NCBI RefSeq assembly: GCF_900111195.1
Contig: NZ_FOGL01000001.1
Location: 310,001 to 374,000, forward strand
Direction of reading: 5' to 3'
Origin: Gracilibacillus ureilyticus
Lineage (GTDB): Bacteria > Bacillota > Bacilli > Bacillales > Amphibacillaceae
Length of the DNA stretch: 64,000 nucleotides
This document shows positions 1 through 64,000 of the stretch, piece by piece (the stretch's first letter is position 1; each line of letters opens with the position of its first letter). The position numbers and the translations under genes are program-made. The notes beneath the pieces are model-generated. The model was not told where the DNA came from, made no database searches, and saw nothing but the letters and a program-made list of their open reading frames with translations.

Positions 1-1452
1 TTTGCAGAAGGCTTAGGCATTGAATTTGCCAATAACCAAGTTACGATTACAGATGCTATTGGTGGAACAGATACTGGTGTACTTCCGATTGAGATAGCTG
101 GGGCTTATGCTGCATTTGGAAACAATGGTACGTATCATGAGCCTTATTCAGTATTAAAAGTAGAATACCCCGACAGACGTACGGAAGAATTAGCTTCAGA
201 GCCTGAAGAAGCCATGTCCGATTTTACTGCATATATGGTAACAGATATGCTGAAATCCGTTGTTCAAAACGGAACTGGAACAAATGCAAATATTAGTGGT
301 TTACCTATCGCTGGTAAAACCGGTACAACGAACTTAAAAGATCAAGATGGAAGTCCTGATTCCTGGTTTACCGGATATACCACAAATTATACAATTTCCA
401 TCTGGAGTGGATATAGTAAAGAACGGAAACCAATTAATAATACCCAATTACCTGTACACATTTTCAGGGAATTAATGCAACACGTGTCCAGTGATGTGGA
501 AACAGCTGATTTTCAAAAACCAGATTCTGTTGTGGAAGTAGCAGTAGAAAAAGGATCTAACCCTGCAAAACGACCAAGTGAATATACACCAAGTTCAGAA
601 ATTGTAACAGAGTTGTTTGTTAAAGGTCATGAGCCAAGTGCTGTCTCTGAGAAATTTGATCAATTGGATCCAGTTACAAATCTAGCCGCAGTATATGATG
701 AAGAGGAAGAAAGAATAAATGTGGAATGGGAATATGAAGATATGGAAAACACCACTTTTGAAGTTTCTGTTGCGGCAGATGGCTCTGCAGGTAATGTTAC
801 GGAAACAGAAAGTACTTCATTAGAAATTAGCAACATTGAGCAAGGTGGAACCTATACGATTGAAGTTGTTGCTAGGAAAGGCGATACAACGAGTGAACCG
901 GCAACTGTTACGGTAGAGGTTTCAGGGGGAGAAAATGAAGACATACCTCCTGTCCAGCAACTGCAGCAAACATTTGATCAAGACAATCTATCTTCATTAA
1001 TAACCTGGGCTTATGAACCTAATGGCCCAATCGAATTCAGGATCAGTTTAACGGAAGCAGGAAATATCGTGGATGAATTTACAACAAATCAAACTTCCTT
1101 AAACCTTACGCAATTACAGGCTGGAAGAATTTATACAGTTACTGTAACACCAGTGCTAAGAAATGAGGGTGGCGTGACAGGTCCTTCTTCTTCTATTCAG
1201 ATTAACACACAAGGTTTGGAAGAAGACGAACAAAATAATGAACCACCAGATGAGCAGCAAGAAGAACAGCAAGAAGAGCAACAGAATGGGAATACGAACG
1301 AAGGCAATTCCAACGAAAATCAGAATGGCAGTCAGAATAACGGAAATCAGGGGCAAAATCAGCAGGAACAACAAAATGACGCGAATGCCGCCTCACAGAA
1401 TGGTAACAGCGAACAATCACAGGAAAACATTGAAAGTGAAAATGAACAATAG
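1..1452 (+). CDS. ponA: Penicillin-binding protein 1A/1B, C-terminal part (5' end outside window)
   Basis: This is a class A peptidoglycan synthase truncated by the window edge and open from base 1. The visible part holds the end of the transpeptidase domain, with the KTGT box at about 316-327. Two fibronectin-III-like beta modules follow (about 660-930 and 940-1215), then a low-complexity tail rich in Gln, Asn and Glu (about 1216-1449). The enzyme cross-links peptidoglycan outside the membrane. It converges on nth, and the two share a terminator. The nth side matches B. subtilis gene order except that ypoC is missing between them. Confidence 0.93.
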   Translation, partial: FAEGLGIEFANNQVTITDAIGGTDTGVLPIEIAGAYAAFGNNGTYHEPYSVLKVEYPDRRTEELASEPEEAMSDFTAYMVTDMLKSVVQNGTGTNANISGLPIAGKTGTTNLKDQDGSPDSWFTGYTTNYTISIWSGYSKERKPINNTQLPVHIFRELMQHVSSDVETADFQKPDSVVEVAVEKGSNPAKRPSEYTPSSEIVTELFVKGHEPSAVSEKFDQLDPVTNLAAVYDEEEERINVEWEYEDMENTTFEVSVAADGSAGNVTETESTSLEISNIEQGGTYTIEVVARKGDTTSEPATVTVEVSGGENEDIPPVQQLQQTFDQDNLSSLITWAYEPNGPIEFRISLTEAGNIVDEFTTNQTSLNLTQLQAGRIYTVTVTPVLRNEGGVTGPSSSIQINTQGLEEDEQNNEPPDEQQEEQQEEQQNGNTNEGNSNENQNGSQNNGNQGQNQQEQQNDANAASQNGNSEQSQENIESENEQ

Positions 1453-1467
1453 CAAATAAAAAGATAA

Positions 1468-1512
1468 AAAACACAGCATGTTAATTATGACATGCTGTGT
1501 TTCATTCTTTTT
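1468..1512. terminator. Bidirectional terminator between ponA and nth
   Basis: An 11-bp perfect stem (1471-1481 with 1490-1500) has an 8-nt loop, A-rich sequence on its left and a T-rich run on its right. It can therefore serve both converging genes. Its left arm and loop cover the nth stop codon. Confidence 0.8.
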
Positions 1513-2141
1513 TTCCCTTCTCTGCAAATATCAAGCAATGGACAGACATCACATTGTGGACTTTTAGCCTTGCAATGATAACGACCAAAGAAAATCAGGC
1601 GGTGATGAGTGTCGCTCCATTCTTCAATAGGTATCTTCTTCATTAATGTTTTTTCAACCTCTAATACGCTGTCTTTCCATCTGCAGATACCAAGTCGTTT
1701 GGAGACCCTTTCCACATGGGTATCAACTGCGATAGCGGGTTCATTAAAAGCTACGGATGCCACTACATTTGCAGTTTTACGTCCAACTCCCGCAAGCTTT
1801 TCCAACTCTGCTTTTGATTCAGGAACTTCTCCATTGTGTTCCTCAATAAGGGTCCGACATAATTTTTGGATATTTTTTGACTTATTACGATATAGTCCAA
1901 TTGATTTTATATCCTGCTGCAACTCTTCTAATGATACATCCAGATAGTCTTCCGGCGTATGATATTTCTGAAATAAATCCTTTGTTACTTTGTTCACTAG
2001 TGCATCCGTACATTGTGCAGATAAAACGACTGCAATAAGTAAATCAAAAGCATTGCGATGATTCAACTCACATTCTGCATCTGGAAACATTTCGCCTATA
2101 GTATCTAATACATGTCTAATTTGTGTTTTAGTTAACAACAC
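1485..2141 (-). CDS. nth: Endonuclease III (DNA glycosylase/AP lyase)
   Basis: This base-excision repair enzyme removes oxidised pyrimidines and cuts at the abasic site. The helix-hairpin-helix segment LAGVGRKTANVV carries the catalytic Lys, and the catalytic Asp follows in AVDTHVERV. The C-terminus has the four-cysteine iron-sulfur loop with spacing C-X6-C-X2-C-X5-C. The 218-residue length is normal. The frame opens with GTG at 2141; the next codon, TTG at 2138, is better spaced from the G-rich ribosome site, so the start could be one codon later. It follows dnaD by about a dozen bases, presumably in the same operon, and its last codons lie in the shared terminator. Confidence 0.95.
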   Translation of the reverse strand: MLLTKTQIRHVLDTIGEMFPDAECELNHRNAFDLLIAVVLSAQCTDALVNKVTKDLFQKYHTPEDYLDVSLEELQQDIKSIGLYRNKSKNIQKLCRTLIEEHNGEVPESKAELEKLAGVGRKTANVVASVAFNEPAIAVDTHVERVSKRLGICRWKDSVLEVEKTLMKKIPIEEWSDTHHRLIFFGRYHCKAKSPQCDVCPLLDICREGKKRMKHSMS

Positions 2142-2153
2142 TGGCCCCCCCTG

Positions 2154-2825
2154 TTACTCTTCTAACCAATTATAATAAAGCTTCTTTCTATGCGAATTAT
2201 CCTGTTTTGGCTCACTTTTCTGGAATTCATGAAAGGACTTACTTGTCTGTTTAGCTTGATCTAAAGATCTTACCCCTTTCTTTTTCCAGTCAATCAGTAT
2301 CCGGTCAATATAAGTGAAATTAAGTTTACTCATTAATACTGCTTCTCTAAGTGCAGCATACACCAGATCAATAGAGTATTTCTCTTCATCTAACCACTGG
2401 TTTATCCGTTCAATCTCAAATGGAGATAACGGTCTCCCAAACTCCTGTTCAAAGCGACGGAACATTTCGCCGATTTGTACTTCTTCCGTTGATGTTTCCT
2501 GATTGCCACCAGCATAAATTTTATGCCAGAGAGTTTCCAGTGAGTACATTTCTTTCAACACCCCACCTGTATCATCTTCTTCGATTTCCAGATACCCTAA
2601 CTGGATAAGTTTACGAAGATGTTTGGAACACTCCTCCGTTGAAATGGACATCTTTTCTGCCAACTGCTCTGGCGTGGGAAATTGGATACCTGCTGTTTGT
2701 GATATATGAATAAACAATAGCAATACTAACTGATGTTCATTTATGCCAAGTTTCTGATAATTTAACATAAGGGCTTTGGGAATGAAAATTTGATCTCCGA
2801 TTATTTCACTATAGTTTCCTGTCAT
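2154..2825 (-). CDS. dnaD: Replication initiation / primosome protein DnaD
   Basis: DnaD helps load the replicative helicase with DnaA, DnaB and DnaI at origins and restart sites. The N-terminal winged-helix part (residues about 15-90) and the C-terminal DnaB/DnaD domain (about 115-190, with WLDEEKYSIDLVYAAL) are recognisable. A longer frame exists from 2867, but the ATG at 2825 follows an AAGGTGGTG ribosome site at good spacing and gives the family-typical start, so I chose it (223 residues). The order asnS-dnaD-nth is conserved in Bacillus. Confidence 0.93.
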   Translation of the reverse strand: MTGNYSEIIGDQIFIPKALMLNYQKLGINEHQLVLLLFIHISQTAGIQFPTPEQLAEKMSISTEECSKHLRKLIQLGYLEIEEDDTGGVLKEMYSLETLWHKIYAGGNQETSTEEVQIGEMFRRFEQEFGRPLSPFEIERINQWLDEEKYSIDLVYAALREAVLMSKLNFTYIDRILIDWKKKGVRSLDQAKQTSKSFHEFQKSEPKQDNSHRKKLYYNWLEE

Positions 2826-2853
2826 TTTATTCACCACCTTGTGTAAAAACATG

Positions 2854-2888
2854 ATAATCCTTTGCACAAAATATATGCAAAGGATTAT
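2854..2888 (-). terminator. Hairpin between asnS and dnaD, terminator-like
   Basis: A perfect 13-bp inverted repeat (2854-2866 with 2876-2888) has a 9-nt loop and lies in the only sizeable gap of the asnS-dnaD-nth run. In the minus transcript it is followed, after about four bases, by a run of five T. It may be a leaky terminator that lowers dnaD-nth expression relative to asnS. Confidence 0.55.
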
Positions 2889-2917
2889 TACAATGAATTA
2901 TTACTTTTCTTTGAAGA

Positions 2918-4210
2918 TTAAGGATACAACCTGTTTAACAGCCTAGGGAAAGGAATAGTTTCCCGAACATGCTCGACTCCACAAATCCAGGCTACAGTCC
3001 GTTCTAATCCTAATCCAAATCCCGCATGGGGAACACTGCCATATTTTCTTAATTCGAGATACCATTTATAAGCATCTCCAGCTAAATTATGCTCTATATA
3101 TCTTTGTTCCATTAATGAAAGATCATCGATTCTGGCAGACCCGCCAATAATTTCGCCATACCCTTCCGGCGCAATTAAGTCAGCGCATAAAACAACATCG
3201 TCTCTCTCCGGATCTGGTTTCATATAGAACGCTTTGATATCTTTAGGATAATGTGTGATAAATACAGGTTTTTCAAAACTCTCAGCAATTGCTGTTTCAT
3301 GAGGTGCTCCAAAGTCTTCCCCCCACTTAATATCATTAAAACCTTTTTCCCTAAGAAGTTCAATAGCTTTGTCATAGGTAATTCTTGGGAAAGGAGCTTT
3401 TATTTTCTCTAATTTTTCAACAGATCTTCCTAATGTATTCAATTCTAATTGACAGTTTTGCAGTACAGATTCCACGATATATTGAACATATTGTTCCTGT
3501 ACCTCTAAACTCTCCTCATGAGTTGTAAAAGCCATCTCTGGTTCAATCATCCAAAATTCTATCAAGTGTCTTCTCGTTTTCGATTTTTCTGCACGGAATG
3601 TCGGTCCAAAAGAGAAAACTTTGCCAAGTGCCATTGCTGCTGCTTCCATATACAGCTGTCCACTTTGAGATAAATAGGCTTCTTCTTCAAAGTACTGTGT
3701 ATGAAATAACTCCGTAGTCCCTTCAGCTGCGGAACCAGTTAATATCGGAGGGTCTATTTTCATAAATCCTTCCTTTGCAAAAAATTGATAGGTTGCCTGG
3801 ATGATTTGATTACGAATTTTCATAATGGCATGCTGTTTTTTAGAACGAAGCCATAAATGGCGATGATCCATTAAAAATTCCGTACCATGCTCTTTTGGTG
3901 TTATCGGATAATCTTTTGCTTCATGGATAACTTCTATCTTCTTCACTTGCATTTCATAACCAAATGGCGACCGTGTATCCTTAACAATTGTACCAGTAAC
4001 ATATAAGGAAGACTCCTGTGTCAATGATTTGGCAGTAGTGAAGATTTCTTCTGGTACATCTGCCTTAGCAATAACACCCTGTATAAACCCGGTACCATCC
4101 CGTAACTGCAAAAATGCGATCTTTCCGCTGGATCGTTTATTCGCTAACCAGGCACCGATTGTAACTTCCTGGTCTAAGTACTTACTTACTTGATTAATAG
4201 TTGTTTTCAT
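2918..4210 (-). CDS. asnS: Asparaginyl-tRNA synthetase
   Basis: This class II aminoacyl-tRNA synthetase charges tRNA-Asn. The N-terminal OB-fold anticodon-binding domain covers about residues 1-105. The catalytic domain shows motif 2 ([11 protein letters not shown]) and motif 3 ([12 protein letters not shown]). The length of 430 residues is normal. The AsnRS identity, rather than AspRS, rests on overall resemblance and on synteny with aspB and dnaD. It follows aspB by 27 bases and is probably co-transcribed with it. Confidence 0.95.
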
Positions 4211-4237
4211 CTGACATCCTCCATCAACAATGATGTA

Positions 4238-5419
4238 TTATTGGTGAGTTTCGACAAAACGTTTAATTCTATTTGCCGCTTCTTCTAGCTGTTCTAAAGA
4301 GATTGCATATGATAAACGAACATTATCGGGTGCTCCGAAACCTGAACCTGGTACTAAAGCTACTTTTTCTTCTTCTAATAAAGCCGAAACCCATTCATCA
4401 ACCGAATTAAATCCATTCATTTTCACAGCTTCTTTGACATTTGGGAACAAATAGAATGCGCCTTTTGGCTTTACACATTCGATTCCAGGTATTTGCACTA
4501 TCCATTCATACAACTTTTCTAATCGCTCACTAAATGCTGCTTTCATTTCTGCTACTGGCTCCTGTGTACCTGTATATGCAGCTTCAGCAGCTACCTGTGA
4601 AATAGATGTCGGATTTGAAGTGGAATGGGATGCTAAATTTGTCATTGCTTTAATAATGCTGCTATTACCAACAGCATATCCAATTCTCCACCCTGTCATG
4701 GAGTGAGACTTAGAAACCCCATTAATGATGATTGTTTTTTCTTTTAAAGAATCAGACAGCTCTGCTATGGAAACATGTTCTGTAGCAGTGTAAGTTAGCT
4801 TTTCATAAATCTCATCAGAAACAATAAAAATATCATGCTTTAAACAAACTTCGCCTAGTGCTTGCAGTTCTTCTTTCTCATACATTACACCAGTAGGATT
4901 GCTTGGTGAATTTATAATCACCGCTTTTGTCTTTTCAGTTATTGCATTTTCTAATTGCTCTGGAGTTAATTTAAATTCATTTTCCTCAAGCGCATCGACA
5001 AATACCGGTTTACCTTCAGCTAATTTTATTTGCTCTGGGTAACTTACCCAATAAGGTGAAGGGACGATAACTTCATCTTCCTTGTCTAATAATACCTGAA
5101 ACAAAGTATATAAGGCATGTTTGGCGCCAATTGTAACGATAATCTGACCAAGGTCATAATCGAGGTTATGGTCAGTGCTCATTTTTTCTTGAATGGCTTT
5201 TTTTAGTTCTATTGTTCCACCGGCTGGTGTATATTTAGTGAAACCATCATACATTGCTTTAGATGCAGCGTCTAATATATGGTCTGGTGTATTGAAATCC
5301 GGTTCTCCTGCTCCAAGCCCTATAACGTCATGACCTGCTTGTTTTAATTCCTTTGCTTTTGCAGTAATAGCCAATGTGGATGAAGGAGTTAATGTTTGCA
5401 CTCTATTTGCTAATTCCAT
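4238..5419 (-). CDS. aspB: Aspartate aminotransferase (class I, fold type I PLP)
   Basis: It interconverts aspartate and 2-oxoglutarate with oxaloacetate and glutamate in the cytosol. The PLP lysine is in NGVSKSHSMTGWRIGY, and SPSNPTG and SDEIYEKL are the usual family motifs. The frame can be opened at a GTG at 5428, but that GTG lies inside the ribosome site AAAGGTGAT. The ATG at 5419 is correctly spaced and gives 393 residues, the usual length. It lies between tseB and asnS, as in B. subtilis. Confidence 0.94.
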   Translation of the reverse strand: MELANRVQTLTPSSTLAITAKAKELKQAGHDVIGLGAGEPDFNTPDHILDAASKAMYDGFTKYTPAGGTIELKKAIQEKMSTDHNLDYDLGQIIVTIGAKHALYTLFQVLLDKEDEVIVPSPYWVSYPEQIKLAEGKPVFVDALEENEFKLTPEQLENAITEKTKAVIINSPSNPTGVMYEKEELQALGEVCLKHDIFIVSDEIYEKLTYTATEHVSIAELSDSLKEKTIIINGVSKSHSMTGWRIGYAVGNSSIIKAMTNLASHSTSNPTSISQVAAEAAYTGTQEPVAEMKAAFSERLEKLYEWIVQIPGIECVKPKGAFYLFPNVKEAVKMNGFNSVDEWVSALLEEEKVALVPGSGFGAPDNVRLSYAISLEQLEEAANRIKRFVETHQ

Positions 5420-5434
5420 GTATATCACCTTTCT

Positions 5435-5956
5435 CTATTTTAATGATGGGTTAATTGTTAGTGAATACTTCGATTTATCTTCTAATATTACATGATCATA
5501 TACTAAATTTTCTTCAAACGAGTAGGTTATTTCCAATGCTGGGTACCCATTTAACATTCCAATTTGTGAATCTATCAATTCACAGTTGGTACATGAGTTC
5601 TTCCATTCAGAAAGAATTTCTTCTTCAGAATATAATTCATCCTTATTATATATTTCGTGTTGGAATCCATCTTCCTCCGTAATATAAATATAAACAGCCT
5701 TTCCTTGTATTTCAGCTTCTGCCACATAATAGAGAAGATCCCCATGATACCGGTCCATACGGCTAATCTGTTCGATTGCTGGTTCCTGTTCCATCAAATA
5801 ATCTTCCACCGCCTCATAGCGAGCGGTTTTGTCTTCCATAATCTGATTGTAAATATGTAAACAATATAGTAACACACCGCCTAACAGAATAAGAGCGATG
5901 GTACTTATGACAATACTTTTCTTAAGTTCGATAAATGGTGAAAACAGCCTTCTCAT
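5435..5956 (-). CDS. tseB: TseB/YpmB-like membrane-anchored protein (DUF5590)
   Basis: A short basic N-terminus is followed by one transmembrane helix (about residues 14-36) and an extracytoplasmic alpha/beta domain. In B. subtilis, TseB/YpmB has been linked to PBP2A-dependent cell elongation; I recognise the family mostly by its position between ypmA and aspB and by its topology. A GTG at 5968 lies in the ribosome site, so the ATG at 5956 is preferred (173 residues). The start overlaps the end of ypmA by 35 bases, which suggests translational coupling. Confidence 0.82.
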   Translation of the reverse strand: MRRLFSPFIELKKSIVISTIALILLGGVLLYCLHIYNQIMEDKTARYEAVEDYLMEQEPAIEQISRMDRYHGDLLYYVAEAEIQGKAVYIYITEEDGFQHEIYNKDELYSEEEILSEWKNSCTNCELIDSQIGMLNGYPALEITYSFEENLVYDHVILEDKSKYSLTINPSLK

Positions 5957-6095
5957 GATCTTCCTCACTTAATGTTAGTCCGAACATTAAATCATCTTCT
6001 TTTAGCGTTCGGTTTAAACTATCAACAATTTTATACAGATCTTCAGAATAATTAATCTTCACTGTGGATAGTGTAATAATTTTTGATTGATTCAT
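5922..6095 (-). CDS. ypmA: YpmA-like small protein (DUF4264)
   Basis: This 57-residue acidic protein has no membrane segment and no known biochemical role. It is recognised by size, the central KINYSEDLYKIVDSLN segment and its conserved place before ypmB-aspB. The frame opens with a TTG at 6110, but the TTG and following codons form the GGGGGTG ribosome site, so the ATG at 6095 is taken as the start. Its 3' end overlaps tseB. Confidence 0.78.
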   Translation of the reverse strand: MNQSKIITLSTVKINYSEDLYKIVDSLNRTLKEDDLMFGLTLSEEDHEKAVFTIYRT

Positions 6096-6182
6096 TTCTG
6101 ACACCCCCAACTATTTAGAAACAACTGTCTTTTTCTATTTTGAGTGAGATTTGATTTTTTTTCAACTAAAAAATGCAATTAA

Positions 6183-6226
6183 CACGGGAAATATGAAAAT
6201 TTTTTAAGATTATCATATTTCCTGTG
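6183..6226 (-). terminator. Long hairpin downstream of the dinG pair
   Basis: A 14-bp stem (6183-6196 with 6213-6226) with one G-U pair and a 16-nt AT-rich loop lies just past the stop at 6240. The T-rich tract in the minus transcript begins several bases after the stem, so termination may be incomplete. Confidence 0.5.
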
Positions 6227-6239
6227 CATGATTAGATCT

Positions 6240-7028
6240 TCAGGACATAATTTCATAATCCTCTTTTGTTAATCGAATGTATATACTTCCGGTCTGTTTT
6301 AGAAAATAAGCGTCTATCCAAGAGGCAAACAACCTTTCAACAAGGTCTTCATTAATGTCAAAAGAAGGACTGTAAAAAATAATACCAAGATATGGATCAA
6401 GATGCCGAAGTAATTGCTGGGAAGGTGATTCGCCACTCCCAAATGCAGCAATTTTTATGATATCAATTTGCTGCATACTCGCATACAATTTCTCCTCAAA
6501 TGATATCTCTTTATCATTAAGAAAAAGGACAGACTCTTTGCCGTATTGTAATAAAAAAGTTGCTTCGTCATCTGCATTCTCATCAATAAATTTTATTTTT
6601 ACATTTTCAGATAAAGATGTGTTTTTTATTTTTGGCCAGTAAGCGAAAACCGAATCCTCAGGAAATTCCGTCTGGTCTTTCGGATAGTTACCTGGAAAGA
6701 GGAATTTGGAAACATGGAATTTTTCCATAATTGCCTCTGTATTACCCGCATATTCTTTTTTGAAACTCGTCAATATTAACTGATCAATTTTGTTTACCTT
6801 CAATCCTTCCAATTGGTGAAGAAGGTTTTGGTAACTTGACGGAGCACCTGTATTGATTAGTACATTTTCTCCAGTTTCCGTCCTTATTAATGTGGCTTCC
6901 CCATTCGGTAAATTTAAAAAAATAATATCAATTTCCTGATTGACTGGTTGCTGTTCTGCAGAGAGAATTACTGGTAACAAAATAGACAAACATATCATCA
7001 AAAACCCAATGATCAATTTACCTTTCAT
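6240..7028 (-). CDS. Exported ComEC-type metallo-beta-lactamase-fold protein, metal ligands lost
   Basis: The N-terminus is a signal peptide or membrane anchor (residues about 5-24). The body follows the layout of the C-terminal MBL domain of ComEC-like hydrolases: a first strand (IIFLNLPNGEATLI), then NVLINTG, LILTSFKKEYAGN, VLFLNDKE and AAFGSGESPSQQLL. At the place of the HxHxDH metal site (residues 88-93) the sequence reads SFKKEY, and the later HHGS motif reads AFGS. It is therefore probably not a metal-dependent hydrolase. The ATG at 7028 is preferred over 7037 because AGGATGG lies just before it. It follows dinG, probably in one unit. Its function is unknown. Confidence 0.7.
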   Translation of the reverse strand: MKGKLIIGFLMICLSILLPVILSAEQQPVNQEIDIIFLNLPNGEATLIRTETGENVLINTGAPSSYQNLLHQLEGLKVNKIDQLILTSFKKEYAGNTEAIMEKFHVSKFLFPGNYPKDQTEFPEDSVFAYWPKIKNTSLSENVKIKFIDENADDEATFLLQYGKESVLFLNDKEISFEEKLYASMQQIDIIKIAAFGSGESPSQQLLRHLDPYLGIIFYSPSFDINEDLVERLFASWIDAYFLKQTGSIYIRLTKEDYEIMS

Positions 7029-7085
7029 TTCAGCCATCCTGCTTTCTCGTGTTTATATATAGGATGACACAAGATAAATTAATTA

Positions 7086-9770
7086 TCAGAACCAATCATT
7101 TACTTTTTTTATAAGCTTATGAGTTGATTCAAAGTGGATTGGAACATCTGGTATCGATTCTGTAAAATATCTACCGTATTTTTTTGTAATGATACGCTCA
7201 TCTAAAACAAAAATAACCCCTTTATCTGTCTCTCTCCTGATCAGCCTCCCGAATCCTTGCTTAAATTGAAATACAGCTTTAGGTAAGGACAGTTCCATGA
7301 ATGGATTTTTGCCTATCTGTTTATAATACACCGATTTCTTCTCAAACACTGGATCATTTGGTGATTGGAACGGTAACTTCACAATGACAACACAAGAAAG
7401 ATCTTCTCCAGGTATATCAATTCCTTCCCAATAAGTGTTTGTACCTAAAAGGATCGATTGGGAGAATGATTGGAAGTGCTTGATTAATCGATTTCTACTC
7501 CCCGAAGAGATACCTTGCCCAATAATAATGTAGTCAGTTAACTCATTAGATTCCTTTAAAACATAGTAAGCTTTCTTCAACATATCATAAGAAGTGAATA
7601 GTGCAAGTATTTTACCATTAAGAACAGTTGCAAGGGAAATCAATGTTTCACAGGCGGCATAAATAAAATCTTCATTATTTGGATACTTAATCTCCGGGAA
7701 ATCCGATGGAATCATTAACTGGACATTCTGATCATATGGGAAATGTGATTCCAGTTGAAAACAACTGACCTCTTCCCTTGCAATACCCAGTCTGTTTCGA
7801 AAATGATCAAAGGAATTACCGATTGTCAGTGTTGCGCTAATTAATATTATACTTTGTTTTTTTTCAAACAACTTGGCAACAAGCTTCTCAGTAGCTGAAA
7901 AAAGTTCCCGATTAATGTAAACTGCATTTTGAGCCCCATTTTGTTCAATCTCCAACCATGTTACAAACAGTCCTTTATTAACAAGCAATAATTGTTTCAT
8001 TTTTTCCATATAAGAAACGAGTTCTCCAATGAGTGAGTTAGAGGAGCCCTTACTATCCTTTAATCGGACAGATATTTTATCCATCTCCATTAATGCACGT
8101 CGAACCGCATCTTCAATAACTGTTGTGTCATTAGATGGATGCGCCGGATCCCATATTCGCTGCATCCTCCCTTTATCATTAAATGAACGTTCATTTGTAC
8201 TGGCATTTTTAACATAAAGAAACAATAACCGGAATAATGAATCCACTTCATACTTAATTCCAGTCAGCAGCTCTTTATCGTTCCCTTCTGTTATCTCATT
8301 CTTGTCCAGTTCCATCTTTAAACGCTGCAGGAATGCGATCAACTCAAAATAATTTAATGATTCGCCAAGATACTTTGATGCAATCATATCAAAATGATGT
8401 GCCTCATCTAAAATCAGTTTCGAATATTCCGGAATCACTGTTTCATTTGTTTTTAGCTCAAGAGATATTAATGAGTGATTTGTAATGATGACATGAGACT
8501 GATCAACTTTCTGTTTAATTCTTTCATAGAAACTGTACTGATCCCAGGTTATATCTTCATGCTTGTTATTTACTACAAGCTGCTGTCTTATATACTGGTC
8601 TTTTTTAGGAAATTGAATTTCATCTAAGTCACCAGTTTCCGTTTCAGTTAACCAGATTAATATCATCGCTTTAACCAGCTGATGATGATAGGAATTCTGG
8701 GCTGGATCATGTAAGAACGCATCGAATTTTGTTAAACTTAAATAATGATTTTTCCCTTTAACCACCGATGCCCGAATGGTACTGTTAAAAAAATGATTGA
8801 TTTGCTGCAGATCCTCTTTTAATAATTTTGTTTGTAAATTAACGTTCGATGTACTGATAACGATGGGTTTTCCTGTTGTTAATGCCTCATATACAGAGGG
8901 AATTAAGTAAGCAATAGTTTTCCCTATTCCTGTACCTGCTTCTATTATTGCATGTTTATGAGATTGGAAATGATCATAGATTGTTTCACTAATAAACAAT
9001 TGATCCTCCCGTACTTCATAATTCCGATAAAACTTAGCAAGAAAACCATTCTCCCCATATATCTGATCAAGAAATTCCTGATAAGAAGGATACTCAAAAT
9101 TTACTTCTCTATTCTTTTCCGGTAACTTCCTAAGAAGGATGCCATTCACTGTCAACAAATCGTCTCGGGAAAGCACAGGTTGATTTGGCAAAAGAAGGCT
9201 TAAGTCGGACGTTAGCTTACTTGATAATTGTACTAACTGTTCAAGTAAATGGTTTGGTAATGAATGCAGTTTTTGCAAAATTAGTAAAAACAGATCTGCG
9301 GTTACCAATGCATCCGATATTGCACGGTGAGGCATATCGTGAGTAATATACAGAAAATGAGCTAACTCATTTAATTTATAGCCAGGCGCTTTTGGAAAAA
9401 ATATTCTTGACAGCTCAACAGTGTCTATCTTATATGGCTGGAGTTTGGCCGAACCTATCCGTTCTAATTCTGCATTCACAAAATTTAAATCAAAGTTGAT
9501 GTTATGTGCAACTAATATGGTCCCTGATAGTACTTCCATAATTTCGCCCGCAACCTCTTCGAATACTGGTTGATCCATAACATCTTCGTTTTTAATGGAG
9601 GTTAGCTGGGAAATAAATGTAGGGATTTCTTTCATGGGATTAATTAGTTGATTATATTCCTGAATTATCTCTCCATTCTCTACAATAACAATACCTATCT
9701 CAATAATTCTGTCATCTTTTGACGGGGCATGTCCTGTTGTTTCTACATCAAGTATTGCATACTTATTCAT
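7086..9770 (-). CDS. dinG: DinG-family protein with N-terminal 3'-5' exonuclease domain
   Basis: This 894-residue protein is likely involved in DNA or RNA processing in repair. Residues 1-170 form a DnaQ-type exonuclease (DVETTG at 8-13, AHN with D94, H148 and D153). A superfamily 2 helicase-like part follows, with Walker A EAGTGIGKT at 277-285, the DEAH box LILDEAHHFD and the C-terminal motif GTNTYWEGIDIPG. As in Firmicute relatives, I see no four-cysteine iron-sulfur cluster in the helicase part. In Gram-positive homologues (CasR/DinG type) nuclease activity has been reported to dominate; that is family knowledge, not visible here. Confidence 0.93.
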   Translation of the reverse strand: MNKYAILDVETTGHAPSKDDRIIEIGIVIVENGEIIQEYNQLINPMKEIPTFISQLTSIKNEDVMDQPVFEEVAGEIMEVLSGTILVAHNINFDLNFVNAELERIGSAKLQPYKIDTVELSRIFFPKAPGYKLNELAHFLYITHDMPHRAISDALVTADLFLLILQKLHSLPNHLLEQLVQLSSKLTSDLSLLLPNQPVLSRDDLLTVNGILLRKLPEKNREVNFEYPSYQEFLDQIYGENGFLAKFYRNYEVREDQLFISETIYDHFQSHKHAIIEAGTGIGKTIAYLIPSVYEALTTGKPIVISTSNVNLQTKLLKEDLQQINHFFNSTIRASVVKGKNHYLSLTKFDAFLHDPAQNSYHHQLVKAMILIWLTETETGDLDEIQFPKKDQYIRQQLVVNNKHEDITWDQYSFYERIKQKVDQSHVIITNHSLISLELKTNETVIPEYSKLILDEAHHFDMIASKYLGESLNYFELIAFLQRLKMELDKNEITEGNDKELLTGIKYEVDSLFRLLFLYVKNASTNERSFNDKGRMQRIWDPAHPSNDTTVIEDAVRRALMEMDKISVRLKDSKGSSNSLIGELVSYMEKMKQLLLVNKGLFVTWLEIEQNGAQNAVYINRELFSATEKLVAKLFEKKQSIILISATLTIGNSFDHFRNRLGIAREEVSCFQLESHFPYDQNVQLMIPSDFPEIKYPNNEDFIYAACETLISLATVLNGKILALFTSYDMLKKAYYVLKESNELTDYIIIGQGISSGSRNRLIKHFQSFSQSILLGTNTYWEGIDIPGEDLSCVVIVKLPFQSPNDPVFEKKSVYYKQIGKNPFMELSLPKAVFQFKQGFGRLIRRETDKGVIFVLDERIITKKYGRYFTESIPDVPIHFESTHKLIKKVNDWF

Positions 9771-9824
9771 TCACTTCACCCCATATTTCTGTTATTAACT
9801 TTAATGATTTAATGATGTATAGAA

Positions 9825-9855
9825 AGAAACTCTTATCAAATTGATAAGAGTTTCT
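9825..9855 (-). terminator. Terminator after panBCD
   Basis: A perfect 15-bp inverted repeat (9825-9839 with 9841-9855) closes effectively to a 5-nt loop. In the minus transcript it is followed by TTTCTTTC. It lies between panD and dinG and probably ends the pan operon. Confidence 0.65.
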
Positions 9856-9946
9856 CATACATAAAGTGAGACATTTGATCATAAGGGTTTTCCTATGACC
9901 ATTAGTAAAACTTATCGGGGTGCTTAAGGTTTGTAATCATACTTGC

Positions 9947-10330
9947 CTACAATGCAGATAATGGCGGTTCCTGATCAATTAGTTGTATTACTGTATTATT
10001 CTCATCCATTATAGCAACCCTCGGTTTAAACCCTTCTAGCTCCTCGTCTGAAACAAGAGCATATGAAACAATGATGATAATGTCTCCCGGTTGCACTAGA
10101 CGAGCTGCTGCCCCATTTAAACAAATAACTTTACTGCCATATTCTCCAGGAATGACATATGTTTCTAACCTTGCTCCATTATTATTATTCACTATTTGAA
10201 CTTTTTCATGTGGTAATATTCCTGCTTTTTCTAATATCTCTGCATCTATTGTAATGCTGCCAACATAATTCAGATTGGCTTCTGTTACCGTTGCACGATG
10301 AATTTTTGATTTCATCATTGTTCGTAACAT
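9947..10330 (-). CDS. panD: Aspartate 1-decarboxylase, pyruvoyl-dependent
   Basis: It makes beta-alanine from aspartate for pantothenate synthesis. The proenzyme self-cleaves between Gly and Ser in NYVGSITID (residues about 24-25) to form the pyruvoyl cofactor, and that site is intact. The 127-residue length is typical. The ATG has an AGGGGGA ribosome site seven bases upstream. It is the last gene of panB-panC-panD. Confidence 0.96.
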
Positions 10331-10353
10331 CTTATTTCCCCCTAGAATGATAC

Positions 10354-11229
10354 CTATTGAAAAGGATTAGTAACCATTTCACCATAATGATTAAGGATTA
10401 AATTATCGATTAGCCTCGCATTACTAAAATTCACAGCAATAGCGATAATGACCGGTTGATCAATCGTGGTTACCTCTTTCAGAGCCGGATATGACCACAG
10501 CTCAACATAGTCAATTGATCCATTTGTATGTTTTTTAATATATTTTTTCACTTCATTTAATATATTAGCAGGATTTTTCTCACCGTCAATAATTAATTGC
10601 TGTCCAGCTTGTAAAGACCTGATTAACTGTGAAGCTTCTATTCTTTCTGTCTCTGTTAAATAAACATTGCGACTGCTCTTAGCTAAGCCGTCATCTTCCC
10701 TAATAGTTGGTACAGGCCGAATCATTACAGGATAATTCAGATCATCGACCATTCCTTTTACGACAGCAATCTGCTGTGCATCTTTCAGGCCAAAATATGC
10801 CATATCAGCTTTTGTTATATGGAAAAGTTTTGCCAGAACGGTAACTACACCATCAAAGTGACCTGGACGGCTTTTGCCGCACAGTATACTGGTACGGTTA
10901 AGTACATGGACAGATACTGACGGATTCCCCGGATACATCTCTTCTACAGCTGGGAGGAATAAATAATCCACACCATGGTTTTCTGCGATCCTGCTATCGC
11001 GTTTCTCATCTCTTGGATATCTCTCGAAATCTTCTCCAGGTCCAAATTGCAGTGGATTGACGAATATACTTACGATAACAACATCTGCCTCTTCTCTGCA
11101 TTCATCAATCAATCTGGCATGTCCTTCATGTAAATATCCCATAGTAGGTACAAATCCGATAGTGTGGCCTCTAGCCTTTTCTTCAGTTGCTACTTCCGTC
11201 ATTTCATGTAAACTGCGTATCACTTTCAT
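10354..11229 (-). CDS. panC: Pantothenate synthetase (pantoate-beta-alanine ligase)
   Basis: This ATP-dependent ligase joins pantoate and beta-alanine to give pantothenate, the CoA precursor. The nucleotidyltransferase motifs [10 protein letters not shown] and, later, VYLTETER are present. The length of 291 residues is normal. It starts four bases after the panB stop, which indicates one operon. Confidence 0.96.
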
Positions 11230-11232
11230 TAC

Positions 11233-12072
11233 CTACTTCACCTCACCTGTGATCTCATTGAGCAAGGAGCTGTCCATTGTAAAACGGTGAGAATTTCCTG
11301 GGAACTGCTGTGCCTTCACATCTGCACAATACTTAGCAATCGCATCCTTGGTAATCTTCCCTACTTCCGCATATTTTTTAACAAAAGCAGGAGTAAATTC
11401 CACGCCATATTGCAGTATGTCATGGTAGACTAGTACTTGTCCGTCACATTCAGCACCAGCACCAATCCCAATAGTAGGAATAGATAATTGATCTGTTATA
11501 TGCTTTGCTAATTGATATGGTACGCACTCTAATACAATACTAATTGCACCTGCTTTTTCAAGATTATTCGCATTTGTAATCAGTTGCCTTGCTGAATCTC
11601 TATCTTTCCCCTGTACACGGTATCCGCCTAAAACATTAACTGATTGCGGTGTTAAACCTAAATGTCCAATTACAGGTACTCCGGCCATTGTTAATCGCTC
11701 AACCAGTTCCAAAATCAGCGGAGAAGCACCTTCCACTTTTAGCGCCTGAGCATTCGTTAGTTGCATTATTTTTTGTGCATGTTCCATCGCTTTTTCTAAA
11801 GATAAGTGGCAGGACATAAACGGCATATCTATTACAACAAATGTAGACGGTGCACCGCGTGTCACTGATTTTCCGTGATGGATCATATCTTCCACTGTAA
11901 CTTCAATGGTAGATTGATAGCCAAGAACGACCATTCCAAGTGAATCTCCAACTAACAGCATATCCACTTCTGCCTGTTCGGCCAATTTCGCCGAAGGAAA
12001 ATCATAAGCTGTGACCATCGTAATTTTCTCATTATTTCTCTTCATTTCTTTGAGTTGTATTGTTGTTTTCAA
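11233..12072 (-). CDS. panB: Ketopantoate hydroxymethyltransferase
   Basis: It transfers a hydroxymethyl group from methylene-tetrahydrofolate to 2-oxoisovalerate, the first step of the pantoate branch. Family signatures include [27 protein letters not shown] with metal-binding Asp, and TIGIGAG. The length of 279 residues is normal. It sits at the head of panBCD and 14 bases after birA, so the whole cca-birA-pan run may be one transcript. Confidence 0.96.
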
Positions 12073-12086
12073 TTTATTATTGCTCC

Positions 12087-13064
12087 TTACCAGTGAATTT
12101 CTGCACTATAGATCTTTTCTACGATGTTATCTGCTGTGTTTACGAGTAATGCACCATCATCGGTGATTCCCTCTATAGTTGCTTCAAATGATTTCTTCGG
12201 CATCTTTATATAAACTCTTTCACCTAACTTATAAGCATTACTGGTCCATTTATCTTTGACGTAAGAGAAGCCACACGCTTGAAATTCTTGATAATTTGTT
12301 TCAAAATCTGCTAATAATTGCTGAATGAGCCGAATTCTATCCCATTTATACTGTGTCTGAGCCGCTAATGAAGTCGTTTTATTCTGTATTTCCTCAGGGA
12401 ATAAGTTTATCTCCTGATTCACATTAAGGCCGATACCAATTATCATATATTCTATATGATCTAATTCTGCCTGCATCTCGGTTAATATTCCGCAAAATTT
12501 CTTTCCATCCATAAATAAGTCATTGGGCCATTTTATTTTAATTGGAAGATCTGCAAACTTTCTTATCGTATCAACGAGAGAGGTCGCTGTGAATAATGTC
12601 ATTTGTGAGGCATGATATGGAGCCATTTCCGGCCTTATTATCATACTCATCCAAATTCCGTCATCGTGATGAGAGACCCACTTTCTATTAAGTCTTCCTC
12701 TTCCCTTTAACTGTTTGTTTGCAATGATCGTTGTACCATTCTCTGCACCTTCTCTTGCTAATTGATGGGCTATATCCTGCGTGGAATCCACTTCATCCTT
12801 AAAAACAAGCTTTTGTCCTAACCACTTTGTTTGCAGATCCCATTTTAATGTTGTTTCATTAACTGCTAAAGGGTGTGACAGCAGACGATATCCTTTTTTC
12901 GGGACAGCCTCAAACTGGTAGCCATCCTTTTTCAGTTCATTTATATGTTTCCAGACAGCAGTTCTTGAAATTTCAAGTTTCCTTGACAGTTCCTGTCCCG
13001 ATATAAACCCTTCATCACATTGTGCTAATATATCAATTAGTTGGTCCCTCTTTGTCTCTTTCAT
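12087..13064 (-). CDS. birA: Bifunctional biotin-protein ligase / biotin operon repressor
   Basis: The N-terminal winged helix (residues about 5-60; [19 protein letters not shown]) binds DNA, and the C-terminal domain biotinylates acceptor proteins such as acetyl-CoA carboxylase. Ligase motifs GRGRLNRKW and KWPNDLF are intact. Since the HTH is present it is the repressor-type BirA. The first 32 bases overlap the end of cca in another frame. No biotin genes are in the window. Confidence 0.95.
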
Positions 13065-14238
13065 CCATTACCCACTCACTTATCATTTTTCTATCATTTT
13101 TCAGTTGTCCATTTATGACCGATTTTTCCACTTCAGTCAGTAAATCTTTAATCCAATTACCTGGTGTACGTTCAGGAAATATTTCCAGAACATGGTTACC
13201 TTTGAATGCCAGTTGGCTTCTATTGCTTATTGGAAGTGCTGCTTTCATTTCATAGATTTCTTTTTCAGAGACTGCGGATTTATATAGTAAATTGTATAGC
13301 AAAACAAATTGATTCAACAGATCTTTTGGCAGGTTATAAATCGCCCAATTTTTTTCGCCATTTTTCCACGTATTTATCGCTTCCATTAACTGAATGCTTT
13401 CTCTTTTGGTCATATTGGATAATTTCCAGGAGTTTGTCCATTCACTAACTGAAACTTCCGGCTGGGATATTGTTAAATAGGCGATCATTACAGAAAAGGT
13501 AGGTAATGGTTCTTTCAATTGTTTAATCTTCTCCTGAATCGTCCTATTTTCTGCAATAACTGGCAAATAATTATATAATCCTGTGTAAAATAAAATATCG
13601 ATACACTTAGAAAAGAACTTTCCAGACAGAAGTTTTTTCCATTCATCTGCAATTCGTTCCATGGAAATATGAGAAAGCAAGGAGGCGTTTCGTTTTATCG
13701 CCTCCATTGTCTTTTTTTCTATCGAGAAACCTAACTGACTGTTAAAACGGATAGCTCTCATCATTCTCAATGGATCTTCACTAAAACGTTCATTTGCATT
13801 ACCTACAGTTCGGATTATTTGTTTTTGTATATCAGTAGTCCCATCAAATGGGTCAATGATAGAGAAATTGACATCCATCGCTATGGCATTAAAAGTAAAA
13901 TCTCTCCTTGCCAAATCTTCTTTAATATCCATAACATATTGAACTTGATTGGGATGTCGGTAATCTTCATAATCGCTTTCTTGCCTAAAGGTTGTGACCT
14001 CATAAGATTCATCTTCGTATTGAACAAGTACCGTTCCGTGTTTAATACCAGTAGGAATGACTTTTTCAAAAAGATTCATAACTTCTTCTGGACGGGCTGA
14101 GGTGGCAATATCAATATCAGAAATATGTCTACCTAGCAAATGGTCTCTAACTGCTCCTCCAATAATATAGGCTTCATATTGCTGTTTTATAAAGACCTGA
14201 ATTAATGGACGTGCCTTTTGAAATGCACTTTCATTCAT
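13033..14238 (-). CDS. cca: CCA-adding tRNA nucleotidyltransferase
   Basis: It adds or repairs the 3' CCA of tRNAs without a template. The class II poly(A) polymerase head domain shows IIGGAVRDHLLG and the metal-binding DIDIATSA; the conserved RRDFTFNAIAMD follows. The 401-residue length fits. A GTG at 14247 opens the frame but is in the ribosome site GGGTGA, so the ATG at 14238 is chosen. That start overlaps the end of bshA by 8 bases. Confidence 0.95.
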   Translation of the reverse strand: MNESAFQKARPLIQVFIKQQYEAYIIGGAVRDHLLGRHISDIDIATSARPEEVMNLFEKVIPTGIKHGTVLVQYEDESYEVTTFRQESDYEDYRHPNQVQYVMDIKEDLARRDFTFNAIAMDVNFSIIDPFDGTTDIQKQIIRTVGNANERFSEDPLRMMRAIRFNSQLGFSIEKKTMEAIKRNASLLSHISMERIADEWKKLLSGKFFSKCIDILFYTGLYNYLPVIAENRTIQEKIKQLKEPLPTFSVMIAYLTISQPEVSVSEWTNSWKLSNMTKRESIQLMEAINTWKNGEKNWAIYNLPKDLLNQFVLLYNLLYKSAVSEKEIYEMKAALPISNRSQLAFKGNHVLEIFPERTPGNWIKDLLTEVEKSVINGQLKNDRKMISEWVMDERDKEGPTN

Positions 14239-15364
14239 TTTCTTCACCCAGTGCTTTATAATAAATCAGCTCATAATCTTTCAGGATCATTTGCGAGGAA
14301 AAATTTTGCTTCACATATCTGCTTGCGTTTTCTTTTAGCTTATTCATTTGATTAGGATCTGATAATAACCATATTATTCGATTTGATATACTGTATATAT
14401 CCCCCAGCTCCTCGATATAACCTGTTTCGCCATTTTTGATTACTTCAGGTATTCCGCCTATGTTTGTACCGATACATACCACACCGCACGACATTGCCTC
14501 TAATAAAACAAGACCAAAACTTTCCTTTTCAGACAATAATAATTTGATATCAGCCATAGACAATAATTGCGGTATGTTTTTTTGTTTCCCTAAAAAGTGC
14601 ACTTTCTCTTCCAAATTTAATCGCTGGACAAGTTCAACAATGTTGTTATATTCCGGTCCGTCCCCAACTAGCAACAGACGGGAAGGAACCTGTTTATTAA
14701 CAAGGTTAAAAGCTCGGACAACATCGTCTACACGCTTAACTTTTCTAAAATTAGATATATGTATTAGTACTTTTTCATTTGAATCAATGCCATATTGCTG
14801 TTTTAAACTTGTTTCATTTTTTTCTACATACTCTTTTTCATTTATAAAATTATATATAACCTTGATATCTTTCGTCACACCAATCATTTCCTTTGTTTGA
14901 TTGACAAGACTCTTCGAAACAGCAGTAACTGCGTCCGATTCTTCTATCCCGAAACGGATCATTTTTTTCATGCTGGAATCAATACCTAGCACCGTTATAT
15001 CTGTCCCATGTAATGTCGTAACAATTCTCACCGGGTGTTTTGCCATTTGTTTCGCCAGTAAAGCGCAAATTGCGTGAGGCACTGCATAATGTGCATGTAT
15101 AATATCCAGCTTATTTGCATCAATTACCTCTGCCATTTTTGTTGCAAGTGCCAAATCATAAGGTGGATATTGAAAGACAGGGTAATGATTCATCTCCACT
15201 TCATGATAATATATATTTGAATCAGATAAATCTAATCGAAATGGCACGCTCGATGTAATAAAGTGGACCTCGTGCCCTTGTTTAGCAAGCATCTTTCCTA
15301 ATTCTGTAGCAATAATCCCAGATCCACCGACTGAAGGATAACAGGTTATACCTATTTTTAACAT
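14231..15364 (-). CDS. bshA: Glycosyltransferase BshA (bacillithiol synthesis, first step)
   Basis: It forms GlcNAc-malate from UDP-GlcNAc and L-malate. The N-terminal GT-B loop ITCYPSVGGSG and the later nucleotide-sugar signature SEKESFGLVLLEAMSCG are present. The ATG at 15364 has AGAGGAAGGA upstream and yields 377 residues, the usual length; the longer frame from 15406 has no such support. In B. subtilis bshB1 lies between mgsA and bshA; here the gap is only 23 bases and bshB1 is missing. Confidence 0.94.
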   Translation of the reverse strand: MLKIGITCYPSVGGSGIIATELGKMLAKQGHEVHFITSSVPFRLDLSDSNIYYHEVEMNHYPVFQYPPYDLALATKMAEVIDANKLDIIHAHYAVPHAICALLAKQMAKHPVRIVTTLHGTDITVLGIDSSMKKMIRFGIEESDAVTAVSKSLVNQTKEMIGVTKDIKVIYNFINEKEYVEKNETSLKQQYGIDSNEKVLIHISNFRKVKRVDDVVRAFNLVNKQVPSRLLLVGDGPEYNNIVELVQRLNLEEKVHFLGKQKNIPQLLSMADIKLLLSEKESFGLVLLEAMSCGVVCIGTNIGGIPEVIKNGETGYIEELGDIYSISNRIIWLLSDPNQMNKLKENASRYVKQNFSSQMILKDYELIYYKALGEENE

Positions 15365-15387
15365 AAAAAAGTCCTTCCTCTTTTTAC

Positions 15388-15780
15388 TTATTGAACATTT
15401 CTCCAATCAAATAAACCTTCGTCTAAAGCACGTATCATGACTTCGGCTCCACCGAGGTTCGTTACTAGTGGAATCTGGTAAACGTCACAAAGACGGATTA
15501 ATGCGGTAATATCAGGTTCGTGAGGTTGAGCGGTTAATGGATCTCTAAAAAATATAACGAGGTCCATTTCATTATTGGCTATTTTAGCACCAATTTGCTG
15601 ATCTCCGCCAAGTGGACCTGATTGAAAACGTTCAACAGGTAGTCCTGTTGCTTCATGAATTCTCATTCCTGTTGTTCCTGTTGCATACAGCGTATGTTTT
15701 TCTAATATGGAAGAATATGCTGTAGTGAAATTAACCATATCGTTTTTCTTTTTATCATGTGCAATTAATGCTATCTTCAT
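15388..15780 (-). CDS. mgsA: Methylglyoxal synthase
   Basis: It converts dihydroxyacetone phosphate to methylglyoxal, a phosphate-releasing bypass of lower glycolysis. Motifs [20 protein letters not shown] with the catalytic Asp, and [14 protein letters not shown] are intact. A GTG at 15789 is inside the AGGTGA ribosome site, so the ATG at 15780 is taken (130 residues). Co-location with bshA may matter because bacillithiol helps detoxify methylglyoxal (known for B. subtilis). Confidence 0.95.
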
Positions 15781-15789
15781 TTCATTCAC

Positions 15790-16590
15790 CTACTCTAAGA
15801 TATTTTCTAATCCATAAACTAATAAATCCAGTTTCATCACCTGATCAACAGCTAACTTGACTCCTGTCATAAAGGACTCTCTATGAAAAGAATCATGCTT
15901 TATTGTTAAATTCTCCCCTTTTGCACCGAAAACTACTTCTTGATGTGCTACTAATCCTGGCAGACGCATACTGTGAATTCTCATACCATCAACGTCTGCT
16001 CCACGCGCACCTTCTATTGTTTCCTTCTCCTCCGGATGTCCTTGCTTTTTCGGTTCTCTTACTTCTTTTATCAGTTGAGCTGTCTTAACAGCAGTTCCCG
16101 ATGGGGCATCTAACTTGTTATCGTGGTGCTTTTCAATAATTTCAACATCAGGAAAATATTTAGCAGCCCATTTAGCAAATTGCATCATTAGAACAGCTCC
16201 CAATGCAAAATTTGGAGCAATGATCACACCAATTCCCTTTTCTTCAGATAATTCTGTTAATTCATCTAATTGATCCTCAGTAAAACCAGTCGTTCCAACA
16301 ACAGGCCTAACTCCATTTTCAATTGCAGTCTTTGTATGTAGATAACCATATTCCGGTGTTGTCAAATCGATTAACACATCCGCTTGCACATTATCCAGAC
16401 AATCTTGAATATCCGTAAAAATTATTGCATCAAGTGATGTGAAATCAGCTACCTCGTTAATCTTTCTTCCCTCAAATTTATGATCGAGACATGCAACCAG
16501 TTCCAAGTCGTCTTGTCTTTCTATCATTTTTAATGCTTCTGACCCCATTTTACCCCGTGGTCCAGCCACAACTACTCTAATTTTATTCAT
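15790..16590 (-). CDS. dapB: 4-hydroxy-tetrahydrodipicolinate reductase
   Basis: This NAD(P)H-dependent step leads to diaminopimelate for peptidoglycan, lysine and spore dipicolinate. The Rossmann start [11 protein letters not shown] and the signature [15 protein letters not shown] are intact. The start at 16590 follows a GGGGGT ribosome site; the longer frame from 16623 overlaps ypjD and lacks a site. The length of 266 residues is usual. It is likely co-transcribed with ypjD and mgsA. Confidence 0.95.
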
Positions 16591-16604
16591 ATGAAAATAA
16601 CCCC

Positions 16605-16934
16605 CTATTCTTTCTTTGTCCATCTGTTCTTATCTCTTGTTTCAATCTTTTCCATTGTACGGTCAAATGCCTCATCTAAAGAGATATTTTGAGAATTAGC
16701 AAAACTGATAAGAACAAACAGTAAATCACCAAGTTCTGCTTCGATGGAATTCTCTTCTTCCGTCGCCTTTTTAGGCTTTTCCCCATACGTATGATTCACT
16801 TCCCTGGCCAATTCGCCAACCTCTTCTGTAAATCTTGCTAGCATACTTAATGGAGAGAAATAACCTTCTTCAAATTGAGAGATAAAATCATCTACTCTTT
16901 TTTGCATATCCGATACACTGTCTTTATTATACAT
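16605..16934 (-). CDS. ypjD: MazG-like nucleotide pyrophosphohydrolase YpjD
   Basis: This small all-alpha NTP pyrophosphohydrolase probably cleans unwanted nucleotides. The metal site [10 protein letters not shown], followed by [11 protein letters not shown], matches the EExxE...ExxD pattern of the MazG fold. The ATG at 16934 lies six bases after GAGGAGGG, giving 109 residues. It is the first gene of ypjD-dapB-mgsA-bshA-cca-birA-panBCD as read on the minus strand. Confidence 0.9.
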
Positions 16935-17028
16935 CGTAAACCCTCCTCGAACAAAGTATAACATTTCAAATTGTAATGTTTCATTTTTTTATTATTGCGA
17001 CGTAAGAAATTAATGAATATAACAGAAA

Positions 17029-17054
17029 AAGACAGATGTAGTAACATCTGTCTT
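17029..17054 (-). terminator. Terminator after the YugP-like gene
   Basis: An 11-bp perfect stem (17029-17039 with 17044-17054) and 4-nt loop directly follow the stop codon. The minus transcript continues with UUUUUCUGUU. It separates the ypjB/YugP-like genes from the ypjD-dapB operon. Confidence 0.85.
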
Positions 17055-17729
17055 TTAATCGTCATTGGATAGAAAGAACATTGCTGCAAAACGGATTAGT
17101 TCTGCTAATGCAACCAATGCAGCAGCCACATAGGTAAGTGCGGCAGCATTTAACACTTTCTTAGTTTGACGTTCTTCATTGTTTCTGATAATTCCGGAGG
17201 ATACTAATTGCGCCATCGCCCTGTTGGATGCATCGAACTCCACTGGCAGGGTCACCAGCTGGAATAAAACAGCAAACGACATAAAGATTACACCAATTAG
17301 TACTAAGTTCATTTGACCTAAAATAAAACCCGCAATAATAAAGATGAACGACATCTTATCACCCAGGCCAGCTATTGGCACTAAACTGTGGCGGAAACGC
17401 AAAAATGCATAGGATTCAGCGTCCTGGATAGCATGTCCTACTTCATGTGCTGCGATTGCCGCAGCAGCAGCTGAATATCCATGATAGTTATCACTAGATA
17501 ATCGAACAACTTTCTTTCTCGGATCATAGTGATCAGAGAGTACACCTTTTATTTCTTCTATTCTTACATCGAATAGTCCATTATCATCTAATATTTTTCT
17601 TGCAACTTGTGCACCTGTTACCATGTTTGAATTCATTACTTTTGAATACTTTTTATAGGTGCTCTTTACTTTACCTTGTGCCCAAAGTGGAACTAATATT
17701 AGTATTACTAAGTAGATTAAATATCCCAA
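17055..17729 (-). CDS. YugP-like membrane zinc metallopeptidase
   Basis: The zincin motif HEVGHAIQ is at about residues 95-102, after an N-terminal membrane helix (2-18). At least two further hydrophobic helices (about 130-165 and 195-215) follow. The family is the neutral zinc metallopeptidase type 2 group (YugP); substrates are unknown. It occupies the place where B. subtilis has ypjC, an unrelated YitT-type membrane protein. The catalytic motif looks complete. Confidence 0.87.
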   Translation of the reverse strand: MGYLIYLVILILVPLWAQGKVKSTYKKYSKVMNSNMVTGAQVARKILDDNGLFDVRIEEIKGVLSDHYDPRKKVVRLSSDNYHGYSAAAAAIAAHEVGHAIQDAESYAFLRFRHSLVPIAGLGDKMSFIFIIAGFILGQMNLVLIGVIFMSFAVLFQLVTLPVEFDASNRAMAQLVSSGIIRNNEERQTKKVLNAAALTYVAAALVALAELIRFAAMFFLSNDD

Positions 17730-17792
17730 CTTTTTTCATACCTCCATATAATATCTTTCTAAGGTCAATTTTAGTCAAAAACAGTCGAATTG

Positions 17793-18527
17793 TCAATTTG
17801 TATGATTAACACTTGATTCAGCTTTATACCGCACCCAGCCAACATACGATAAAGTTAGAAAAATAAAACCTATAACTATAAACATGAGCCACTGTGAATA
17901 TGATTGAAACTGGCTATTTTGAATGGTTTCTAAATTAATTAAGGACATTTGATTAAAAACACTTTGCAACTCACTGTGCTGCTCCTCAACGTTAATATGC
18001 CCAAAATTGATAAACATCAACTCTAACTCATTGTATTCTTCTTCTGGTAAATACATACTTAATACAGGGGAAATAACCTCCCACCTGTAAACTATTTCGT
18101 CTGTCTGCTTTTTATCAATGGATTTCTCGGTAAGTATCGTGTGAATATTCGTTTCAAGGTCGCTTTTCCATCGATGCCATAATGGTGCATCTGAGTTGAT
18201 TAAAGCGTCATACATTACAACGAGCTGCTGGGCCATTTTGGATTTCTCGGTTACCGTTATATTCTCTTTAAGCAGATGCTCCAAATTATTATTAATAAGT
18301 ACTTCTAAATTTTCCACCCTTGCCGGCTGTGTTTTCTGTACAGATGTAATCAAACTATCTTCGATTTGCTCCAATTTTTGAATTGCTTGTGGATATCTCT
18401 GTTCCTGTACATAGCGTTCAAATGTGTAAAGTTCATTCGATGTTGTGTTTGCTTGAACTGCGAGAGGAATAGTTTGATGAAACAAGCAAATAATTATAAT
18501 GAAGAAAATGATAGAGTTTATACGCAC
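17793..18527 (-). CDS. ypjB: Sporulation protein YpjB
   Basis: The protein has an N-terminal signal or anchor helix, a long extracytoplasmic helical region and a C-terminal transmembrane helix (about the last 35 residues, ending in a basic tail). Disruption in B. subtilis mildly affects sporulation; the mechanism is unknown. A longer frame runs to 18590, but the best ribosome site (GAAGGGAT) precedes a GTG at 18527, which puts the hydrophobic segment right at the N-terminus. I chose that start with moderate confidence. Confidence 0.78.
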   Translation of the reverse strand: MRINSIIFFIIIICLFHQTIPLAVQANTTSNELYTFERYVQEQRYPQAIQKLEQIEDSLITSVQKTQPARVENLEVLINNNLEHLLKENITVTEKSKMAQQLVVMYDALINSDAPLWHRWKSDLETNIHTILTEKSIDKKQTDEIVYRWEVISPVLSMYLPEEEYNELELMFINFGHINVEEQHSELQSVFNQMSLINLETIQNSQFQSYSQWLMFIVIGFIFLTLSYVGWVRYKAESSVNHTN

Positions 18528-18593
18528 AGATATCCCTTCTTCCATACTTCTTTTAGATAATGTATGAATGAAAGAACAAAGATATTCCACTTG

Positions 18594-19184
18594 TTAAGGT
18601 GTTTCAGCTATATCGTACTTTTGTTTTCTGTAAATTGAAACATAGTAAACGGTAAGAATACAAATAATGCTCAACCAAAAAGTAAAATATCCGATATGAT
18701 CCGAATATTCAGTTAAACTGCCATAAACAGGCATCATTCCATAAACATAATCGATGATCTCATTATGTAATACAAAAAGAGCCGCAAACGATAAATGCCT
18801 TAACTTTATTTTGTATAATGGAGAGTACAGCAATGCCTGAAGTGCCATTGCACCATGAGAAGCCATTAACATATATCCCTGCCAACTAAGTGTCCCACTG
18901 ACATTAAATGTCAGCAAATTCATGACTACCGCCCATATTCCGTATTTTAAAAGTGATACAAACGCTAACGCCTCAATAACCGGAACATTTTTACCTTTCA
19001 TATAAAAATACAAAAAGATTGTAAAAAACAGACTCGCTGTGGGACTATCCGGGACAAATAAAGTAAATATCAGCGGGGTATCCATTAACTGTGGCAAATA
19101 CCAGTAATATCCGTATATGGTCCCAATTAAGTTGATAATAAAAACAATCATGATTATTTGCGGGTGAAACAATAGTCCTTTCAT
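18594..19184 (-). CDS. ypjA: YpjA-like integral membrane protein (DUF1405)
   Basis: About six hydrophobic helices over 196 residues, few charged loops and a lysine/arginine-rich C-terminus (SIYRKQKYD) mark this as a membrane protein. The family is named DUF1405 and has no assigned function. It lies between ypjB and the qcr operon, as in B. subtilis. Confidence 0.83.
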   Translation of the reverse strand: MKGLLFHPQIIMIVFIINLIGTIYGYYWYLPQLMDTPLIFTLFVPDSPTASLFFTIFLYFYMKGKNVPVIEALAFVSLLKYGIWAVVMNLLTFNVSGTLSWQGYMLMASHGAMALQALLYSPLYKIKLRHLSFAALFVLHNEIIDYVYGMMPVYGSLTEYSDHIGYFTFWLSIICILTVYYVSIYRKQKYDIAETP

Positions 19185-19268
19185 CTTATACGTCCTCTCT
19201 TAACATGTGGCATATCAGTCGTTATTCCGGAAACTCTTTTTTATCCGATTTCACTTCTCCTATGTAAA

Positions 19269-19297
19269 AACCCTCGTCATTTTATGTGACGAGGGTT
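19269..19297 (-). terminator. Terminator of the qcrABC operon
   Basis: An 11-bp GC-containing stem (19269-19279 with 19287-19297) lies just past the qcrC stop. In the minus transcript it is followed by TTTTTAC. Confidence 0.9.
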
Positions 19298-19307
19298 AAG
19301 TATGAAC

Positions 19308-20081
19308 CTACTCTTGTTCATTTACTGAAACTATAAATTCAGCCAGCTGTTGTAATTCTTCTTCAGTACCTTGGAACTGATCTGGCGGCATATTGCCGAT
19401 ACCATTTACTGCAATGTCTTTAATTTCATCAACACTTCTTTCAATACCAATTAGGCTAGGAGCAGCAGGACCACCTTCTAACTCACCACCATGGCATTGT
19501 AAACAACTGTTTTCATATGCCGCATAACCAGGATGGCTTGTATCAATCTCCACCGTACTAGGCGGCTCAGGTTTATTGTTTTCTGCCTTTGCTTCCCAGT
19601 CAACGTGAGCAGCTGCTTCATATGTTAACCAGAACACAGCAACAAACGATAAGATCATAAGAGAAGTGGCAACTGGTCGTTTATGCGGTCGGCGTTCTTT
19701 TCCTTTATCAAGGAATGGAGCAAGAAATAGTGCACCGAAAGCTAAACCAGGTATAACAATCGCACCTAACACAAAGTAAGAAGCACTTGCAAATTTATAT
19801 TTCAATAATTGATATAAAAATAAGAAATACCAGTCAGGCAATGGCAGATATGCTGTATCAGTCGGATCAGCTAACTTCTCTAAAGGCGCTGGGTGTGCAA
19901 CAGTTAAACAGAGAAAGCCAACAATAAACACCGCGCCCACCAGCCATTCTTTTAATAAAAAGTTTGGCCAAAATGCTTCCGTTCTGCCTGGATATTCCGA
20001 ATAGTCTTTTGGAATAAATTTTTGTTTATCAGCGGTAACACGAGAGTCGCCGACAAACTTCATCCCTTTACCTTTTTTCAC
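19308..20081 (-). CDS. qcrC: Menaquinol:cytochrome c reductase, cytochrome b/c subunit
   Basis: This subunit fuses a subunit-IV-like membrane part (three helices, residues about 45-165) with a C-terminal cytochrome c domain. The heme c site CLQCH is at about residue 195. It passes electrons from the menaquinol complex outward, and maturation needs the ResABC system encoded at the other end of the window. It is the third gene of qcrABC and ends in a strong terminator. Confidence 0.95.
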   Translation of the reverse strand: MKKGKGMKFVGDSRVTADKQKFIPKDYSEYPGRTEAFWPNFLLKEWLVGAVFIVGFLCLTVAHPAPLEKLADPTDTAYLPLPDWYFLFLYQLLKYKFASASYFVLGAIVIPGLAFGALFLAPFLDKGKERRPHKRPVATSLMILSFVAVFWLTYEAAAHVDWEAKAENNKPEPPSTVEIDTSHPGYAAYENSCLQCHGGELEGGPAAPSLIGIERSVDEIKDIAVNGIGNMPPDQFQGTEEELQQLAEFIVSVNEQE

Positions 20082-20106
20082 TGCAATCCCTCCTTTTTAC
20101 TAAATT

Positions 20107-20781
20107 CTATAGCGGGCCAGAAATCCCTTGTTTACGGATCATAATAAAGTGAATTCCCATGAGTACAAATAATGCCGCTGGCAAGAAGAAAACATGAATC
20201 GCAAAGAAACGAGCCAATGTTTGAGCACCTACGATGGACGGATCACCATTAAGTAAAGTTTTTGCCATTTCACCAATAAATGGTACACCTTCAGCAATTT
20301 GAAGGGTAACAACTGTTGCGAAATAAGCCTTATTATCCCATGGCAATAAGTAACCGGTTAAACCAAGTGCAAGCATAACAAAGAATATTAATACACCTAC
20401 CATCCAGTTTAACTCACGCGGTTTCTTATAGGCACCTTGGAAGAAAACTCGCAATGTATGTAAGAACAACATAACAATAACCACACTAGCTCCCCAGTGG
20501 TGCATCCCTCTAACAATTTGTCCATGTGCTACTTCTGTCTGCAAGTAGTAAACAGAGCGCCATGCATTTTCAATATCCGGAACATAGTACATTGTTAAAA
20601 ACATTCCAGATAATACTTGGATGACCGTAACAAAAAACGTCAAGCCTCCAAAACAGTATACAAAAGCAGAAAAATGATGTGCAGGGTTTACATGCTCAGG
20701 TACTTCGTGATCAGCTATATCACGCCAGAGCGGTGTAATGTCCACACGTTCATCAATCCAATCATACATTTTCTGTAGCAT
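20107..20781 (-). CDS. qcrB: Menaquinol:cytochrome c reductase, cytochrome b6 subunit
   Basis: Four transmembrane helices hold two b hemes; paired histidines are visible in helices B and D (for example GMHHWGAS, FLHTLRVF and ARFFAIHVFFLP). The length of 224 residues is normal for the split b6 type of Firmicutes. It starts three bases after the qcrA stop and precedes qcrC. Confidence 0.96.
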   Translation of the reverse strand: MLQKMYDWIDERVDITPLWRDIADHEVPEHVNPAHHFSAFVYCFGGLTFFVTVIQVLSGMFLTMYYVPDIENAWRSVYYLQTEVAHGQIVRGMHHWGASVVIVMLFLHTLRVFFQGAYKKPRELNWMVGVLIFFVMLALGLTGYLLPWDNKAYFATVVTLQIAEGVPFIGEMAKTLLNGDPSIVGAQTLARFFAIHVFFLPAALFVLMGIHFIMIRKQGISGPL

Positions 20782-20784
20782 TGA

Positions 20785-21297
20785 TTAAACCTCCTCCCGT
20801 GGAACTGGTTGTCCAAGATATAAAGTACCGTCCTTTACTTCATATTCAAATAAATCTAATGGCGCATCAGGTGGCGTATTCGGTACATTCGTTCCGTCTT
20901 TTAAATAACGGCCATCATGACAAGGACAGTAAAATTGATCTGGATAGTCTTCATTCCCTGCCCAGTTCACCTGACATCCTAAATGTTTACAAACAGGTGA
21001 TAATGGTACAATTTCATCATTCTCATTTTTATAAACCCAGGCACTATGTGTTACATCAGACGTATACCAAGCATCCACTTGTTCCACTGTCCACTCAAAT
21101 CTTTGCGGTTCAGTTGTAATTTCTGATACATCAGCTACTGCTTGCATATCACCGCCAGCTGATGCTTTTAGTACCGGATCAATCGCAAAACGAACCATTG
21201 GAGCAAGCATGCTTGCTGCCATAAAGCCTCCCACCCCAGTTAAAGTATAATTTAAAAATTGGCGACGGGAAACTTGTTGTTTTTTCTCTGACATCAT
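20785..21297 (-). CDS. qcrA: Menaquinol:cytochrome c reductase, Rieske iron-sulfur subunit
   Basis: The Rieske cluster motifs CKHLGC and CPCHDG are intact. The N-terminus carries SRRQFLN before a hydrophobic stretch, a twin-arginine-like export signal and anchor. It starts after an AGGGGGGT site with two adjacent ATG codons. A possible promoter for the operon has -10 TATAAT at 21345-21350 on the minus strand, with no convincing -35. Confidence 0.95.
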   Translation of the reverse strand: MMSEKKQQVSRRQFLNYTLTGVGGFMAASMLAPMVRFAIDPVLKASAGGDMQAVADVSEITTEPQRFEWTVEQVDAWYTSDVTHSAWVYKNENDEIVPLSPVCKHLGCQVNWAGNEDYPDQFYCPCHDGRYLKDGTNVPNTPPDAPLDLFEYEVKDGTLYLGQPVPREEV

Positions 21298-21504
21298 TTA
21301 CCCCCCTCTACACATATTCCGACATCATGGTTTTATAATCTCTTATTATACTAGGACATTACTATGATAGCGTAAACTTAAGCTAGGGTCAATAAATTCT
21401 CCATTTAATTTATGAATTCTATTTTCCCATCTGTCATATCAGAGTACTCTCTTTAGAAGATATACAGACTTCCCAACATAAAGCTCCATTTACTGAATAA
21501 CAGT

Positions 21505-21966
21505 TCATTGCCAAAATGAGCGTATTAATTCACTTACCTGGCTTTTCTGATCCATTATCCATTTTTTGGTCACTTCTGACTGGTAATCTTCAATCATCGA
21601 AGCCGGCAGCCACAATAATGTTCCATCCAATCCCTTTTCTTCTTTTTTCCATTTTAAATCAAATGTTAAAAAGAACTTATGCTTAAAATCTTCTCCGAAC
21701 ATTAACTCTGTCCATTGATTAATCCTTTCCTGTTCCGCTTCGTACGATCCCTCGGAAAAATATGTATATACAGGACTTAAAAGTACCCTTCCAGTAAAGT
21801 TTCTTTCAACCTCTTTTGCTATAATTTGAATTGTTTGTTGATAATTAGCAAATTTGATTGCATCTGTTTCATTAGATAAGTTTAAAGGAACCAGTGGTAT
21901 ACAAACCGTATCAACGTATTCCTTTGATTTAAAATATGTTTTCAAATCAATTGTATCCCATTTCAT
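21505..21966 (-). CDS. ypiF: YpiF-like protein (DUF2487)
   Basis: This 153-residue cytoplasmic-looking protein has no known activity; it is recognised by the MKWDTIDLKTYF start and its place next to qcrA and ypiB. The ATG at 21966 follows AGGGAGAG; the frame extends to 21993 without a better site. In B. subtilis ypiF precedes qcrABC in the same direction; here a 207-bp gap lies between it and qcrA. Confidence 0.8.
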   Translation of the reverse strand: MKWDTIDLKTYFKSKEYVDTVCIPLVPLNLSNETDAIKFANYQQTIQIIAKEVERNFTGRVLLSPVYTYFSEGSYEAEQERINQWTELMFGEDFKHKFFLTFDLKWKKEEKGLDGTLLWLPASMIEDYQSEVTKKWIMDQKSQVSELIRSFWQ

Positions 21967-22040
21967 AACATTTCTCTCCCTACTATCATTCATTGCAGGA
22001 CCCCATAAAGAAGGTCCAGAATCTTGTTAAACGGTGACAA

Positions 22041-22078
22041 AATAGAAAAACCGAATCTCACTGTTTCCATGAAATTCG
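22041..22078 (-). terminator. Terminator after ypiA-ypiB
   Basis: A 9-bp stem including one G-U pair (22052-22060 with 22070-22078) is followed in the minus transcript by GTTTTTCTATT. It lies just past the ypiB stop. Confidence 0.6.
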
Positions 22079-22095
22079 ATCAGTATATTCCTTTT

Positions 22096-22659
22096 CTAAT
22101 TATACTTATTTTTATACATAGTTTCCAGTTTGTTTAATCTTGATGCATATTCATTAAATAAACTTTCATTTCTTTCATCAAGTGCCATGTTTATTTTTTC
22201 TACTATTTTCTGCTTTCTAAATTCATATAAAGTATAATTGAGCCAGTTGTCAACTTGTTTTTTATCCCGTTTAGAAAGAAAATAATCATCTGGTATGAAA
22301 GGGTTGTCTTCCAGTACCTTCATATACTCGACACTTTGGTTTGAATTTTTAAAATTTAACTGAATATAGATCGGCTCTTTGTTATGCAGTCTGATATCAT
22401 GAAAAGATTTATCTGCATCTGTTGTAACAATATGTTTTTTATAAAAACGAAACGCAATTTCTTTCGAGCAGTGGGTAGAGATAATCATGGCTCTGGGACA
22501 AAAACGTGCTTCGAGTACAAAGTGAACATTTGACAGCACTTGTTCATGATTCATCAAGTAATTAAGTATCCATACACTTTCCCGTTTTTTTAATTGAAAG
22601 TTACCTAGAAACCAGTGTATAAATGATTTCTTATCCTTCACTTTTATGGATGTTTCCAA
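22096..22659 (-). CDS. ypiB: YpiB, UPF0302 family protein with C-terminal IDEAL motif
   Basis: The N-terminal UPF0302 domain (residues about 10-125) shows the highly conserved segments KKRESVWILNYLM and TDADKSFHDIRL. The C-terminal ALDERNESLFNEYASRLN resembles the short IDEAL motif of small Firmicute proteins. Its function is not established. The frame opens at an ATG at 22677, but the GGAGGGG ribosome site lies inside those first codons and points to a TTG at 22659, which I chose. It follows ypiA closely. Confidence 0.83.
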   Translation of the reverse strand: METSIKVKDKKSFIHWFLGNFQLKKRESVWILNYLMNHEQVLSNVHFVLEARFCPRAMIISTHCSKEIAFRFYKKHIVTTDADKSFHDIRLHNKEPIYIQLNFKNSNQSVEYMKVLEDNPFIPDDYFLSKRDKKQVDNWLNYTLYEFRKQKIVEKINMALDERNESLFNEYASRLNKLETMYKNKYN

Positions 22660-22682
22660 AATCCAACTCCCCTCCATTCCTA

Positions 22683-23948
22683 TTAGAGAGTACTATCTTG
22701 ATTTCTTAACCGCTCGAGATATTGTTCTACTTCAAAATCGGCTGGTTCCATCTTTATATATTGATCAAATACATTGACTGCCTCTGAAATCCTCCCCTCT
22801 TCTACAAGGAAATAACCAAAGTCACGAAGAAAGTCTATATCTTTATCCATTTTATTGTATGCATTTTGGTATGCAATTAATGCATCATTATATTGTTCTT
22901 CTTCATTATATGCTTTAGCAAGTTCCCAATGAAAAATACCATCCAGCTGGTTAATATCAACTTTATTTACCAGTAAATCAATGAGTCGTTCAAATTCTCC
23001 CTCATTCTTGTATAACTCAATTAAAAACAACAGCGCTTCATAATAATCCTGATCAATATGAATCGCTTCTTCGATTAACCGGTATGCGTCATCAGTTCTG
23101 CCTGTTTTGTGTAAAATTTTCCCGGCAACATACCACATTTCTTTATTATAAGGATCCATTTCCACACCAGTTTCAGCCATCTCAGCAGCTTCTTTCATTA
23201 ACCCCTCTTCTTCATAAGCTTCGGCAAGATAACGGTAAACAGATGGGTACTCTAATTCTAATTCCAATAAATTTTCCCATGTTTTTATAGCAATTTCATA
23301 TCTTTCTGATTTGTATGCAAGGAATCCATATCTAAATAACAATTCAGGATCATCTGTCTTTAGATTTTGAAAATGAGTTAAAGCTTGCTCGAAATCTCCA
23401 TTCAGCGCATAAGCCTCAGCAAGCCTTGCCTGTATATTTATCCCTGCAAATTCATCTGTTTTGCTGATTAATTTTTCAAAGTATATGACAGACTTATGAT
23501 ATTCTCCGATAGAAAATAAAAATTCGCCTAAAGCAAAATCGATAACCGGTTCCTCCGGAGACATTCTTTTCGCTTCAATTAACTTATTTTCCGCTACTTC
23601 GAATAAGCCCTGAGACTGATACAAATCCGCTAACTGTAATAATGCCTGAACATAATTTTCACTCGATGGATCTATCTCATTAAGTAGAGTTATTGCCTTT
23701 TCATCTTCGTTATCATTGATAAAGATATCTGCCAGCAATATTTTCGCTTCTGCATTGTCTGGCTCTAGTTGAATGATATCTTCCAGGAGAATCCTTGCCT
23801 CTTCCTGTACACCTAATTCAATATAAATTTGGACAACATCAAATTTTTCATTGATATTGCCTTCCTTCGCGGAACTCTGTAATAGTTTTAAAGCTTCTTC
23901 CATCTCACCTTGATGGATTAAATCAATTGCTACTTCTATTTGTTTCAC
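22683..23948 (-). CDS. ypiA: YpiA, tetratricopeptide-repeat protein
   Basis: The whole 421-residue protein is built of about twelve TPR units (for example AEAYEEEGLMKEAAEMAETGVEMDPYNKEMW). It is presumably a protein-interaction scaffold in the cytoplasm; no partner is known to me. The start is GTG, six bases after GGTGG. It heads the ypiA-ypiB unit with a plausible sigma-A promoter upstream. Confidence 0.88.
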   Translation of the reverse strand: MKQIEVAIDLIHQGEMEEALKLLQSSAKEGNINEKFDVVQIYIELGVQEEARILLEDIIQLEPDNAEAKILLADIFINDNEDEKAITLLNEIDPSSENYVQALLQLADLYQSQGLFEVAENKLIEAKRMSPEEPVIDFALGEFLFSIGEYHKSVIYFEKLISKTDEFAGINIQARLAEAYALNGDFEQALTHFQNLKTDDPELLFRYGFLAYKSERYEIAIKTWENLLELELEYPSVYRYLAEAYEEEGLMKEAAEMAETGVEMDPYNKEMWYVAGKILHKTGRTDDAYRLIEEAIHIDQDYYEALLFLIELYKNEGEFERLIDLLVNKVDINQLDGIFHWELAKAYNEEEQYNDALIAYQNAYNKMDKDIDFLRDFGYFLVEEGRISEAVNVFDQYIKMEPADFEVEQYLERLRNQDSTL

Positions 23949-23993
23949 AGGCTACCACCTCTCTAACAATCAATTGCCCGTTAATCATGTTAC

Positions 23994-24022
23994 ATATTAT
24001 CGAACTTTTCATTGATAAGCAA
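23994..24022 (-). promoter_or_regulatory. Sigma-A-type promoter for ypiA
   Basis: On the minus strand, TTGCTT (24017-24022), a 17-bp spacer and TAATAT (23994-23999) precede the ypiA start by about 45 bases. Confidence 0.5.
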
Positions 24023-24044
24023 CTATGAAAATTATCCTCTCTAT

Positions 24045-24075
24045 TGAAAAAGTCATGAGTTCTTTAACTCATGAC
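24045..24075 (-). terminator. Terminator of the aromatic amino acid operon
   Basis: A perfect 10-bp stem (24052-24061 with 24066-24075) and 4-nt loop follow the aroA stop. The minus transcript continues with TTTTTC. Confidence 0.9.
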
Positions 24076-24084
24076 ATATTTCTT

Positions 24085-25371
24085 TTATTGTAATAATTTA
24101 TCCAGATCTTCAAAGAATGTCGGATAGGAAACGGCAATACACTGTTCATCATTTAATTCTACTTTTTCATCAATCAATAAAGATGCAACAGATATCATCA
24201 TACCGATTCGGTGATCTCCGTAGGAATTCGTCTCCGCACCCTTCAACCGGGCATTCCCCTGGATGATCATACCATCACTTGTTGGCTCAATTTCTGCTCC
24301 AAGAGCTTTTAATGTTTGGACTACAGACTCGATTCGATCCGTTTCTTTAAATTTTAATTCTTCAGCATCTTTTATAATAGTAGTACCTTCTGCTTGTGTT
24401 GCTAAAAGCGCAATCACAGGGATTTCATCAATAATTCTTGGAATAATATCTCCCTCAATTGTTGCAGCTTTGGGCTTAGATGACTTAACCACAATGTCAC
24501 CAATCGGCTCACCGCCAATTGTCCTTTTTTCTTTAATTGAAATATCTACATCCATTAGTTCTAATACATCAATTATACCTGTTCTGGTTGGATTTAAACC
24601 TACATTTTCAATCTTTACTTCACTGTCTTGCGTAATTGCTGCAGCCACTAAAAAGAATGCAGCAGAAGAAATATCGCCTGGAACTTCAATATCACAGGCA
24701 GATAATGGCTGATTACCATTAACTGTGACAGCGTTCCCTTCTACTGCGATATCCGCCCCAAATGCTTTTAACATATTTTCAGTATGATCTCTTGTTTTGG
24801 TATCTTCAACAACTGTTGTCTTTCCATCTGTTAACAGCCCGGCCAGCAAAACACCAGACTTTACTTGTGCGCTTTTCATTGGTGTATTGTAATGAATAGG
24901 CTTTAGGTTGCTTCCTCTTACTGCAATTGGCAAAAACTTACCATTTCCTCGCCCGTCTATTTTTGCCCCCATTTCTCTTAGTGGATTCGTTATACGATCC
25001 ATAGGACGTTTTGTCAAAGAGGGATCACCGTATAATGTAAAGTGATATGGTAAGGCTGAGAGAATACCCATCAGGAGTCTAGCTGTTGTACCTGAATTAC
25101 CTAAGTTTATCGGTTCCATCGGCTCTTTTAGCCCTTTAATACCATCTGATTCTACAACAACAGTTTGATTGTTACGTGTGATTTTCACACCCATTGCTTC
25201 AAATGCTTCAATTGTAGACAAACAATCCTCCCCAGCTAAAAAGTTAGTAATTGTCGTCTTTCCTTTCGCTAGTGACCCAAACATGACAGCACGGTGTGAA
25301 ATTGATTTATCTCCTGGAACAGTTATCGTACCTCGTAACTTCTTTTCTTTAAAAGTCAAAGTTTTTGACAC
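24085..25371 (-). CDS. aroA: 5-enolpyruvylshikimate-3-phosphate synthase
   Basis: It condenses shikimate-3-phosphate and PEP, the sixth step of the shikimate pathway (called aroE in B. subtilis). GDKSISHRAVM, LGNSGTTARLL and DEIPVIALLA mark the two-domain fold and active site. The length of 428 residues is normal. It is the last gene of the aro-hisC-tyrA run, 12 bases after tyrA. Confidence 0.97.
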   Translation of the reverse strand: MSKTLTFKEKKLRGTITVPGDKSISHRAVMFGSLAKGKTTITNFLAGEDCLSTIEAFEAMGVKITRNNQTVVVESDGIKGLKEPMEPINLGNSGTTARLLMGILSALPYHFTLYGDPSLTKRPMDRITNPLREMGAKIDGRGNGKFLPIAVRGSNLKPIHYNTPMKSAQVKSGVLLAGLLTDGKTTVVEDTKTRDHTENMLKAFGADIAVEGNAVTVNGNQPLSACDIEVPGDISSAAFFLVAAAITQDSEVKIENVGLNPTRTGIIDVLELMDVDISIKEKRTIGGEPIGDIVVKSSKPKAATIEGDIIPRIIDEIPVIALLATQAEGTTIIKDAEELKFKETDRIESVVQTLKALGAEIEPTSDGMIIQGNARLKGAETNSYGDHRIGMMISVASLLIDEKVELNDEQCIAVSYPTFFEDLDKLLQ

Positions 25372-25382
25372 TCTAATCCCTC

Positions 25383-26483
25383 CTACTCCTCTATCATAGT
25401 TTCATACTTATTTTTCTTTAAGATAGCGTGACTAAGCTGCTGATCATTTTTGTTTTGAAAACTTAATCTTAAAACACCAGTGATACCTTCTCTTATTTCT
25501 AATATTTCGATATTATTGATACTTATGTCATGTTCTGCAAGTATCTCTACAACTTTCAAAAGTGCTCCTGGCTGATCAAATATGTCCACATAGACATCGT
25601 AATAGGACAGCATAGCTCCCTTCTTCTTGCTGTCAAGTCCATCCCGGTAGTCTTTAGCTTGTTCCAAATACAATTGGATTTGTTGTTTTTCACCAGTATC
25701 AATCATTGTTTTCAACTGTTGCATTTCCTCAATCCAATCAGATAGTAAATGACTCATCTTCTCTTTATTTTGAAAGAAAATATCACGCCACATTAATGGA
25801 TTACTTGATGCTATCCGTGTTATATCACGGAAACCGCCAGCAGCAAGTTTTGGAATATAGGGATGTTTCGTTTGCCAATTACGGGCTTGATGGACAAGCG
25901 AAGATGCAATTAAATGAGGAAAATGTGAAATAACACTTGTCATTTCGTCATGCTCTTCTGAATCAAGTACTAGAAATTTACACTTCGTTGGTGAAAGTAA
26001 TGCCTTTAATTTTTCTAACTGGGCTGATGTACTCTTTTTTGTAGGGGATAATACATAAATTGCATTTTCAAATAGATGTGCTTTGGCCGCCTGAATGCCT
26101 CTTTTATGAGATCCAGCCATCGGATGCCCGCCAATAAAAGTGATTTTATCAGAAGTTAAATCCTCTGCTGCTTTCATAATTTGTGATTTAACAGAACCTA
26201 CATCGGAAACTAGTAACTCTTTCTCCAAGTCTATTTGATCAAGCTGATAAATAAGATCAACAGTAATGGAAACAGGAGCTGCTAAGATACAAATATCAGC
26301 TCGTCTTACTGCCTGGGAAAAATCCTCATATGTTTCATCAACAATACCATTCATCATACTGTAATCCAGTGTACTTTTGTTGGCATCATAACCTATAATA
26401 TGTACATTTTCTATTTCTTTAATATTTAAAGCAAGCGAGCCTCCAATTAAACCAAGGCCCGCAATTAATACAGTTTCTTCCAC
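25383..26483 (-). CDS. tyrA: Prephenate dehydrogenase with C-terminal ACT domain
   Basis: It oxidatively decarboxylates prephenate to 4-hydroxyphenylpyruvate on the way to tyrosine. The NAD-binding start is LIAGLGLIGGSLA; GGHPMAGSHKRG belongs to the active site. The C-terminal ACT domain (about residues 295-362) probably senses an amino acid. The 366-residue length is normal. Confidence 0.96.
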   Translation of the reverse strand: MEETVLIAGLGLIGGSLALNIKEIENVHIIGYDANKSTLDYSMMNGIVDETYEDFSQAVRRADICILAAPVSITVDLIYQLDQIDLEKELLVSDVGSVKSQIMKAAEDLTSDKITFIGGHPMAGSHKRGIQAAKAHLFENAIYVLSPTKKSTSAQLEKLKALLSPTKCKFLVLDSEEHDEMTSVISHFPHLIASSLVHQARNWQTKHPYIPKLAAGGFRDITRIASSNPLMWRDIFFQNKEKMSHLLSDWIEEMQQLKTMIDTGEKQQIQLYLEQAKDYRDGLDSKKKGAMLSYYDVYVDIFDQPGALLKVVEILAEHDISINNIEILEIREGITGVLRLSFQNKNDQQLSHAILKKNKYETMIEE

Positions 26484-26498
26484 TATTTAGTCCCCTTT

Positions 26499-27587
26499 TC
26501 ATACCGTTGCTAAATAATTTTTAATCAATGTTTGCAATTCTTCCATGTTTTCACTCGATCCAATAGTAATTCGCACACCTTTTGGATGACCTAATGCTTC
26601 ACCTGAACGGACAATAAATCCATTTTTAAGCAAATAATCAAATAATTGATCACCCGACGTTGGCAATTTTACAAAAAGGAAATTTGCTTCTGAATCGTAA
26701 TATTTTAAACCCGCCTCATTGCAGAAATCCATAAATTTGAGTTTGTTTGTCATATTTTCATTATATGTATGTTCGAGAAAATCAGTATCTTTTATTGCTG
26801 TCAGTGCAGATAGCTGAGAGATAGTAGTGGTATTAAAAGGACCACGTGTTATATTTAAAAACTTGGTAATCTCTACAGACGCAATTCCGTAACCTACCCT
26901 AAGATTAGCTAATCCGTATGCTTTCGAAAATGTTCTCAAAATTACTAAGTTAGGATATTTGTCCAATAATGAAACACTATTAGGGTTTTTGTCTCTGTCA
27001 ATATATTCATAATATGCTTCATCTAATACAACTAAGACATTTGCAGGACATCCCTCAAGAAAATGAATCAATTCTCCTTTAGGAATTAATGAACCTGTTG
27101 GGTTATTGGGTGAGCAAAGCCACACAATTTTTGTTTCCTGATTAACTGCATTTAACATGGAAGGAAGATCATGATAACCATTTATTAAAGGAACTTCAAT
27201 AATTTCCGCACCTTGTATCAAGGCATTATGCTTGTATTGCGGAAAGGTTGGTGTGGCCATAATCGTATTTGTCCCTTTTTCCAAATAAGTCCGGCACAAT
27301 ATATCTACTACTTCATCCGATCCACTGCCGAATGTCAGCTGTTCTTCTTTTACACCTAAATGTAAGGCTAACTCTTCCCTCAATGCTTTTGCATAACCAT
27401 CCGGGTAAATTTCTAATCCATCAAGCATGTTAGGGATAGATTCTCTTACTTTTTCTGAATAACCAAAAGGATTTTCATTTGATGCTAGCTTTATAATTTT
27501 TGATAATCCTAATTCCTTTTTTACATCTTCAATTTGCTTACCAGGTGTATATGGAGACATATTCTTGAATACTTGTTTCGCTTCCAT
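26499..27587 (-). CDS. hisC: Histidinol-phosphate aminotransferase (also aromatic aminotransferase)
   Basis: This fold type I PLP enzyme has its Schiff-base lysine in RTFSKAYGLANLRVGY; CSPNNPTG is also conserved. In Bacillus the enzyme encoded in this operon serves both histidine synthesis and the last tyrosine and phenylalanine transamination. It comes directly after aroH, whereas B. subtilis has trpEDCFBA between them. Confidence 0.94.
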   Translation of the reverse strand: MEAKQVFKNMSPYTPGKQIEDVKKELGLSKIIKLASNENPFGYSEKVRESIPNMLDGLEIYPDGYAKALREELALHLGVKEEQLTFGSGSDEVVDILCRTYLEKGTNTIMATPTFPQYKHNALIQGAEIIEVPLINGYHDLPSMLNAVNQETKIVWLCSPNNPTGSLIPKGELIHFLEGCPANVLVVLDEAYYEYIDRDKNPNSVSLLDKYPNLVILRTFSKAYGLANLRVGYGIASVEITKFLNITRGPFNTTTISQLSALTAIKDTDFLEHTYNENMTNKLKFMDFCNEAGLKYYDSEANFLFVKLPTSGDQLFDYLLKNGFIVRSGEALGHPKGVRITIGSSENMEELQTLIKNYLATV

Positions 27588-27614
27588 TATTATTACTTCC
27601 TTTCTTCCTTCTGG

Positions 27615-27983
27615 TTAATCCTTCTCCACCAGATCTGGTCTAAGTTTGACTGCTTCATTCAAATATATGTGTTCCACTTTATCTTGCTTTAAGTGGGTAT
27701 TAACTGTCATCATTACACGTATACATTGCGGCAAACTGCCTGGTACGCTTATTTCCGGCATACACATTACCGGAACAAATTTCCATCCGTCAATTAATCT
27801 CAAAGCTTTTGCAGGGAATGTCGCGTTCAAGTCTGGTGTTACGGAAATTAAAACTGATGCAATGTCATCGGGTGCTACATCGTTTAATTCTACCATTTTC
27901 TCTACTAATTTTTTGGTTTCCTGGATCATTTCCTTTTCTTCATTATTATTAACTGTTGTTGCTCCACGTATTCCTCTGATCAC
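27615..27983 (-). CDS. aroH: Chorismate mutase, AroH (monofunctional trimeric type)
   Basis: It rearranges chorismate to prephenate. The 122-residue sequence starts with MIRGIRGATTV and contains VPVMCMPEI, both diagnostic of the AroH fold. It begins one base after aroB. After it comes hisC with no trp genes. Confidence 0.96.
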   Translation of the reverse strand: MIRGIRGATTVNNNEEKEMIQETKKLVEKMVELNDVAPDDIASVLISVTPDLNATFPAKALRLIDGWKFVPVMCMPEISVPGSLPQCIRVMMTVNTHLKQDKVEHIYLNEAVKLRPDLVEKD

Positions 27984-27984
27984 C

Positions 27985-29058
27985 TTAATCCAACTCTCTT
28001 ATAAATTTTTCTAAATGAGCGCGGAGCTCATGATCTGATAAATTTACTACAGATGGTTTTCCTATCTCTTCAAGCAATACCATTTGCACTATTGAATTTT
28101 CCGATTTCTTATCTAACTTCATTTTATCGATTAGCTGGTTAATACCTGGCCATGAAATGGATAATGGATATTGATTTTTTGATAACCAATCATATAAAGC
28201 TTTGTAAGGCATTCTGGTGTTAAACTTCTCTTCACTGAGCTTAAGAGCAAATAACATACCAATGGCCACTGCTTCTCCATGGGTTATTTTGCCATAACCC
28301 AATTCAGATTCTATAGCATGACCCAAAGTATGCCCAAAATTCAGAAATTTCCGAATATTACTTTCTCTTTCATCCTGCTCTACTATCTTTGCCTTAACTC
28401 CAATACCCTTTTGCAACTGGTCTACTGTTACTTCAGTATCCAATGGTGTTGTTAAATCTACATTTAATACTTCTTCGAAAAATGCCTGATCACTAATTAA
28501 TCCATGTTTCACTACCTCCGCATATCCAGAGCGAATTTCCTTTGCAGGCAAGGACTGTAGCGTATCTACATCATAAATTACTGCCACAGGCGGATAAAAA
28601 CTGCCAATTAAATTTTTTCCTTTAGGATGGTTAATTGCCACTTTCCCGCCCACACTACTATCATGAGCAAGAATAGTTGTCGGAACCTGGATAAAATCAA
28701 TACCGCGCATGTAAGTAGAAGCCACAAAACCTGCAAGATCACCAACCATTCCACCACCGAAAGCAATGATTAATGATTTGCGATCTAAATGATGTTCGAT
28801 GGCTTCAGAGAGCAGGCGGTAATATTGCTCTATACTCTTAGAAGATTCCCCCGCTGGTACAGAGGTTACCGCAACATTTTCTGCACTTTTTAATGTATCA
28901 ATAACTGTATCCCCGTATATCCCTTTTACAACTTCATCCACAACAATTAATATATTGTTGTATTTTTTTGGCAGATACTGATCAATATTCGATAATAGAC
29001 CTTTTCCAACTACTACATCGTATTGAATCGTGCTTGTCTGTATCGTTTGTTTATGCAT
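27985..29058 (-). CDS. aroB: 3-dehydroquinate synthase
   Basis: This NAD- and metal-dependent enzyme closes the shikimate ring precursor. Motifs FGGGMVGDLAGFVASTYMRG and the His ligands in GHTLGHAIE are intact. The ATG at 29058 follows AGGAG; the longer frame to 29094 lies inside aroC. The start is directly adjacent to the aroC stop. Confidence 0.96.
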   Translation of the reverse strand: MHKQTIQTSTIQYDVVVGKGLLSNIDQYLPKKYNNILIVVDEVVKGIYGDTVIDTLKSAENVAVTSVPAGESSKSIEQYYRLLSEAIEHHLDRKSLIIAFGGGMVGDLAGFVASTYMRGIDFIQVPTTILAHDSSVGGKVAINHPKGKNLIGSFYPPVAVIYDVDTLQSLPAKEIRSGYAEVVKHGLISDQAFFEEVLNVDLTTPLDTEVTVDQLQKGIGVKAKIVEQDERESNIRKFLNFGHTLGHAIESELGYGKITHGEAVAIGMLFALKLSEEKFNTRMPYKALYDWLSKNQYPLSISWPGINQLIDKMKLDKKSENSIVQMVLLEEIGKPSVVNLSDHELRAHLEKFIRELD

Positions 29059-29059
29059 T

Positions 29060-30226
29060 TTAGAAACTCCTGATTTCTTCGCGGTATTGATCAATGGTTT
29101 GCTTCAACTTAGGAAACTGGTCATTCGGAAACTGCTCTAAAATAGCTTTAGCAAGTTCAAATGCCACCACATGTTCCATAACTACAGCTGCTGCAGGTAC
29201 CGCACAAGAATCTGATCTCTCAATACTGGCACTGAATGGCTCTTTCGTTTCGATATCAACACTTTGAAGTGGCTTATACAATGTCGGTATAGGTTTCATT
29301 ACACCTTTTACCACAATCGGCATTCCTGTTGTCATTCCACCTTCGAAACCACCTAAGCGATTCGTTTTACGATAATAACCACGTTCTTCTGACCAGAGAA
29401 TTTCATCATGAACTTCACTTCCGTTTCTGCGGGCAGCTTCAAATCCAATACCAAATTCTACTCCTTTAAACGCGTTTATACTTTGCACTGCTCCTGCAAT
29501 CCGACCATCTAACTTTCTATCATAATGAACAAATGATCCAATTCCTGCTGGCATTCCTTCAATATATACTTCACAAACTCCACCAATCGAATCTCCGTCT
29601 TTTTTCGCTTGATCAATGGCTTCCATCATTTTCTTTCCTGCATTGTCATCAAGCGAGCGAACAGGTGAAGCTTCGGAAATATCTATTTTTTCCTGAATGG
29701 AAAGATCATCTCTTTCCTCTGCCTTAATACCAGCTATTTCTTTCACATATCCAATAATATTAATCCCTAAATTTCTAAGTAAAGTTTTTGCTACCGCACC
29801 TGCTGCAACTCTTGCTGTTGTCTCTCTGGCTGAAGAACGTTCCAGAATATTACGCATATCGCGGTGACCATATTTCAACGCACCGTTCAGGTCAGCATGG
29901 CCTGGTCTTGGTCTTGTAACAACTCTTCGGATGTTTTGGTCTTCAGGTACCGGGTCTTCCCCCATAACATCGATCCAGTGTTTAAAATCATCATTATGAA
30001 CAACCAATGCGATTGGTGAACCCAGTGTGTATCCATGACGAATACCGCCAACTATATCTACTAAATCCTTTTCAATTTGCATTCTCTTTCCTCTACCGTG
30101 ACCTTTCTGACGGCGTAAAAGAGAATCGTTGATATCCTCTTTTGTTATCGGCATTTGTGCCGGTAATCCTTCTACAATTGTCGTTTGCTGCTTTCCATGT
30201 GATTCGCCCGCTGTTAAATAACGCAT
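29060..30226 (-). CDS. aroC: Chorismate synthase
   Basis: It forms chorismate from EPSP using reduced FMN (called aroF in B. subtilis). The family signatures GESHG at the N-terminus, RPGHADLNG and [15 protein letters not shown] are present. The ATG at 30226 follows a GGGGGG site, giving 388 residues. It is the first gene of aroC-aroB-aroH-hisC-tyrA-aroA, feeding phenylalanine, tyrosine and menaquinone. Confidence 0.97.
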
Positions 30227-30257
30227 ATAAATCCCCCCATATTTTATTTTTTGTAAT

Positions 30258-30285
30258 ACTATAACATAGCATTGCCACAATGTAA
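30258..30285 (-). promoter_or_regulatory. Putative sigma-A promoter for the aro operon
   Basis: The minus strand shows TTACAT (30280-30285), a 16-bp spacer and TATAGT (30258-30263) preceded by an extended TGT. It lies about 30 bases ahead of the aroC start. I see no T-box or RNA-binding repeats in the leader. Confidence 0.45.
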
Positions 30286-30314
30286 GTATTTTTTTTGTTT
30301 AATTATAGTTTTTA

Positions 30315-31085
30315 TTATTTCCTTGTATAAAAAAACGTATCCAATACGTTAAAATTGTACTTTTCCGGATTGAATATCTGTTCAGTACTTCCCACAAAAA
30401 ACACACCATCTTGCTTTAGAGATTGGCTGAAATTATGGTAAATCGTTTCTTTAGCTTGTTCAGTAAAATAAATTAATACATTTCGGCACACTATCAAATC
30501 AAATCCTTTCGGATAAGGATCTGCTAATAAGTTATGTTGTTTAAAAGTAATACACTTTTTTAATTTCTCATTTACTTTGTATGTATATGCTTCCTGACTC
30601 AAATATTTGTCTTTTAAGTCTTCCGGCACATCCTGTACAGCTCTATCGTTATATATTCCTTGTTTCGCACGTGCAAGCACATTTAAGTCAATATCAGTTG
30701 CTACTATTTCAATATCTTTCAAATGCCAGAACTGATTCGCTAAAATCGCTAGCGTATATGGTTCTTCACCAGTAGAACATGCCGCACTCCAGATTCTGAT
30801 TTTATTCTGTTTCTGTTTAATTTTCGGAAAAATCTTATCCTCCAGAACTTTCCATCTACCAGGATTTCTAAAAAATTCGGAAACGTTAATTGTAACTTTG
30901 TCAAGAAACTCCTGCAGAAGCGGCTGTTCCTTATTTATCGCTACAAAATATTGATCAAAATTTTCAAACCCTCTTTTGTTTCGCAGGGAAGTCAGTCGCC
31001 TTTTCATTTGTACTTCTTTATATAAGCTTAGATCCAGGCCAGTCTTTTTGTATACTTTCTGTGCAAATGCTTGATAATCGTCCAT
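30315..31085 (-). CDS. cheR: Chemotaxis protein methyltransferase CheR
   Basis: It methylates glutamates of chemoreceptors with S-adenosylmethionine. The N-terminal helical domain (1-70) precedes the SAM-binding domain with RIWSAACSTGEEPYTLA and DLIVCRNVLIYF. The 256-residue length matches B. subtilis. It stands alone among biosynthetic genes, between ndk and aroC, as in B. subtilis. No other chemotaxis genes are in view. Confidence 0.94.
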   Translation of the reverse strand: MDDYQAFAQKVYKKTGLDLSLYKEVQMKRRLTSLRNKRGFENFDQYFVAINKEQPLLQEFLDKVTINVSEFFRNPGRWKVLEDKIFPKIKQKQNKIRIWSAACSTGEEPYTLAILANQFWHLKDIEIVATDIDLNVLARAKQGIYNDRAVQDVPEDLKDKYLSQEAYTYKVNEKLKKCITFKQHNLLADPYPKGFDLIVCRNVLIYFTEQAKETIYHNFSQSLKQDGVFFVGSTEQIFNPEKYNFNVLDTFFYTRK

Positions 31086-31119
31086 TCATGATCTCCCTTT
31101 ATTCATGTTCCTTTATCAG

Positions 31120-31566
31120 CTACATCAGCCAATTATCGACATCTTTTTTATAATCTAGCAATTCGTTCTCATGGAAAAATAAAGCTATCTCTCTCTGTGC
31201 ACTTTCTTCAGAATCAGAACCGTGAATAATATTACGATGAGTAACCACTCCGTAATCTCCTCTGATTGTTCCTGTATCAGCTTCCTGAGGGTTGGTTTTC
31301 CCCATCATTTTTCTAGCTGTCGCAATAACTTCTTTTCCTTCCCAAACCATGGCAAAGACTGGCCCTGAAGTAATAAAATCTACTAATTGATTATAAAATG
31401 ATTTACCCTTATGCTCACTGTAATGCTTTTCTGCTTGCTGTTCAGTTATGTGCATCAGCTTTGCCCCAATTAGCTTAAACCCTTTTTTCTCAAAACGACT
31501 TACAATTTCACCAACTAAATTCCTTTGTACGGCATCTGGTTTTATCATTAAAAAAGTTCTCTGCAT
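31120..31566 (-). CDS. ndk: Nucleoside diphosphate kinase
   Basis: It balances nucleoside triphosphate pools through a phosphohistidine. The active-site His is in RNIIHGSDS. The 148-residue length is normal. It lies between hepT and cheR, as in B. subtilis. Confidence 0.97.
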
Positions 31567-31582
31567 ATCCCTTCACCCCACT

Positions 31583-32554
31583 CTAAATTTTTCGGTTGCC
31601 AATATAATTCGCTATATCTTCCAAAGATTTTTTAGCTTTAATATCCGGTAAATTATGTAGTGATTCATACGCTTTTTGGAGATAGCGGTCACTAAGTATT
31701 CTTGCTTCTTCCACAGCATCCGTGTTCAATATTTTATCTATCACCGGTTCTAACATTTCTTTATCGACAGTTTCCGGATATTTAAACATTTCAATTAACT
31801 CATTTTTGACCGACGGATTTTTCATTGCGTAAAGTACTGGTAAAGTAATATTCCCTTGTAATAGATCCCCGCCTGCCGGTTTTCCTAGCTCTTTCTCAGT
31901 TCCTGTAAAATCAAGAATGTCATCAATAATCTGGTAGGACATCCCCATGTTATATCCATATTTAAATAATGACTTTTCCGTTTCCCGTGAGGTACCTGCA
32001 GCAATAGCACCTAATTGACAGCTTGATGATATAAGTAATGCCGTTTTTCGTCGAATCCTTCTTAAATATGTACGTAAATTCTGATTAAGGTTATATTTAT
32101 CCTTTATCTGTTCAATTTCTCCCAAAGTAAGTTCTATCATCGTCTTTGCAAGGATCTGATGGGCTCTGGGTTCTTCTATTTCAGTGAATTGATCCAAAGC
32201 TTTTGCAAAAATGAAATCTCCAGTCAACATTGCTATCTGGTTATCCCAATTTGCTTTGACAGTCGGCTTACCTCTTCTGATATTGGAATCATCGATTACA
32301 TCATCATGTACTAGTGAAGCCATATGGATCAATTCCAACGCACTTGCAACCTTTTTAACATGGTGAATATTGTAATCTCCAAACATTGCTGCTAACAGAA
32401 CAAAAACAGGTCTAAGTCTTTTTCCGCCTGCCTTCAGTAGTTGAAGAGAAGCATCACGTAAAACGTCATGATCAGTATAGATCGAGTCTTCAAGCACTGT
32501 TTCGATTTGATTTAAATCTTTTTTAATAAATGAGTATGTTTTAGCAAGCTTCAT
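31583..32554 (-). CDS. hepT: Heptaprenyl diphosphate synthase component II
   Basis: This catalytic subunit of a two-part trans-prenyltransferase makes the C35 side chain of menaquinone-7. Both aspartate-rich motifs are intact: DDVIDD at 84-89, and IIDDILDF near 210. KAGGKRLRP at 41-49 belongs to substrate binding. It acts with HepS, encoded two genes upstream, with menG in between. Confidence 0.95.
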   Translation of the reverse strand: MKLAKTYSFIKKDLNQIETVLEDSIYTDHDVLRDASLQLLKAGGKRLRPVFVLLAAMFGDYNIHHVKKVASALELIHMASLVHDDVIDDSNIRRGKPTVKANWDNQIAMLTGDFIFAKALDQFTEIEEPRAHQILAKTMIELTLGEIEQIKDKYNLNQNLRTYLRRIRRKTALLISSSCQLGAIAAGTSRETEKSLFKYGYNMGMSYQIIDDILDFTGTEKELGKPAGGDLLQGNITLPVLYAMKNPSVKNELIEMFKYPETVDKEMLEPVIDKILNTDAVEEARILSDRYLQKAYESLHNLPDIKAKKSLEDIANYIGNRKI

Positions 32555-32566
32555 CCTAAGTCACCT

Positions 32567-33286
32567 TTACTTTTTACTATCTTTTCTCTTTTCCCCCATG
32601 TGCATCGCAGCTACCCCGCCAGTATAACTCTTCACCTGAACGTTTACTAAACCTGCTTCTTCAAAAAATTGTTTCAACGCATCTTTACCAGGAAAGTCTT
32701 TGGCAGATTCATGCAGCCAGACATATTCTTTATAGCTTTTTGCAAAAATTTTACCGAATAACGGCATAATATGCTTAAAGTAAAAATAATATAATTGCTT
32801 ATATATGGGCATCGTAGGCTGAGAAGTCTCCAGGCAGACGACGAGCCCTCCCGGTTTCACTACCCGGCGCATTTCTTTTAAGACTTGTAAATAATCCGGA
32901 ACGTTCCTTAGTCCAAAGCCAATTGTAGCATAGTCAAAAGTATTCTCTTCAAAAGGTAATTCCATAGCATTGCCTTGTATGAATTGCAGATTATTATAAT
33001 CAAAAGTTTTATTACGTTCTTTTGCGACGGAAAGCATATTCTCACTAAAATCGAGCCCAATCACTTCCCCAGTTTTTCCCACTTGTTCTGAGAGAGCAAA
33101 TGACCAGTCGCCTGTACCACAGCATACATCTAATGCCCGCATACCTTCTTGTACGTTCATTCGCTTCATGACATCTTTACGCCACGTTTTATGTTTTTGA
33201 AAAGAAATAATAGAGTTCATCGTGTCATAGTTACTATATATTTTTTCAAAAACCTGGTGGACTCTTTCTTCCTTTGATTGTTTCAT
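32567..33286 (-). CDS. menG: Demethylmenaquinone methyltransferase
   Basis: It performs the last step of menaquinone synthesis with S-adenosylmethionine. The SAM motif is [15 protein letters not shown], and [10 protein letters not shown] is a UbiE/MenG signature. The start overlaps the hepS stop by 4 bases. Its place between hepS and hepT joins ring methylation and side-chain synthesis in one operon. Confidence 0.95.
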
Positions 33287-34077
33287 TTAGATAATCCTTC
33301 TTCCAATACTGAATTAATGTGCAGAAAATTATTTTTTCTCATCTCTTGCTGAAAATCCTGTTTTAAAACATCGAATTGTGGCGGCAATTCCCCATGGTAG
33401 TTTTTTATACTCTTTTTTGTTTGATTTAACATTGTTAAGAGGACGTCTTCTAAACTGATCATAGAGTTGTCACGAATGACATTTTGGAGCAATAATTGAT
33501 GAAAGAAAGTTGTCTCACTGTTTTGAAATTTCGACCATTCCAATTTTAGCTTTTTATACATTATCCATTTGTCCAGGTAATCAATACCTTGCTCCATTTT
33601 GAAGTAGGCTGCTACTTTATTCAGCAGAGCAGTTTCTATCTTTTCATATTCCGCCAGAAATGTTTCTGAATGTTCGAAGTCACGGTAATAAACATATGCT
33701 TTCTGCTGAGTAAGTTCGTTTATTCCTTTAGCCAGTATACGGACGAAAGAGATATCCTTGGCTTTCGCGAGAAGGTGATAGTATATACCAGAATAAAAGT
33801 CACCCGCTAATACTGTAAGCTGCTGTTTCTTCATAATTTGGTTATCGCTTTTAGGAAAAGTTTTGAAAATCTGATCATGCGTGTTTAACGCCATTTGAAC
33901 AACCATCGTACTAACAATGTAATTATCCTTTTGTAAGTGCTGGGAAGTTATTGTATCTAATGCGAATAGTTTATATTCCTCAACAACTGGTTTCTCCAGG
34001 TTAGCTGATAAATAATCATTTTTAATATTTTTATGTATTAGTTTTTTATAATAATTAAATAATTGTGTCGATTTCAA
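33283..34077 (-). CDS. hepS: Heptaprenyl diphosphate synthase component I
   Basis: This is the small non-catalytic partner of HepT; it has no DDxxD motif and is mostly helical. It is recognised by [14 protein letters not shown] and by operon position. It is the first gene of hepS-menG-hepT. In B. subtilis folE and mtrB separate it from hup; here that 228-bp gap contains only the hup terminator and AT-rich sequence. Confidence 0.9.
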
Positions 34078-34251
34078 AAAAACTCACCGCAATTCTTATT
34101 AGAATCCAATATCATATTAACATAGTATATCATAACTTTACATATTTCACGCCATATTATCTATGATTTCGGGCAAAAATTCTCATTTCCAGATTCAGGA
34201 TTGCCGTAAGGTGATCTTGAAATAGACCAGAAGAAAATCTCTTATTAACGT

Positions 34252-34281
34252 AAAAAAAGAGCGCATTTTAAAATGCACCCT
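34252..34281 (-). terminator. Terminator of hup
   Basis: The stem 34261-34268 with 34271-34278 (one G-U pair) follows the hup stop, and the minus transcript continues with CUUUUUUU. Confidence 0.8.
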
Positions 34282-34305
34282 TTTTGCCCGTATGTAATAC
34301 CATAA

Positions 34306-34578
34306 TTATTTTACGATATCTTTAAGGGCTTTACCTGGTTTAAAAGCAGGAACTTTACTTGCTGGAATTTCAATTTCATCCCCAGTTTGTGGATTACGGC
34401 CTTTTCGTGCAGCACGTTCACGTACTTCGAAGTTACCAAAACCGATTAATTGAACTTTGTCTCCATCTTTAAGTGAATCCATGATAGATTCGAAAACCGC
34501 ATCAACTGCTTTTGTAGCGTCCTTTTTAGAAAGTTCGCTTTTTTCAGCAACGGCATTAATTAGATCTGTTTTATTCAT
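34306..34578 (-). CDS. hup: Histone-like DNA-binding protein HU
   Basis: This 90-residue HU dimer subunit compacts the nucleoid. It shows the beta-arm motif [21 protein letters not shown] and the C-terminal FKPGKALKD. The ATG at 34578 follows a GGAGGAGGTGA ribosome site; a three-codon longer frame is less likely. It is probably monocistronic, with its own terminator and a 300-base leader region. Confidence 0.97.
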
Positions 34579-34887
34579 GACATTCACCTCCTCCCAAAAT
34601 TAAGCTATAACAATTCAATCAACATCTTGGAATTTATAGCTGTTTATCACCAAATAGTTTGATGACAAGGCTTATAATAACTGAGAATCAGATATAATTC
34701 AACAAAAATTCATCTTTTCTAACAGTTTTTTTAGAAAATCGAAAAATAATATTAATTGAATTAATCAGAATCTTATCATATGTACCAGAGCTATGCAAGT
34801 GATTTCAAATACCGATATATAAGGATTTTACTGATTTTATGAAATCTAGTATTACGGTAATTATTATTGACAGTTTTGTGAGAGTGT
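34579..34887 (-). promoter_or_regulatory. hup upstream region: promoter and leader hairpin
   Basis: This gene-free AT-rich stretch has a likely sigma-A promoter on the minus strand: TTGAAT (34697-34702), 17 bp, TATTAT (34674-34679). Between promoter and start lies an inverted repeat (34603-34610 with 34634-34641, extended inward by a bulged 4-bp stem) ending just before the ribosome site. The rest shows no gene or repeat that I can support. Confidence 0.45.
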
Positions 34888-34932
34888 ATACGAAAAAATA
34901 AAAAAGCGTAACGCAAATTGCATAACGCTTTT
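34888..34932 (-). terminator. Terminator of spoIVA
   Basis: A stem of about 15 bp with one mismatch (34902-34916 with 34918-34932 region) follows the spoIVA stop. The minus transcript continues with TTTTTTATTTTTT. Confidence 0.85.
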
Positions 34933-34946
34933 CAATAGTTATCCAG

Positions 34947-36425
34947 TTATAAAATAATAGCTATTAATCCCCCGGAGCCCTCGTTGATGATTCGCTCCAA
35001 TGTTTCTTTCAGTTTAAATCTTGCATTTTCAGGCATCAGTGACAATTTTGCCTGAATACCTTCTCTGACTATAGAACTTAGTGACCTTCCAAAAATGTCT
35101 GATTGCCAGATAGATAGGGGATCTTCTTCAAAATCCTGCATTAAGTATCTGACCAGCTCTTCACTTTGTTTCTCAGTACCGATTATCGGAGCAAATTCAG
35201 ATTCCACATCTACTTTAATCATGTGAATAGATGGTGCAACTGCTTTGAGTCTGACACCAAATCTCGGGCCTTGTCTAATGATTTCTGGTTCTTCTAATGC
35301 CATATCCTGCAAAGCAGGTGCAGCAACTCCATAACCTGTTTGTTTCACCATTTTTAACGCATCAGCTATCTGATCATATTCCTTTTTGGCATTGGTAAAT
35401 TCCTGCATAAGCTGGAGCAGGTGGTCCTTCCCTCTTATTTCCTCTCCAACAATCTCTTTTAACACTTGGTCATACAGCTCGTTAGGTGCATGTAAATCAA
35501 TGTCGGCAATTCCCTCACCCATTTCAATTCCTGCTAATGCTGCATGTTCAATAAAGTCAAAATGATCAAACTGGCCTATTACATGATCAACATCACGCAA
35601 TCTTTTTATATCTTTTACTGTTTCCTCAATTGCCTGCTGGTAGTTTTTTCTCAACCAGTGATTATCTTCTAATACAAGTACCCAACTAGGTAAGTTAACA
35701 TTCACTTCCAGAACAGGGAATTCATAAAGCACTTCTCTTAAAACATTATTGATATCATGCTCTGTCATGCTTTCTACACTCATTGCCAAAACAGGTATAT
35801 CAAATTTCTCAGTCAATTCCTGTCTGAGTAATTCTGTTTGCTGCTGGTATGGTTGCACAGAGTTAACGATCATTATAAATGGTTTTCCAACTTCTTTTAA
35901 TTCTTCTACAATTCTGTTTTCTGCTTCCACATAATCCTCTCGGGGGATGTCACCAATACTTCCATCTGTAGTGACAACTATTCCCATTGTGGAATGTTCC
36001 TGAATTACTTTTCGTGTACCAATCTCGGCAGCGTCATGAAATGGAATTGGTTCTTCATACCATGGTGTATGAATCATTCTTGGTCCATTTTCATCTTCGA
36101 ATCCTTGCGCACCCTTAACGGTATAACCAACACAATCAACTAATCTAACATTTACTTCTAGTCCTTCTTCCACGTGTAGTTTTACTGCTTGATTTGGTAT
36201 AAATTTCGGCTCTGTTGTCATGATTGTCCGGCCTGCTGCACTTTGAGGTAATTCATCCTGTGCTCTTAGTCGATCACTTTCATTCGGGATATTAGGTAAA
36301 ACTGTTTTTTCCATGAATTTCTTAATAAAAGTAGATTTACCCGTTCGAACAGCACCGACTACTCCTAAATAAATATCCCCGTTTGTGCGTTTTGAAATAT
36401 CTTTAAAGATATCTACCCTTTCCAA
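34947..36425 (-). CDS. spoIVA: Stage IV sporulation protein A, spore coat basement ATPase
   Basis: SpoIVA hydrolyses ATP to polymerise around the forespore and forms the platform for coat and cortex assembly. Walker A is GVVGAVRTGKSTF near residue 25, and the family core LVDCVGYTVKGAQG follows. The start is TTG at 36425, five bases after GGGAGGGG, giving 492 residues as expected; the ATG-initiated extension to 36449 covers the ribosome site. A sigma-E-like promoter lies upstream. Confidence 0.97.
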   Translation of the reverse strand: MERVDIFKDISKRTNGDIYLGVVGAVRTGKSTFIKKFMEKTVLPNIPNESDRLRAQDELPQSAAGRTIMTTEPKFIPNQAVKLHVEEGLEVNVRLVDCVGYTVKGAQGFEDENGPRMIHTPWYEEPIPFHDAAEIGTRKVIQEHSTMGIVVTTDGSIGDIPREDYVEAENRIVEELKEVGKPFIMIVNSVQPYQQQTELLRQELTEKFDIPVLAMSVESMTEHDINNVLREVLYEFPVLEVNVNLPSWVLVLEDNHWLRKNYQQAIEETVKDIKRLRDVDHVIGQFDHFDFIEHAALAGIEMGEGIADIDLHAPNELYDQVLKEIVGEEIRGKDHLLQLMQEFTNAKKEYDQIADALKMVKQTGYGVAAPALQDMALEEPEIIRQGPRFGVRLKAVAPSIHMIKVDVESEFAPIIGTEKQSEELVRYLMQDFEEDPLSIWQSDIFGRSLSSIVREGIQAKLSLMPENARFKLKETLERIINEGSGGLIAIIL

Positions 36426-36479
36426 ATGATCCCCTCCCGATCTATTCAACTTAAAATTACTCGAATCATTGACAATGTT

Positions 36480-36509
36480 ATTTTATGATGTTGTCCTATT
36501 AAAATATGC
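36480..36509 (-). promoter_or_regulatory. Sigma-E-type promoter of spoIVA
   Basis: The minus strand reads GCATATT (36503-36509), a 15-bp spacer and CATAAAAT (36480-36487). Both boxes are close to the known sigma-E consensus. It lies about 55 bases before the spoIVA start. spoIVA is a known mother-cell sigma-E gene. Confidence 0.65.
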
Positions 36510-36693
36510 TAATATTTATCGAATAATTATAAAATCTTTTTTCTCCCTGAATAATATGCTTGTATGATATAAATATATACTAGTAAATGATATGAGGTGA
36601 ATTGAAAGAATATGCATCTGATAGTATAGAAATAGTAATTTATTTGAGTAACCGAAAATTCCAGAGGAGAAAGGGAATTCCATTTAAACATGA

Positions 36694-36737
36694 AAACAGC
36701 AAATGAGCCTTTCTGTGTACAGGCTCATTTGCTGTTT
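36694..36737 (-). terminator. Terminator after yphF
   Basis: A perfect 17-bp stem (36694-36710 with 36721-36737) and 10-nt loop lie four bases past the yphF stop, with TTTTC following in the minus transcript. Confidence 0.85.
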
Positions 36738-36741
36738 ATGA

Positions 36742-37455
36742 TCATTCAGGTGAAAATACCGGTTCACCGTCTTGCAATGTGTAAGGGATAGAATAAGCTG
36801 GTACAATTGGCGAATGATCTGTAATTATTTTCCTGATATCATCGCCCTCTTTATAATTATGTTCCTTGCTCTCTAACAATTGAAACAGTTCTAACCTGTA
36901 ATCAATTAGTAATTCTCCATTTGTATCAATTAAAACCGGTAATTTATTAGTAGAGTATGGACTGTCGACATAAGGAGGTGTTTCTAAGTTTAATTCTTCA
37001 TGTTTTAATGTATAAATACCTTCTGCAATCTTTTCGCCAAAGGGTGGATAAGTATTATCACTTAAATATATATTTAACCGTTGCTGAAGCTCGCGTATTT
37101 GATCAGACACTCTTAAATCAATTACCTTTACTAAAGGCTCTGTTTCCACATCAATTAACACATATTGATAAACACCGCCATTTTCAAATGCAGTTCCGGG
37201 GACAGTCTGTATTAAGTTATTTTGTTTAAGTAAATTAAAATCAATAATATATTTCTGATAAATTGGTGTATCGTTTTCTTTTGTATAAATAGGTATTCTT
37301 CCATCATTTTGTGCAACGTATTGATTTACTGCTTGCTGAACCATATTAAGCTGCGCATCATTTGCTACCTGGTTACGACTTAAATTATCTGACGGATACA
37401 TACACCCGGTAAGCAGCAGCAGGAACAGTATCAGCAATAGATTTTTATGTATCAT
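36742..37455 (-). CDS. yphF: YphF-like lipoprotein
   Basis: A lipobox LTGC at about residues 15-18 ends the signal peptide, so the mature protein is lipid-anchored outside the membrane. The rest is soluble and mainly beta-rich, without known catalytic motifs. It is recognised by its position between spoIVA and yphE, and by size. Its role is unknown; the location suggests a link with sporulation. Confidence 0.78.
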   Translation of the reverse strand: MIHKNLLLILFLLLLTGCMYPSDNLSRNQVANDAQLNMVQQAVNQYVAQNDGRIPIYTKENDTPIYQKYIIDFNLLKQNNLIQTVPGTAFENGGVYQYVLIDVETEPLVKVIDLRVSDQIRELQQRLNIYLSDNTYPPFGEKIAEGIYTLKHEELNLETPPYVDSPYSTNKLPVLIDTNGELLIDYRLELFQLLESKEHNYKEGDDIRKIITDHSPIVPAYSIPYTLQDGEPVFSPE

Positions 37456-37475
37456 ACTACCTTTGAACCCCCTAA

Positions 37476-37673
37476 TTATGATGTTGGTCCTCTGAGAACG
37501 ACGAAAGCAATAATTAAGCCACCTGCAACTAAAAAAATGTACGCTAATAAAGCTGTAATAGCTGCGAAGATACCTTTTAATTTATATCGACTTAAAAGAA
37601 TTAAACCAATGGCTAAAAATAATGCAAACATTCCAGCAAAAGACACCCACATCATTAACATTGAAGCAGACAT
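37476..37673 (-). CDS. yphE: YphE-like small membrane protein (DUF2768)
   Basis: This 65-residue protein has two transmembrane helices (about 5-27 and 34-58) joined by a short basic loop (SRYKLKG). The family (DUF2768) has no assigned role. It lies 20 bases upstream of yphF and is probably co-transcribed with it. Confidence 0.78.
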   Translation of the reverse strand: MSASMLMMWVSFAGMFALFLAIGLILLSRYKLKGIFAAITALLAYIFLVAGGLIIAFVVLRGPTS

Positions 37674-37819
37674 GAATTATGACATCCTTTCTTACCTGTT
37701 TTCCAGCAGATCATTATAAATACATAATTAACAGTATACCACATCCACTTTACTGTGCCACTTGTTTCACTATAAGTTCAGGAAATGTTTAAATTGGCGT
37801 TCTTTTTTCCTTACTTTTC

Positions 37820-37860
37820 CACAAAAAAACCGAAGTAGAAGGGGCAGAATCTACTCCGGT
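37820..37860 (-). terminator. Terminator after spoVIF
   Basis: An 11-bp stem with one G-U pair (37829-37839 with 37850-37860) and 10-nt loop is followed in the minus transcript by seven T. Confidence 0.9.
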
Positions 37861-37960
37861 AATGACTAAATAAATACCCATTTGCACCCTGAAAGTGAAT
37901 GCTTGTGCGATTTATTGTATGCGAAGCAATTTTACATTGCATCCTCAAGTGCCTATAATA

Positions 37961-38221
37961 TCACTTTTTAAATAGTTTAGTTAATGTGTTCATGTCTTTA
38001 GGCATGTTATTATTCGTAATGGCACGTACAATTTTGTCTTCTTTTTCCTTTGAAACGGGCTTTCCAGCCATGTTAGCTAATTGTCTCACTAACTTTCTGA
38101 CTGTGTTTTCATCCGAAAAGTCAGCATTTTGTACGGATTGTGCTACTTTAAGAATTTGATCTGATTGGATATTAGATTTCTTCTGAATTTGATCAAACAT
38201 ATTCTGTTTAAAATCACTCAA
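37961..38221 (-). CDS. spoVIF: Stage VI sporulation protein F homologue
   Basis: This 86-residue soluble protein matches the SpoVIF family over its whole length, with AQSVQNADFSDENTVRKLV and KEKEDKIVRAI as the clearest parts. The B. subtilis protein is involved in late coat assembly. The start is a TTG with a strong GGAGG site. In B. subtilis the spoVIF (yjcC) gene is elsewhere; here the gene sits between yphE and gpsA. Confidence 0.82.
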   Translation of the reverse strand: MSDFKQNMFDQIQKKSNIQSDQILKVAQSVQNADFSDENTVRKLVRQLANMAGKPVSKEKEDKIVRAITNNNMPKDMNTLTKLFKK

Positions 38222-38278
38222 TGTTTTTCCTCCTTACTATAGATCTCTTTCCATAGTATGCAGAGGAAGTTCAAACAG

Positions 38279-39319
38279 TTAATCAGAATACCTATCCACT
38301 AATACAGAAGCAATATCTTCAATTTCAGTAGTCCTGTTTCTTGTCATTAAATGATCTACTACGTCTTTTGGTGATCTTTGTTCGAAAATCACCTCATAAA
38401 TTCCCTTTGTTATCGGCATCTCTACTTTTAATTTGTTTGACAATTGATAAACAGCTTCGGTTGTTCTTACTCCTTCAACTGTCATCCCCATTTGATCAAG
38501 TACTTCCTTTAGTTTCTGTCCTTTTCCGAATAAATTCCCGGCACGCCAGTTTCGGCTATGGACACTCGTACATGTTACAATTAAGTCGCCTACTCCTGAT
38601 AATCCTGAAAAAGTTAGAGGATTCGCCCCTAAAACCGCGGCGAGTCTGGATATCTCTGCAAGGCCTCTTGTGATTAAGGCAGCTTTTGCATTATCACCAT
38701 ATCCCAATCCATCAGAAATCCCAGCTCCTAATGCAATTATATTTTTTAATGCACCGCCAAGCTCTACACCTACGATATCTTTACTTGTATAAACACGAAA
38801 ATACTCGTTAATAAATAAATCCTGTGTATATTTGGCTGCCATATCGTTCTTGGAAGCAGCTGTTACAGTTGTCGGGTGTTTTAAGCTAACTTCTTCAGCA
38901 TGACTCGGACCCGACAATGCTACGACTCCCCGAAAATTTATATTCGCTAACTCTTCTTCCATCATTTCTGATATACGATAATGGGAATCAGGCTCAATTC
39001 CTTTTGAACCATGAATTAAAATAATATCGTCACTTAAAAACGGCAATACTTTTTGACAGGTTTGCCTAATTGCCTTTGCAGGCACTACAAACACAATTGC
39101 TTCCACATTATCCACAGCCTTCTCAAGATCCGTGAAAATCTCTATATTAGACGGAAGCTTGATATCAGGCAAATATTTCTCATTCCTTTTTGTTTTCTGC
39201 ATGGTTTCTTTCTGGTCAGCATTATGTGTCCATAAACGCACCTGATGGTGATTATCGCATAATACCATAGCTAATGCAGTTCCCCAACTTCCTGCACCAA
39301 GTACAGCAACTTTTTTCAT
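38279..39319 (-). CDS. gpsA: Glycerol-3-phosphate dehydrogenase [NAD(P)+]
   Basis: It makes sn-glycerol-3-phosphate for phospholipid synthesis. The nucleotide-binding start VAVLGAGSWGTALA and the catalytic-region motif ELGGALKNIIALGAG are present. The length of 346 residues is normal. It follows der by 13 bases, and its end is close to spoVIF. Confidence 0.96.
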   Translation of the reverse strand: MKKVAVLGAGSWGTALAMVLCDNHHQVRLWTHNADQKETMQKTKRNEKYLPDIKLPSNIEIFTDLEKAVDNVEAIVFVVPAKAIRQTCQKVLPFLSDDIILIHGSKGIEPDSHYRISEMMEEELANINFRGVVALSGPSHAEEVSLKHPTTVTAASKNDMAAKYTQDLFINEYFRVYTSKDIVGVELGGALKNIIALGAGISDGLGYGDNAKAALITRGLAEISRLAAVLGANPLTFSGLSGVGDLIVTCTSVHSRNWRAGNLFGKGQKLKEVLDQMGMTVEGVRTTEAVYQLSNKLKVEMPITKGIYEVIFEQRSPKDVVDHLMTRNRTTEIEDIASVLVDRYSD

Positions 39320-39332
39320 AATTCACACACCT

Positions 39333-40643
39333 CTAATTCCTTCTTCGCGCATAAATTTTGATTGGTGTACCTTCAAAACCGAATGCTTCTCTAATTTTAT
39401 TCTCTAAAAAGCGTTCATAGGAGAAGTGCATTAATTCCGGATCATTTACAAAAACAACAAAAGTTGGAGGCTTTACAGCAACCTGAGTCGCATAAAGTAT
39501 TTTCAAACGTTTACCATTTTTCGTTGGTGTCGGATTAATTGCCAGTGCATCCATGATAACATCATTTAACACATTGGTTTCCACACGTTTACTATGATTT
39601 TCACTCGCTTCAACTACTTTGGGAACAAGGGTATGAATTCTCTTTTTTGTTTTCGCAGACAAATAAACAATCGGTGCATAATCAAGGAACAGAAAATGAG
39701 CGCGGATATTCTTTTCAAATTCCTTAATGGCATGATCATGCTGATTAATCGTGTCCCATTTGTTAACAACAATGACTACAGCTTTACCTGCTTCATGGGC
39801 ATATCCCGCAATTTTTTTATCTTGTTCAATTATTCCTGTCTCAGCATCAATTAAGGTAAGAACAACATCTGACCTTTCGATCGCTTTCAGTGCTCGCAGA
39901 ATACTGTATTTTTCGGTAGTTTCATAGATTTTTCCTCTTTTTCTCATTCCAGCAGTATCAATTATGACGAAGTCCTGACCATCTCTCGAGAAGGAGGTAT
40001 CAATTGCATCCCGGGTTGTACCTGCTATATCACTAACAATAACTCTTTCTTCATTTAACATAGCATTTACTAGGGAGGATTTTCCTACATTAGGCCTTCC
40101 AATTAAGCTGAAATGAATGACATCTTCATCAACCGGAATATCTTCGCGTTCCGGGAATAATTCCAGGACACGATCTAATAAATCACCAAGACCTAACCCA
40201 TGTGTTCCTGAAATCGGATATGGTTCTCCGAATCCAAGTGAATAAAATTCATAAATCTGCTCTTTCATTTCGGGATTGTCTATTTTATTAACTGCTAGAA
40301 CAACAGGCTTATTGGATTTAAAGAGCATTTTTGCTACTTCTTCATCAGCTGCTGTAATGCCCTCACGGCCATTTACTAAGAAAATAATTACATCAGCTTC
40401 TCTAATAGCAACTTCTGCTTGTTCTCTCATCTGAATTAACAACGGCTCGTCACCGATTTCAATACCGCCAGTATCTATTAATCGGAATGTATTATTTAAC
40501 CACTCAGCTTTTGCATAAATACGATCTCTAGTTACTCCGGGTATATCTTCAACAATGGAAATTCTTTCACCAACTAAGCGATTAAAAATAGTTGATTTCC
40601 CTACATTAGGCCTTCCAACAATTGCTACAACTGAATTTCTCAT
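39333..40643 (-). CDS. der: Ribosome-assembly GTPase Der (EngA)
   Basis: Two tandem GTPase domains (GRPNVGKS near residue 10 and again near 183) are followed by a KH-like domain. It acts in 50S ribosome maturation and is essential in B. subtilis. Both P-loops and NKxD motifs (AVNKID, VVNKWD) are intact; the length of 436 residues is standard. Confidence 0.97.
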
Positions 40644-40772
40644 GAAGGCACATCCTTCCTTTATATATTTCTCTAATTTTGCCGGTTTTGTTGTTTCACT
40701 TAATTAAATTACCATAAACCATTCATTAAATACAAGTTTCACTAAATTCCGGAACATTCGTCATATTTGTTA

Positions 40773-40958
40773 TTAATGTTTTACTATAATATATAATTCG
40801 TCGCTTAATGCATGACTGATTCCATCTAATATAGCTTCTAAATTAGCTGCAACTTTATCCATTTCTTCTTTTGTTTCGCAAATAAAAATGGATCCTCCCG
40901 CTGTCACTTTATTAGCATTTGTAGTAATTGTAGCCAAAATAGCTTTTTCTAATTGCAT
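40773..40958 (-). CDS. Small partner protein of the YIEGIA membrane protein
   Basis: This 61-residue protein has a compact alpha/beta pattern and no membrane helix. Genes of this type regularly follow YIEGIA-family genes and have been named a capping subunit, though I know of no biochemical proof. The ATG at 40958 follows AAGGAG; the frame begins with an earlier GTG that overlaps this site. It begins six bases after the preceding stop, so the genes form one operon. Confidence 0.72.
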   Translation of the reverse strand: MQLEKAILATITTNANKVTAGGSIFICETKEEMDKVAANLEAILDGISHALSDELYIIVKH

Positions 40959-40963
40959 TATCA

Positions 40964-41848
40964 TCACTCCTTATGTGCTGCTTTCGATTCTGAAGGCATC
41001 CGGATAGCATTTTCCAGTACAGGAACGGAACTAATTACATTCATCGCCTTCTCCACGTCTTTATCTTGAGGTAGAATAAAAACACCGATTCTCCCGTCAT
41101 CTAAATCTCTTTTGATTAACGGAACCAAAGCCGGGGTACCTGAATCTCTGAACACACCAAGCGAAACGGAAACATCGTGTAATATTGCCTGCCGCTGGCC
41201 CAGATTTGCGATTGTCGATCTCACATCAAATGTTTTGGGGGTAAGGATAAACCCCATACCATACTTCATAATTTCCTTCTGCCTAGCAGGGAGACCAATA
41301 TTCATAATATATATATTATCAACATATAAACCTGCACCCTCAAAAGAGACTTCTGCATGCTCAATATCTACTATATCGCCTAAAGTAGATCCGCTCATAA
41401 ACTTTCGTATAATAATATAGGCTCCAATTGTAACAATGACAGCGATATAAACATTCCATACTAAATATGCTAATGTTGTTATTAGTGCAGTAAATATGAC
41501 GAGATAGTTTCTGCTTTCGAAAGCAACAGCAATCCCCTCAATATATGTATTCCCCCTTGGCACTAACTCGTAACTATCCATTTCAGATAATGTATTTCTT
41601 TCCATATTCCTCACTTCCCGGAACTGGGATGCAGCAATTGTTAGAAATGTAATTGCAGTAAATTCCTTTTCCATTATTGCTGGAACGGCAACAGATCCCA
41701 ATCCGGCAGCAATAAAACCTAAAGCGAGATGAATAATTTTTCCATGCAAATAGGTAGGATACTGCCTGTAATCTGTTTTTAACATAATAATTCGCGCTAT
41801 CGTTCCAATAACTACTCCAAATAATATCGGAAAAGTATATTCATTCAA
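40964..41848 (-). CDS. YIEGIA-family membrane protein (YphB/SeaA-like)
   Basis: The protein has several hydrophobic helices in the N-terminal half (about 5-25, 40-65 and 115-150) and a soluble C-terminal domain. The diagnostic YIEGIA motif occurs in NTYIEGIAVAFES. The B. subtilis counterpart is a sporulation/spore protein of unclear mechanism. The start is TTG at 41848, five bases after AGAGGTGG. It overlaps the yphA stop as TTGA, a coupled arrangement. The longer frame to 41917 has no support. Confidence 0.8.
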   Translation of the reverse strand: MNEYTFPILFGVVIGTIARIIMLKTDYRQYPTYLHGKIIHLALGFIAAGLGSVAVPAIMEKEFTAITFLTIAASQFREVRNMERNTLSEMDSYELVPRGNTYIEGIAVAFESRNYLVIFTALITTLAYLVWNVYIAVIVTIGAYIIIRKFMSGSTLGDIVDIEHAEVSFEGAGLYVDNIYIMNIGLPARQKEIMKYGMGFILTPKTFDVRSTIANLGQRQAILHDVSVSLGVFRDSGTPALVPLIKRDLDDGRIGVFILPQDKDVEKAMNVISSVPVLENAIRMPSESKAAHKE

Positions 41849-42444
41849 TATGTCCACCTCTTTTTTGCTTCCATATTTTTCACAAACAGTTCTACCCGTC
41901 TCGATAATAACGACCATACCCTTTGTAAACTAAGTAAAATCAACACCCCACATAACAACGTGTAGGAATGATGGTAATTTATCGTATATTCAAGGCCATA
42001 ACTCCAGCAGATAATTGTATAAAGAATTTGTCCGAAAGAAAGACCAGTTATCCATATTAATAATCTCTCATGAAATTCTTTTCCGAAAAACTGTAAAAGT
42101 ATCACTGCAAGGATTAGGCCAATTACTATGAAATAACTACCGCTTAATATGGGGCTTGTTATGTACCAGACAAAATAAATAACATATAGATAGGATAAAA
42201 TTAATATATGGAGATATTTTTTCAAAGGTAATGGCGTAATTATTAATAATGCTGAACTGTAAATAATTAGAAAAATAATCCCTGAATTCAATGGGAGCTC
42301 TCCAACAATTGAATTCTCAGGCAGAAAGATTATTAATATTAAAATACCTAAGCTGTATATTGTTCTGATTTTTGTCTTTGTTAAAAAGAATGTTGTGAGA
42401 CACCATAATAACCACAATATCCATAAATAGATAAACTCGTTCAT
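41845..42444 (-). CDS. yphA: YphA-like integral membrane protein
   Basis: About six hydrophobic helices over 199 residues with few polar loops. No enzymatic motif is visible and its function is unknown. The ATG at 42444 follows AAGGGTGA; the start at 42474 would add ten polar residues. It is first in the yphA-YIEGIA-small protein operon upstream of der. Confidence 0.77.
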   Translation of the reverse strand: MNEFIYLWILWLLWCLTTFFLTKTKIRTIYSLGILILIIFLPENSIVGELPLNSGIIFLIIYSSALLIITPLPLKKYLHILILSYLYVIYFVWYITSPILSGSYFIVIGLILAVILLQFFGKEFHERLLIWITGLSFGQILYTIICWSYGLEYTINYHHSYTLLCGVLILLSLQRVWSLLSRRVELFVKNMEAKKRWTY

Positions 42445-42570
42445 TTTCTTATCACCCTTATCATTATTGGGCATAACATTGTTTTTTATACTATAATTAC
42501 CAGAAGTTTATTGAAGCTGTATAAATGATGGACTGCCAGTTACAGAGGAAATAAAGGGGGGGACAAACAG

Positions 42571-42609
42571 GAATATAAAAACCGCCTCCCTAATGTGACG
42601 GGAGGCGGT
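42571..42609 (-). terminator. Terminator after the S1-domain gene
   Basis: A perfect 10-bp GC-rich stem (42581-42590 with 42600-42609) and 9-nt loop follow the stop; the minus transcript continues with TTTTATATT. Confidence 0.9.
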
Positions 42610-42636
42610 ACTCATTTTTATAAACAATTGATAATA

Positions 42637-43779
42637 TTAATTTTTATATTTATCCAGTTTATCTCCAATCATGTCCCCTAATTGGAAACCTGATTGGTCA
42701 TCATCACTTTCATACTGTTTGATTTCCTGGTCATTTTTCTCTTCTTCAATTTCCTTAATACTTAAGGAAATTCTCTTCTCAGCTTCATTTACTTCCAAAA
42801 CTTTCACATCAACCTGCTGACCTACTTCCAGTACCTCTGCAGGTGTACCAATATGTTGGGTAGAAATTTGAGAAATATGAACAAGACCTTCAACACCTGG
42901 CAATACTTCTACAAAAGCACCAAAGTTAACAAGTCGCTTTACAGTTCCACTTACAACATCATTAACTGATATTTTCTCTGAAATATTGTCCCACGGACCA
43001 GGCAATGTCGCTTTATGTGATAAAGAAATTCTTTCTTTTTCTTTATCTACTCCTAATACTTTTACGCGTAAACTGTCCCCTTCAGATACAATATCAGAAG
43101 CTTTTTCTACATGGGTATGAGATAATTGCGAAATATGTACCAACCCATCTATACCTCCAATATCTACAAATACACCGAAATCAGTAATGCGCTGTACAGT
43201 ACCCTCAATTTCTTGTCCTTCTTCAAGGTTCTCTAAAAGACTCTCTTTCTTAGCTTTAGCATCCTCTTCTAAAACAGCACGGTGTGATAAAATAATGCGG
43301 TTCTGTTCCTTATCCAGTTCCACTATTTTTAATGTAATTGGCTTATCCTGATAATCCGCAAAATCCTCAACATAATGTGTCTCAACTAAAGATGCAGGGA
43401 TAAATCCTCTAAGACCTACGTCCACTACGAGGCCGCCTTTCACAACATCTTTAACTACTGCTTCAATTGTTTCATTTGCTTCAAATTTTTGTTGCAGATC
43501 TTCCCAAGCTTTTTCAGCAACGACAGCTTTTTTAGACAAGACGATTTCTTCGTCTTCCACTTTCTTAATCTGTAATTCTAGTTCGTCGCCTTCACTCACC
43601 ACATCACTGGCTGTTTCTACCCGAAGTGCAGACAATTCACTTATAGGTACTATACCTTCTACTTTGTAGCCGATGTCAACCAGCACGTGTTTCTCCTCTA
43701 CTTTGACTACTTTCCCTTTGACAATATCGCCAACGGAAAGCTCCTTGATTTCGGAAATTTCTTGGTTCATCTCTTCCAT
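42637..43779 (-). CDS. ypfD: S1-domain RNA-binding protein (30S protein S1 homologue, YpfD)
   Basis: Four S1 repeats are visible (about residues 18-85, 105-170, 190-260 and 275-345), with GLVHISQLS in the third and GLVHISQIS in the fourth. The Firmicute protein is shorter than proteobacterial S1 and is not essential in B. subtilis. The acidic tail is rich in Glu and Asp. The ATG at 43779 follows AAGGAGGT and gives 380 residues. Confidence 0.94.
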   Translation of the reverse strand: MEEMNQEISEIKELSVGDIVKGKVVKVEEKHVLVDIGYKVEGIVPISELSALRVETASDVVSEGDELELQIKKVEDEEIVLSKKAVVAEKAWEDLQQKFEANETIEAVVKDVVKGGLVVDVGLRGFIPASLVETHYVEDFADYQDKPITLKIVELDKEQNRIILSHRAVLEEDAKAKKESLLENLEEGQEIEGTVQRITDFGVFVDIGGIDGLVHISQLSHTHVEKASDIVSEGDSLRVKVLGVDKEKERISLSHKATLPGPWDNISEKISVNDVVSGTVKRLVNFGAFVEVLPGVEGLVHISQISTQHIGTPAEVLEVGQQVDVKVLEVNEAEKRISLSIKEIEEEKNDQEIKQYESDDDQSGFQLGDMIGDKLDKYKN

Positions 43780-43875
43780 GACAAAGACCTCCTTCAAAAT
43801 ACAACACAAAAACATTTATGTGCTTTTTTCTAACTTCTAACATTTAGACCAATTTGTCAAGTTATATAGGTGAAG

Positions 43876-44454
43876 TTAGTGATTTTCTTTAATCTTTCTA
43901 ATTTCTTCCATTATAACATCAGTAACCTCTTGAGCGGAAGCTTTTTTCTCTTTTAAACTGGTCATATTAATTGGTTTTCCATAAGATACGGTTAACGGCT
44001 TTTTTTTGCTGTAATCGCCAATAATTGCACAGGGAATAATGGCTGCATCAGATCTTAAAGCGAAAAATCCCGCTCCAGCCAATCCTTTTTTTAATTCCCC
44101 TGTCTTACTCCTTGTACCCTCAGGAAATAATCCTAAAACATTACCCTCTTTTAAAACTTCTAAACCTCTTCTTAATGCATTTCGATCCTTCATCCCTCTT
44201 TTTATTGGGAAAGCATGTACATTTTTTAAGATATACCCAAAAAATTTATTTTTAAACAGTTCTTCTTTTGCAAGGAAATGAATATCTCGCGGGCAGGTTA
44301 TCCCTACTATCGGCGGATCAAAATTGGATATATGATTGGAACAAATAATTACAGGCCCGCTTTTAGGAATATTCTCCAAACCTATGGCCTGTACTTTGTA
44401 TTTAGGTTTTAACCAGGTCTTCATCACAAACTTTCCAAATTTATATAAATTCAT
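43876..44454 (-). CDS. plsC: 1-acyl-sn-glycerol-3-phosphate acyltransferase
   Basis: It acylates lysophosphatidic acid to phosphatidic acid. The catalytic HX4D motif is in SNHISNFDPP, and FPEGTRS is the acceptor-binding motif. The length of 192 residues is usual for short PlsC. It starts four bases after the cmk stop. Together with gpsA it covers two steps of phospholipid synthesis in this window. Confidence 0.94.
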   Translation of the reverse strand: MNLYKFGKFVMKTWLKPKYKVQAIGLENIPKSGPVIICSNHISNFDPPIVGITCPRDIHFLAKEELFKNKFFGYILKNVHAFPIKRGMKDRNALRRGLEVLKEGNVLGLFPEGTRSKTGELKKGLAGAGFFALRSDAAIIPCAIIGDYSKKKPLTVSYGKPINMTSLKEKKASAQEVTDVIMEEIRKIKENH

Positions 44455-44457
44455 TCA

Positions 44458-45117
44458 TTACACCTCTTGCTCAACTATTGTCAGGATTTTTTGTAAAACT
44501 TCCTCTATGGAAAGGGAAGTTGTGTCAATCTCAATTGCATCGTCCGCTTTTTTCAGAGGAGATGAAGTTCTTTCTGAGTCCATTTTATCCCTGTTCTTAA
44601 TTTCTGCTTTTAGTTTCTCTAAATCTGATTCGATTCCTTTTTTTATATTTTCTTCGTGTCTTCTTTGTGCTCTTTCTTCCACACTTGCTACGAGAAAAAT
44701 TTTTATTTCCGCATCTGGGATAACTCTTGTACCAATATCCCTTCCATCCATTACTACGCCCCTGTTCACAGCTAATTCCTGCTGTCTTTTCACCATCTCA
44801 TCCCGCACTTCCGGAATGGATGCAACCTTAGAGACATTATTTGTCACTTCATTTGATCGGATATTATCTGTAACATTCTCGTTGTTCGCAAATACTTCAA
44901 AGTCGGGAGTCAATGTTATATCCAGTTTTTTCAGTATTTCCAGGATTTTTTGATCATCACTAAGGTCTACGTTCTCTTGGATTGCTTTAAAAGTTAAAGT
45001 CCGGTACATTGCTCCAGTATCAATATATATGTAATTTAAATGCTGTGCTGCCAGTTTTGCTATCGTGCTTTTGCCCGCGGCAGCAGGTCCATCAATCGCT
45101 ATTGCAATTTTCTTCAT
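44458..45117 (-). CDS. cmk: Cytidylate kinase
   Basis: It phosphorylates CMP and dCMP. The P-loop is [11 protein letters not shown], and [12 protein letters not shown] is a family signature of the nucleotide site. The length of 219 residues is normal. It lies between ypfA and plsC and is likely co-transcribed with plsC. Confidence 0.96.
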
Positions 45118-45143
45118 TAATCAATACCTCTTTCTAACATTTA

Positions 45144-45812
45144 TTATTTCATTTCTTTACGCTTTATCCTTAATTGCTCCAAATAACAAAATTTGATTAT
45201 TTTCTGCTGATTTTGGATCGAAATATCATTAAATTTTACGGAAAGGATTCCTTTTGTTTCTTCTTTTTGGAACCTGACTACAGAACCTTGCAAATGTAAA
45301 TATTCAAGAGTATTTTCCATCGGAAGTACTAACATGATATCAAGTGACTCCTCTTCGTTAAATTCCAGATTATTGTCCATATATACTGACAACCCGCCGC
45401 CGCTGATATCTCTTGTTACTCCCGTCACTGGAGAAAAATTGTCATAAGGACTTCTGATCGAAATATCTAACAAGGAGTCAACTCTGACAAATTCTCTTCT
45501 TTGAACTTTTTTCACTCTATCTTTATCATAGGAAAGAATAATCCCCGGAATATTATCAATCCTCTTACCAATAACTTTAGAAGGAAAAACGAAAACAGAA
45601 TTGTTTTGAATATAGCTTACCTTTAATGCAACTCCCTCAGTAAAAAAAGCTGTCTTATCTGTCAGTTCATTAATAGGCAGATCAATAATTAGTTCTTCTT
45701 CCGCAGTTTCAATCACTCTGCAACGAAACGTCACCTTCATGTCTTGCACATTATCATTATTATAATTTTTACTTATTTCTTCAAGTTGTAAAAAAGTGCC
45801 GATTTTTATCAA
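45144..45812 (-). CDS. ypfA: PilZ-domain cyclic-di-GMP receptor (YpfA/DgrA-like)
   Basis: The N-terminal half is a YcgR-like beta domain, and the C-terminal half is a PilZ domain with the c-di-GMP motif pair RREFVR and DISGGG, both intact. In B. subtilis YpfA binds c-di-GMP and inhibits motility. The start is TTG at 45812 after AAGAGGA; an in-frame TTG at 45836 has no ribosome site. It implies that this organism has c-di-GMP signalling. Confidence 0.9.
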   Translation of the reverse strand: MIKIGTFLQLEEISKNYNNDNVQDMKVTFRCRVIETAEEELIIDLPINELTDKTAFFTEGVALKVSYIQNNSVFVFPSKVIGKRIDNIPGIILSYDKDRVKKVQRREFVRVDSLLDISIRSPYDNFSPVTGVTRDISGGGLSVYMDNNLEFNEEESLDIMLVLPMENTLEYLHLQGSVVRFQKEETKGILSVKFNDISIQNQQKIIKFCYLEQLRIKRKEMK

Positions 45813-45971
45813 TTTGCATCCTCTTCCTACTATCAAATTTTCGTTTTATATTGGAGTATTTATTTAAATTAAAACGCTGCTCATCCTGAAAAGTTTTGCT
45901 TTAAATCCTGTAGGGGACCAAAAGTCTCACTTTATAGGACAATTTGTTTGCTAGTTTCTTTTTATTTTATC

Positions 45972-46010
45972 ATAAAAAAAAGTGAGAAGGGAAAGACTTT
46001 CCTCCTCACA
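45972..46010 (-). terminator. Terminator after sleB-ypeB
   Basis: An imperfect stem of about 13 bp just past the ypeB stop is followed in the minus transcript by a run of eight T. Confidence 0.8.
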
Positions 46011-46011
46011 T

Positions 46012-47343
46012 TCAATATTTTATTTCAGCTTGCTTCAACTTCTCCACACGCTCTTCTTTTCCTGATGCTGCATTGATGTATATTTTGTAAGTATCGTTTC
46101 CAAGTGTTCCTAAAAAGACATACACTAATACTTCCTCACCTGTATCGTCTTCAATAATAGCTAAATGGTGTTCCTGAATCTTTAAATTAGGATTTACTTT
46201 TGTTCTTGCCTCTTCTTCTGATACTTCTGGTTCCTCGATTGTTCTCTCACGGTGGTTCTCTACATAATCTTTAGCCACGAATCCAAGAATATCACCATCA
46301 TCCAATGCAACTTTTATTTGAATGGCATCAGGATAAATCCAGACATCTCCCTGATTCGGTACGAAATGAAATACTCCGACATGATCATACTGATTACTTT
46401 CTATTAGAGCAAGCTCACCAAAATCCTTTCCGGCTAAATAATCTTTTGCTTTATTAGTTGCCTCATGCAGACTTATCTTAGATTCATTTACTTCCCTGTT
46501 AATCATTAAAGTGATAGGATAACCACCATATTGGGTAATATCAGCATAACCTGACCTGTTTTCATCCTGAAAGGAAGCACTTATTAATGGGACATTAGCA
46601 CCATCACCTGTTTTACTTACATGGATCTCAGCACTTTTGTCTAAGTCAAACAATCTCCTCATTTTTGTGACAGCCTCATCTTCTGTTATTTTGTCACTGC
46701 CAAGCATGGAATAACCATCTTTTTTACTAGATGTTCCCATCATGCTCGCATTAATTTTACCTTCACTATAACCTTCCACTGTTTTTTCAACTGTTTTAAA
46801 TCCATCAATAATCGTATTATCAGCTTGTTCATCATTATTAACAAGAGCAAGCTGAACATCCATCCATCTTAAATTTTCGTTCAAAACCATGTTTTGTACT
46901 TTTCTTAACTCTGATTCTATATCACTTGACATTTCATATAGCGCTTCGAATGTTTGCAGCTCATCATTAGTAAGCGGTTTTTTCTCAAGGTCTCTTACAG
47001 CTGCTTTATAGCTGAAATCTCCCATTTGTGACAGAAATTCTTCTGTTTTGTTAAATGGTAATAAAGTTAATGGCAGCTGTCCAACATTACTATGTGCCAA
47101 AGATGTAATTCTCCAGATCTCTGCCAGTTGCGGAGATAATTGCTCTCTGCTGTTCATCGCTAGTGATGAACCGATTTTATCATGCAGCAAATCCATATAA
47201 TACGTTAAATCATGAAATGACCTTTGGTAATCATTTTCTGCTTGAATAAGTATCGCATTTTTTTCTTGATGTTCCTGGTAACCCCACACAGATACTCCTA
47301 CCACTGTTAGACTTAGCAATGAAATTAATATCCATCGAAACAT
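46012..47343 (-). CDS. ypeB: Germination protein YpeB
   Basis: An N-terminal membrane helix (about 3-21) is followed by a long helical region and C-terminal PepSY-like repeats (for example VTKMRRLFDL and DEEARTKV-like segments, about 215-440). In Bacillus, YpeB stabilises and localises the cortex-lytic enzyme SleB in the spore. The 443-residue length is usual. It lies 15 bases after sleB, as expected for the bicistronic sleB-ypeB unit. Confidence 0.94.
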   Translation of the reverse strand: MFRWILISLLSLTVVGVSVWGYQEHQEKNAILIQAENDYQRSFHDLTYYMDLLHDKIGSSLAMNSREQLSPQLAEIWRITSLAHSNVGQLPLTLLPFNKTEEFLSQMGDFSYKAAVRDLEKKPLTNDELQTFEALYEMSSDIESELRKVQNMVLNENLRWMDVQLALVNNDEQADNTIIDGFKTVEKTVEGYSEGKINASMMGTSSKKDGYSMLGSDKITEDEAVTKMRRLFDLDKSAEIHVSKTGDGANVPLISASFQDENRSGYADITQYGGYPITLMINREVNESKISLHEATNKAKDYLAGKDFGELALIESNQYDHVGVFHFVPNQGDVWIYPDAIQIKVALDDGDILGFVAKDYVENHRERTIEEPEVSEEEARTKVNPNLKIQEHHLAIIEDDTGEEVLVYVFLGTLGNDTYKIYINAASGKEERVEKLKQAEIKY

Positions 47344-47358
47344 TCAGACACCTCCATA

Positions 47359-48237
47359 TTACATACAGAATATATGTTTTCCAATTTGTTTGATTTGCGG
47401 CCTAGACCAGATCCATCCAGATGTAGCTGTATTTGGATTAAAATAATAGGTTGCTTCCCCAGTAGGATCCCATCCATTAATGGCATCCAACACTGCCCTT
47501 CTTGCAGTATCATTTGGTGTTAACCATATTTGTCCATCGCTAACCGCAGTAAAAGCTCTTGGTTCAAATATTACACCAGAAACAGTATTAGGGAATGTGG
47601 GGCTCTCTACCCGATTCAGGATAACTGCTGCGACAGCAACTTGTCCTTCATAAGGTTCGCCTCTTGCTTCCCCATATACCGCATTAGCCATTAATTTAAT
47701 ATCATTTTGTGAGAATCCTTGCGGTACATTGACAGCAGTGGGTTCTAATTCTGCAACTGTATCATTTTCTGCCGGAGTCTGAGTTTGCTGTTGATTCCCC
47801 TGATTCTGCTGATTGTTCTGTTCAGCTGGACGGTTTTGGTTCGTATTCTGTTGTGATTGTTTTTTATTATCAACCCCGCCATAATGAGAGAATCTGTTCC
47901 CTGACTGAATCTGCTGTTTCACAAACTGTCTATCATATTCACTGGCAGCCGCTAATTTTTGCTTTGTGCCTTCTCCAGCCAGACCGTCAATTTCCAACCC
48001 AAATTCATACTGAAAATTACGTAGAGCCCAATATGTTCCCCAGCCAAAAACACCATCTATTTCTCCATTATAAAACCCTAAATATTGTAGTCTAGCTTGT
48101 AATTCGATAACATCCTCTCCAGTTGCTCCATGCTGGATTACCTGATCTGTAAATGCATCTACCTGATTCTTTTCCGCAAAGAAGAATGGTATTGTTAATA
48201 AAAGAAAAGCAATTACGCCAATTTTTAAATAATTCAT
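47359..48237 (-). CDS. sleB: Spore cortex-lytic enzyme SleB
   Basis: It is a lytic transglycosylase that degrades cortex peptidoglycan during germination. In order: signal peptide (about 1-28), peptidoglycan-binding domain (about 32-95), Gln/Asn-rich linker (about 120-160) and hydrolase domain with the catalytic Glu in VYGEARGEP. The ATG at 48237 follows GGAGG; the TTG at 48252 overlaps that site. The length of 292 residues is usual. Confidence 0.95.
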   Translation of the reverse strand: MNYLKIGVIAFLLLTIPFFFAEKNQVDAFTDQVIQHGATGEDVIELQARLQYLGFYNGEIDGVFGWGTYWALRNFQYEFGLEIDGLAGEGTKQKLAAASEYDRQFVKQQIQSGNRFSHYGGVDNKKQSQQNTNQNRPAEQNNQQNQGNQQQTQTPAENDTVAELEPTAVNVPQGFSQNDIKLMANAVYGEARGEPYEGQVAVAAVILNRVESPTFPNTVSGVIFEPRAFTAVSDGQIWLTPNDTARRAVLDAINGWDPTGEATYYFNPNTATSGWIWSRPQIKQIGKHIFCM

Positions 48238-48355
48238 CACCTTAACCTCCAATAAAAATCTCCTGCGTATAAGTTTTTACGAATTAACTGTTTTTTTCCT
48301 AAACATAGCTTTTATTGAAACTGAATTAATTATTCATTGGAAAATTGCAACAAAA

Positions 48356-48393
48356 ATAAGAGTTATCCTTTTGACGTTAAGAATAACTCTTAT
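48356..48393 (-). terminator. Terminator of prsW
   Basis: An 11-bp stem (48356-48366 with 48383-48393) includes the prsW stop codon and is followed in the minus transcript by TTTTTG. Confidence 0.8.
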
Positions 48394-49055
48394 ATTTCGT
48401 AGTTATGCAATTTGGAATATTCATTTGCTTTTTTAACTTTTCGAAGACTGTATAGCCAGAGCACAATCATGAATGGCACTAAGCAATATACCCATGCCCG
48501 GGTAATTGAAACTAAGATAAAATCATAAGTGCCATGCAACAGAAAAGGTATAAAGAGTGCCAGAAAAACATGGAACTTTGAACGGTTACTTTTAAATTTT
48601 GCCCGGCCCAAATAATATCCCATAATAACACCAAATAATGCATGTGAGGAGACTGGAAAGATTGCGCGGCTGAATGCATACTCAATACCATGTGCGAACA
48701 GATATAATATATTCTCTACGGTGGCAAATCCTAAACTTATGGAAACTCCATAAACAATACCGTCATAAACATTAGAAAATTTCGAATATTTATATGTAGT
48801 AAACAGAAAAATAAACCATTTAAAAAATTCTTCGAATAATCCGTACAGAAGATAACTCTTAATAAATGGTGTTTGTGCAACCCCTTCTTCAATAAAAGCA
48901 TATTGGATGAACATAATGGGAAACACTAATAATGCACCATACACAAATGTCCTGAAGATTGCGTGTACTGGTTCCAGTTCATATTCATCCTTTAAATAAA
49001 AAAAAGATAACAGTGCAAACGCAGGTGCCAACCCTGCTGTTAATAACGTAAACAA
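48390..49055 (-). CDS. prsW: Intramembrane metalloprotease PrsW
   Basis: This multi-pass membrane protease carries FEEFFKW, the DGIVYGVSISLGFATVEN segment, SSHALFG and HGTYDF, which hold the Glu and His residues of the active site. In B. subtilis it cleaves anti-sigma-W RsiW at site 1. The start is TTG at 49055, five bases after GAAGGTG, giving 221 residues; the longer frame overlaps ansA. No sigW-rsiW pair is in the window, so another substrate such as RsiX is possible but unsupported. Confidence 0.9.
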   Translation of the reverse strand: MFTLLTAGLAPAFALLSFFYLKDEYELEPVHAIFRTFVYGALLVFPIMFIQYAFIEEGVAQTPFIKSYLLYGLFEEFFKWFIFLFTTYKYSKFSNVYDGIVYGVSISLGFATVENILYLFAHGIEYAFSRAIFPVSSHALFGVIMGYYLGRAKFKSNRSKFHVFLALFIPFLLHGTYDFILVSITRAWVYCLVPFMIVLWLYSLRKVKKANEYSKLHNYEI

Positions 49056-49104
49056 ATATACACCTTCTTTCAGGGATGATAAAATACGTTTAAGAGGTGA
49101 TTCT

Positions 49105-50073
49105 ATGAAAAAACTGATTGTTATACATACTGGTGGTACCATCTCCATGCAGCAAAATGAGGAAGGAACTATTGAACCATCAAAACAGCATCCATTATCG
49201 AACCTGAATGAAACTAAGGATGTCCCTATTCACGAAATAGAGTTCTATAATTTACCATCGCCTCATATTAAACCGGAACATATGTTGAAATTATCCGATT
49301 TTATTAATGCACTATTAGCTGAAAATGAGGATATAGCAGGTATCGTTATCACACACGGAACGGATACATTGGAAGAAACAGCATACTTCCTTGAACTAAC
49401 CTGTAAATCTCCTTTACCGATTGTTTTAACAGGAGCTATGAGACCAAGTAATGAAATCGGCACAGATGCAATATATAATTTTCAATGCGCGGTTCGCGTT
49501 GCAACTAGCAAGGAAGCTATCCACTCTGGTGTGCTTGTAGTAATGAATGACGAAATACACTCTGCAAGATATGTTACAAAAACTTCTACAAGTAATGTTG
49601 CTACTTTTAAAAGTCCGCCGTTTGGCCCATTAGGATTAATCCACAAAGACAAAATTATATTTTATCAAAAGTACCTCTATTCCGATAAATATACAGAAAT
49701 ACATGAGATTACCAAGGAGGTACATCTATTTAAAGCATACACCGGTATGTCTAATATTTTATTTCAACATTTAAATAAAAACAATACCAATGGAATTGTG
49801 ATTGAAGCTTTTGGACAAGGAAATCTGCCTCCAGACGTTGTTCCAGTGCTGGAAACACTCCTGCAGCAGGGGATTACCATCGTTATTGTGTCAAGATGTT
49901 ATAACGGAATTGTACAGCCAATGTATGATTATGAAGGTGGTGGAAAGAATCTCCAAAATTCAGGAATGATATTTACTAACGAAATTAATGGACCAAAAGC
50001 AAGGTTGAAGCTTCTGCTGCTGCTTCAAAAAGGAGCAGCAGCAGAAGAGATTCAATCCGCTTTTCAAGAGTAG
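49105..50073 (+). CDS. ansA: L-asparaginase, type I
   Basis: It hydrolyses asparagine to aspartate and ammonia. Catalytic threonines lie in HTGGTIS (near residue 8) and THGTDTLEETA (near 90). There is no signal peptide, so it is cytosolic. The ribosome site AGAGGTGA is well placed. A possible extended -10 (TGATAAAAT) lies in the 49-bp gap shared with divergent prsW. Its last 25 codons contain a very strong inverted repeat. In B. subtilis asparaginase genes are elsewhere. Confidence 0.94.
   Translation: MKKLIVIHTGGTISMQQNEEGTIEPSKQHPLSNLNETKDVPIHEIEFYNLPSPHIKPEHMLKLSDFINALLAENEDIAGIVITHGTDTLEETAYFLELTCKSPLPIVLTGAMRPSNEIGTDAIYNFQCAVRVATSKEAIHSGVLVVMNDEIHSARYVTKTSTSNVATFKSPPFGPLGLIHKDKIIFYQKYLYSDKYTEIHEITKEVHLFKAYTGMSNILFQHLNKNNTNGIVIEAFGQGNLPPDVVPVLETLLQQGITIVIVSRCYNGIVQPMYDYEGGGKNLQNSGMIFTNEINGPKARLKLLLLLQKGAAAEEIQSAFQE
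50011..50047. repeat. Perfect 14-bp inverted repeat inside the 3' end of ansA
   Basis: Arms 50011-50024 and 50034-50047 are exact reverse complements, with a 9-nt spacer that can pair further. They encode a leucine run and an alanine run. No T-tract follows on either strand, so it is not a standard terminator. Confidence 0.75.
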
Positions 50074-50077
50074 ATAA

Positions 50078-51058
50078 TTAAGATAATTTACGCTTTATGG
50101 AGGATGCAATTTGTCCTCCATGGAACCTGCCATTCTCTATAAAGATCTCATTATTATCATAACCTGCAGCAATTACTCCTGCGATGTAGATATTTTCCAC
50201 ATTGGTCTCCATCGTATTTTCATTAAAGTTAGGTCTTCCTGTTTTTGGGTCAACAGTTATCCCCATATTCTTAAGAAACTGCTGATCTGGCTGGTATCCT
50301 GTCATTGCAAAAACATAATCATTTGGAATAGACTTAGAAGAACCATCAACTTCATATATAACTGATTCTTTTGTTATCTCTTTAACATTCGCTCTAAATT
50401 CCATTAGTATTTTGTTATGTTTGATAAGTGAGACAAATTCAGGTAAAATCCATGGTTTTACACTAGGAGAATAGTCATTTCCTCTGTATAAAACAGTGAC
50501 ATTTGCCCCAGCTTTATGCAATTCAATCGTTGCATCTACCGCTGAGTTCTTTCCGCCTATTACTACTACATTTTTATTATAATAGGGATGTGCTTCCTTA
50601 AAATAATGAAATACCTTACTCAGTTCCTCCCCTTTGATATTAAGTAAATTCGGCTGGTCGTAGTACCCTGTTGCAATTACCACAAATTTAGTAGAATACT
50701 CTTTATGGTTACCGTTCGAATCAACTGATTTTACTTGAAAAGCCCCTGTTTGCTCCTGGACCGATACTACCTTTTCAAAGTTATTGATTCTCAGATCTTT
50801 ACGCTGTGCAACAGTACGATAATATGCTAATGCCTGATTCCTGACAGGCTTCTGTTTTTCAGTAACAAATGCCACATCACCAATTTCCAACTTATCACTG
50901 GAACTGAAGAAAGTTTGGTGTGTAGGATATCGATAGATGGAATCAACAATATTTCCTTTTTCTATTATAAGTGGTTGTATTCCTAAATTTTGCAATTCAA
51001 TGGCAGCAGACATTCCACATGGTCCTGCACCTATAATTATCACTGTTTCTTCCTGCAT
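50078..51058 (-). CDS. ypdA: Bacillithiol disulfide reductase YpdA
   Basis: This FAD/NAD(P)H flavoprotein of the thioredoxin-reductase-like family shows IIGAGPCGMSAAIEL at the N-terminus and VVVIGGKNSAVDATIEL in the NADPH domain. It lacks a CxxC pair, as known for YpdA, which reduces oxidised bacillithiol. With bshA in the same window this supports a working bacillithiol system. It converges on ansA with only four bases between stops. Confidence 0.93.
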   Translation of the reverse strand: MQEETVIIIGAGPCGMSAAIELQNLGIQPLIIEKGNIVDSIYRYPTHQTFFSSSDKLEIGDVAFVTEKQKPVRNQALAYYRTVAQRKDLRINNFEKVVSVQEQTGAFQVKSVDSNGNHKEYSTKFVVIATGYYDQPNLLNIKGEELSKVFHYFKEAHPYYNKNVVVIGGKNSAVDATIELHKAGANVTVLYRGNDYSPSVKPWILPEFVSLIKHNKILMEFRANVKEITKESVIYEVDGSSKSIPNDYVFAMTGYQPDQQFLKNMGITVDPKTGRPNFNENTMETNVENIYIAGVIAAGYDNNEIFIENGRFHGGQIASSIKRKLS

Positions 51059-51086
51059 AAATAAAACACTCTCCTTACAATTTAAA

Positions 51087-52322
51087 TCAAAGCCATCCTC
51101 TGTACCTTATCGCTTCTGCTTGATTTTTCATTCCGATCATATAACTCGCTAAATACATATTGATATTTTTCTTTAAAGAAGTATACTTGGCCTCTTTAAT
51201 TGCAAGATGTATAATATCTTTAAAATACTCCTCTATCTCTTTATCTGTAAACTTTTTGCCTTGTTTGTACTCCAACCATTCCAGATAGGCATATACAATT
51301 CCTCCATTGGTTGCCAATACTTCCGGAACCATTTCTATGCCTCTACTGTGCAAGTGGTTAATTGCTTCCTGGTCTAACGTATTATTCACCGTTTCTACAA
51401 TAATTGATGTATTCAACTTTTTAGCAATATTTACATTAACTTGTTCCTGTTTTGTTGTTAAAATAAGTAAATCACTTTCTTTTTCCATAAATTCATCTAT
51501 CGAAATTGATTCATCAATAAATCGCGTGACAATACCGAAATGGTCTTTCTGTTTTAATATTTCTGGTATATTAAGACCATCCGGATGATAAACTGCATTT
51601 TGAGGATCGGAAATTCCCACTACTTTCACACCTGAATCATTTAACATCCGGGCTAAGTAGCTGCCAATGTTACCTGTACCGTGTATCATCACTTTTGTTT
51701 CCTTTAGCGGCAGGTTGTATTCATCAATCAATGCATGAATCGTATGATAAACACCTTGTTCTACAGCTGTCTGTTTATTGTTAATACCTCCAAGTACAAA
51801 AGGTTTCCCGGCAATAAAATTTGGATTCATTCCTGTATGTAATCTGCTGTATTCATCCATCATCCATGCCATCATTTGCGGATCGACAGCAGCATCTGAT
51901 GAAGGAATATCTATATTCGGTCCGATAATATGGTGGATGGACCTGATATATCCTCTGCATAGCCTTTCTGATTCTCTGAAAGATAACTCCCTTAAATCAC
52001 ACACTATTCCCCCGCTGCTTCCGCCAAGTGGTATCTGTAAATTACTTGATTTTACACTTCTCAATATAGCCAAGGCAGCAATCTCTTCTTCTGTAATATT
52101 TGGTCTAAAATGAACATTTCCCTGGGTAACCCCAAATACATCATGGTGCTGAGCACGGTATCCCGTAAAAATTTTCACCGAATCATCATCCATTCTTACA
52201 GGAAAACGGATTCTCATTATTCTCGTTGGTTCTTTCATTAGTTGATATACTTCGTCAGGATATCCTAACTGATCCAGTACATCTTTCATCATTGATTGAA
52301 GATGTTCATAACTGCTTCTCAA
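51087..52322 (-). CDS. Glutamate dehydrogenase-like protein lacking catalytic residues
   Basis: The 411-residue protein aligns end to end with GudB/RocG and sits where B. subtilis has gudB, next to ypdA. The NAD-binding GTGNIGSYLA is intact, and the active-site Asp is kept (D143). But the catalytic Lys of the GGGKGGI motif is Ser103 (GGSSGGI), the substrate Lys of the KGGIR motif is Gln67 (TQGNV), and the glutamate-contacting Ser near the C-terminus is Ala345. K91 is kept. It is unlikely to be a glutamate dehydrogenase. The start is TTG with AGGAGTG upstream, and a good promoter precedes it, so it is probably expressed. Confidence 0.85.
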   Translation of the reverse strand: MRSSYEHLQSMMKDVLDQLGYPDEVYQLMKEPTRIMRIRFPVRMDDDSVKIFTGYRAQHHDVFGVTQGNVHFRPNITEEEIAALAILRSVKSSNLQIPLGGSSGGIVCDLRELSFRESERLCRGYIRSIHHIIGPNIDIPSSDAAVDPQMMAWMMDEYSRLHTGMNPNFIAGKPFVLGGINNKQTAVEQGVYHTIHALIDEYNLPLKETKVMIHGTGNIGSYLARMLNDSGVKVVGISDPQNAVYHPDGLNIPEILKQKDHFGIVTRFIDESISIDEFMEKESDLLILTTKQEQVNVNIAKKLNTSIIVETVNNTLDQEAINHLHSRGIEMVPEVLATNGGIVYAYLEWLEYKQGKKFTDKEIEEYFKDIIHLAIKEAKYTSLKKNINMYLASYMIGMKNQAEAIRYRGWL

Positions 52323-52361
52323 TAAGTTTCACTCCTAATGCAAAAAAATGCCACTTTAATC

Positions 52362-52390
52362 ATTATACTATTTTATATTCTCGTTGTGAA
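52362..52390 (-). promoter_or_regulatory. Sigma-A-type promoter for the GDH-like gene
   Basis: The minus strand reads TTCACA (52385-52390), a 17-bp spacer and a perfect TATAAT (52362-52367), about 40 bases before the TTG start. Confidence 0.65.
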
Positions 52391-52561
52391 ATATCTGACA
52401 GTATGGACTATTTTGTTATTTATGTATGGGAGAAACATAATCATTAATTCCGAGAAATAAATAAAGATGATTTTTATCTTTAAAGCATACTACTGTCATT
52501 TTACTCTGCACTTTTTTATTTTTCTAGCAATTCGCATCTACATCTGTTTATAGATAAACAG

Positions 52562-52591
52562 GCATAGGACAATCCCGGTACTACATATGAT
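52562..52591 (+). promoter_or_regulatory. Sigma-E-type promoter for cotJABC
   Basis: The plus strand reads GCATAGG (52562-52568), a 15-bp spacer and CATATGAT (52584-52591). The spacing equals that of the spoIVA promoter. The cotJ operon is sigma-E-controlled in B. subtilis. Confidence 0.6.
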
Positions 52592-52624
52592 GTAATGGTA
52601 TTAAAAGGAAAGGAGCAGATCATC

Positions 52625-52846
52625 TTGCATTCAACTATGAAGTGTTATACACCATATATCAGTCCATTTGATCCATGTCCCCCTGTATGGAAGAAATGTT
52701 ATTCTACACCACCTAATTTGTACATTACTTTCCAGCCTATGCATTCTAACCAATTTGCTACTGCTGAAGAAGCTCTGTATCACGGTACATTGTGGCCTTG
52801 TCTATATGACCCCTATTATCCCAAAAGGGCAGGTGATGAAAATTGA
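52625..52846 (+). CDS. cotJA: Spore coat-associated protein CotJA
   Basis: A proline- and cysteine-rich 73-residue protein with the family pattern [13 protein letters not shown] and the C-terminal [15 protein letters not shown]. It is needed in B. subtilis for incorporation of CotJC into the coat. The TTG at 52625 follows AAAGGAG by nine bases; the ATG at 52595 lies upstream of that site. Its end overlaps cotJB by 4 bases. Confidence 0.9.
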
Positions 52847-53100
52847 CAATGCCGGAGAATTACTATAAGTTGCTGGAAAAAATACAGGCTGTAGACTTTG
52901 TGCTTGTTGATTTAACTCTATACTTGGACACACATCCAGATGATTTAGAAGCAATTAAACAGTTTAACCAGAAGTCATATGAAAGCAGACAGCTTAAGGC
53001 GGAGTTCGAAAGGCAGTTCGGTCCTTTACTACAGTATGGTTTAAGTTACTCCAGTTATCCATGGAACTGGAAAGACGCACCATGGCCCTGGCAGGTTTAA
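52843..53100 (+). CDS. cotJB: Spore coat protein CotJB
   Basis: This 85-residue acidic helical protein shows the family segments [23 protein letters not shown] and a C-terminal [11 protein letters not shown]. The start is TTG at 52843 (or the ATG two codons later), with AGGTGAT upstream. It is translationally coupled to cotJA. Confidence 0.92.
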
Positions 53101-53115
53101 AGGAGGTATTAGAAA

Positions 53116-53685
53116 GTGTGGGTTTATGAGAAGAAATTACAATATCCTGTAAAAGTAAGTACATGCAATCCCCGTTTAGCCAAATACTTAATTGAACAAT
53201 ATGGCGGGGCAGATGGCGAACTTTCGGCGGCATTACGTTATCTCAATCAGCGCTACACTATTCCAGACAAAGTTGTCGGGTTACTAAATGACATTGGAAC
53301 AGAGGAATTTGCTCACTTAGAGATGATTGCCACAATGATCTATAAATTGACAAAAGATGCGACACCGGCACAGCTTGAGGAGGCAGGACTTGGCGAATAC
53401 TATGTGAATCATGATCAGGCCCTGTATTATCAAAATGCCGCAGGTTCACCTTGGACTGCAACTTATATTCAGGCAAAAGGTGACCCAATAGCAGATTTAT
53501 ATGAAGATATTGCGGCAGAGGAAAAAGCCCGAGCCACATATCAATGGATAATTGATTTATCGGATGATCCTTTCTTGAATGATTCACTAAAATTTCTAAG
53601 GGAAAGAGAAATCGTCCATTCCCAACGATTCCACGAAGCAGTAGAAATTTTAAAAGAAGAACGGGATCGCAAAAAAATATTTTAA
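53116..53685 (+). CDS. cotJC: Spore coat protein CotJC, manganese catalase family
   Basis: A ferritin-like di-manganese fold is indicated by TEEFAHLEM, AAEEKARATY and REREIVHSQRF, whose Glu and His residues bind the metals. It probably removes peroxide at the spore surface. The start is GTG, nine bases after AGGAGG. It is the last gene of cotJABC, which here stands where B. subtilis has mecB-ypbG-ypbF. Confidence 0.95.
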   Translation: MWVYEKKLQYPVKVSTCNPRLAKYLIEQYGGADGELSAALRYLNQRYTIPDKVVGLLNDIGTEEFAHLEMIATMIYKLTKDATPAQLEEAGLGEYYVNHDQALYYQNAAGSPWTATYIQAKGDPIADLYEDIAAEEKARATYQWIIDLSDDPFLNDSLKFLREREIVHSQRFHEAVEILKEERDRKKIF

Positions 53686-53692
53686 ACTGCTG

Positions 53693-53734
53693 GAAGTCTT
53701 TCTTTCACATAGAATAGAAGGGCTTCTACTTTTT
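53693..53734 (+). terminator. Possible weak terminator after cotJC
   Basis: A 7-bp stem with two G-U pairs (53693-53699 with 53720-53726) is followed by TACTTTTTC on the plus strand. An alternative 6-bp hairpin lies at 53715-53728. Confidence 0.35.
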
Positions 53735-54199
53735 CGCGACAGGAATAAACAACCTTGTGCCGACGACAATCGTATTATCCTGAATATCATTTGCCAATAT
53801 TATTAGCTCGACTTTTTCTTTATCATTATAATATTGCTGGGCAATTGAAAATAATGTATCATCTGATGTGACCGTATGATACACCCCCTCTTGAAATTCT
53901 ACTTTATTATTTTCATTTAAATAAACTTGCTCTATAGGAATGTTCTGTTGCTGATCCGGTAATTTTGAAGTAAGAAGAGAATCGCCCCAGAATGGAAAAA
54001 AAAGAATAACTATTACAATAAATAAGAATACTACGAGAAGAACACTGATTAAGTGTATTTTCTTTCTTTTCTCTCTTTTTCTCTTCTTCTGATGGATAGC
54101 ACTTCTTGGTGGTAAGCCCTTTTCCTTTTGATCCTTGTCTTCTCTGTCTTTCACTAAATCTCGCAAGGAAGAGGCTTGATCGTCTAAGTTTGGTTTCAT
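53726..54199 (-). CDS. ypbE: YpbE-like membrane protein with extracellular LysM domain
   Basis: A charged cytoplasmic N-terminus (1-45, very rich in Lys, Arg and Glu) is followed by one transmembrane helix (about 48-70). The C-terminal LysM domain (about 107-153; YHTVTSDDTLFSIAQQYY) would bind peptidoglycan. Its function is unknown. It is 20 bases past recQ and probably in the ypbB-recQ-ypbE operon. Confidence 0.87.
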   Translation of the reverse strand: MKPNLDDQASSLRDLVKDREDKDQKEKGLPPRSAIHQKKRKREKRKKIHLISVLLVVFLFIVIVILFFPFWGDSLLTSKLPDQQQNIPIEQVYLNENNKVEFQEGVYHTVTSDDTLFSIAQQYYNDKEKVELIILANDIQDNTIVVGTRLFIPVAKK

Positions 54200-54218
54200 A
54201 CACTACCCCTCCGTTATT

Positions 54219-55745
54219 CTAATAATCATTCTGCATCAGTTTGCTCGCAAGTTTTTCCTCCCATAATTGATAACTTTTTTTATGCTTGATCAACGAGGGC
54301 TGCCAATATTCCCATTTAAAATCACAGTAGTCACAACACATCCCTAAAGGCTGCTGGACTCCTGATTGAAAGTGTTCATACAGAGCGACTCTTCTGCAAT
54401 TTGTTCGGTTTATCCAATCGACCATTTCATACATTTTTTTATGCTTGTAGATTTGTCTTTCCCAAATAGTATCTCTTATTGATTTAACGAAATCGTTTAT
54501 ATTAATTTTTTCTACATTAATTTTATCATTTATAATGATATCGTGCACTTCTAATTGATATTGAAAAAAACGCCACTGTATTTCATTTTCACCTGATACT
54601 TTGAGAAAGTAATCTTCCAGACTTGTTTTTTCTGTTAAACGATTATCAATAATGTACTTTACCGCATTTTCAATCAATGATATGTCGGGAAGTTCCGATT
54701 CAATTAAATGTCTGGAGATATGCTGATCGGTTTCATGAAAATATAACAGACTAACACTTTCTTTCCCATCTCTACCTGCTCTACCTACTTCCTGGATAAA
54801 AGATTCCAGTTGTGATGGAGCATGATAGTGAATGACTAGACGTACATCCATTTTATTGATACCCATTCCGAAGGCACTCGTACAGCAAATAATATCTAAC
54901 TGATTGGCCATAAATTGCTGCTGGATTAATAAACGGTCTGTTGTATCCATAGCTCCATGATAGTAAGCAGTTTTTAGATCAGCCAATTCATTTTGAAGGT
55001 AAGCTGACATATTTTCAGCTTCCTTTCTGCTGGAAAAATATATCATAGTCGGAACAGGATATTTTTCTAATGTCCCAACAATATCTTTCTTTTTCTCTGA
55101 AACCTCCGCAACTTTTTTTACCACGAAAGAAAGATTCGGTTTATCCATTGGATAAATGTATTTATTGCAATCTCTCAATTCCAATAAATCAATAATGTCT
55201 TCTTGTACTTCAGGTGTTGCTGTTGCTGTTACTGCCAGGACGGGTGGTGAACGTAACTCTTTATGAACATCGGTCAGCCGTAAATAATCAGGCCGAAATT
55301 CATAACCCCATTGGGAAATACAGTGAGCCTCATCTATAACAAACAGTGATAAATCGATTTTCTTCAACTGAGTAATGAAGAATGAATTTTGTAACATCTC
55401 AGGTGAGGTGAAAACAAGCTTATATTTGTTTAAATTTTTCATAGAATACTGTTTCTCATGTTTTGAAGTCATACTGTTAATCGCCACTACATCTTTCATG
55501 CCAAAAGATTTTAGTTCCTTTATTTGATCAGTCATCAGGGAAAGTAATGGTGAGATAACCAGGACAGTTCCCTTCATCAGCAGAGCTGGCAGCTGATAAC
55601 ATATGGACTTACCGGTACCAGTTGGCAAAACAGCAAGTGTATGCTGACGGAACAAAACAGATTGAATTATTTCTTTTTGACCTGTACGAAAAGTATTATA
55701 ACCGAAAAAACGTTCTAAATAGTCTTCTAAGGAGGTGTCATACAT
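54219..55745 (-). CDS. recQ: ATP-dependent DNA helicase, RecQ family (short form)
   Basis: This superfamily 2 helicase has motif I LPTGTGKS, the DEAH box VIDEAHCISQWGY, and motif VI VGRAGRDG. A cysteine cluster near the C-terminus (NCRRVALYEHF, then CCDYC) forms the zinc-binding site. There is no HRDC domain, as in the shorter of the two B. subtilis RecQ proteins. The ATG at 55745 follows AAGGGAAG; the longer frame overlaps ypbB. Confidence 0.94.
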   Translation of the reverse strand: MYDTSLEDYLERFFGYNTFRTGQKEIIQSVLFRQHTLAVLPTGTGKSICYQLPALLMKGTVLVISPLLSLMTDQIKELKSFGMKDVVAINSMTSKHEKQYSMKNLNKYKLVFTSPEMLQNSFFITQLKKIDLSLFVIDEAHCISQWGYEFRPDYLRLTDVHKELRSPPVLAVTATATPEVQEDIIDLLELRDCNKYIYPMDKPNLSFVVKKVAEVSEKKKDIVGTLEKYPVPTMIYFSSRKEAENMSAYLQNELADLKTAYYHGAMDTTDRLLIQQQFMANQLDIICCTSAFGMGINKMDVRLVIHYHAPSQLESFIQEVGRAGRDGKESVSLLYFHETDQHISRHLIESELPDISLIENAVKYIIDNRLTEKTSLEDYFLKVSGENEIQWRFFQYQLEVHDIIINDKINVEKININDFVKSIRDTIWERQIYKHKKMYEMVDWINRTNCRRVALYEHFQSGVQQPLGMCCDYCDFKWEYWQPSLIKHKKSYQLWEEKLASKLMQNDY

Positions 55746-55761
55746 AAATTTACTTCCCTTC

Positions 55762-56805
55762 TTACAACGGTTTGTGCCATAACGCAATGACCAGTTTAAT
55801 CTGAAAATAGGATATATGTTCTGGCAAGAGTGATTTTAATATTTTTAACTGCTTAGTATTTGTCTTTTCCATCACTTCGCTAATAGTGTTATATATCTCT
55901 GTACCCATATGTCTCGTCCATTCCACTTTTTCTGCATATGCTATTTCAATGATATGGTCCTGGATTGTGCTCTCCTTAAGACTTCTGTATGCAGCAATTT
56001 CACCAATAGTGTGACCTCTACTGTATAATTTGTATGTAGCTAAGGCCGACTCTGTTACTGGAAGATCGCTTTGCTGATTAATTATATACGGGAAAACATT
56101 ATATTTATCTGGATGCTTAGATTCATCCAACATCAAATGGACAACATTCATTAAATAACAATGAACATCTTCCTTAGTCATAATATATTTTGATGCAAGC
56201 TGATGCTGACTTAAACCAATTTCCTTAGCAGATGTAATATGATCCGTAAAAATCTCGATACTGGATTGGGGAAGACGATTCACTGTAAAACACTTATACA
56301 AATCCCCGTATAGATCCCTTAATAAGATCGAAATGTCGAGGTCTTTTTGCTTTAAAAATTGTTTGACATTACTTTGAGCGGAAGAATTATCAATAACAGG
56401 AATAAATCGATAATTATTAACAAAAATATTTGTAGCGGTTTGAATAAGAAGAATTAATGTCGCTAAAAATGGTGGTGCCATTCGCTCGAAAACCATCCCT
56501 CTAAAATGCAAATCTTGATATTGCTGTGCCTGTACAGTTAAGTGATACTTTCCTGCATCACTTAACTGCGCAAAACCCTGCTTATTATATACTATATAAC
56601 TTTTTTGAACCAGATTATCAATTGCATTGTTAAAGTCTACTCTTTTTAATGAACGATAGACCCCAAAATAATCCGTTAGATTATATAAATGACTGTCCTG
56701 GATTGTCTGGGTAGACTTTTTCCCTGTTAATAAATAGAATATATTAGCAAGTGAGCGTTCCGCTTTTAAAGCTTTGATACAATGTAACAGAATATATTGA
56801 AACAT
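55762..56805 (-). CDS. ypbB: YpbB, helicase-associated helix-turn-helix protein
   Basis: A 347-residue, mainly helical protein. Near its C-terminus it has a winged-helix-like motif (about 260-295; LYSRGHTIGEIAAYRSLKES), typical of proteins encoded next to recQ. It probably works with the RecQ helicase encoded directly downstream, but no activity is proven. The ATG at 56805 follows GGAGG. Confidence 0.87.
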   Translation of the reverse strand: MFQYILLHCIKALKAERSLANIFYLLTGKKSTQTIQDSHLYNLTDYFGVYRSLKRVDFNNAIDNLVQKSYIVYNKQGFAQLSDAGKYHLTVQAQQYQDLHFRGMVFERMAPPFLATLILLIQTATNIFVNNYRFIPVIDNSSAQSNVKQFLKQKDLDISILLRDLYGDLYKCFTVNRLPQSSIEIFTDHITSAKEIGLSQHQLASKYIMTKEDVHCYLMNVVHLMLDESKHPDKYNVFPYIINQQSDLPVTESALATYKLYSRGHTIGEIAAYRSLKESTIQDHIIEIAYAEKVEWTRHMGTEIYNTISEVMEKTNTKQLKILKSLLPEHISYFQIKLVIALWHKPL

Positions 56806-56924
56806 AATAATATCCTCCATCTTCCCTTCATTCTATCAAGGTTAATTGAAAAGATAAACTTATTTTTTTTCTTATTTTCATATGGTATGATTAATGAAAC
56901 ATCTAGGAATATAAAGGAGAATAA

Positions 56925-57155
56925 ATGATGCCCTATTTCACGTGGGTAGACAAAGAAACATGTATTGCCTGTGGACTTTGCGGAGCAATTGCCGAAAATG
57001 TCTTTGATTATGATGATGAAGGACTGGCATATGGAAAGCTCGATTGTAATAAAGGCACCTCCCCGATTCCAACAGAGGATGAAGAGGAATTTATGGAGGC
57101 GTATGAATCGTGTCCAACAGAATCAATAAAAAAGCAATCTTCTCCCTATAGATAA
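56925..57155 (+). CDS. fer: Ferredoxin, single [4Fe-4S] type
   Basis: The cluster ligands are Cys13, Cys16 and Cys19 (CIACGLC) and a later Cys in YESCPTES. It is 76 residues long and acidic, as usual for Bacillus Fer. Two adjacent ATG codons follow AAAGGAG. It is transcribed away from ypbB. In B. subtilis fmnP and serA come next; here the sigX-rsiX pair follows in the opposite direction. Confidence 0.95.
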   Translation: MMPYFTWVDKETCIACGLCGAIAENVFDYDDEGLAYGKLDCNKGTSPIPTEDEEEFMEAYESCPTESIKKQSSPYR

Positions 57156-57186
57156 AAGCAACTAGTACTATCTGCACTAGTTGCTT
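57156..57186. terminator. Bidirectional terminator between fer and rsiX
   Basis: A perfect 11-bp stem (57156-57166 with 57176-57186) and 9-nt loop separate the convergent genes. TTATTTAC follows on the plus strand and TTTTATC on the minus strand. Confidence 0.85.
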
Positions 57187-57203
57187 ATTTACACCTTCTC
57201 TAT

Positions 57204-58421
57204 TTAATAAACCGGATTTATTATATCAGGAACTTCAAGTGGTTGGTTTAATTGATACATACCAGCCTGCTCAATATTTATGTCGAAATGAACTTGTTTA
57301 AAACCAAAACTTTTTGCGGTGAACATAATAGCTTCAATCATTGTTACAGTCCCCTGATTATTCCCAATTAGAGGTGAATGTATGGAGACTGTAATTACAT
57401 TTTCCTCATTAACAACATCAATTTCAGCATCGCCTGGTATTACTCCCCTTACATGAAATGCTTCTTCATCTTTCTTCATTTCCTCCAATGCACCAATAAA
57501 TGATTCCACCTCAGAATTGGAAACAGGAACCAGCCAAAACGGCGACCCTTCCTTATATTGGTATATCTTATAGAAGGTATTTGTTCGGTAGTCAGGCGAA
57601 AAATGATTATCCTGTTTAGTAAAAGGGTGATTACCAGTTAAAGTAACCTGTTCTATACGTAAAGGTGCAAGAATATCTTCCAGCATATACCGAAACATCT
57701 GGTAATTGGCACTACTAGATAAATCTGATTCTATGCTATTCATCTCAATCTCTGCCTGCTGTTCTTCTTCCCTTATAAAAAATTCAAAAGTATCAAACCC
57801 GAGAGCAGAAAAGCCGTTCTCTGACAAAGATATATAATTACTGGCATTATTATAAATTGTTTTCAGGTCATTATCCAATTCATCAGTATCCCGAAAAGAA
57901 ATTGGCACGGTATATTGTGCATCTTCCGTTGCCCATGATGTAAAAACTACCTCGTCAAGTTCCATCTCAGTATCTAACCGGTATACAAAATTATCCTGAT
58001 CAATATAGTGAAACAGTGAACGGTCATCCTCTGGAGGAGCAAAAATAGTACTGTTCTCTGCCACATTCTCTTCAGTTCCTTTATCTTCTAAGCTTGATTC
58101 TTTCATTAGTTGTGAATCCTGGATCTCCGTTTCACTAGATTCCGATGTAGCAGATTCCTGTCTGCTCTCCATATCTGAACTGCTACTGAAAGGAAAATCA
58201 TCTATGCCGTTTACAATGATCAACAAGAGGAGTAAACAGCCAGCAGCAGCTAATGTCGGAAAAACCCACAGCTTTCTGTTTTTCTGTTTTAGTAATGGTT
58301 CATTTACTTCTGTTTGGACTTTTTGATAAATATATTCTTTATCTCGTTTATCCTTGATTGAAGGCAGTTCTACTAACATTTTCTCGACTTTATTTTTTGT
58401 ATCAGGATGATTTGCTGCCAT
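57204..58421 (-). CDS. rsiX: Anti-sigma factor RsiX-like membrane protein
   Basis: The cytoplasmic N-terminus (about 1-50) would bind the sigma factor. One transmembrane helix (about 53-70) follows, then a Ser/Glu-rich linker (about 75-130) and a large extracellular domain with two similar alpha/beta halves. The ATG at 58421 is one base past the sigX stop and nine bases after AAGGAGG. The assignment rests on adjacency to an ECF sigma factor and on topology; sequence similarity to RsiX is weak to my eye. Confidence 0.82.
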   Translation of the reverse strand: MAANHPDTKNKVEKMLVELPSIKDKRDKEYIYQKVQTEVNEPLLKQKNRKLWVFPTLAAAGCLLLLLIIVNGIDDFPFSSSSDMESRQESATSESSETEIQDSQLMKESSLEDKGTEENVAENSTIFAPPEDDRSLFHYIDQDNFVYRLDTEMELDEVVFTSWATEDAQYTVPISFRDTDELDNDLKTIYNNASNYISLSENGFSALGFDTFEFFIREEEQQAEIEMNSIESDLSSSANYQMFRYMLEDILAPLRIEQVTLTGNHPFTKQDNHFSPDYRTNTFYKIYQYKEGSPFWLVPVSNSEVESFIGALEEMKKDEEAFHVRGVIPGDAEIDVVNEENVITVSIHSPLIGNNQGTVTMIEAIMFTAKSFGFKQVHFDINIEQAGMYQLNQPLEVPDIINPVY

Positions 58422-58422
58422 T

Positions 58423-58953
58423 TTACACATCCTCCTTCTCATCAGCATTCCCCATCTTCTGCTGCAAAAATTTCACAGCTCGATGTTGCGTTGTTTTTAC
58501 TTTGCTTGTCGACCAGCCTAATATATCCGAAGTTTCCTGGATGGTAAATTCCTGAAGGTATCTTAAGATAATAACCTGCTTTTGATCGATTGTACAATGA
58601 TCTAAACAGTTATACAGCCGTTTCATCTCATCATCCAGTAGTGCCACTTCTTCAGGAAGAGGATGATTGGAAGATAATGTTTCGTCAGCTTTTGACCAGT
58701 TAAAGAAACTTATTAAGCGATTCCTTTTTCTTTTTAATTTCCTAAAATAATCGTAAGTTACATGTCTCGCAATGGAGAATAACCATGTTTTCTCGCTGCT
58801 GTCACCTTTAAAATTATGATATGAACGTATTACGCGTATATAGACCTCTTGAACTATATCCTCGGTTTCCTGTTTGTTTTTAACCATATAAAATACAAAT
58901 TGGTACAGATCCTGATGATACCGATGGTAAAAATCATCAAAAGTGGCCTTCAC
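58423..58953 (-). CDS. sigX: ECF sigma factor SigX
   Basis: Region 2 (ETEDIVQEVYIRVIRSY) and region 4 with its HTH (TIQETSDILGWSTSKVKTTQH) are complete; the length is 176 residues. In B. subtilis SigX controls surface-charge and cell-envelope genes. The start is GTG, seven bases after AAAGGGGG. It is next to its likely anti-sigma gene and the res cluster, as in B. subtilis. A matching promoter upstream suggests autoregulation. Confidence 0.9.
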   Translation of the reverse strand: MKATFDDFYHRYHQDLYQFVFYMVKNKQETEDIVQEVYIRVIRSYHNFKGDSSEKTWLFSIARHVTYDYFRKLKRKRNRLISFFNWSKADETLSSNHPLPEEVALLDDEMKRLYNCLDHCTIDQKQVIILRYLQEFTIQETSDILGWSTSKVKTTQHRAVKFLQQKMGNADEKEDV

Positions 58954-58980
58954 GGGTAGACCCCCTTTACTAATTAAGTT

Positions 58981-59006
58981 GTCGATTTATATGAAAAAAA
59001 GTTACA
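58981..59006 (-). promoter_or_regulatory. ECF (sigma-X-type) autoregulatory promoter of sigX
   Basis: The minus strand reads TGTAAC (59001-59006), a 16-bp T-rich spacer and CGAC (58981-58984), a close match to the known sigma-X consensus. A transcript would start about 20 bases before the GTG of sigX. Confidence 0.8.
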
Positions 59007-59024
59007 ACAATCCTGTAACTTTTT
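58994..59024 (-). terminator. Terminator after the B12-uptake genes, overlapping the sigX promoter
   Basis: A perfect 11-bp stem (58996-59006 with 59014-59024), 7-nt loop and T-run in the minus transcript lie directly past the stop at 59033. Its 3' arm is the -35 region of the sigX promoter. Confidence 0.85.
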
Positions 59025-59032
59025 ATCTGAAA

Positions 59033-59545
59033 CTATTTCTCTATACGAGCCTTCACTCGCTCCGAAGTTAATATTCTGTTAATTATCGGAAATAACAATA
59101 TAACGAACATGATATTCCCTAATGCGTGAAAAGTATTAAACGGCAAACTTGATAAGAAATATGGCAGGAAACTGCCACTATAAGTGAAAGTACCAATATC
59201 CAGTATGAATCCATATAAATATGCTGCAAAAAAACTGTAAAGCGAAACAGGAATAAGGGGGTTCTTCCATTTGCGAAGTTTCAACATTCCTGAAAATAAA
59301 CCGACTATCCCCCATCCAATTATCTGCCAGATTGTCCAAATCCCCATTCCCAGTAATAGGTTAGATAGATAAGTCGAGACAACTGCTAGTAAAGTAGCGG
59401 AATATGGTCCAAGAAAGAAACCAGTTATTACTACAATGGCAGTGACAGGCTGAATATTAGGCAGGAATTGAAAAAAAAATCTGCCTGTAACTGCCAGTGC
59501 AGATAAAAGAGCCAGAATTGTAAACGTATGTATGTTTATACGCAT
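59033..59545 (-). CDS. ECF transporter S component, probably for cobalamin
   Basis: Five to six transmembrane helices in 170 residues, with the QPVTAIVVITGFFLGP segment, fit the substrate-binding S subunits of energy-coupling-factor transporters. It would need the shared EcfA/EcfT module from elsewhere. Specificity for B12 is inferred from the cobalamin riboswitch at the head of the operon and from the DUF4430 lipoprotein just upstream. Its ATG overlaps the upstream stop by one base (TAATG). A strong terminator follows. Confidence 0.85.
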   Translation of the reverse strand: MRINIHTFTILALLSALAVTGRFFFQFLPNIQPVTAIVVITGFFLGPYSATLLAVVSTYLSNLLLGMGIWTIWQIIGWGIVGLFSGMLKLRKWKNPLIPVSLYSFFAAYLYGFILDIGTFTYSGSFLPYFLSSLPFNTFHALGNIMFVILLFPIINRILTSERVKARIEK

Positions 59546-59928
59546 TACTCTACATTACCTAAATTAAAAACTATGTCATCTCCAGGCTTTAACTGGTAAT
59601 CATTAGCACCCGTTGTAGCCGGCTCCCCATTAATATTGTATAACCAATATTTATTTTCCGTAACATTCTGCTCATAACCTTCAATTGAAGTTATGAATCC
59701 CTCGTCGGATTCTATTTCAAAGTTTTCTTCCAACAAATCCATCAAATTCTTTTCTTCATTAATCTCAATATCTTTTTCTGCAATTATTTCTTCCTCAATA
59801 GAGATTGTAATTTGGGCTGTTTCGCTTACATCTTTATTTGGAATTTCATCCTGTTCCGCTGCAGAACAGCCTGCTAAAATAAACATACCTAAAAATATTG
59901 CGGTTATCATTTTGTACCAGTTTTTCAT
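59545..59928 (-). CDS. DUF4430-domain lipoprotein, probable cobalamin-binding partner
   Basis: A signal peptide ends at lipobox LAGC (about residues 18-21). The mature domain has the DUF4430 pattern YWLYNINGEPATTGANDYQLKPGD near the C-terminus. This family is related to the C-terminal domain of eukaryotic B12 carriers such as transcobalamin. It probably captures B12 at the surface for the ECF S component encoded directly downstream. The ribosome site AAGGAGG is placed in a hairpin. Confidence 0.85.
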   Translation of the reverse strand: MKNWYKMITAIFLGMFILAGCSAAEQDEIPNKDVSETAQITISIEEEIIAEKDIEINEEKNLMDLLEENFEIESDEGFITSIEGYEQNVTENKYWLYNINGEPATTGANDYQLKPGDDIVFNLGNVE

Positions 59929-59937
59929 AAAATTTTA

Positions 59938-59957
59938 CCTCCTTAAAGAATAGGAGG
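59938..59957 (-). promoter_or_regulatory. Hairpin sequestering the ribosome site of the lipoprotein gene
   Basis: CCTCC (59953-59957 read on the minus strand) can pair with the ribosome site GGAGG (59938-59942) across a 10-nt loop. No T-run follows, so regulation at translation is likely. Confidence 0.5.
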
Positions 59958-60029
59958 ATCTAACATTAGGGTAGATAGTGGATCATTATACTACCTGCAA
60001 TGCTCAATCCTCGAAGCATTCGCTTTTTA

Positions 60030-60176
60030 TGAATCGGCAGGTCTCCTGACTTGTGCATTTTCCTACTCCGGGTCTTCTCATACATTCGTACAATGACTAT
60101 TCCGTTTCGTGAACACTTACAGTTGCGAGGACAGTTCTGGATTTTCACCAGTTTCCCTATTAAGTAGAATTACACC
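60030..60176 (-). ncRNA. Cobalamin riboswitch
   Basis: The minus transcript contains the conserved aptamer core in order: GGTGAAAATCC, then ACTGTCCTCGCAACTGTAAG, then the B12 box GTCAGGAGACCTGCC (60036-60050). It lies in the leader of the lipoprotein/ECF S genes, starting only about 15 bases after the resD stop. Known cobalamin riboswitches repress B12 uptake genes when the vitamin is plentiful. Confidence 0.95.
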
Positions 60177-60190
60177 AATACATAATAAAA

Positions 60191-60898
60191 TTACTTAATT
60201 TCAAACTTGTAACCGACTCCCCACACCGTTACAATCATTTTTGAGGCATCCTCGGATACTTTGCTAAGTTTTTCCCGCAGTCTTTTCACATGGGTATCCA
60301 CTGTTCGAAGATCACCAAAAAACTCATATTTCCAAACCTCTTTCAGTAATTCCTCCCGATCATAAACTTTGTCAGGAGCTTTAGCCAGAAATAAGAGCAG
60401 CTCATATTCCTTTGGTGTTAAACTCACTTCTTTATTGTCTGCCAGAACACGGTGGGCATCATTGTCAATCACTAAGTGCGGAAATTCGATCATATCCTTG
60501 GAACGGTTTGACTGGTTGGATACAGATTGACTTCCAGTTCGTCGCAGCAAGGCTTTCACACGTAAAACTACTTCTCTGGGACTAAACGGTTTTACAATAT
60601 AATCGTCAGTTCCAGCTTCGAAGCCATGTATTCTGCTAATCTCTTCACCCTTTGCTGTTAACATCATAATAGGAGTTGCTTTTTTCTCTCTGATTTCTTT
60701 GCAGACTTCTAAGCCGTCTTTGCCTGGCATCATGACATCTAAAAGAATAACTTCGTAATCATTATTCAATGCTTTATGTAAACCTTCTTCACCATCTTCT
60801 GCCTCTTCTACTTCATATTCTTCTCTTTCTAAATACATTCTTAATAGTCGTCTAATTCTTTCTTCGTCATCTACTACAAGTACTTTTCTGTTTTCCAT
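60191..60898 (-). CDS. resD: Two-component response regulator ResD
   Basis: The receiver domain has acid pocket D10/D11 and phosphoacceptor D54 (LLDVMMPG), followed by an OmpR-type winged helix (about 130-232, with TVDTHVKRLREKL). In B. subtilis ResD with kinase ResE controls aerobic and anaerobic respiration. The ATG at 60898 is preferred over a TTG two codons earlier. The resE gene that should follow is not present; the B12 riboswitch follows instead. Confidence 0.93.
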   Translation of the reverse strand: MENRKVLVVDDEERIRRLLRMYLEREEYEVEEAEDGEEGLHKALNNDYEVILLDVMMPGKDGLEVCKEIREKKATPIMMLTAKGEEISRIHGFEAGTDDYIVKPFSPREVVLRVKALLRRTGSQSVSNQSNRSKDMIEFPHLVIDNDAHRVLADNKEVSLTPKEYELLLFLAKAPDKVYDREELLKEVWKYEFFGDLRTVDTHVKRLREKLSKVSEDASKMIVTVWGVGYKFEIK

Positions 60899-60927
60899 TA
60901 ACAATTCCTACCCCCTGTCCCAATAAT

Positions 60928-60956
60928 AGTATATACGGAAAAAGTACAAGGGACAA
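60928..60956 (-). promoter_or_regulatory. Sigma-A-type promoter of resD
   Basis: The minus strand reads TTGTCC (60951-60956), a 17-bp spacer and TATACT (60928-60933), about 25 bases before the resD ribosome site. It overlaps the resC terminator. Confidence 0.6.
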
Positions 60957-60973
60957 TTATCTCTTGTACTTTT
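60940..60973 (-). terminator. Terminator after resABC
   Basis: An 11-bp perfect stem (60940-60950 with 60963-60973) with a 12-nt loop follows the resC stop; the minus transcript continues with TTTTTCC. Confidence 0.75.
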
Positions 60974-60997
60974 ATGAATAAATTTTACATAATTAGA

Positions 60998-62188
60998 TTA
61001 TGCGTAAGAGTGAAGGCCTGCAAGCACTAAGTTCACTACAATCAAATTGAACATAATAATAGCGAAACCTACTACAGCGAGCCATGCTGATTTTTCACCA
61101 TGCCAGCCTCTGGTTAATCTCAAATGGAGGAAAATAGCATAAAAAAACCATGTAATAAGTGCCCAAACTTCTTTAGGGTCCCATCCCCAATACCTATTCC
61201 AAGCTTCCTGTGCCCAAATGGCAGCAAAAATTAATCCTCCCAGTGTAAATACCGGGAAACCAATTGCGACAGCTCTGTAACATACTTCATCCAACAGTTC
61301 AGGGTTTGCTTTATTTAAGAGTGGCTGGATAGCCTTTGCTACACGTTTTTTTAGTATGAGTAAAGTAATACCATAAAGAACAAGTCCAACTAAAAGTGAC
61401 CAAACTAATGTATTTAATTTTTTTGATGCTTCTACTCCATGCAGCCATTCGGGAGCAGGAATTATTCCATCCATTTTATTTTCTGTTATTAGTGTACCAT
61501 TATAAGGCCCGATAATTGCAGGTAATGTGTATTCCATTTCCACTTGTTGCTCATCTACTTCCAGTTCAAAGGTAGCAGAATAATCTGCAAGCGTAAATCC
61601 CCATGATATGACAGCAAAACCAATGGCAGAAAAAATAGAATAGATAATTACTTCTAACAGAAAATTACGGCCAGTTAAACGTTCTTGACTAATTTGTTTA
61701 ATAAGATAAATTATCCCTGCAACAAAACTGACTGCCAGAATAGCTTCACCTAAAGCAACAGTTGTCACATGTATGTATAACCAATGACTTTTCAGAGATG
61801 GTACGAGTGGTGAAATTTCCTGAGGGAATACACTGGCATATCCTATAATAACTAATGTGACAGGTAAAGCAAACAATCCAAGCATTTCAATACGGTATAT
61901 AAAATATAGAATAACAAAGGCCAGGACAAGCATCATACTAAAGAAAGTTACAAATTCAAACATGTTACTTACCGGTGCATGCCCACTCGCAATCCATCTT
62001 GTAATAAAATAACTAAGTTGTGTTAAAAATCCAATAATTGTAGTGCTTAGTGCTAATAAATGAAGTTTAGTAAACTTTTTTTCATGTCGCTTATCCTTGA
62101 TAGTGGCAGCAAATAATACTGTTGAAATAAAGTAAAGGACAAAAGCAGCATATAATAGTACACTGCTCCAAAATAATAAATCCTCCAT
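60998..62188 (-). CDS. resC: Cytochrome c biogenesis protein ResC (CcsA type)
   Basis: This multi-pass membrane protein with about eight helices carries the heme-binding WWD-type segment WNRYWGWDPKEVWALITW. With ResB it forms the system II heme lyase that attaches heme to apocytochromes c such as QcrC. The length of 396 residues is normal. It follows resB by 31 bases. Confidence 0.95.
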   Translation of the reverse strand: MEDLLFWSSVLLYAAFVLYFISTVLFAATIKDKRHEKKFTKLHLLALSTTIIGFLTQLSYFITRWIASGHAPVSNMFEFVTFFSMMLVLAFVILYFIYRIEMLGLFALPVTLVIIGYASVFPQEISPLVPSLKSHWLYIHVTTVALGEAILAVSFVAGIIYLIKQISQERLTGRNFLLEVIIYSIFSAIGFAVISWGFTLADYSATFELEVDEQQVEMEYTLPAIIGPYNGTLITENKMDGIIPAPEWLHGVEASKKLNTLVWSLLVGLVLYGITLLILKKRVAKAIQPLLNKANPELLDEVCYRAVAIGFPVFTLGGLIFAAIWAQEAWNRYWGWDPKEVWALITWFFYAIFLHLRLTRGWHGEKSAWLAVVGFAIIMFNLIVVNLVLAGLHSYA

Positions 62189-62219
62189 CGGTGTGACCCT
62201 CCTTCGTTTTGCATTCTTT

Positions 62220-63854
62220 TTATTTATCTTTGGTCACTTTATTTTCCTGGTCTTCTAACATTTCAAAATTTGTGTTTTGCATGATCTTTTCTACTTCTTT
62301 ATTCATACCAAACCAATTTTTATTTGTATGGCTTGCGATGTATAAAGTCCCATTTTCTGGATGAATCCATATTCTCCGATGCTGCCAATACATGCCTTGA
62401 ATAACACCTATCATAAATATAAAGGCTCCTAATCCAAGCACTGGCAGTGTAAGGTCTTTTTTAAGATTTAGCCCACTAACATCCCTTACATCAATACCTG
62501 TTAATCCTATCCTGTACTGATTGGATTGGGAAGGATCAAGATTCTGCCTTATACCAATAAAACTGACTTCAGGCTCCTCTTCTCCTGGTGGATAAACAAA
62601 GAACACAAATGCCGGGTTACGCGGGTAATTTGTTTGTGATCGTGGTGTCCCATCGTCATCCAGCACATAATCAGGATAATATTTGTTTATTTCAATCTTA
62701 AATCCGTTATCAAAGGTATAAACCCGCTCTGGATCCGCAAAATCTACAGTAAACTCAAGCAAGGACTGCTCTTCAGGATCATCAGTTTCATGCAGTTTGA
62801 ATGACATACTTTGAAACTCATTCAGTTGATATTTACTCTGATATAAAGCAAAACCATCAAACTTAATCGGTTCATTTACGATGGCAGATCCCCTTGTAAC
62901 CTCTTCCAACGTCGGTTCAGATCCTATCACACCTTCTGATGTATCTTTATAAATTATTGCTTTTGTTTCATAATGTTTTGCAACAACGGTACCTTGCCGT
63001 TCCAACATTTCGCTAAATTTCGCATCTTCCTCATCATCACCGTAAGTTTCAAAGATAAAATCCTGATTCTCCACATAATATTTTTGTCCTGTACCCGGAA
63101 TTATTTCTGTTTCTCCTTCTCTCACCCATATAAATTCATCTACATACATATATGGAACAAAGTGAAGCAATGTACCAATTAAAAAAATAATAAGTCCAGT
63201 ATGATTGACATATGGGCCCCACCTTGAAAATCTACCTTTTTCTGCAAGAATATGTCCATCTTTTTCATAGATTTTGTACCGGTGTTTCTTTAAGTTGGCT
63301 TTTAAGGTATCATAATCTTTTGGACTGTATTGAGAATAGTAGCCAAACAGTTTTTGTCTTTTCAGGAAATTAATATGCCTTTTAGGATTCTGATTCTTTA
63401 GTGCTTTATACAACGGAATACCCCGGTCTAAACTTACAATAAAGATAGAAATGCCAATAAGAGCAATTAATATCATATACCACCAGGAACTGTACAATTC
63501 ATGGAAACCCAGTTGATAATATATCTGCCCGAATATTCCATACTGATCGCGATAATGTACTGCAGGTTCTACGGTTGACGGAATATAAGGACTTTGAGGG
63601 AAAATTGTTCCAATAGCAGATGCTATTAATGCTATTGCTATCAGTGAAACCCCTACTTTGATGGATGAAAAGAAATTCCATATCTTATCTACAATCGAAG
63701 TGTTTCTAGTTTTGGACCGAATCGCTCTTCCGTCATACCTCATGTTTAATAAATTAGTATTATTGTCTTTATCGAGCGGCTTTCCGCAATTATTACAAAT
63801 CGCAGTGCCACTTGAATTTTCGTATCCGCATGCCTCACACTTAATTACATTCAT
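62220..63854 (-). CDS. resB: Cytochrome c biogenesis protein ResB (Ccs1 type)
   Basis: A cytoplasmic N-terminal zinc-ribbon (CEAC and CNNC pairs, residues about 6-23) precedes the membrane part with four helices and a large extracytoplasmic domain (about 230-460). It is the ResC partner for heme delivery. The length of 544 residues is normal for Bacillus ResB. It starts 25 bases after the resA stop. Confidence 0.95.
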   Translation of the reverse strand: MNVIKCEACGYENSSGTAICNNCGKPLDKDNNTNLLNMRYDGRAIRSKTRNTSIVDKIWNFFSSIKVGVSLIAIALIASAIGTIFPQSPYIPSTVEPAVHYRDQYGIFGQIYYQLGFHELYSSWWYMILIALIGISIFIVSLDRGIPLYKALKNQNPKRHINFLKRQKLFGYYSQYSPKDYDTLKANLKKHRYKIYEKDGHILAEKGRFSRWGPYVNHTGLIIFLIGTLLHFVPYMYVDEFIWVREGETEIIPGTGQKYYVENQDFIFETYGDDEEDAKFSEMLERQGTVVAKHYETKAIIYKDTSEGVIGSEPTLEEVTRGSAIVNEPIKFDGFALYQSKYQLNEFQSMSFKLHETDDPEEQSLLEFTVDFADPERVYTFDNGFKIEINKYYPDYVLDDDGTPRSQTNYPRNPAFVFFVYPPGEEEPEVSFIGIRQNLDPSQSNQYRIGLTGIDVRDVSGLNLKKDLTLPVLGLGAFIFMIGVIQGMYWQHRRIWIHPENGTLYIASHTNKNWFGMNKEVEKIMQNTNFEMLEDQENKVTKDK

Positions 63855-63879
63855 AGATACCCCTCGTTATTTCGTAAAA

Positions 63880-64000
63880 TTAGCTTGGTTCAATTTTCTG
63901 TAAATATCCTTCTAACTTTTCCAAGGTTAATTCACCAATCACACGTTCTACAACTATTCCATTCTCATCAATGAAAAACGTAGTAGGAAGCGGTCTGATC
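63880..64000 (-). CDS. resA: Thiol-disulfide oxidoreductase ResA, C-terminal end (continues outside window)
   Basis: Only the last 39 codons are inside the window. They show the cis-proline segment [12 protein letters not shown] of the thioredoxin fold, followed by the C-terminal helix. ResA reduces apocytochrome c cysteines before heme attachment. The redox CxxC pair lies outside the window. Confidence 0.85.

Follow-up and report, generated by a model that had tools for sequence, protein, structure and literature searches.

The window analysed here is a stretch of 64,000 nucleotides from Gracilibacillus ureilyticus (contig NZ_FOGL01000001.1, positions 310,001 to 374,000 of the forward strand), which contains on its minus strand a gene coding for a protein of the glutamate dehydrogenase (GDH) family, followed closely by ypdA. 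The features of this region are given with their positions in the window; "orthologues" denotes the seven intact members found in the host genus, including the window gene itself.

50078..51058, minus strand: ypdA, coding for a member of the putative bacillithiol disulfide reductase family (TIGR04018, 458.8 bits at a cut-off of 339.9)
51087..52322, minus strand: gene for a GudB-derived protein without the GDH catalytic residues (411 amino acids, TTG start)
52332..52336, minus strand: ribosome-binding site AGGAG, 9 nt before the TTG codon; AGGAG is present in 7/7 orthologues, as judged by eye
52362..52390, minus strand: sigma-A-like promoter TTCACA-17-TATAAT, matching the consensus at 11 of 12 positions

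An earlier note on this DNA had described the frame as intact and of full length, and indeed the open reading frame at 51087-52322 runs over 411 codons from a TTG initiation codon without any internal stop. Both Pfam ELFV domains score above their cut-offs in the encoded protein (136.2 and 145 bits), which can be aligned gap-free across 404 columns to RocG (PDB 3k92, 393.6 bits) and GudB (PDB 7mfm, 393.3 bits) of Bacillus subtilis. Its AlphaFold (AF2) model, obtained with a pLDDT of 90.3 and a pTM of 0.88, finds a DnaK-GudB model, phosphinothricin dehydrogenase (another member of the GDH family), RocG and GudB as its top matches among solved structures, and shares the fold of B. subtilis GudB and RocG (PDB 3k8z, 7mfm, 3k92) with TM values of 0.87-0.95 to the chains compared. 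The two ELFV domains and the GDH fold are thus present.

Gene order and the probable operon with ypdA

The gene is surrounded by what we take to be sleB, prsW, ansA, cotJABC, ypbE, recQ, ypbB and fer, and ypdA starts 28 nt downstream of it. Within the flank examined, ypdA is also found downstream and on the same strand in 28 of the 32 canonical gudB loci, a sample which does not contain the B. subtilis locus, and the window gene is therefore regarded as gudB by position, as proposed in the earlier note. An origin from an ancient paralogue other than GudB was judged unlikely from the same gene order. As a counterpoint, the rooted tree places the clade formed by the seven orthologues and a related protein from another genus (G119, see below) outside the sampled canonical GudBs, which may be an effect of the long stem of this clade (1.14).

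The adjacency to ypdA is ancestral, and only the shortened gap between the two genes is new. In the 28 canonical loci, gudB and ypdA are separated by 81-682 nt (median 140), and a simple hairpin rule, applied to the window and the canonical loci alike, recognized terminator-like hairpins in 18 of these 28 gaps. The corresponding distances are 17-43 nt in the seven orthologues (17 in G008, 23 in G003 and 28 in the window) and 24 nt in G119, i.e., below the canonical minimum in 8/8 cases, and no terminator-like site was detected on the minus strand between positions 49900 and 52800 of the window. The promoter recorded in the earlier note exists with the sequence and spacing given there. A promoter scan of the region was not enriched over shuffled sequences (14 sites vs. 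12.1 expected), and an assignment from the scan alone was therefore rejected; the weight of the promoter comes only from its recurrence, since a box of the same form, TTCAC[A/T]-17 nt-TATA[A/C]T, is recognizable by eye upstream of 6/7 orthologues. As judged from the short gaps in all eight cases, the missing terminator and the promoter-like boxes upstream, the window gene and ypdA are probably transcribed together as a two-gene operon.

Replacement of active-site residues and remodelling of the protein

The positions at which the protein differs from, or agrees with, the functional residues of canonical GDHs are as follows.

52122..52124, minus strand: codon 67, Gln replacing a substrate Lys; Gln in 7/7 orthologues, His in G119, Lys in 23/23 canonical rows of the alignment
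52059..52061, minus strand: codon 88, Arg replacing the canonical Met; Arg in 7/7 orthologues and G119, Met in 23/23 canonical rows
52050..52052, minus strand: codon 91, conserved substrate Lys retained; Lys in 7/7 orthologues, G119 and 23/23 canonical rows
52014..52016, minus strand: codon 103, Ser replacing the catalytic Lys; Ser in 6/7 and Cys in 1/7 orthologues, Ser in G119, Lys in 23/23 canonical rows
51894..51896, minus strand: codon 143, conserved catalytic Asp retained; Asp in 7/7 orthologues, G119 and 23/23 canonical rows
51288..51290, minus strand: codon 345, Ala replacing the substrate Ser; Ala in 7/7 orthologues, Ser in G119 and 23/23 canonical rows

The equivalences of Q67, S103, D143 and A345 had been assigned by eye in the earlier note and are confirmed by the gapless alignment with RocG and GudB, which places no lysines at 67 or 103; its suggestion to look for orthologues with the same substitutions led to proteins with Q67 and A345 in all seven cases and with Ser (six) or Cys (one) at 103. 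In the alignment, the surrounding motifs change from GPTKGG in the canonical proteins to GVTQGN at position 67, from GGGKGG to GGSSGG at position 103, and from TVSYFEW to VYAYLEW at position 345. The NAD-dependent GDHs GudB and RocG of B. subtilis therefore contain K, K, and S where the window protein contains S, Q, and A, and all five of the functional residues (K/K/K/D/S) are retained in the 22 canonical GudB loci that rank within the top 30 matches of the family search. The lysines at 67 and 91 and the serine at 345 presumably participate in substrate binding; the newly acquired R88 is located three residues N-terminal of K91.

In the mechanism outlined for AtGDH1, Lys102 primes the water and Asp142 serves as the base (PMC7326016). 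The distance between S103 and D143 amounts to 40 residues, the same as between Lys102 and Asp142 of AtGDH1, so that the mapping of the two positions fits this mechanism, and the absence of a Lys102 equivalent removes one of the described steps. The same study names R70, H72, T185, N216, and N312 as cofactor contacts (PMC7326016). Assigned by motif, the equivalents of R70 and H72 are H71 and R73 among the orthologues, while the nicotinamide-site residue Thr185 corresponds to Val or Ile at position 187 in 7/7. The two asparagines of this site map to variable positions, namely 218 (for Asn216), with Asn in 1/7 orthologues, and 313 (for Asn312), with Asn in 4/7, and the window protein itself retains both N218 and N313. 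Compared with B. subtilis GudB and RocG, cofactor contacts are changed in the window protein, and across the orthologues all five positions are either changed or variable. The nucleotide-binding motif GTGNIG, which had been described as retained, is kept in part, but its Asn occurs in only 1/7 orthologues and one of them reads GSGAIA; D239 at the end of the second Rossmann strand is retained in 7/7. Judging from these replacements, the loss of GDH catalysis by the known mechanism is very likely.

A comparison with 108 sites that are invariant across 23 canonical and four distant GDHs shows that 52 of them are kept by all seven orthologues, 36 are lost by all, and 20 are mixed. The losses go beyond those listed in the earlier note. 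At 17 of the 36 lost sites, one new residue is common to all seven orthologues, and G119 agrees with the new residue at eight of these 17 (G69N, R71H, M88R, P142S, R183K, A289T, N293E, and D334E), in addition to having S103. At the same time, the mean pairwise identity among the seven orthologues is 0.63, vs. 0.88 among the canonical GudB rows, so that these proteins from one genus are mutually more divergent than canonical GudBs from different genera. This divergence is unevenly distributed: 85 of 155 sites in domain I are invariant in the seven orthologues, vs. 113 in the canonical rows, and 35 of 153 in domain II, vs. 89 of 153. As far as can be read from these alignments, domain II is much less constrained than in canonical GudBs.

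The segments forming the old active site are invariant at 32/44 positions in the seven orthologues, vs. 128/367 elsewhere, and the difference persists within domain I (26/37 vs. 59/118, p 0.04), changing to 21/37 vs. 47/118 (p 0.09) if G119 is included. Canonical GudBs are also more conserved in these segments (36/44 vs. 219/367), and the segments were picked after the alignment had been viewed, so that the test is a supportive rather than a clean one. With this qualification, the conserved segments suggest a pocket that is still in use.

Distribution, descent and selection

Among 17 genomes of the host genus, seven contain intact orthologues, one a split copy (G001) and two relics (G010 and G007), while no orthologue was found around ypdA at E <= 1e-3 in the remaining seven. 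The six other intact orthologues are 58-77% identical to the window protein. The relic in G007 is a weak C-terminal match (E 2.3e-4), whereas that in G010 (L142:6406-6561) consists of matches to residues 39-54 and 374-411 lying side by side, with an intact ypdA downstream, an arrangement best read as the outcome of a large deletion. On contig C87 of G001, the GDH-like gene is not alone in being split, as ansA and prsW beside it and also gltC are affected in the same way; the frameshifts are therefore probably assembly errors (indels) without real decay, and G001 was set aside as a proof of decay. With the gene split, present as a relic or not found in 10/17 genomes, many species do without it.

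A profile of the seven orthologues scored at least 778.7 bits in all seven when searched against 159 genomes from 46 genera of the family, 535.7 bits in G119, which is one species of another genus, and at most 484.1 bits for the next among the matches listed. An evenly drawn set of 397 genomes from the order, with up to four candidates scored per genome, gave no listed match above 477.8 bits except those in G000 and G003. The gene of G119, a sister form from outside the host genus, is located at the same locus and carries the motifs GITHGNVHF and GGSSGG (H67, S103), with the substrate Ser retained. A further open frame at this locus (L190:5401-6198), located between cotJA and the GDH-like gene, codes for a 265-aa protein that looks metallophosphoesterase-like by eye. 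The seven orthologues and G119 form a single clade with a support of 100, and the branching of the seven within the gene tree is identical to that of a species tree built from seven proteins of the locus, which has weak nodes (51, 55) and no firm root of the genus; the ypdA codon tree alone places G003 differently. The pattern looks like vertical descent with several losses.

A scan of named genomes returned 80 loci with a best identity of 42% (Paenibacillus ehimensis). The GudB-like proteins of P. oleatilyticus, P. tyrfis, and P. elgii (L035-L037, L042) have Met where the catalytic Lys is expected (GGGMGG) in 4/4 loci, and thus differ from the window protein in their substitutions as well as in their position on a separate tree branch (L035-L037); they are an independent case. 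In three of these four loci, Gln replaces a substrate Lys in the motif S-I-Q-C-G (the search text was unmatched in L042), whereas both lysines are still found in P. ehimensis (L034). The matches in the four loci start at locus position 6001, and other open frames belonging to the GDH family, of 429 and 458-479 aa, are present in each of the genomes concerned.

The ratio of nonsynonymous to synonymous changes (omega) is 0.066 for the window gene across the seven orthologues (0.103 in an earlier fit) and 0.044 for ypdA from the same genomes (0.072 in the earlier fit), with synonymous sites being saturated in many of the orthologue pairs; the closest pair, G009 and G006, shows a dN of 0.063 and a dS of 0.67 (ratio 0.095). 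The window gene is under purifying selection, which is somewhat weaker than that on ypdA. The earlier note had named relaxed selection and frameshifts in close relatives as signs against a retained protein, and the evidence is divided in this respect, with the low omega on one side and the split, relic or missing copies in 10/17 genomes on the other.

Possible functions of the GudB-derived protein

A second GDH gene in the genome, as searched for at the suggestion of the earlier note, does exist, and even two were found: both further ELFV genes contain GPYKGG and GGGKGG, one coding for an NADP-type GdhA of 453 aa (799.8 bits, cut-off 536) and the other for a GDH-like protein of 475 aa, for which no NCBIfam GDH model reaches its cut-off. 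They are located on other contigs, and their products share 31% and 23% identity with the window protein. The genome also encodes GltC (494.8 bits, NCBIfam cut-off 350), whose gene adjoins gltA (identified by Pfam), and gltB, as recognized by eye; the genes needed for a GltC regulator of the GudB/RocG type are therefore present. According to published work, GltC is bound by both GudB and RocG, and GudB by GltAB (PMC10938345). Within the genus, GltC exceeds the cut-off in 16/17 genomes and is partial in the remaining one, and GltA occurs in 16/17, whether or not the window gene is present, which makes their co-occurrence uninformative as a test of a GltC model. The GltC-like control considered in the earlier note is thus possible, and gains nothing from the distribution. 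In three genus members without the window protein (G002:C1:1702434-1704765, as well as G012 and G014), a second regulator of the GltC family, scoring over the cut-off, adjoins a second GDH gene.

Catalytically inactive proteins of the GDH family are already known. A close precedent by description is GdhA of Thermus thermophilus (PDB 3aoe), which is characterized as a catalytically inactive, regulatory subunit working in a hexamer with GdhB (PMC9570180). The window protein is homologous to chain 3aoe_E (E 1.6e-57), which we take to be GdhA because a figure legend assigns chain A to GdhB (PMC9570180), and resembles it in the loss of catalysis within a GDH fold, as far as residues indicate. For a protein of this type we expected a close catalytic paralogue, and none is found in its own genome (31% identity at best). 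Another case likened by description is YwlG of Staphylococcus aureus, whose GDH-like hexamer interacts with a different protein, HPF, and which, as its authors suggest, may be a pseudoenzyme; by their own account it is only distantly GDH-like (PMC9522360).

The best explanation of these data is that of a positional gudB orthologue which has lost the GDH chemistry and is kept for another job. We regard it as highly probable that the protein is no glutamate dehydrogenase and has been retained for a function, and this part of the earlier proposal of a retained pseudoenzyme stands, with purifying selection observed and GDH activity very likely absent on the evidence of the residues, although many species do without the gene. 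The explanation draws on the residue losses in 7/7 orthologues, the re-fixed sites, the omega value, the clade shared with G119, and the upstream box in 6/7, and is weakened by the presence of GltC regardless of the gene, the losses in 10/17 genomes, the high divergence, the relaxed domain II, and an omega above that of ypdA (0.066 vs. 0.044). That the protein is a ligand-gated regulator, rather than a new enzyme or a plain scaffold, is our tentative preference, held at somewhat less than even confidence. Such a protein would still assemble as a hexamer of the GDH type, bind a small, negatively charged ligand in the rebuilt pocket around K91, the new R88 and their neighbours without turning it over, and relay this signal by protein-protein contact, as GudB and RocG do with GltC and GltAB. 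Its partner might be the glutamate-synthesis machinery, with gltC and gltA being present, or something tied to YpdA, which is conceivable from the probable common transcript with ypdA. A ligand-binding regulator descended from the role of GudB and RocG towards GltC would be the simplest account, with a new enzyme as a serious rival.

Conservation of the rebuilt pocket would be expected of a sensor and of a new enzyme alike. The protein may have been rebuilt for another reaction using D143, S/C103, H71, R88, and K91, possibly with no NAD-dependent hydride transfer involved, as could be argued from the above-average conservation of the old active-site segments, the 17 re-fixed sites and the retention of D143, K91, and D239 in 7/7; however, the Ser or Cys at the position of the catalytic Lys, the lost and partly variable equivalents of the nicotinamide contacts and the relaxed domain II make this reading an unlikely one. 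A regulatory subunit of a mixed GDH hexamer, suggested in the earlier note as hetero-oligomers with the true GDH, has a precedent in the T. thermophilus GdhA/GdhB system (PMC9570180), and the 475-aa GDH type is found in 6/8 carriers of the window gene (counting G001) vs. 2/9 non-carriers. This count is uncorrected for kinship, scores the 73% complete genome G008 as lacking the 475-aa type, and includes a match in G009 with two stop codons in the stretch searched. Moreover, the potential partners in the own genome are only 31% and 23% identical and encoded on other contigs, and G013 (99% complete) contains the window gene without the 475-aa type, the nearer paralogue. With no close catalytic partner found in its own genome, a mixed hexamer becomes less likely and is considered improbable.

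The two remaining readings fare worse still. A decaying pseudogene or dispensable leftover might be suspected from the relic in G010, the weak C-terminal relic in G007, the absence from seven other genomes and the split copy in G001, but the G001 frameshifts are probably assembly errors, and an omega of 0.066, intact frames at 58-77% identity, the re-fixed sites and the upstream box in 6/7 orthologues are at odds with decay; this reading is largely refuted by the selection analysis, and we would be very surprised if it held. Equally small is the chance that the protein is still a glutamate dehydrogenase with substitute residues doing the work: it has kept the fold, D143, and K91, but the catalytic Lys, one substrate Lys, the substrate Ser, and several cofactor contacts are jointly lost in 7/7.

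Catalytic inactivation of GudB in place, combined with a re-fixed pocket and close pairing with ypdA, was not encountered in a literature search, nor was any title on a GudB-derived pseudoenzyme, within a coverage lacking most subscription journals. A more specific form of the retained-protein explanation, in which the wholly re-specified pocket serves to sense or convert some ligand that is not glutamate and the protein is wired to YpdA via the new two-gene operon, appears doubtful at present; if true, a dead enzyme would have come to connect nitrogen metabolism with the control of thiol redox state. Irrespective of the ligand, the rebuilt pocket provides a target for a ligand search by direct binding assays. 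The locus may further be viewed as a natural experiment, in which a moonlighting enzyme lost its chemistry at its own locus and was kept in some species and lost in their sisters, and a comparison of species with and without the gene could separate the role of GudB as an enzyme from its role as a protein.
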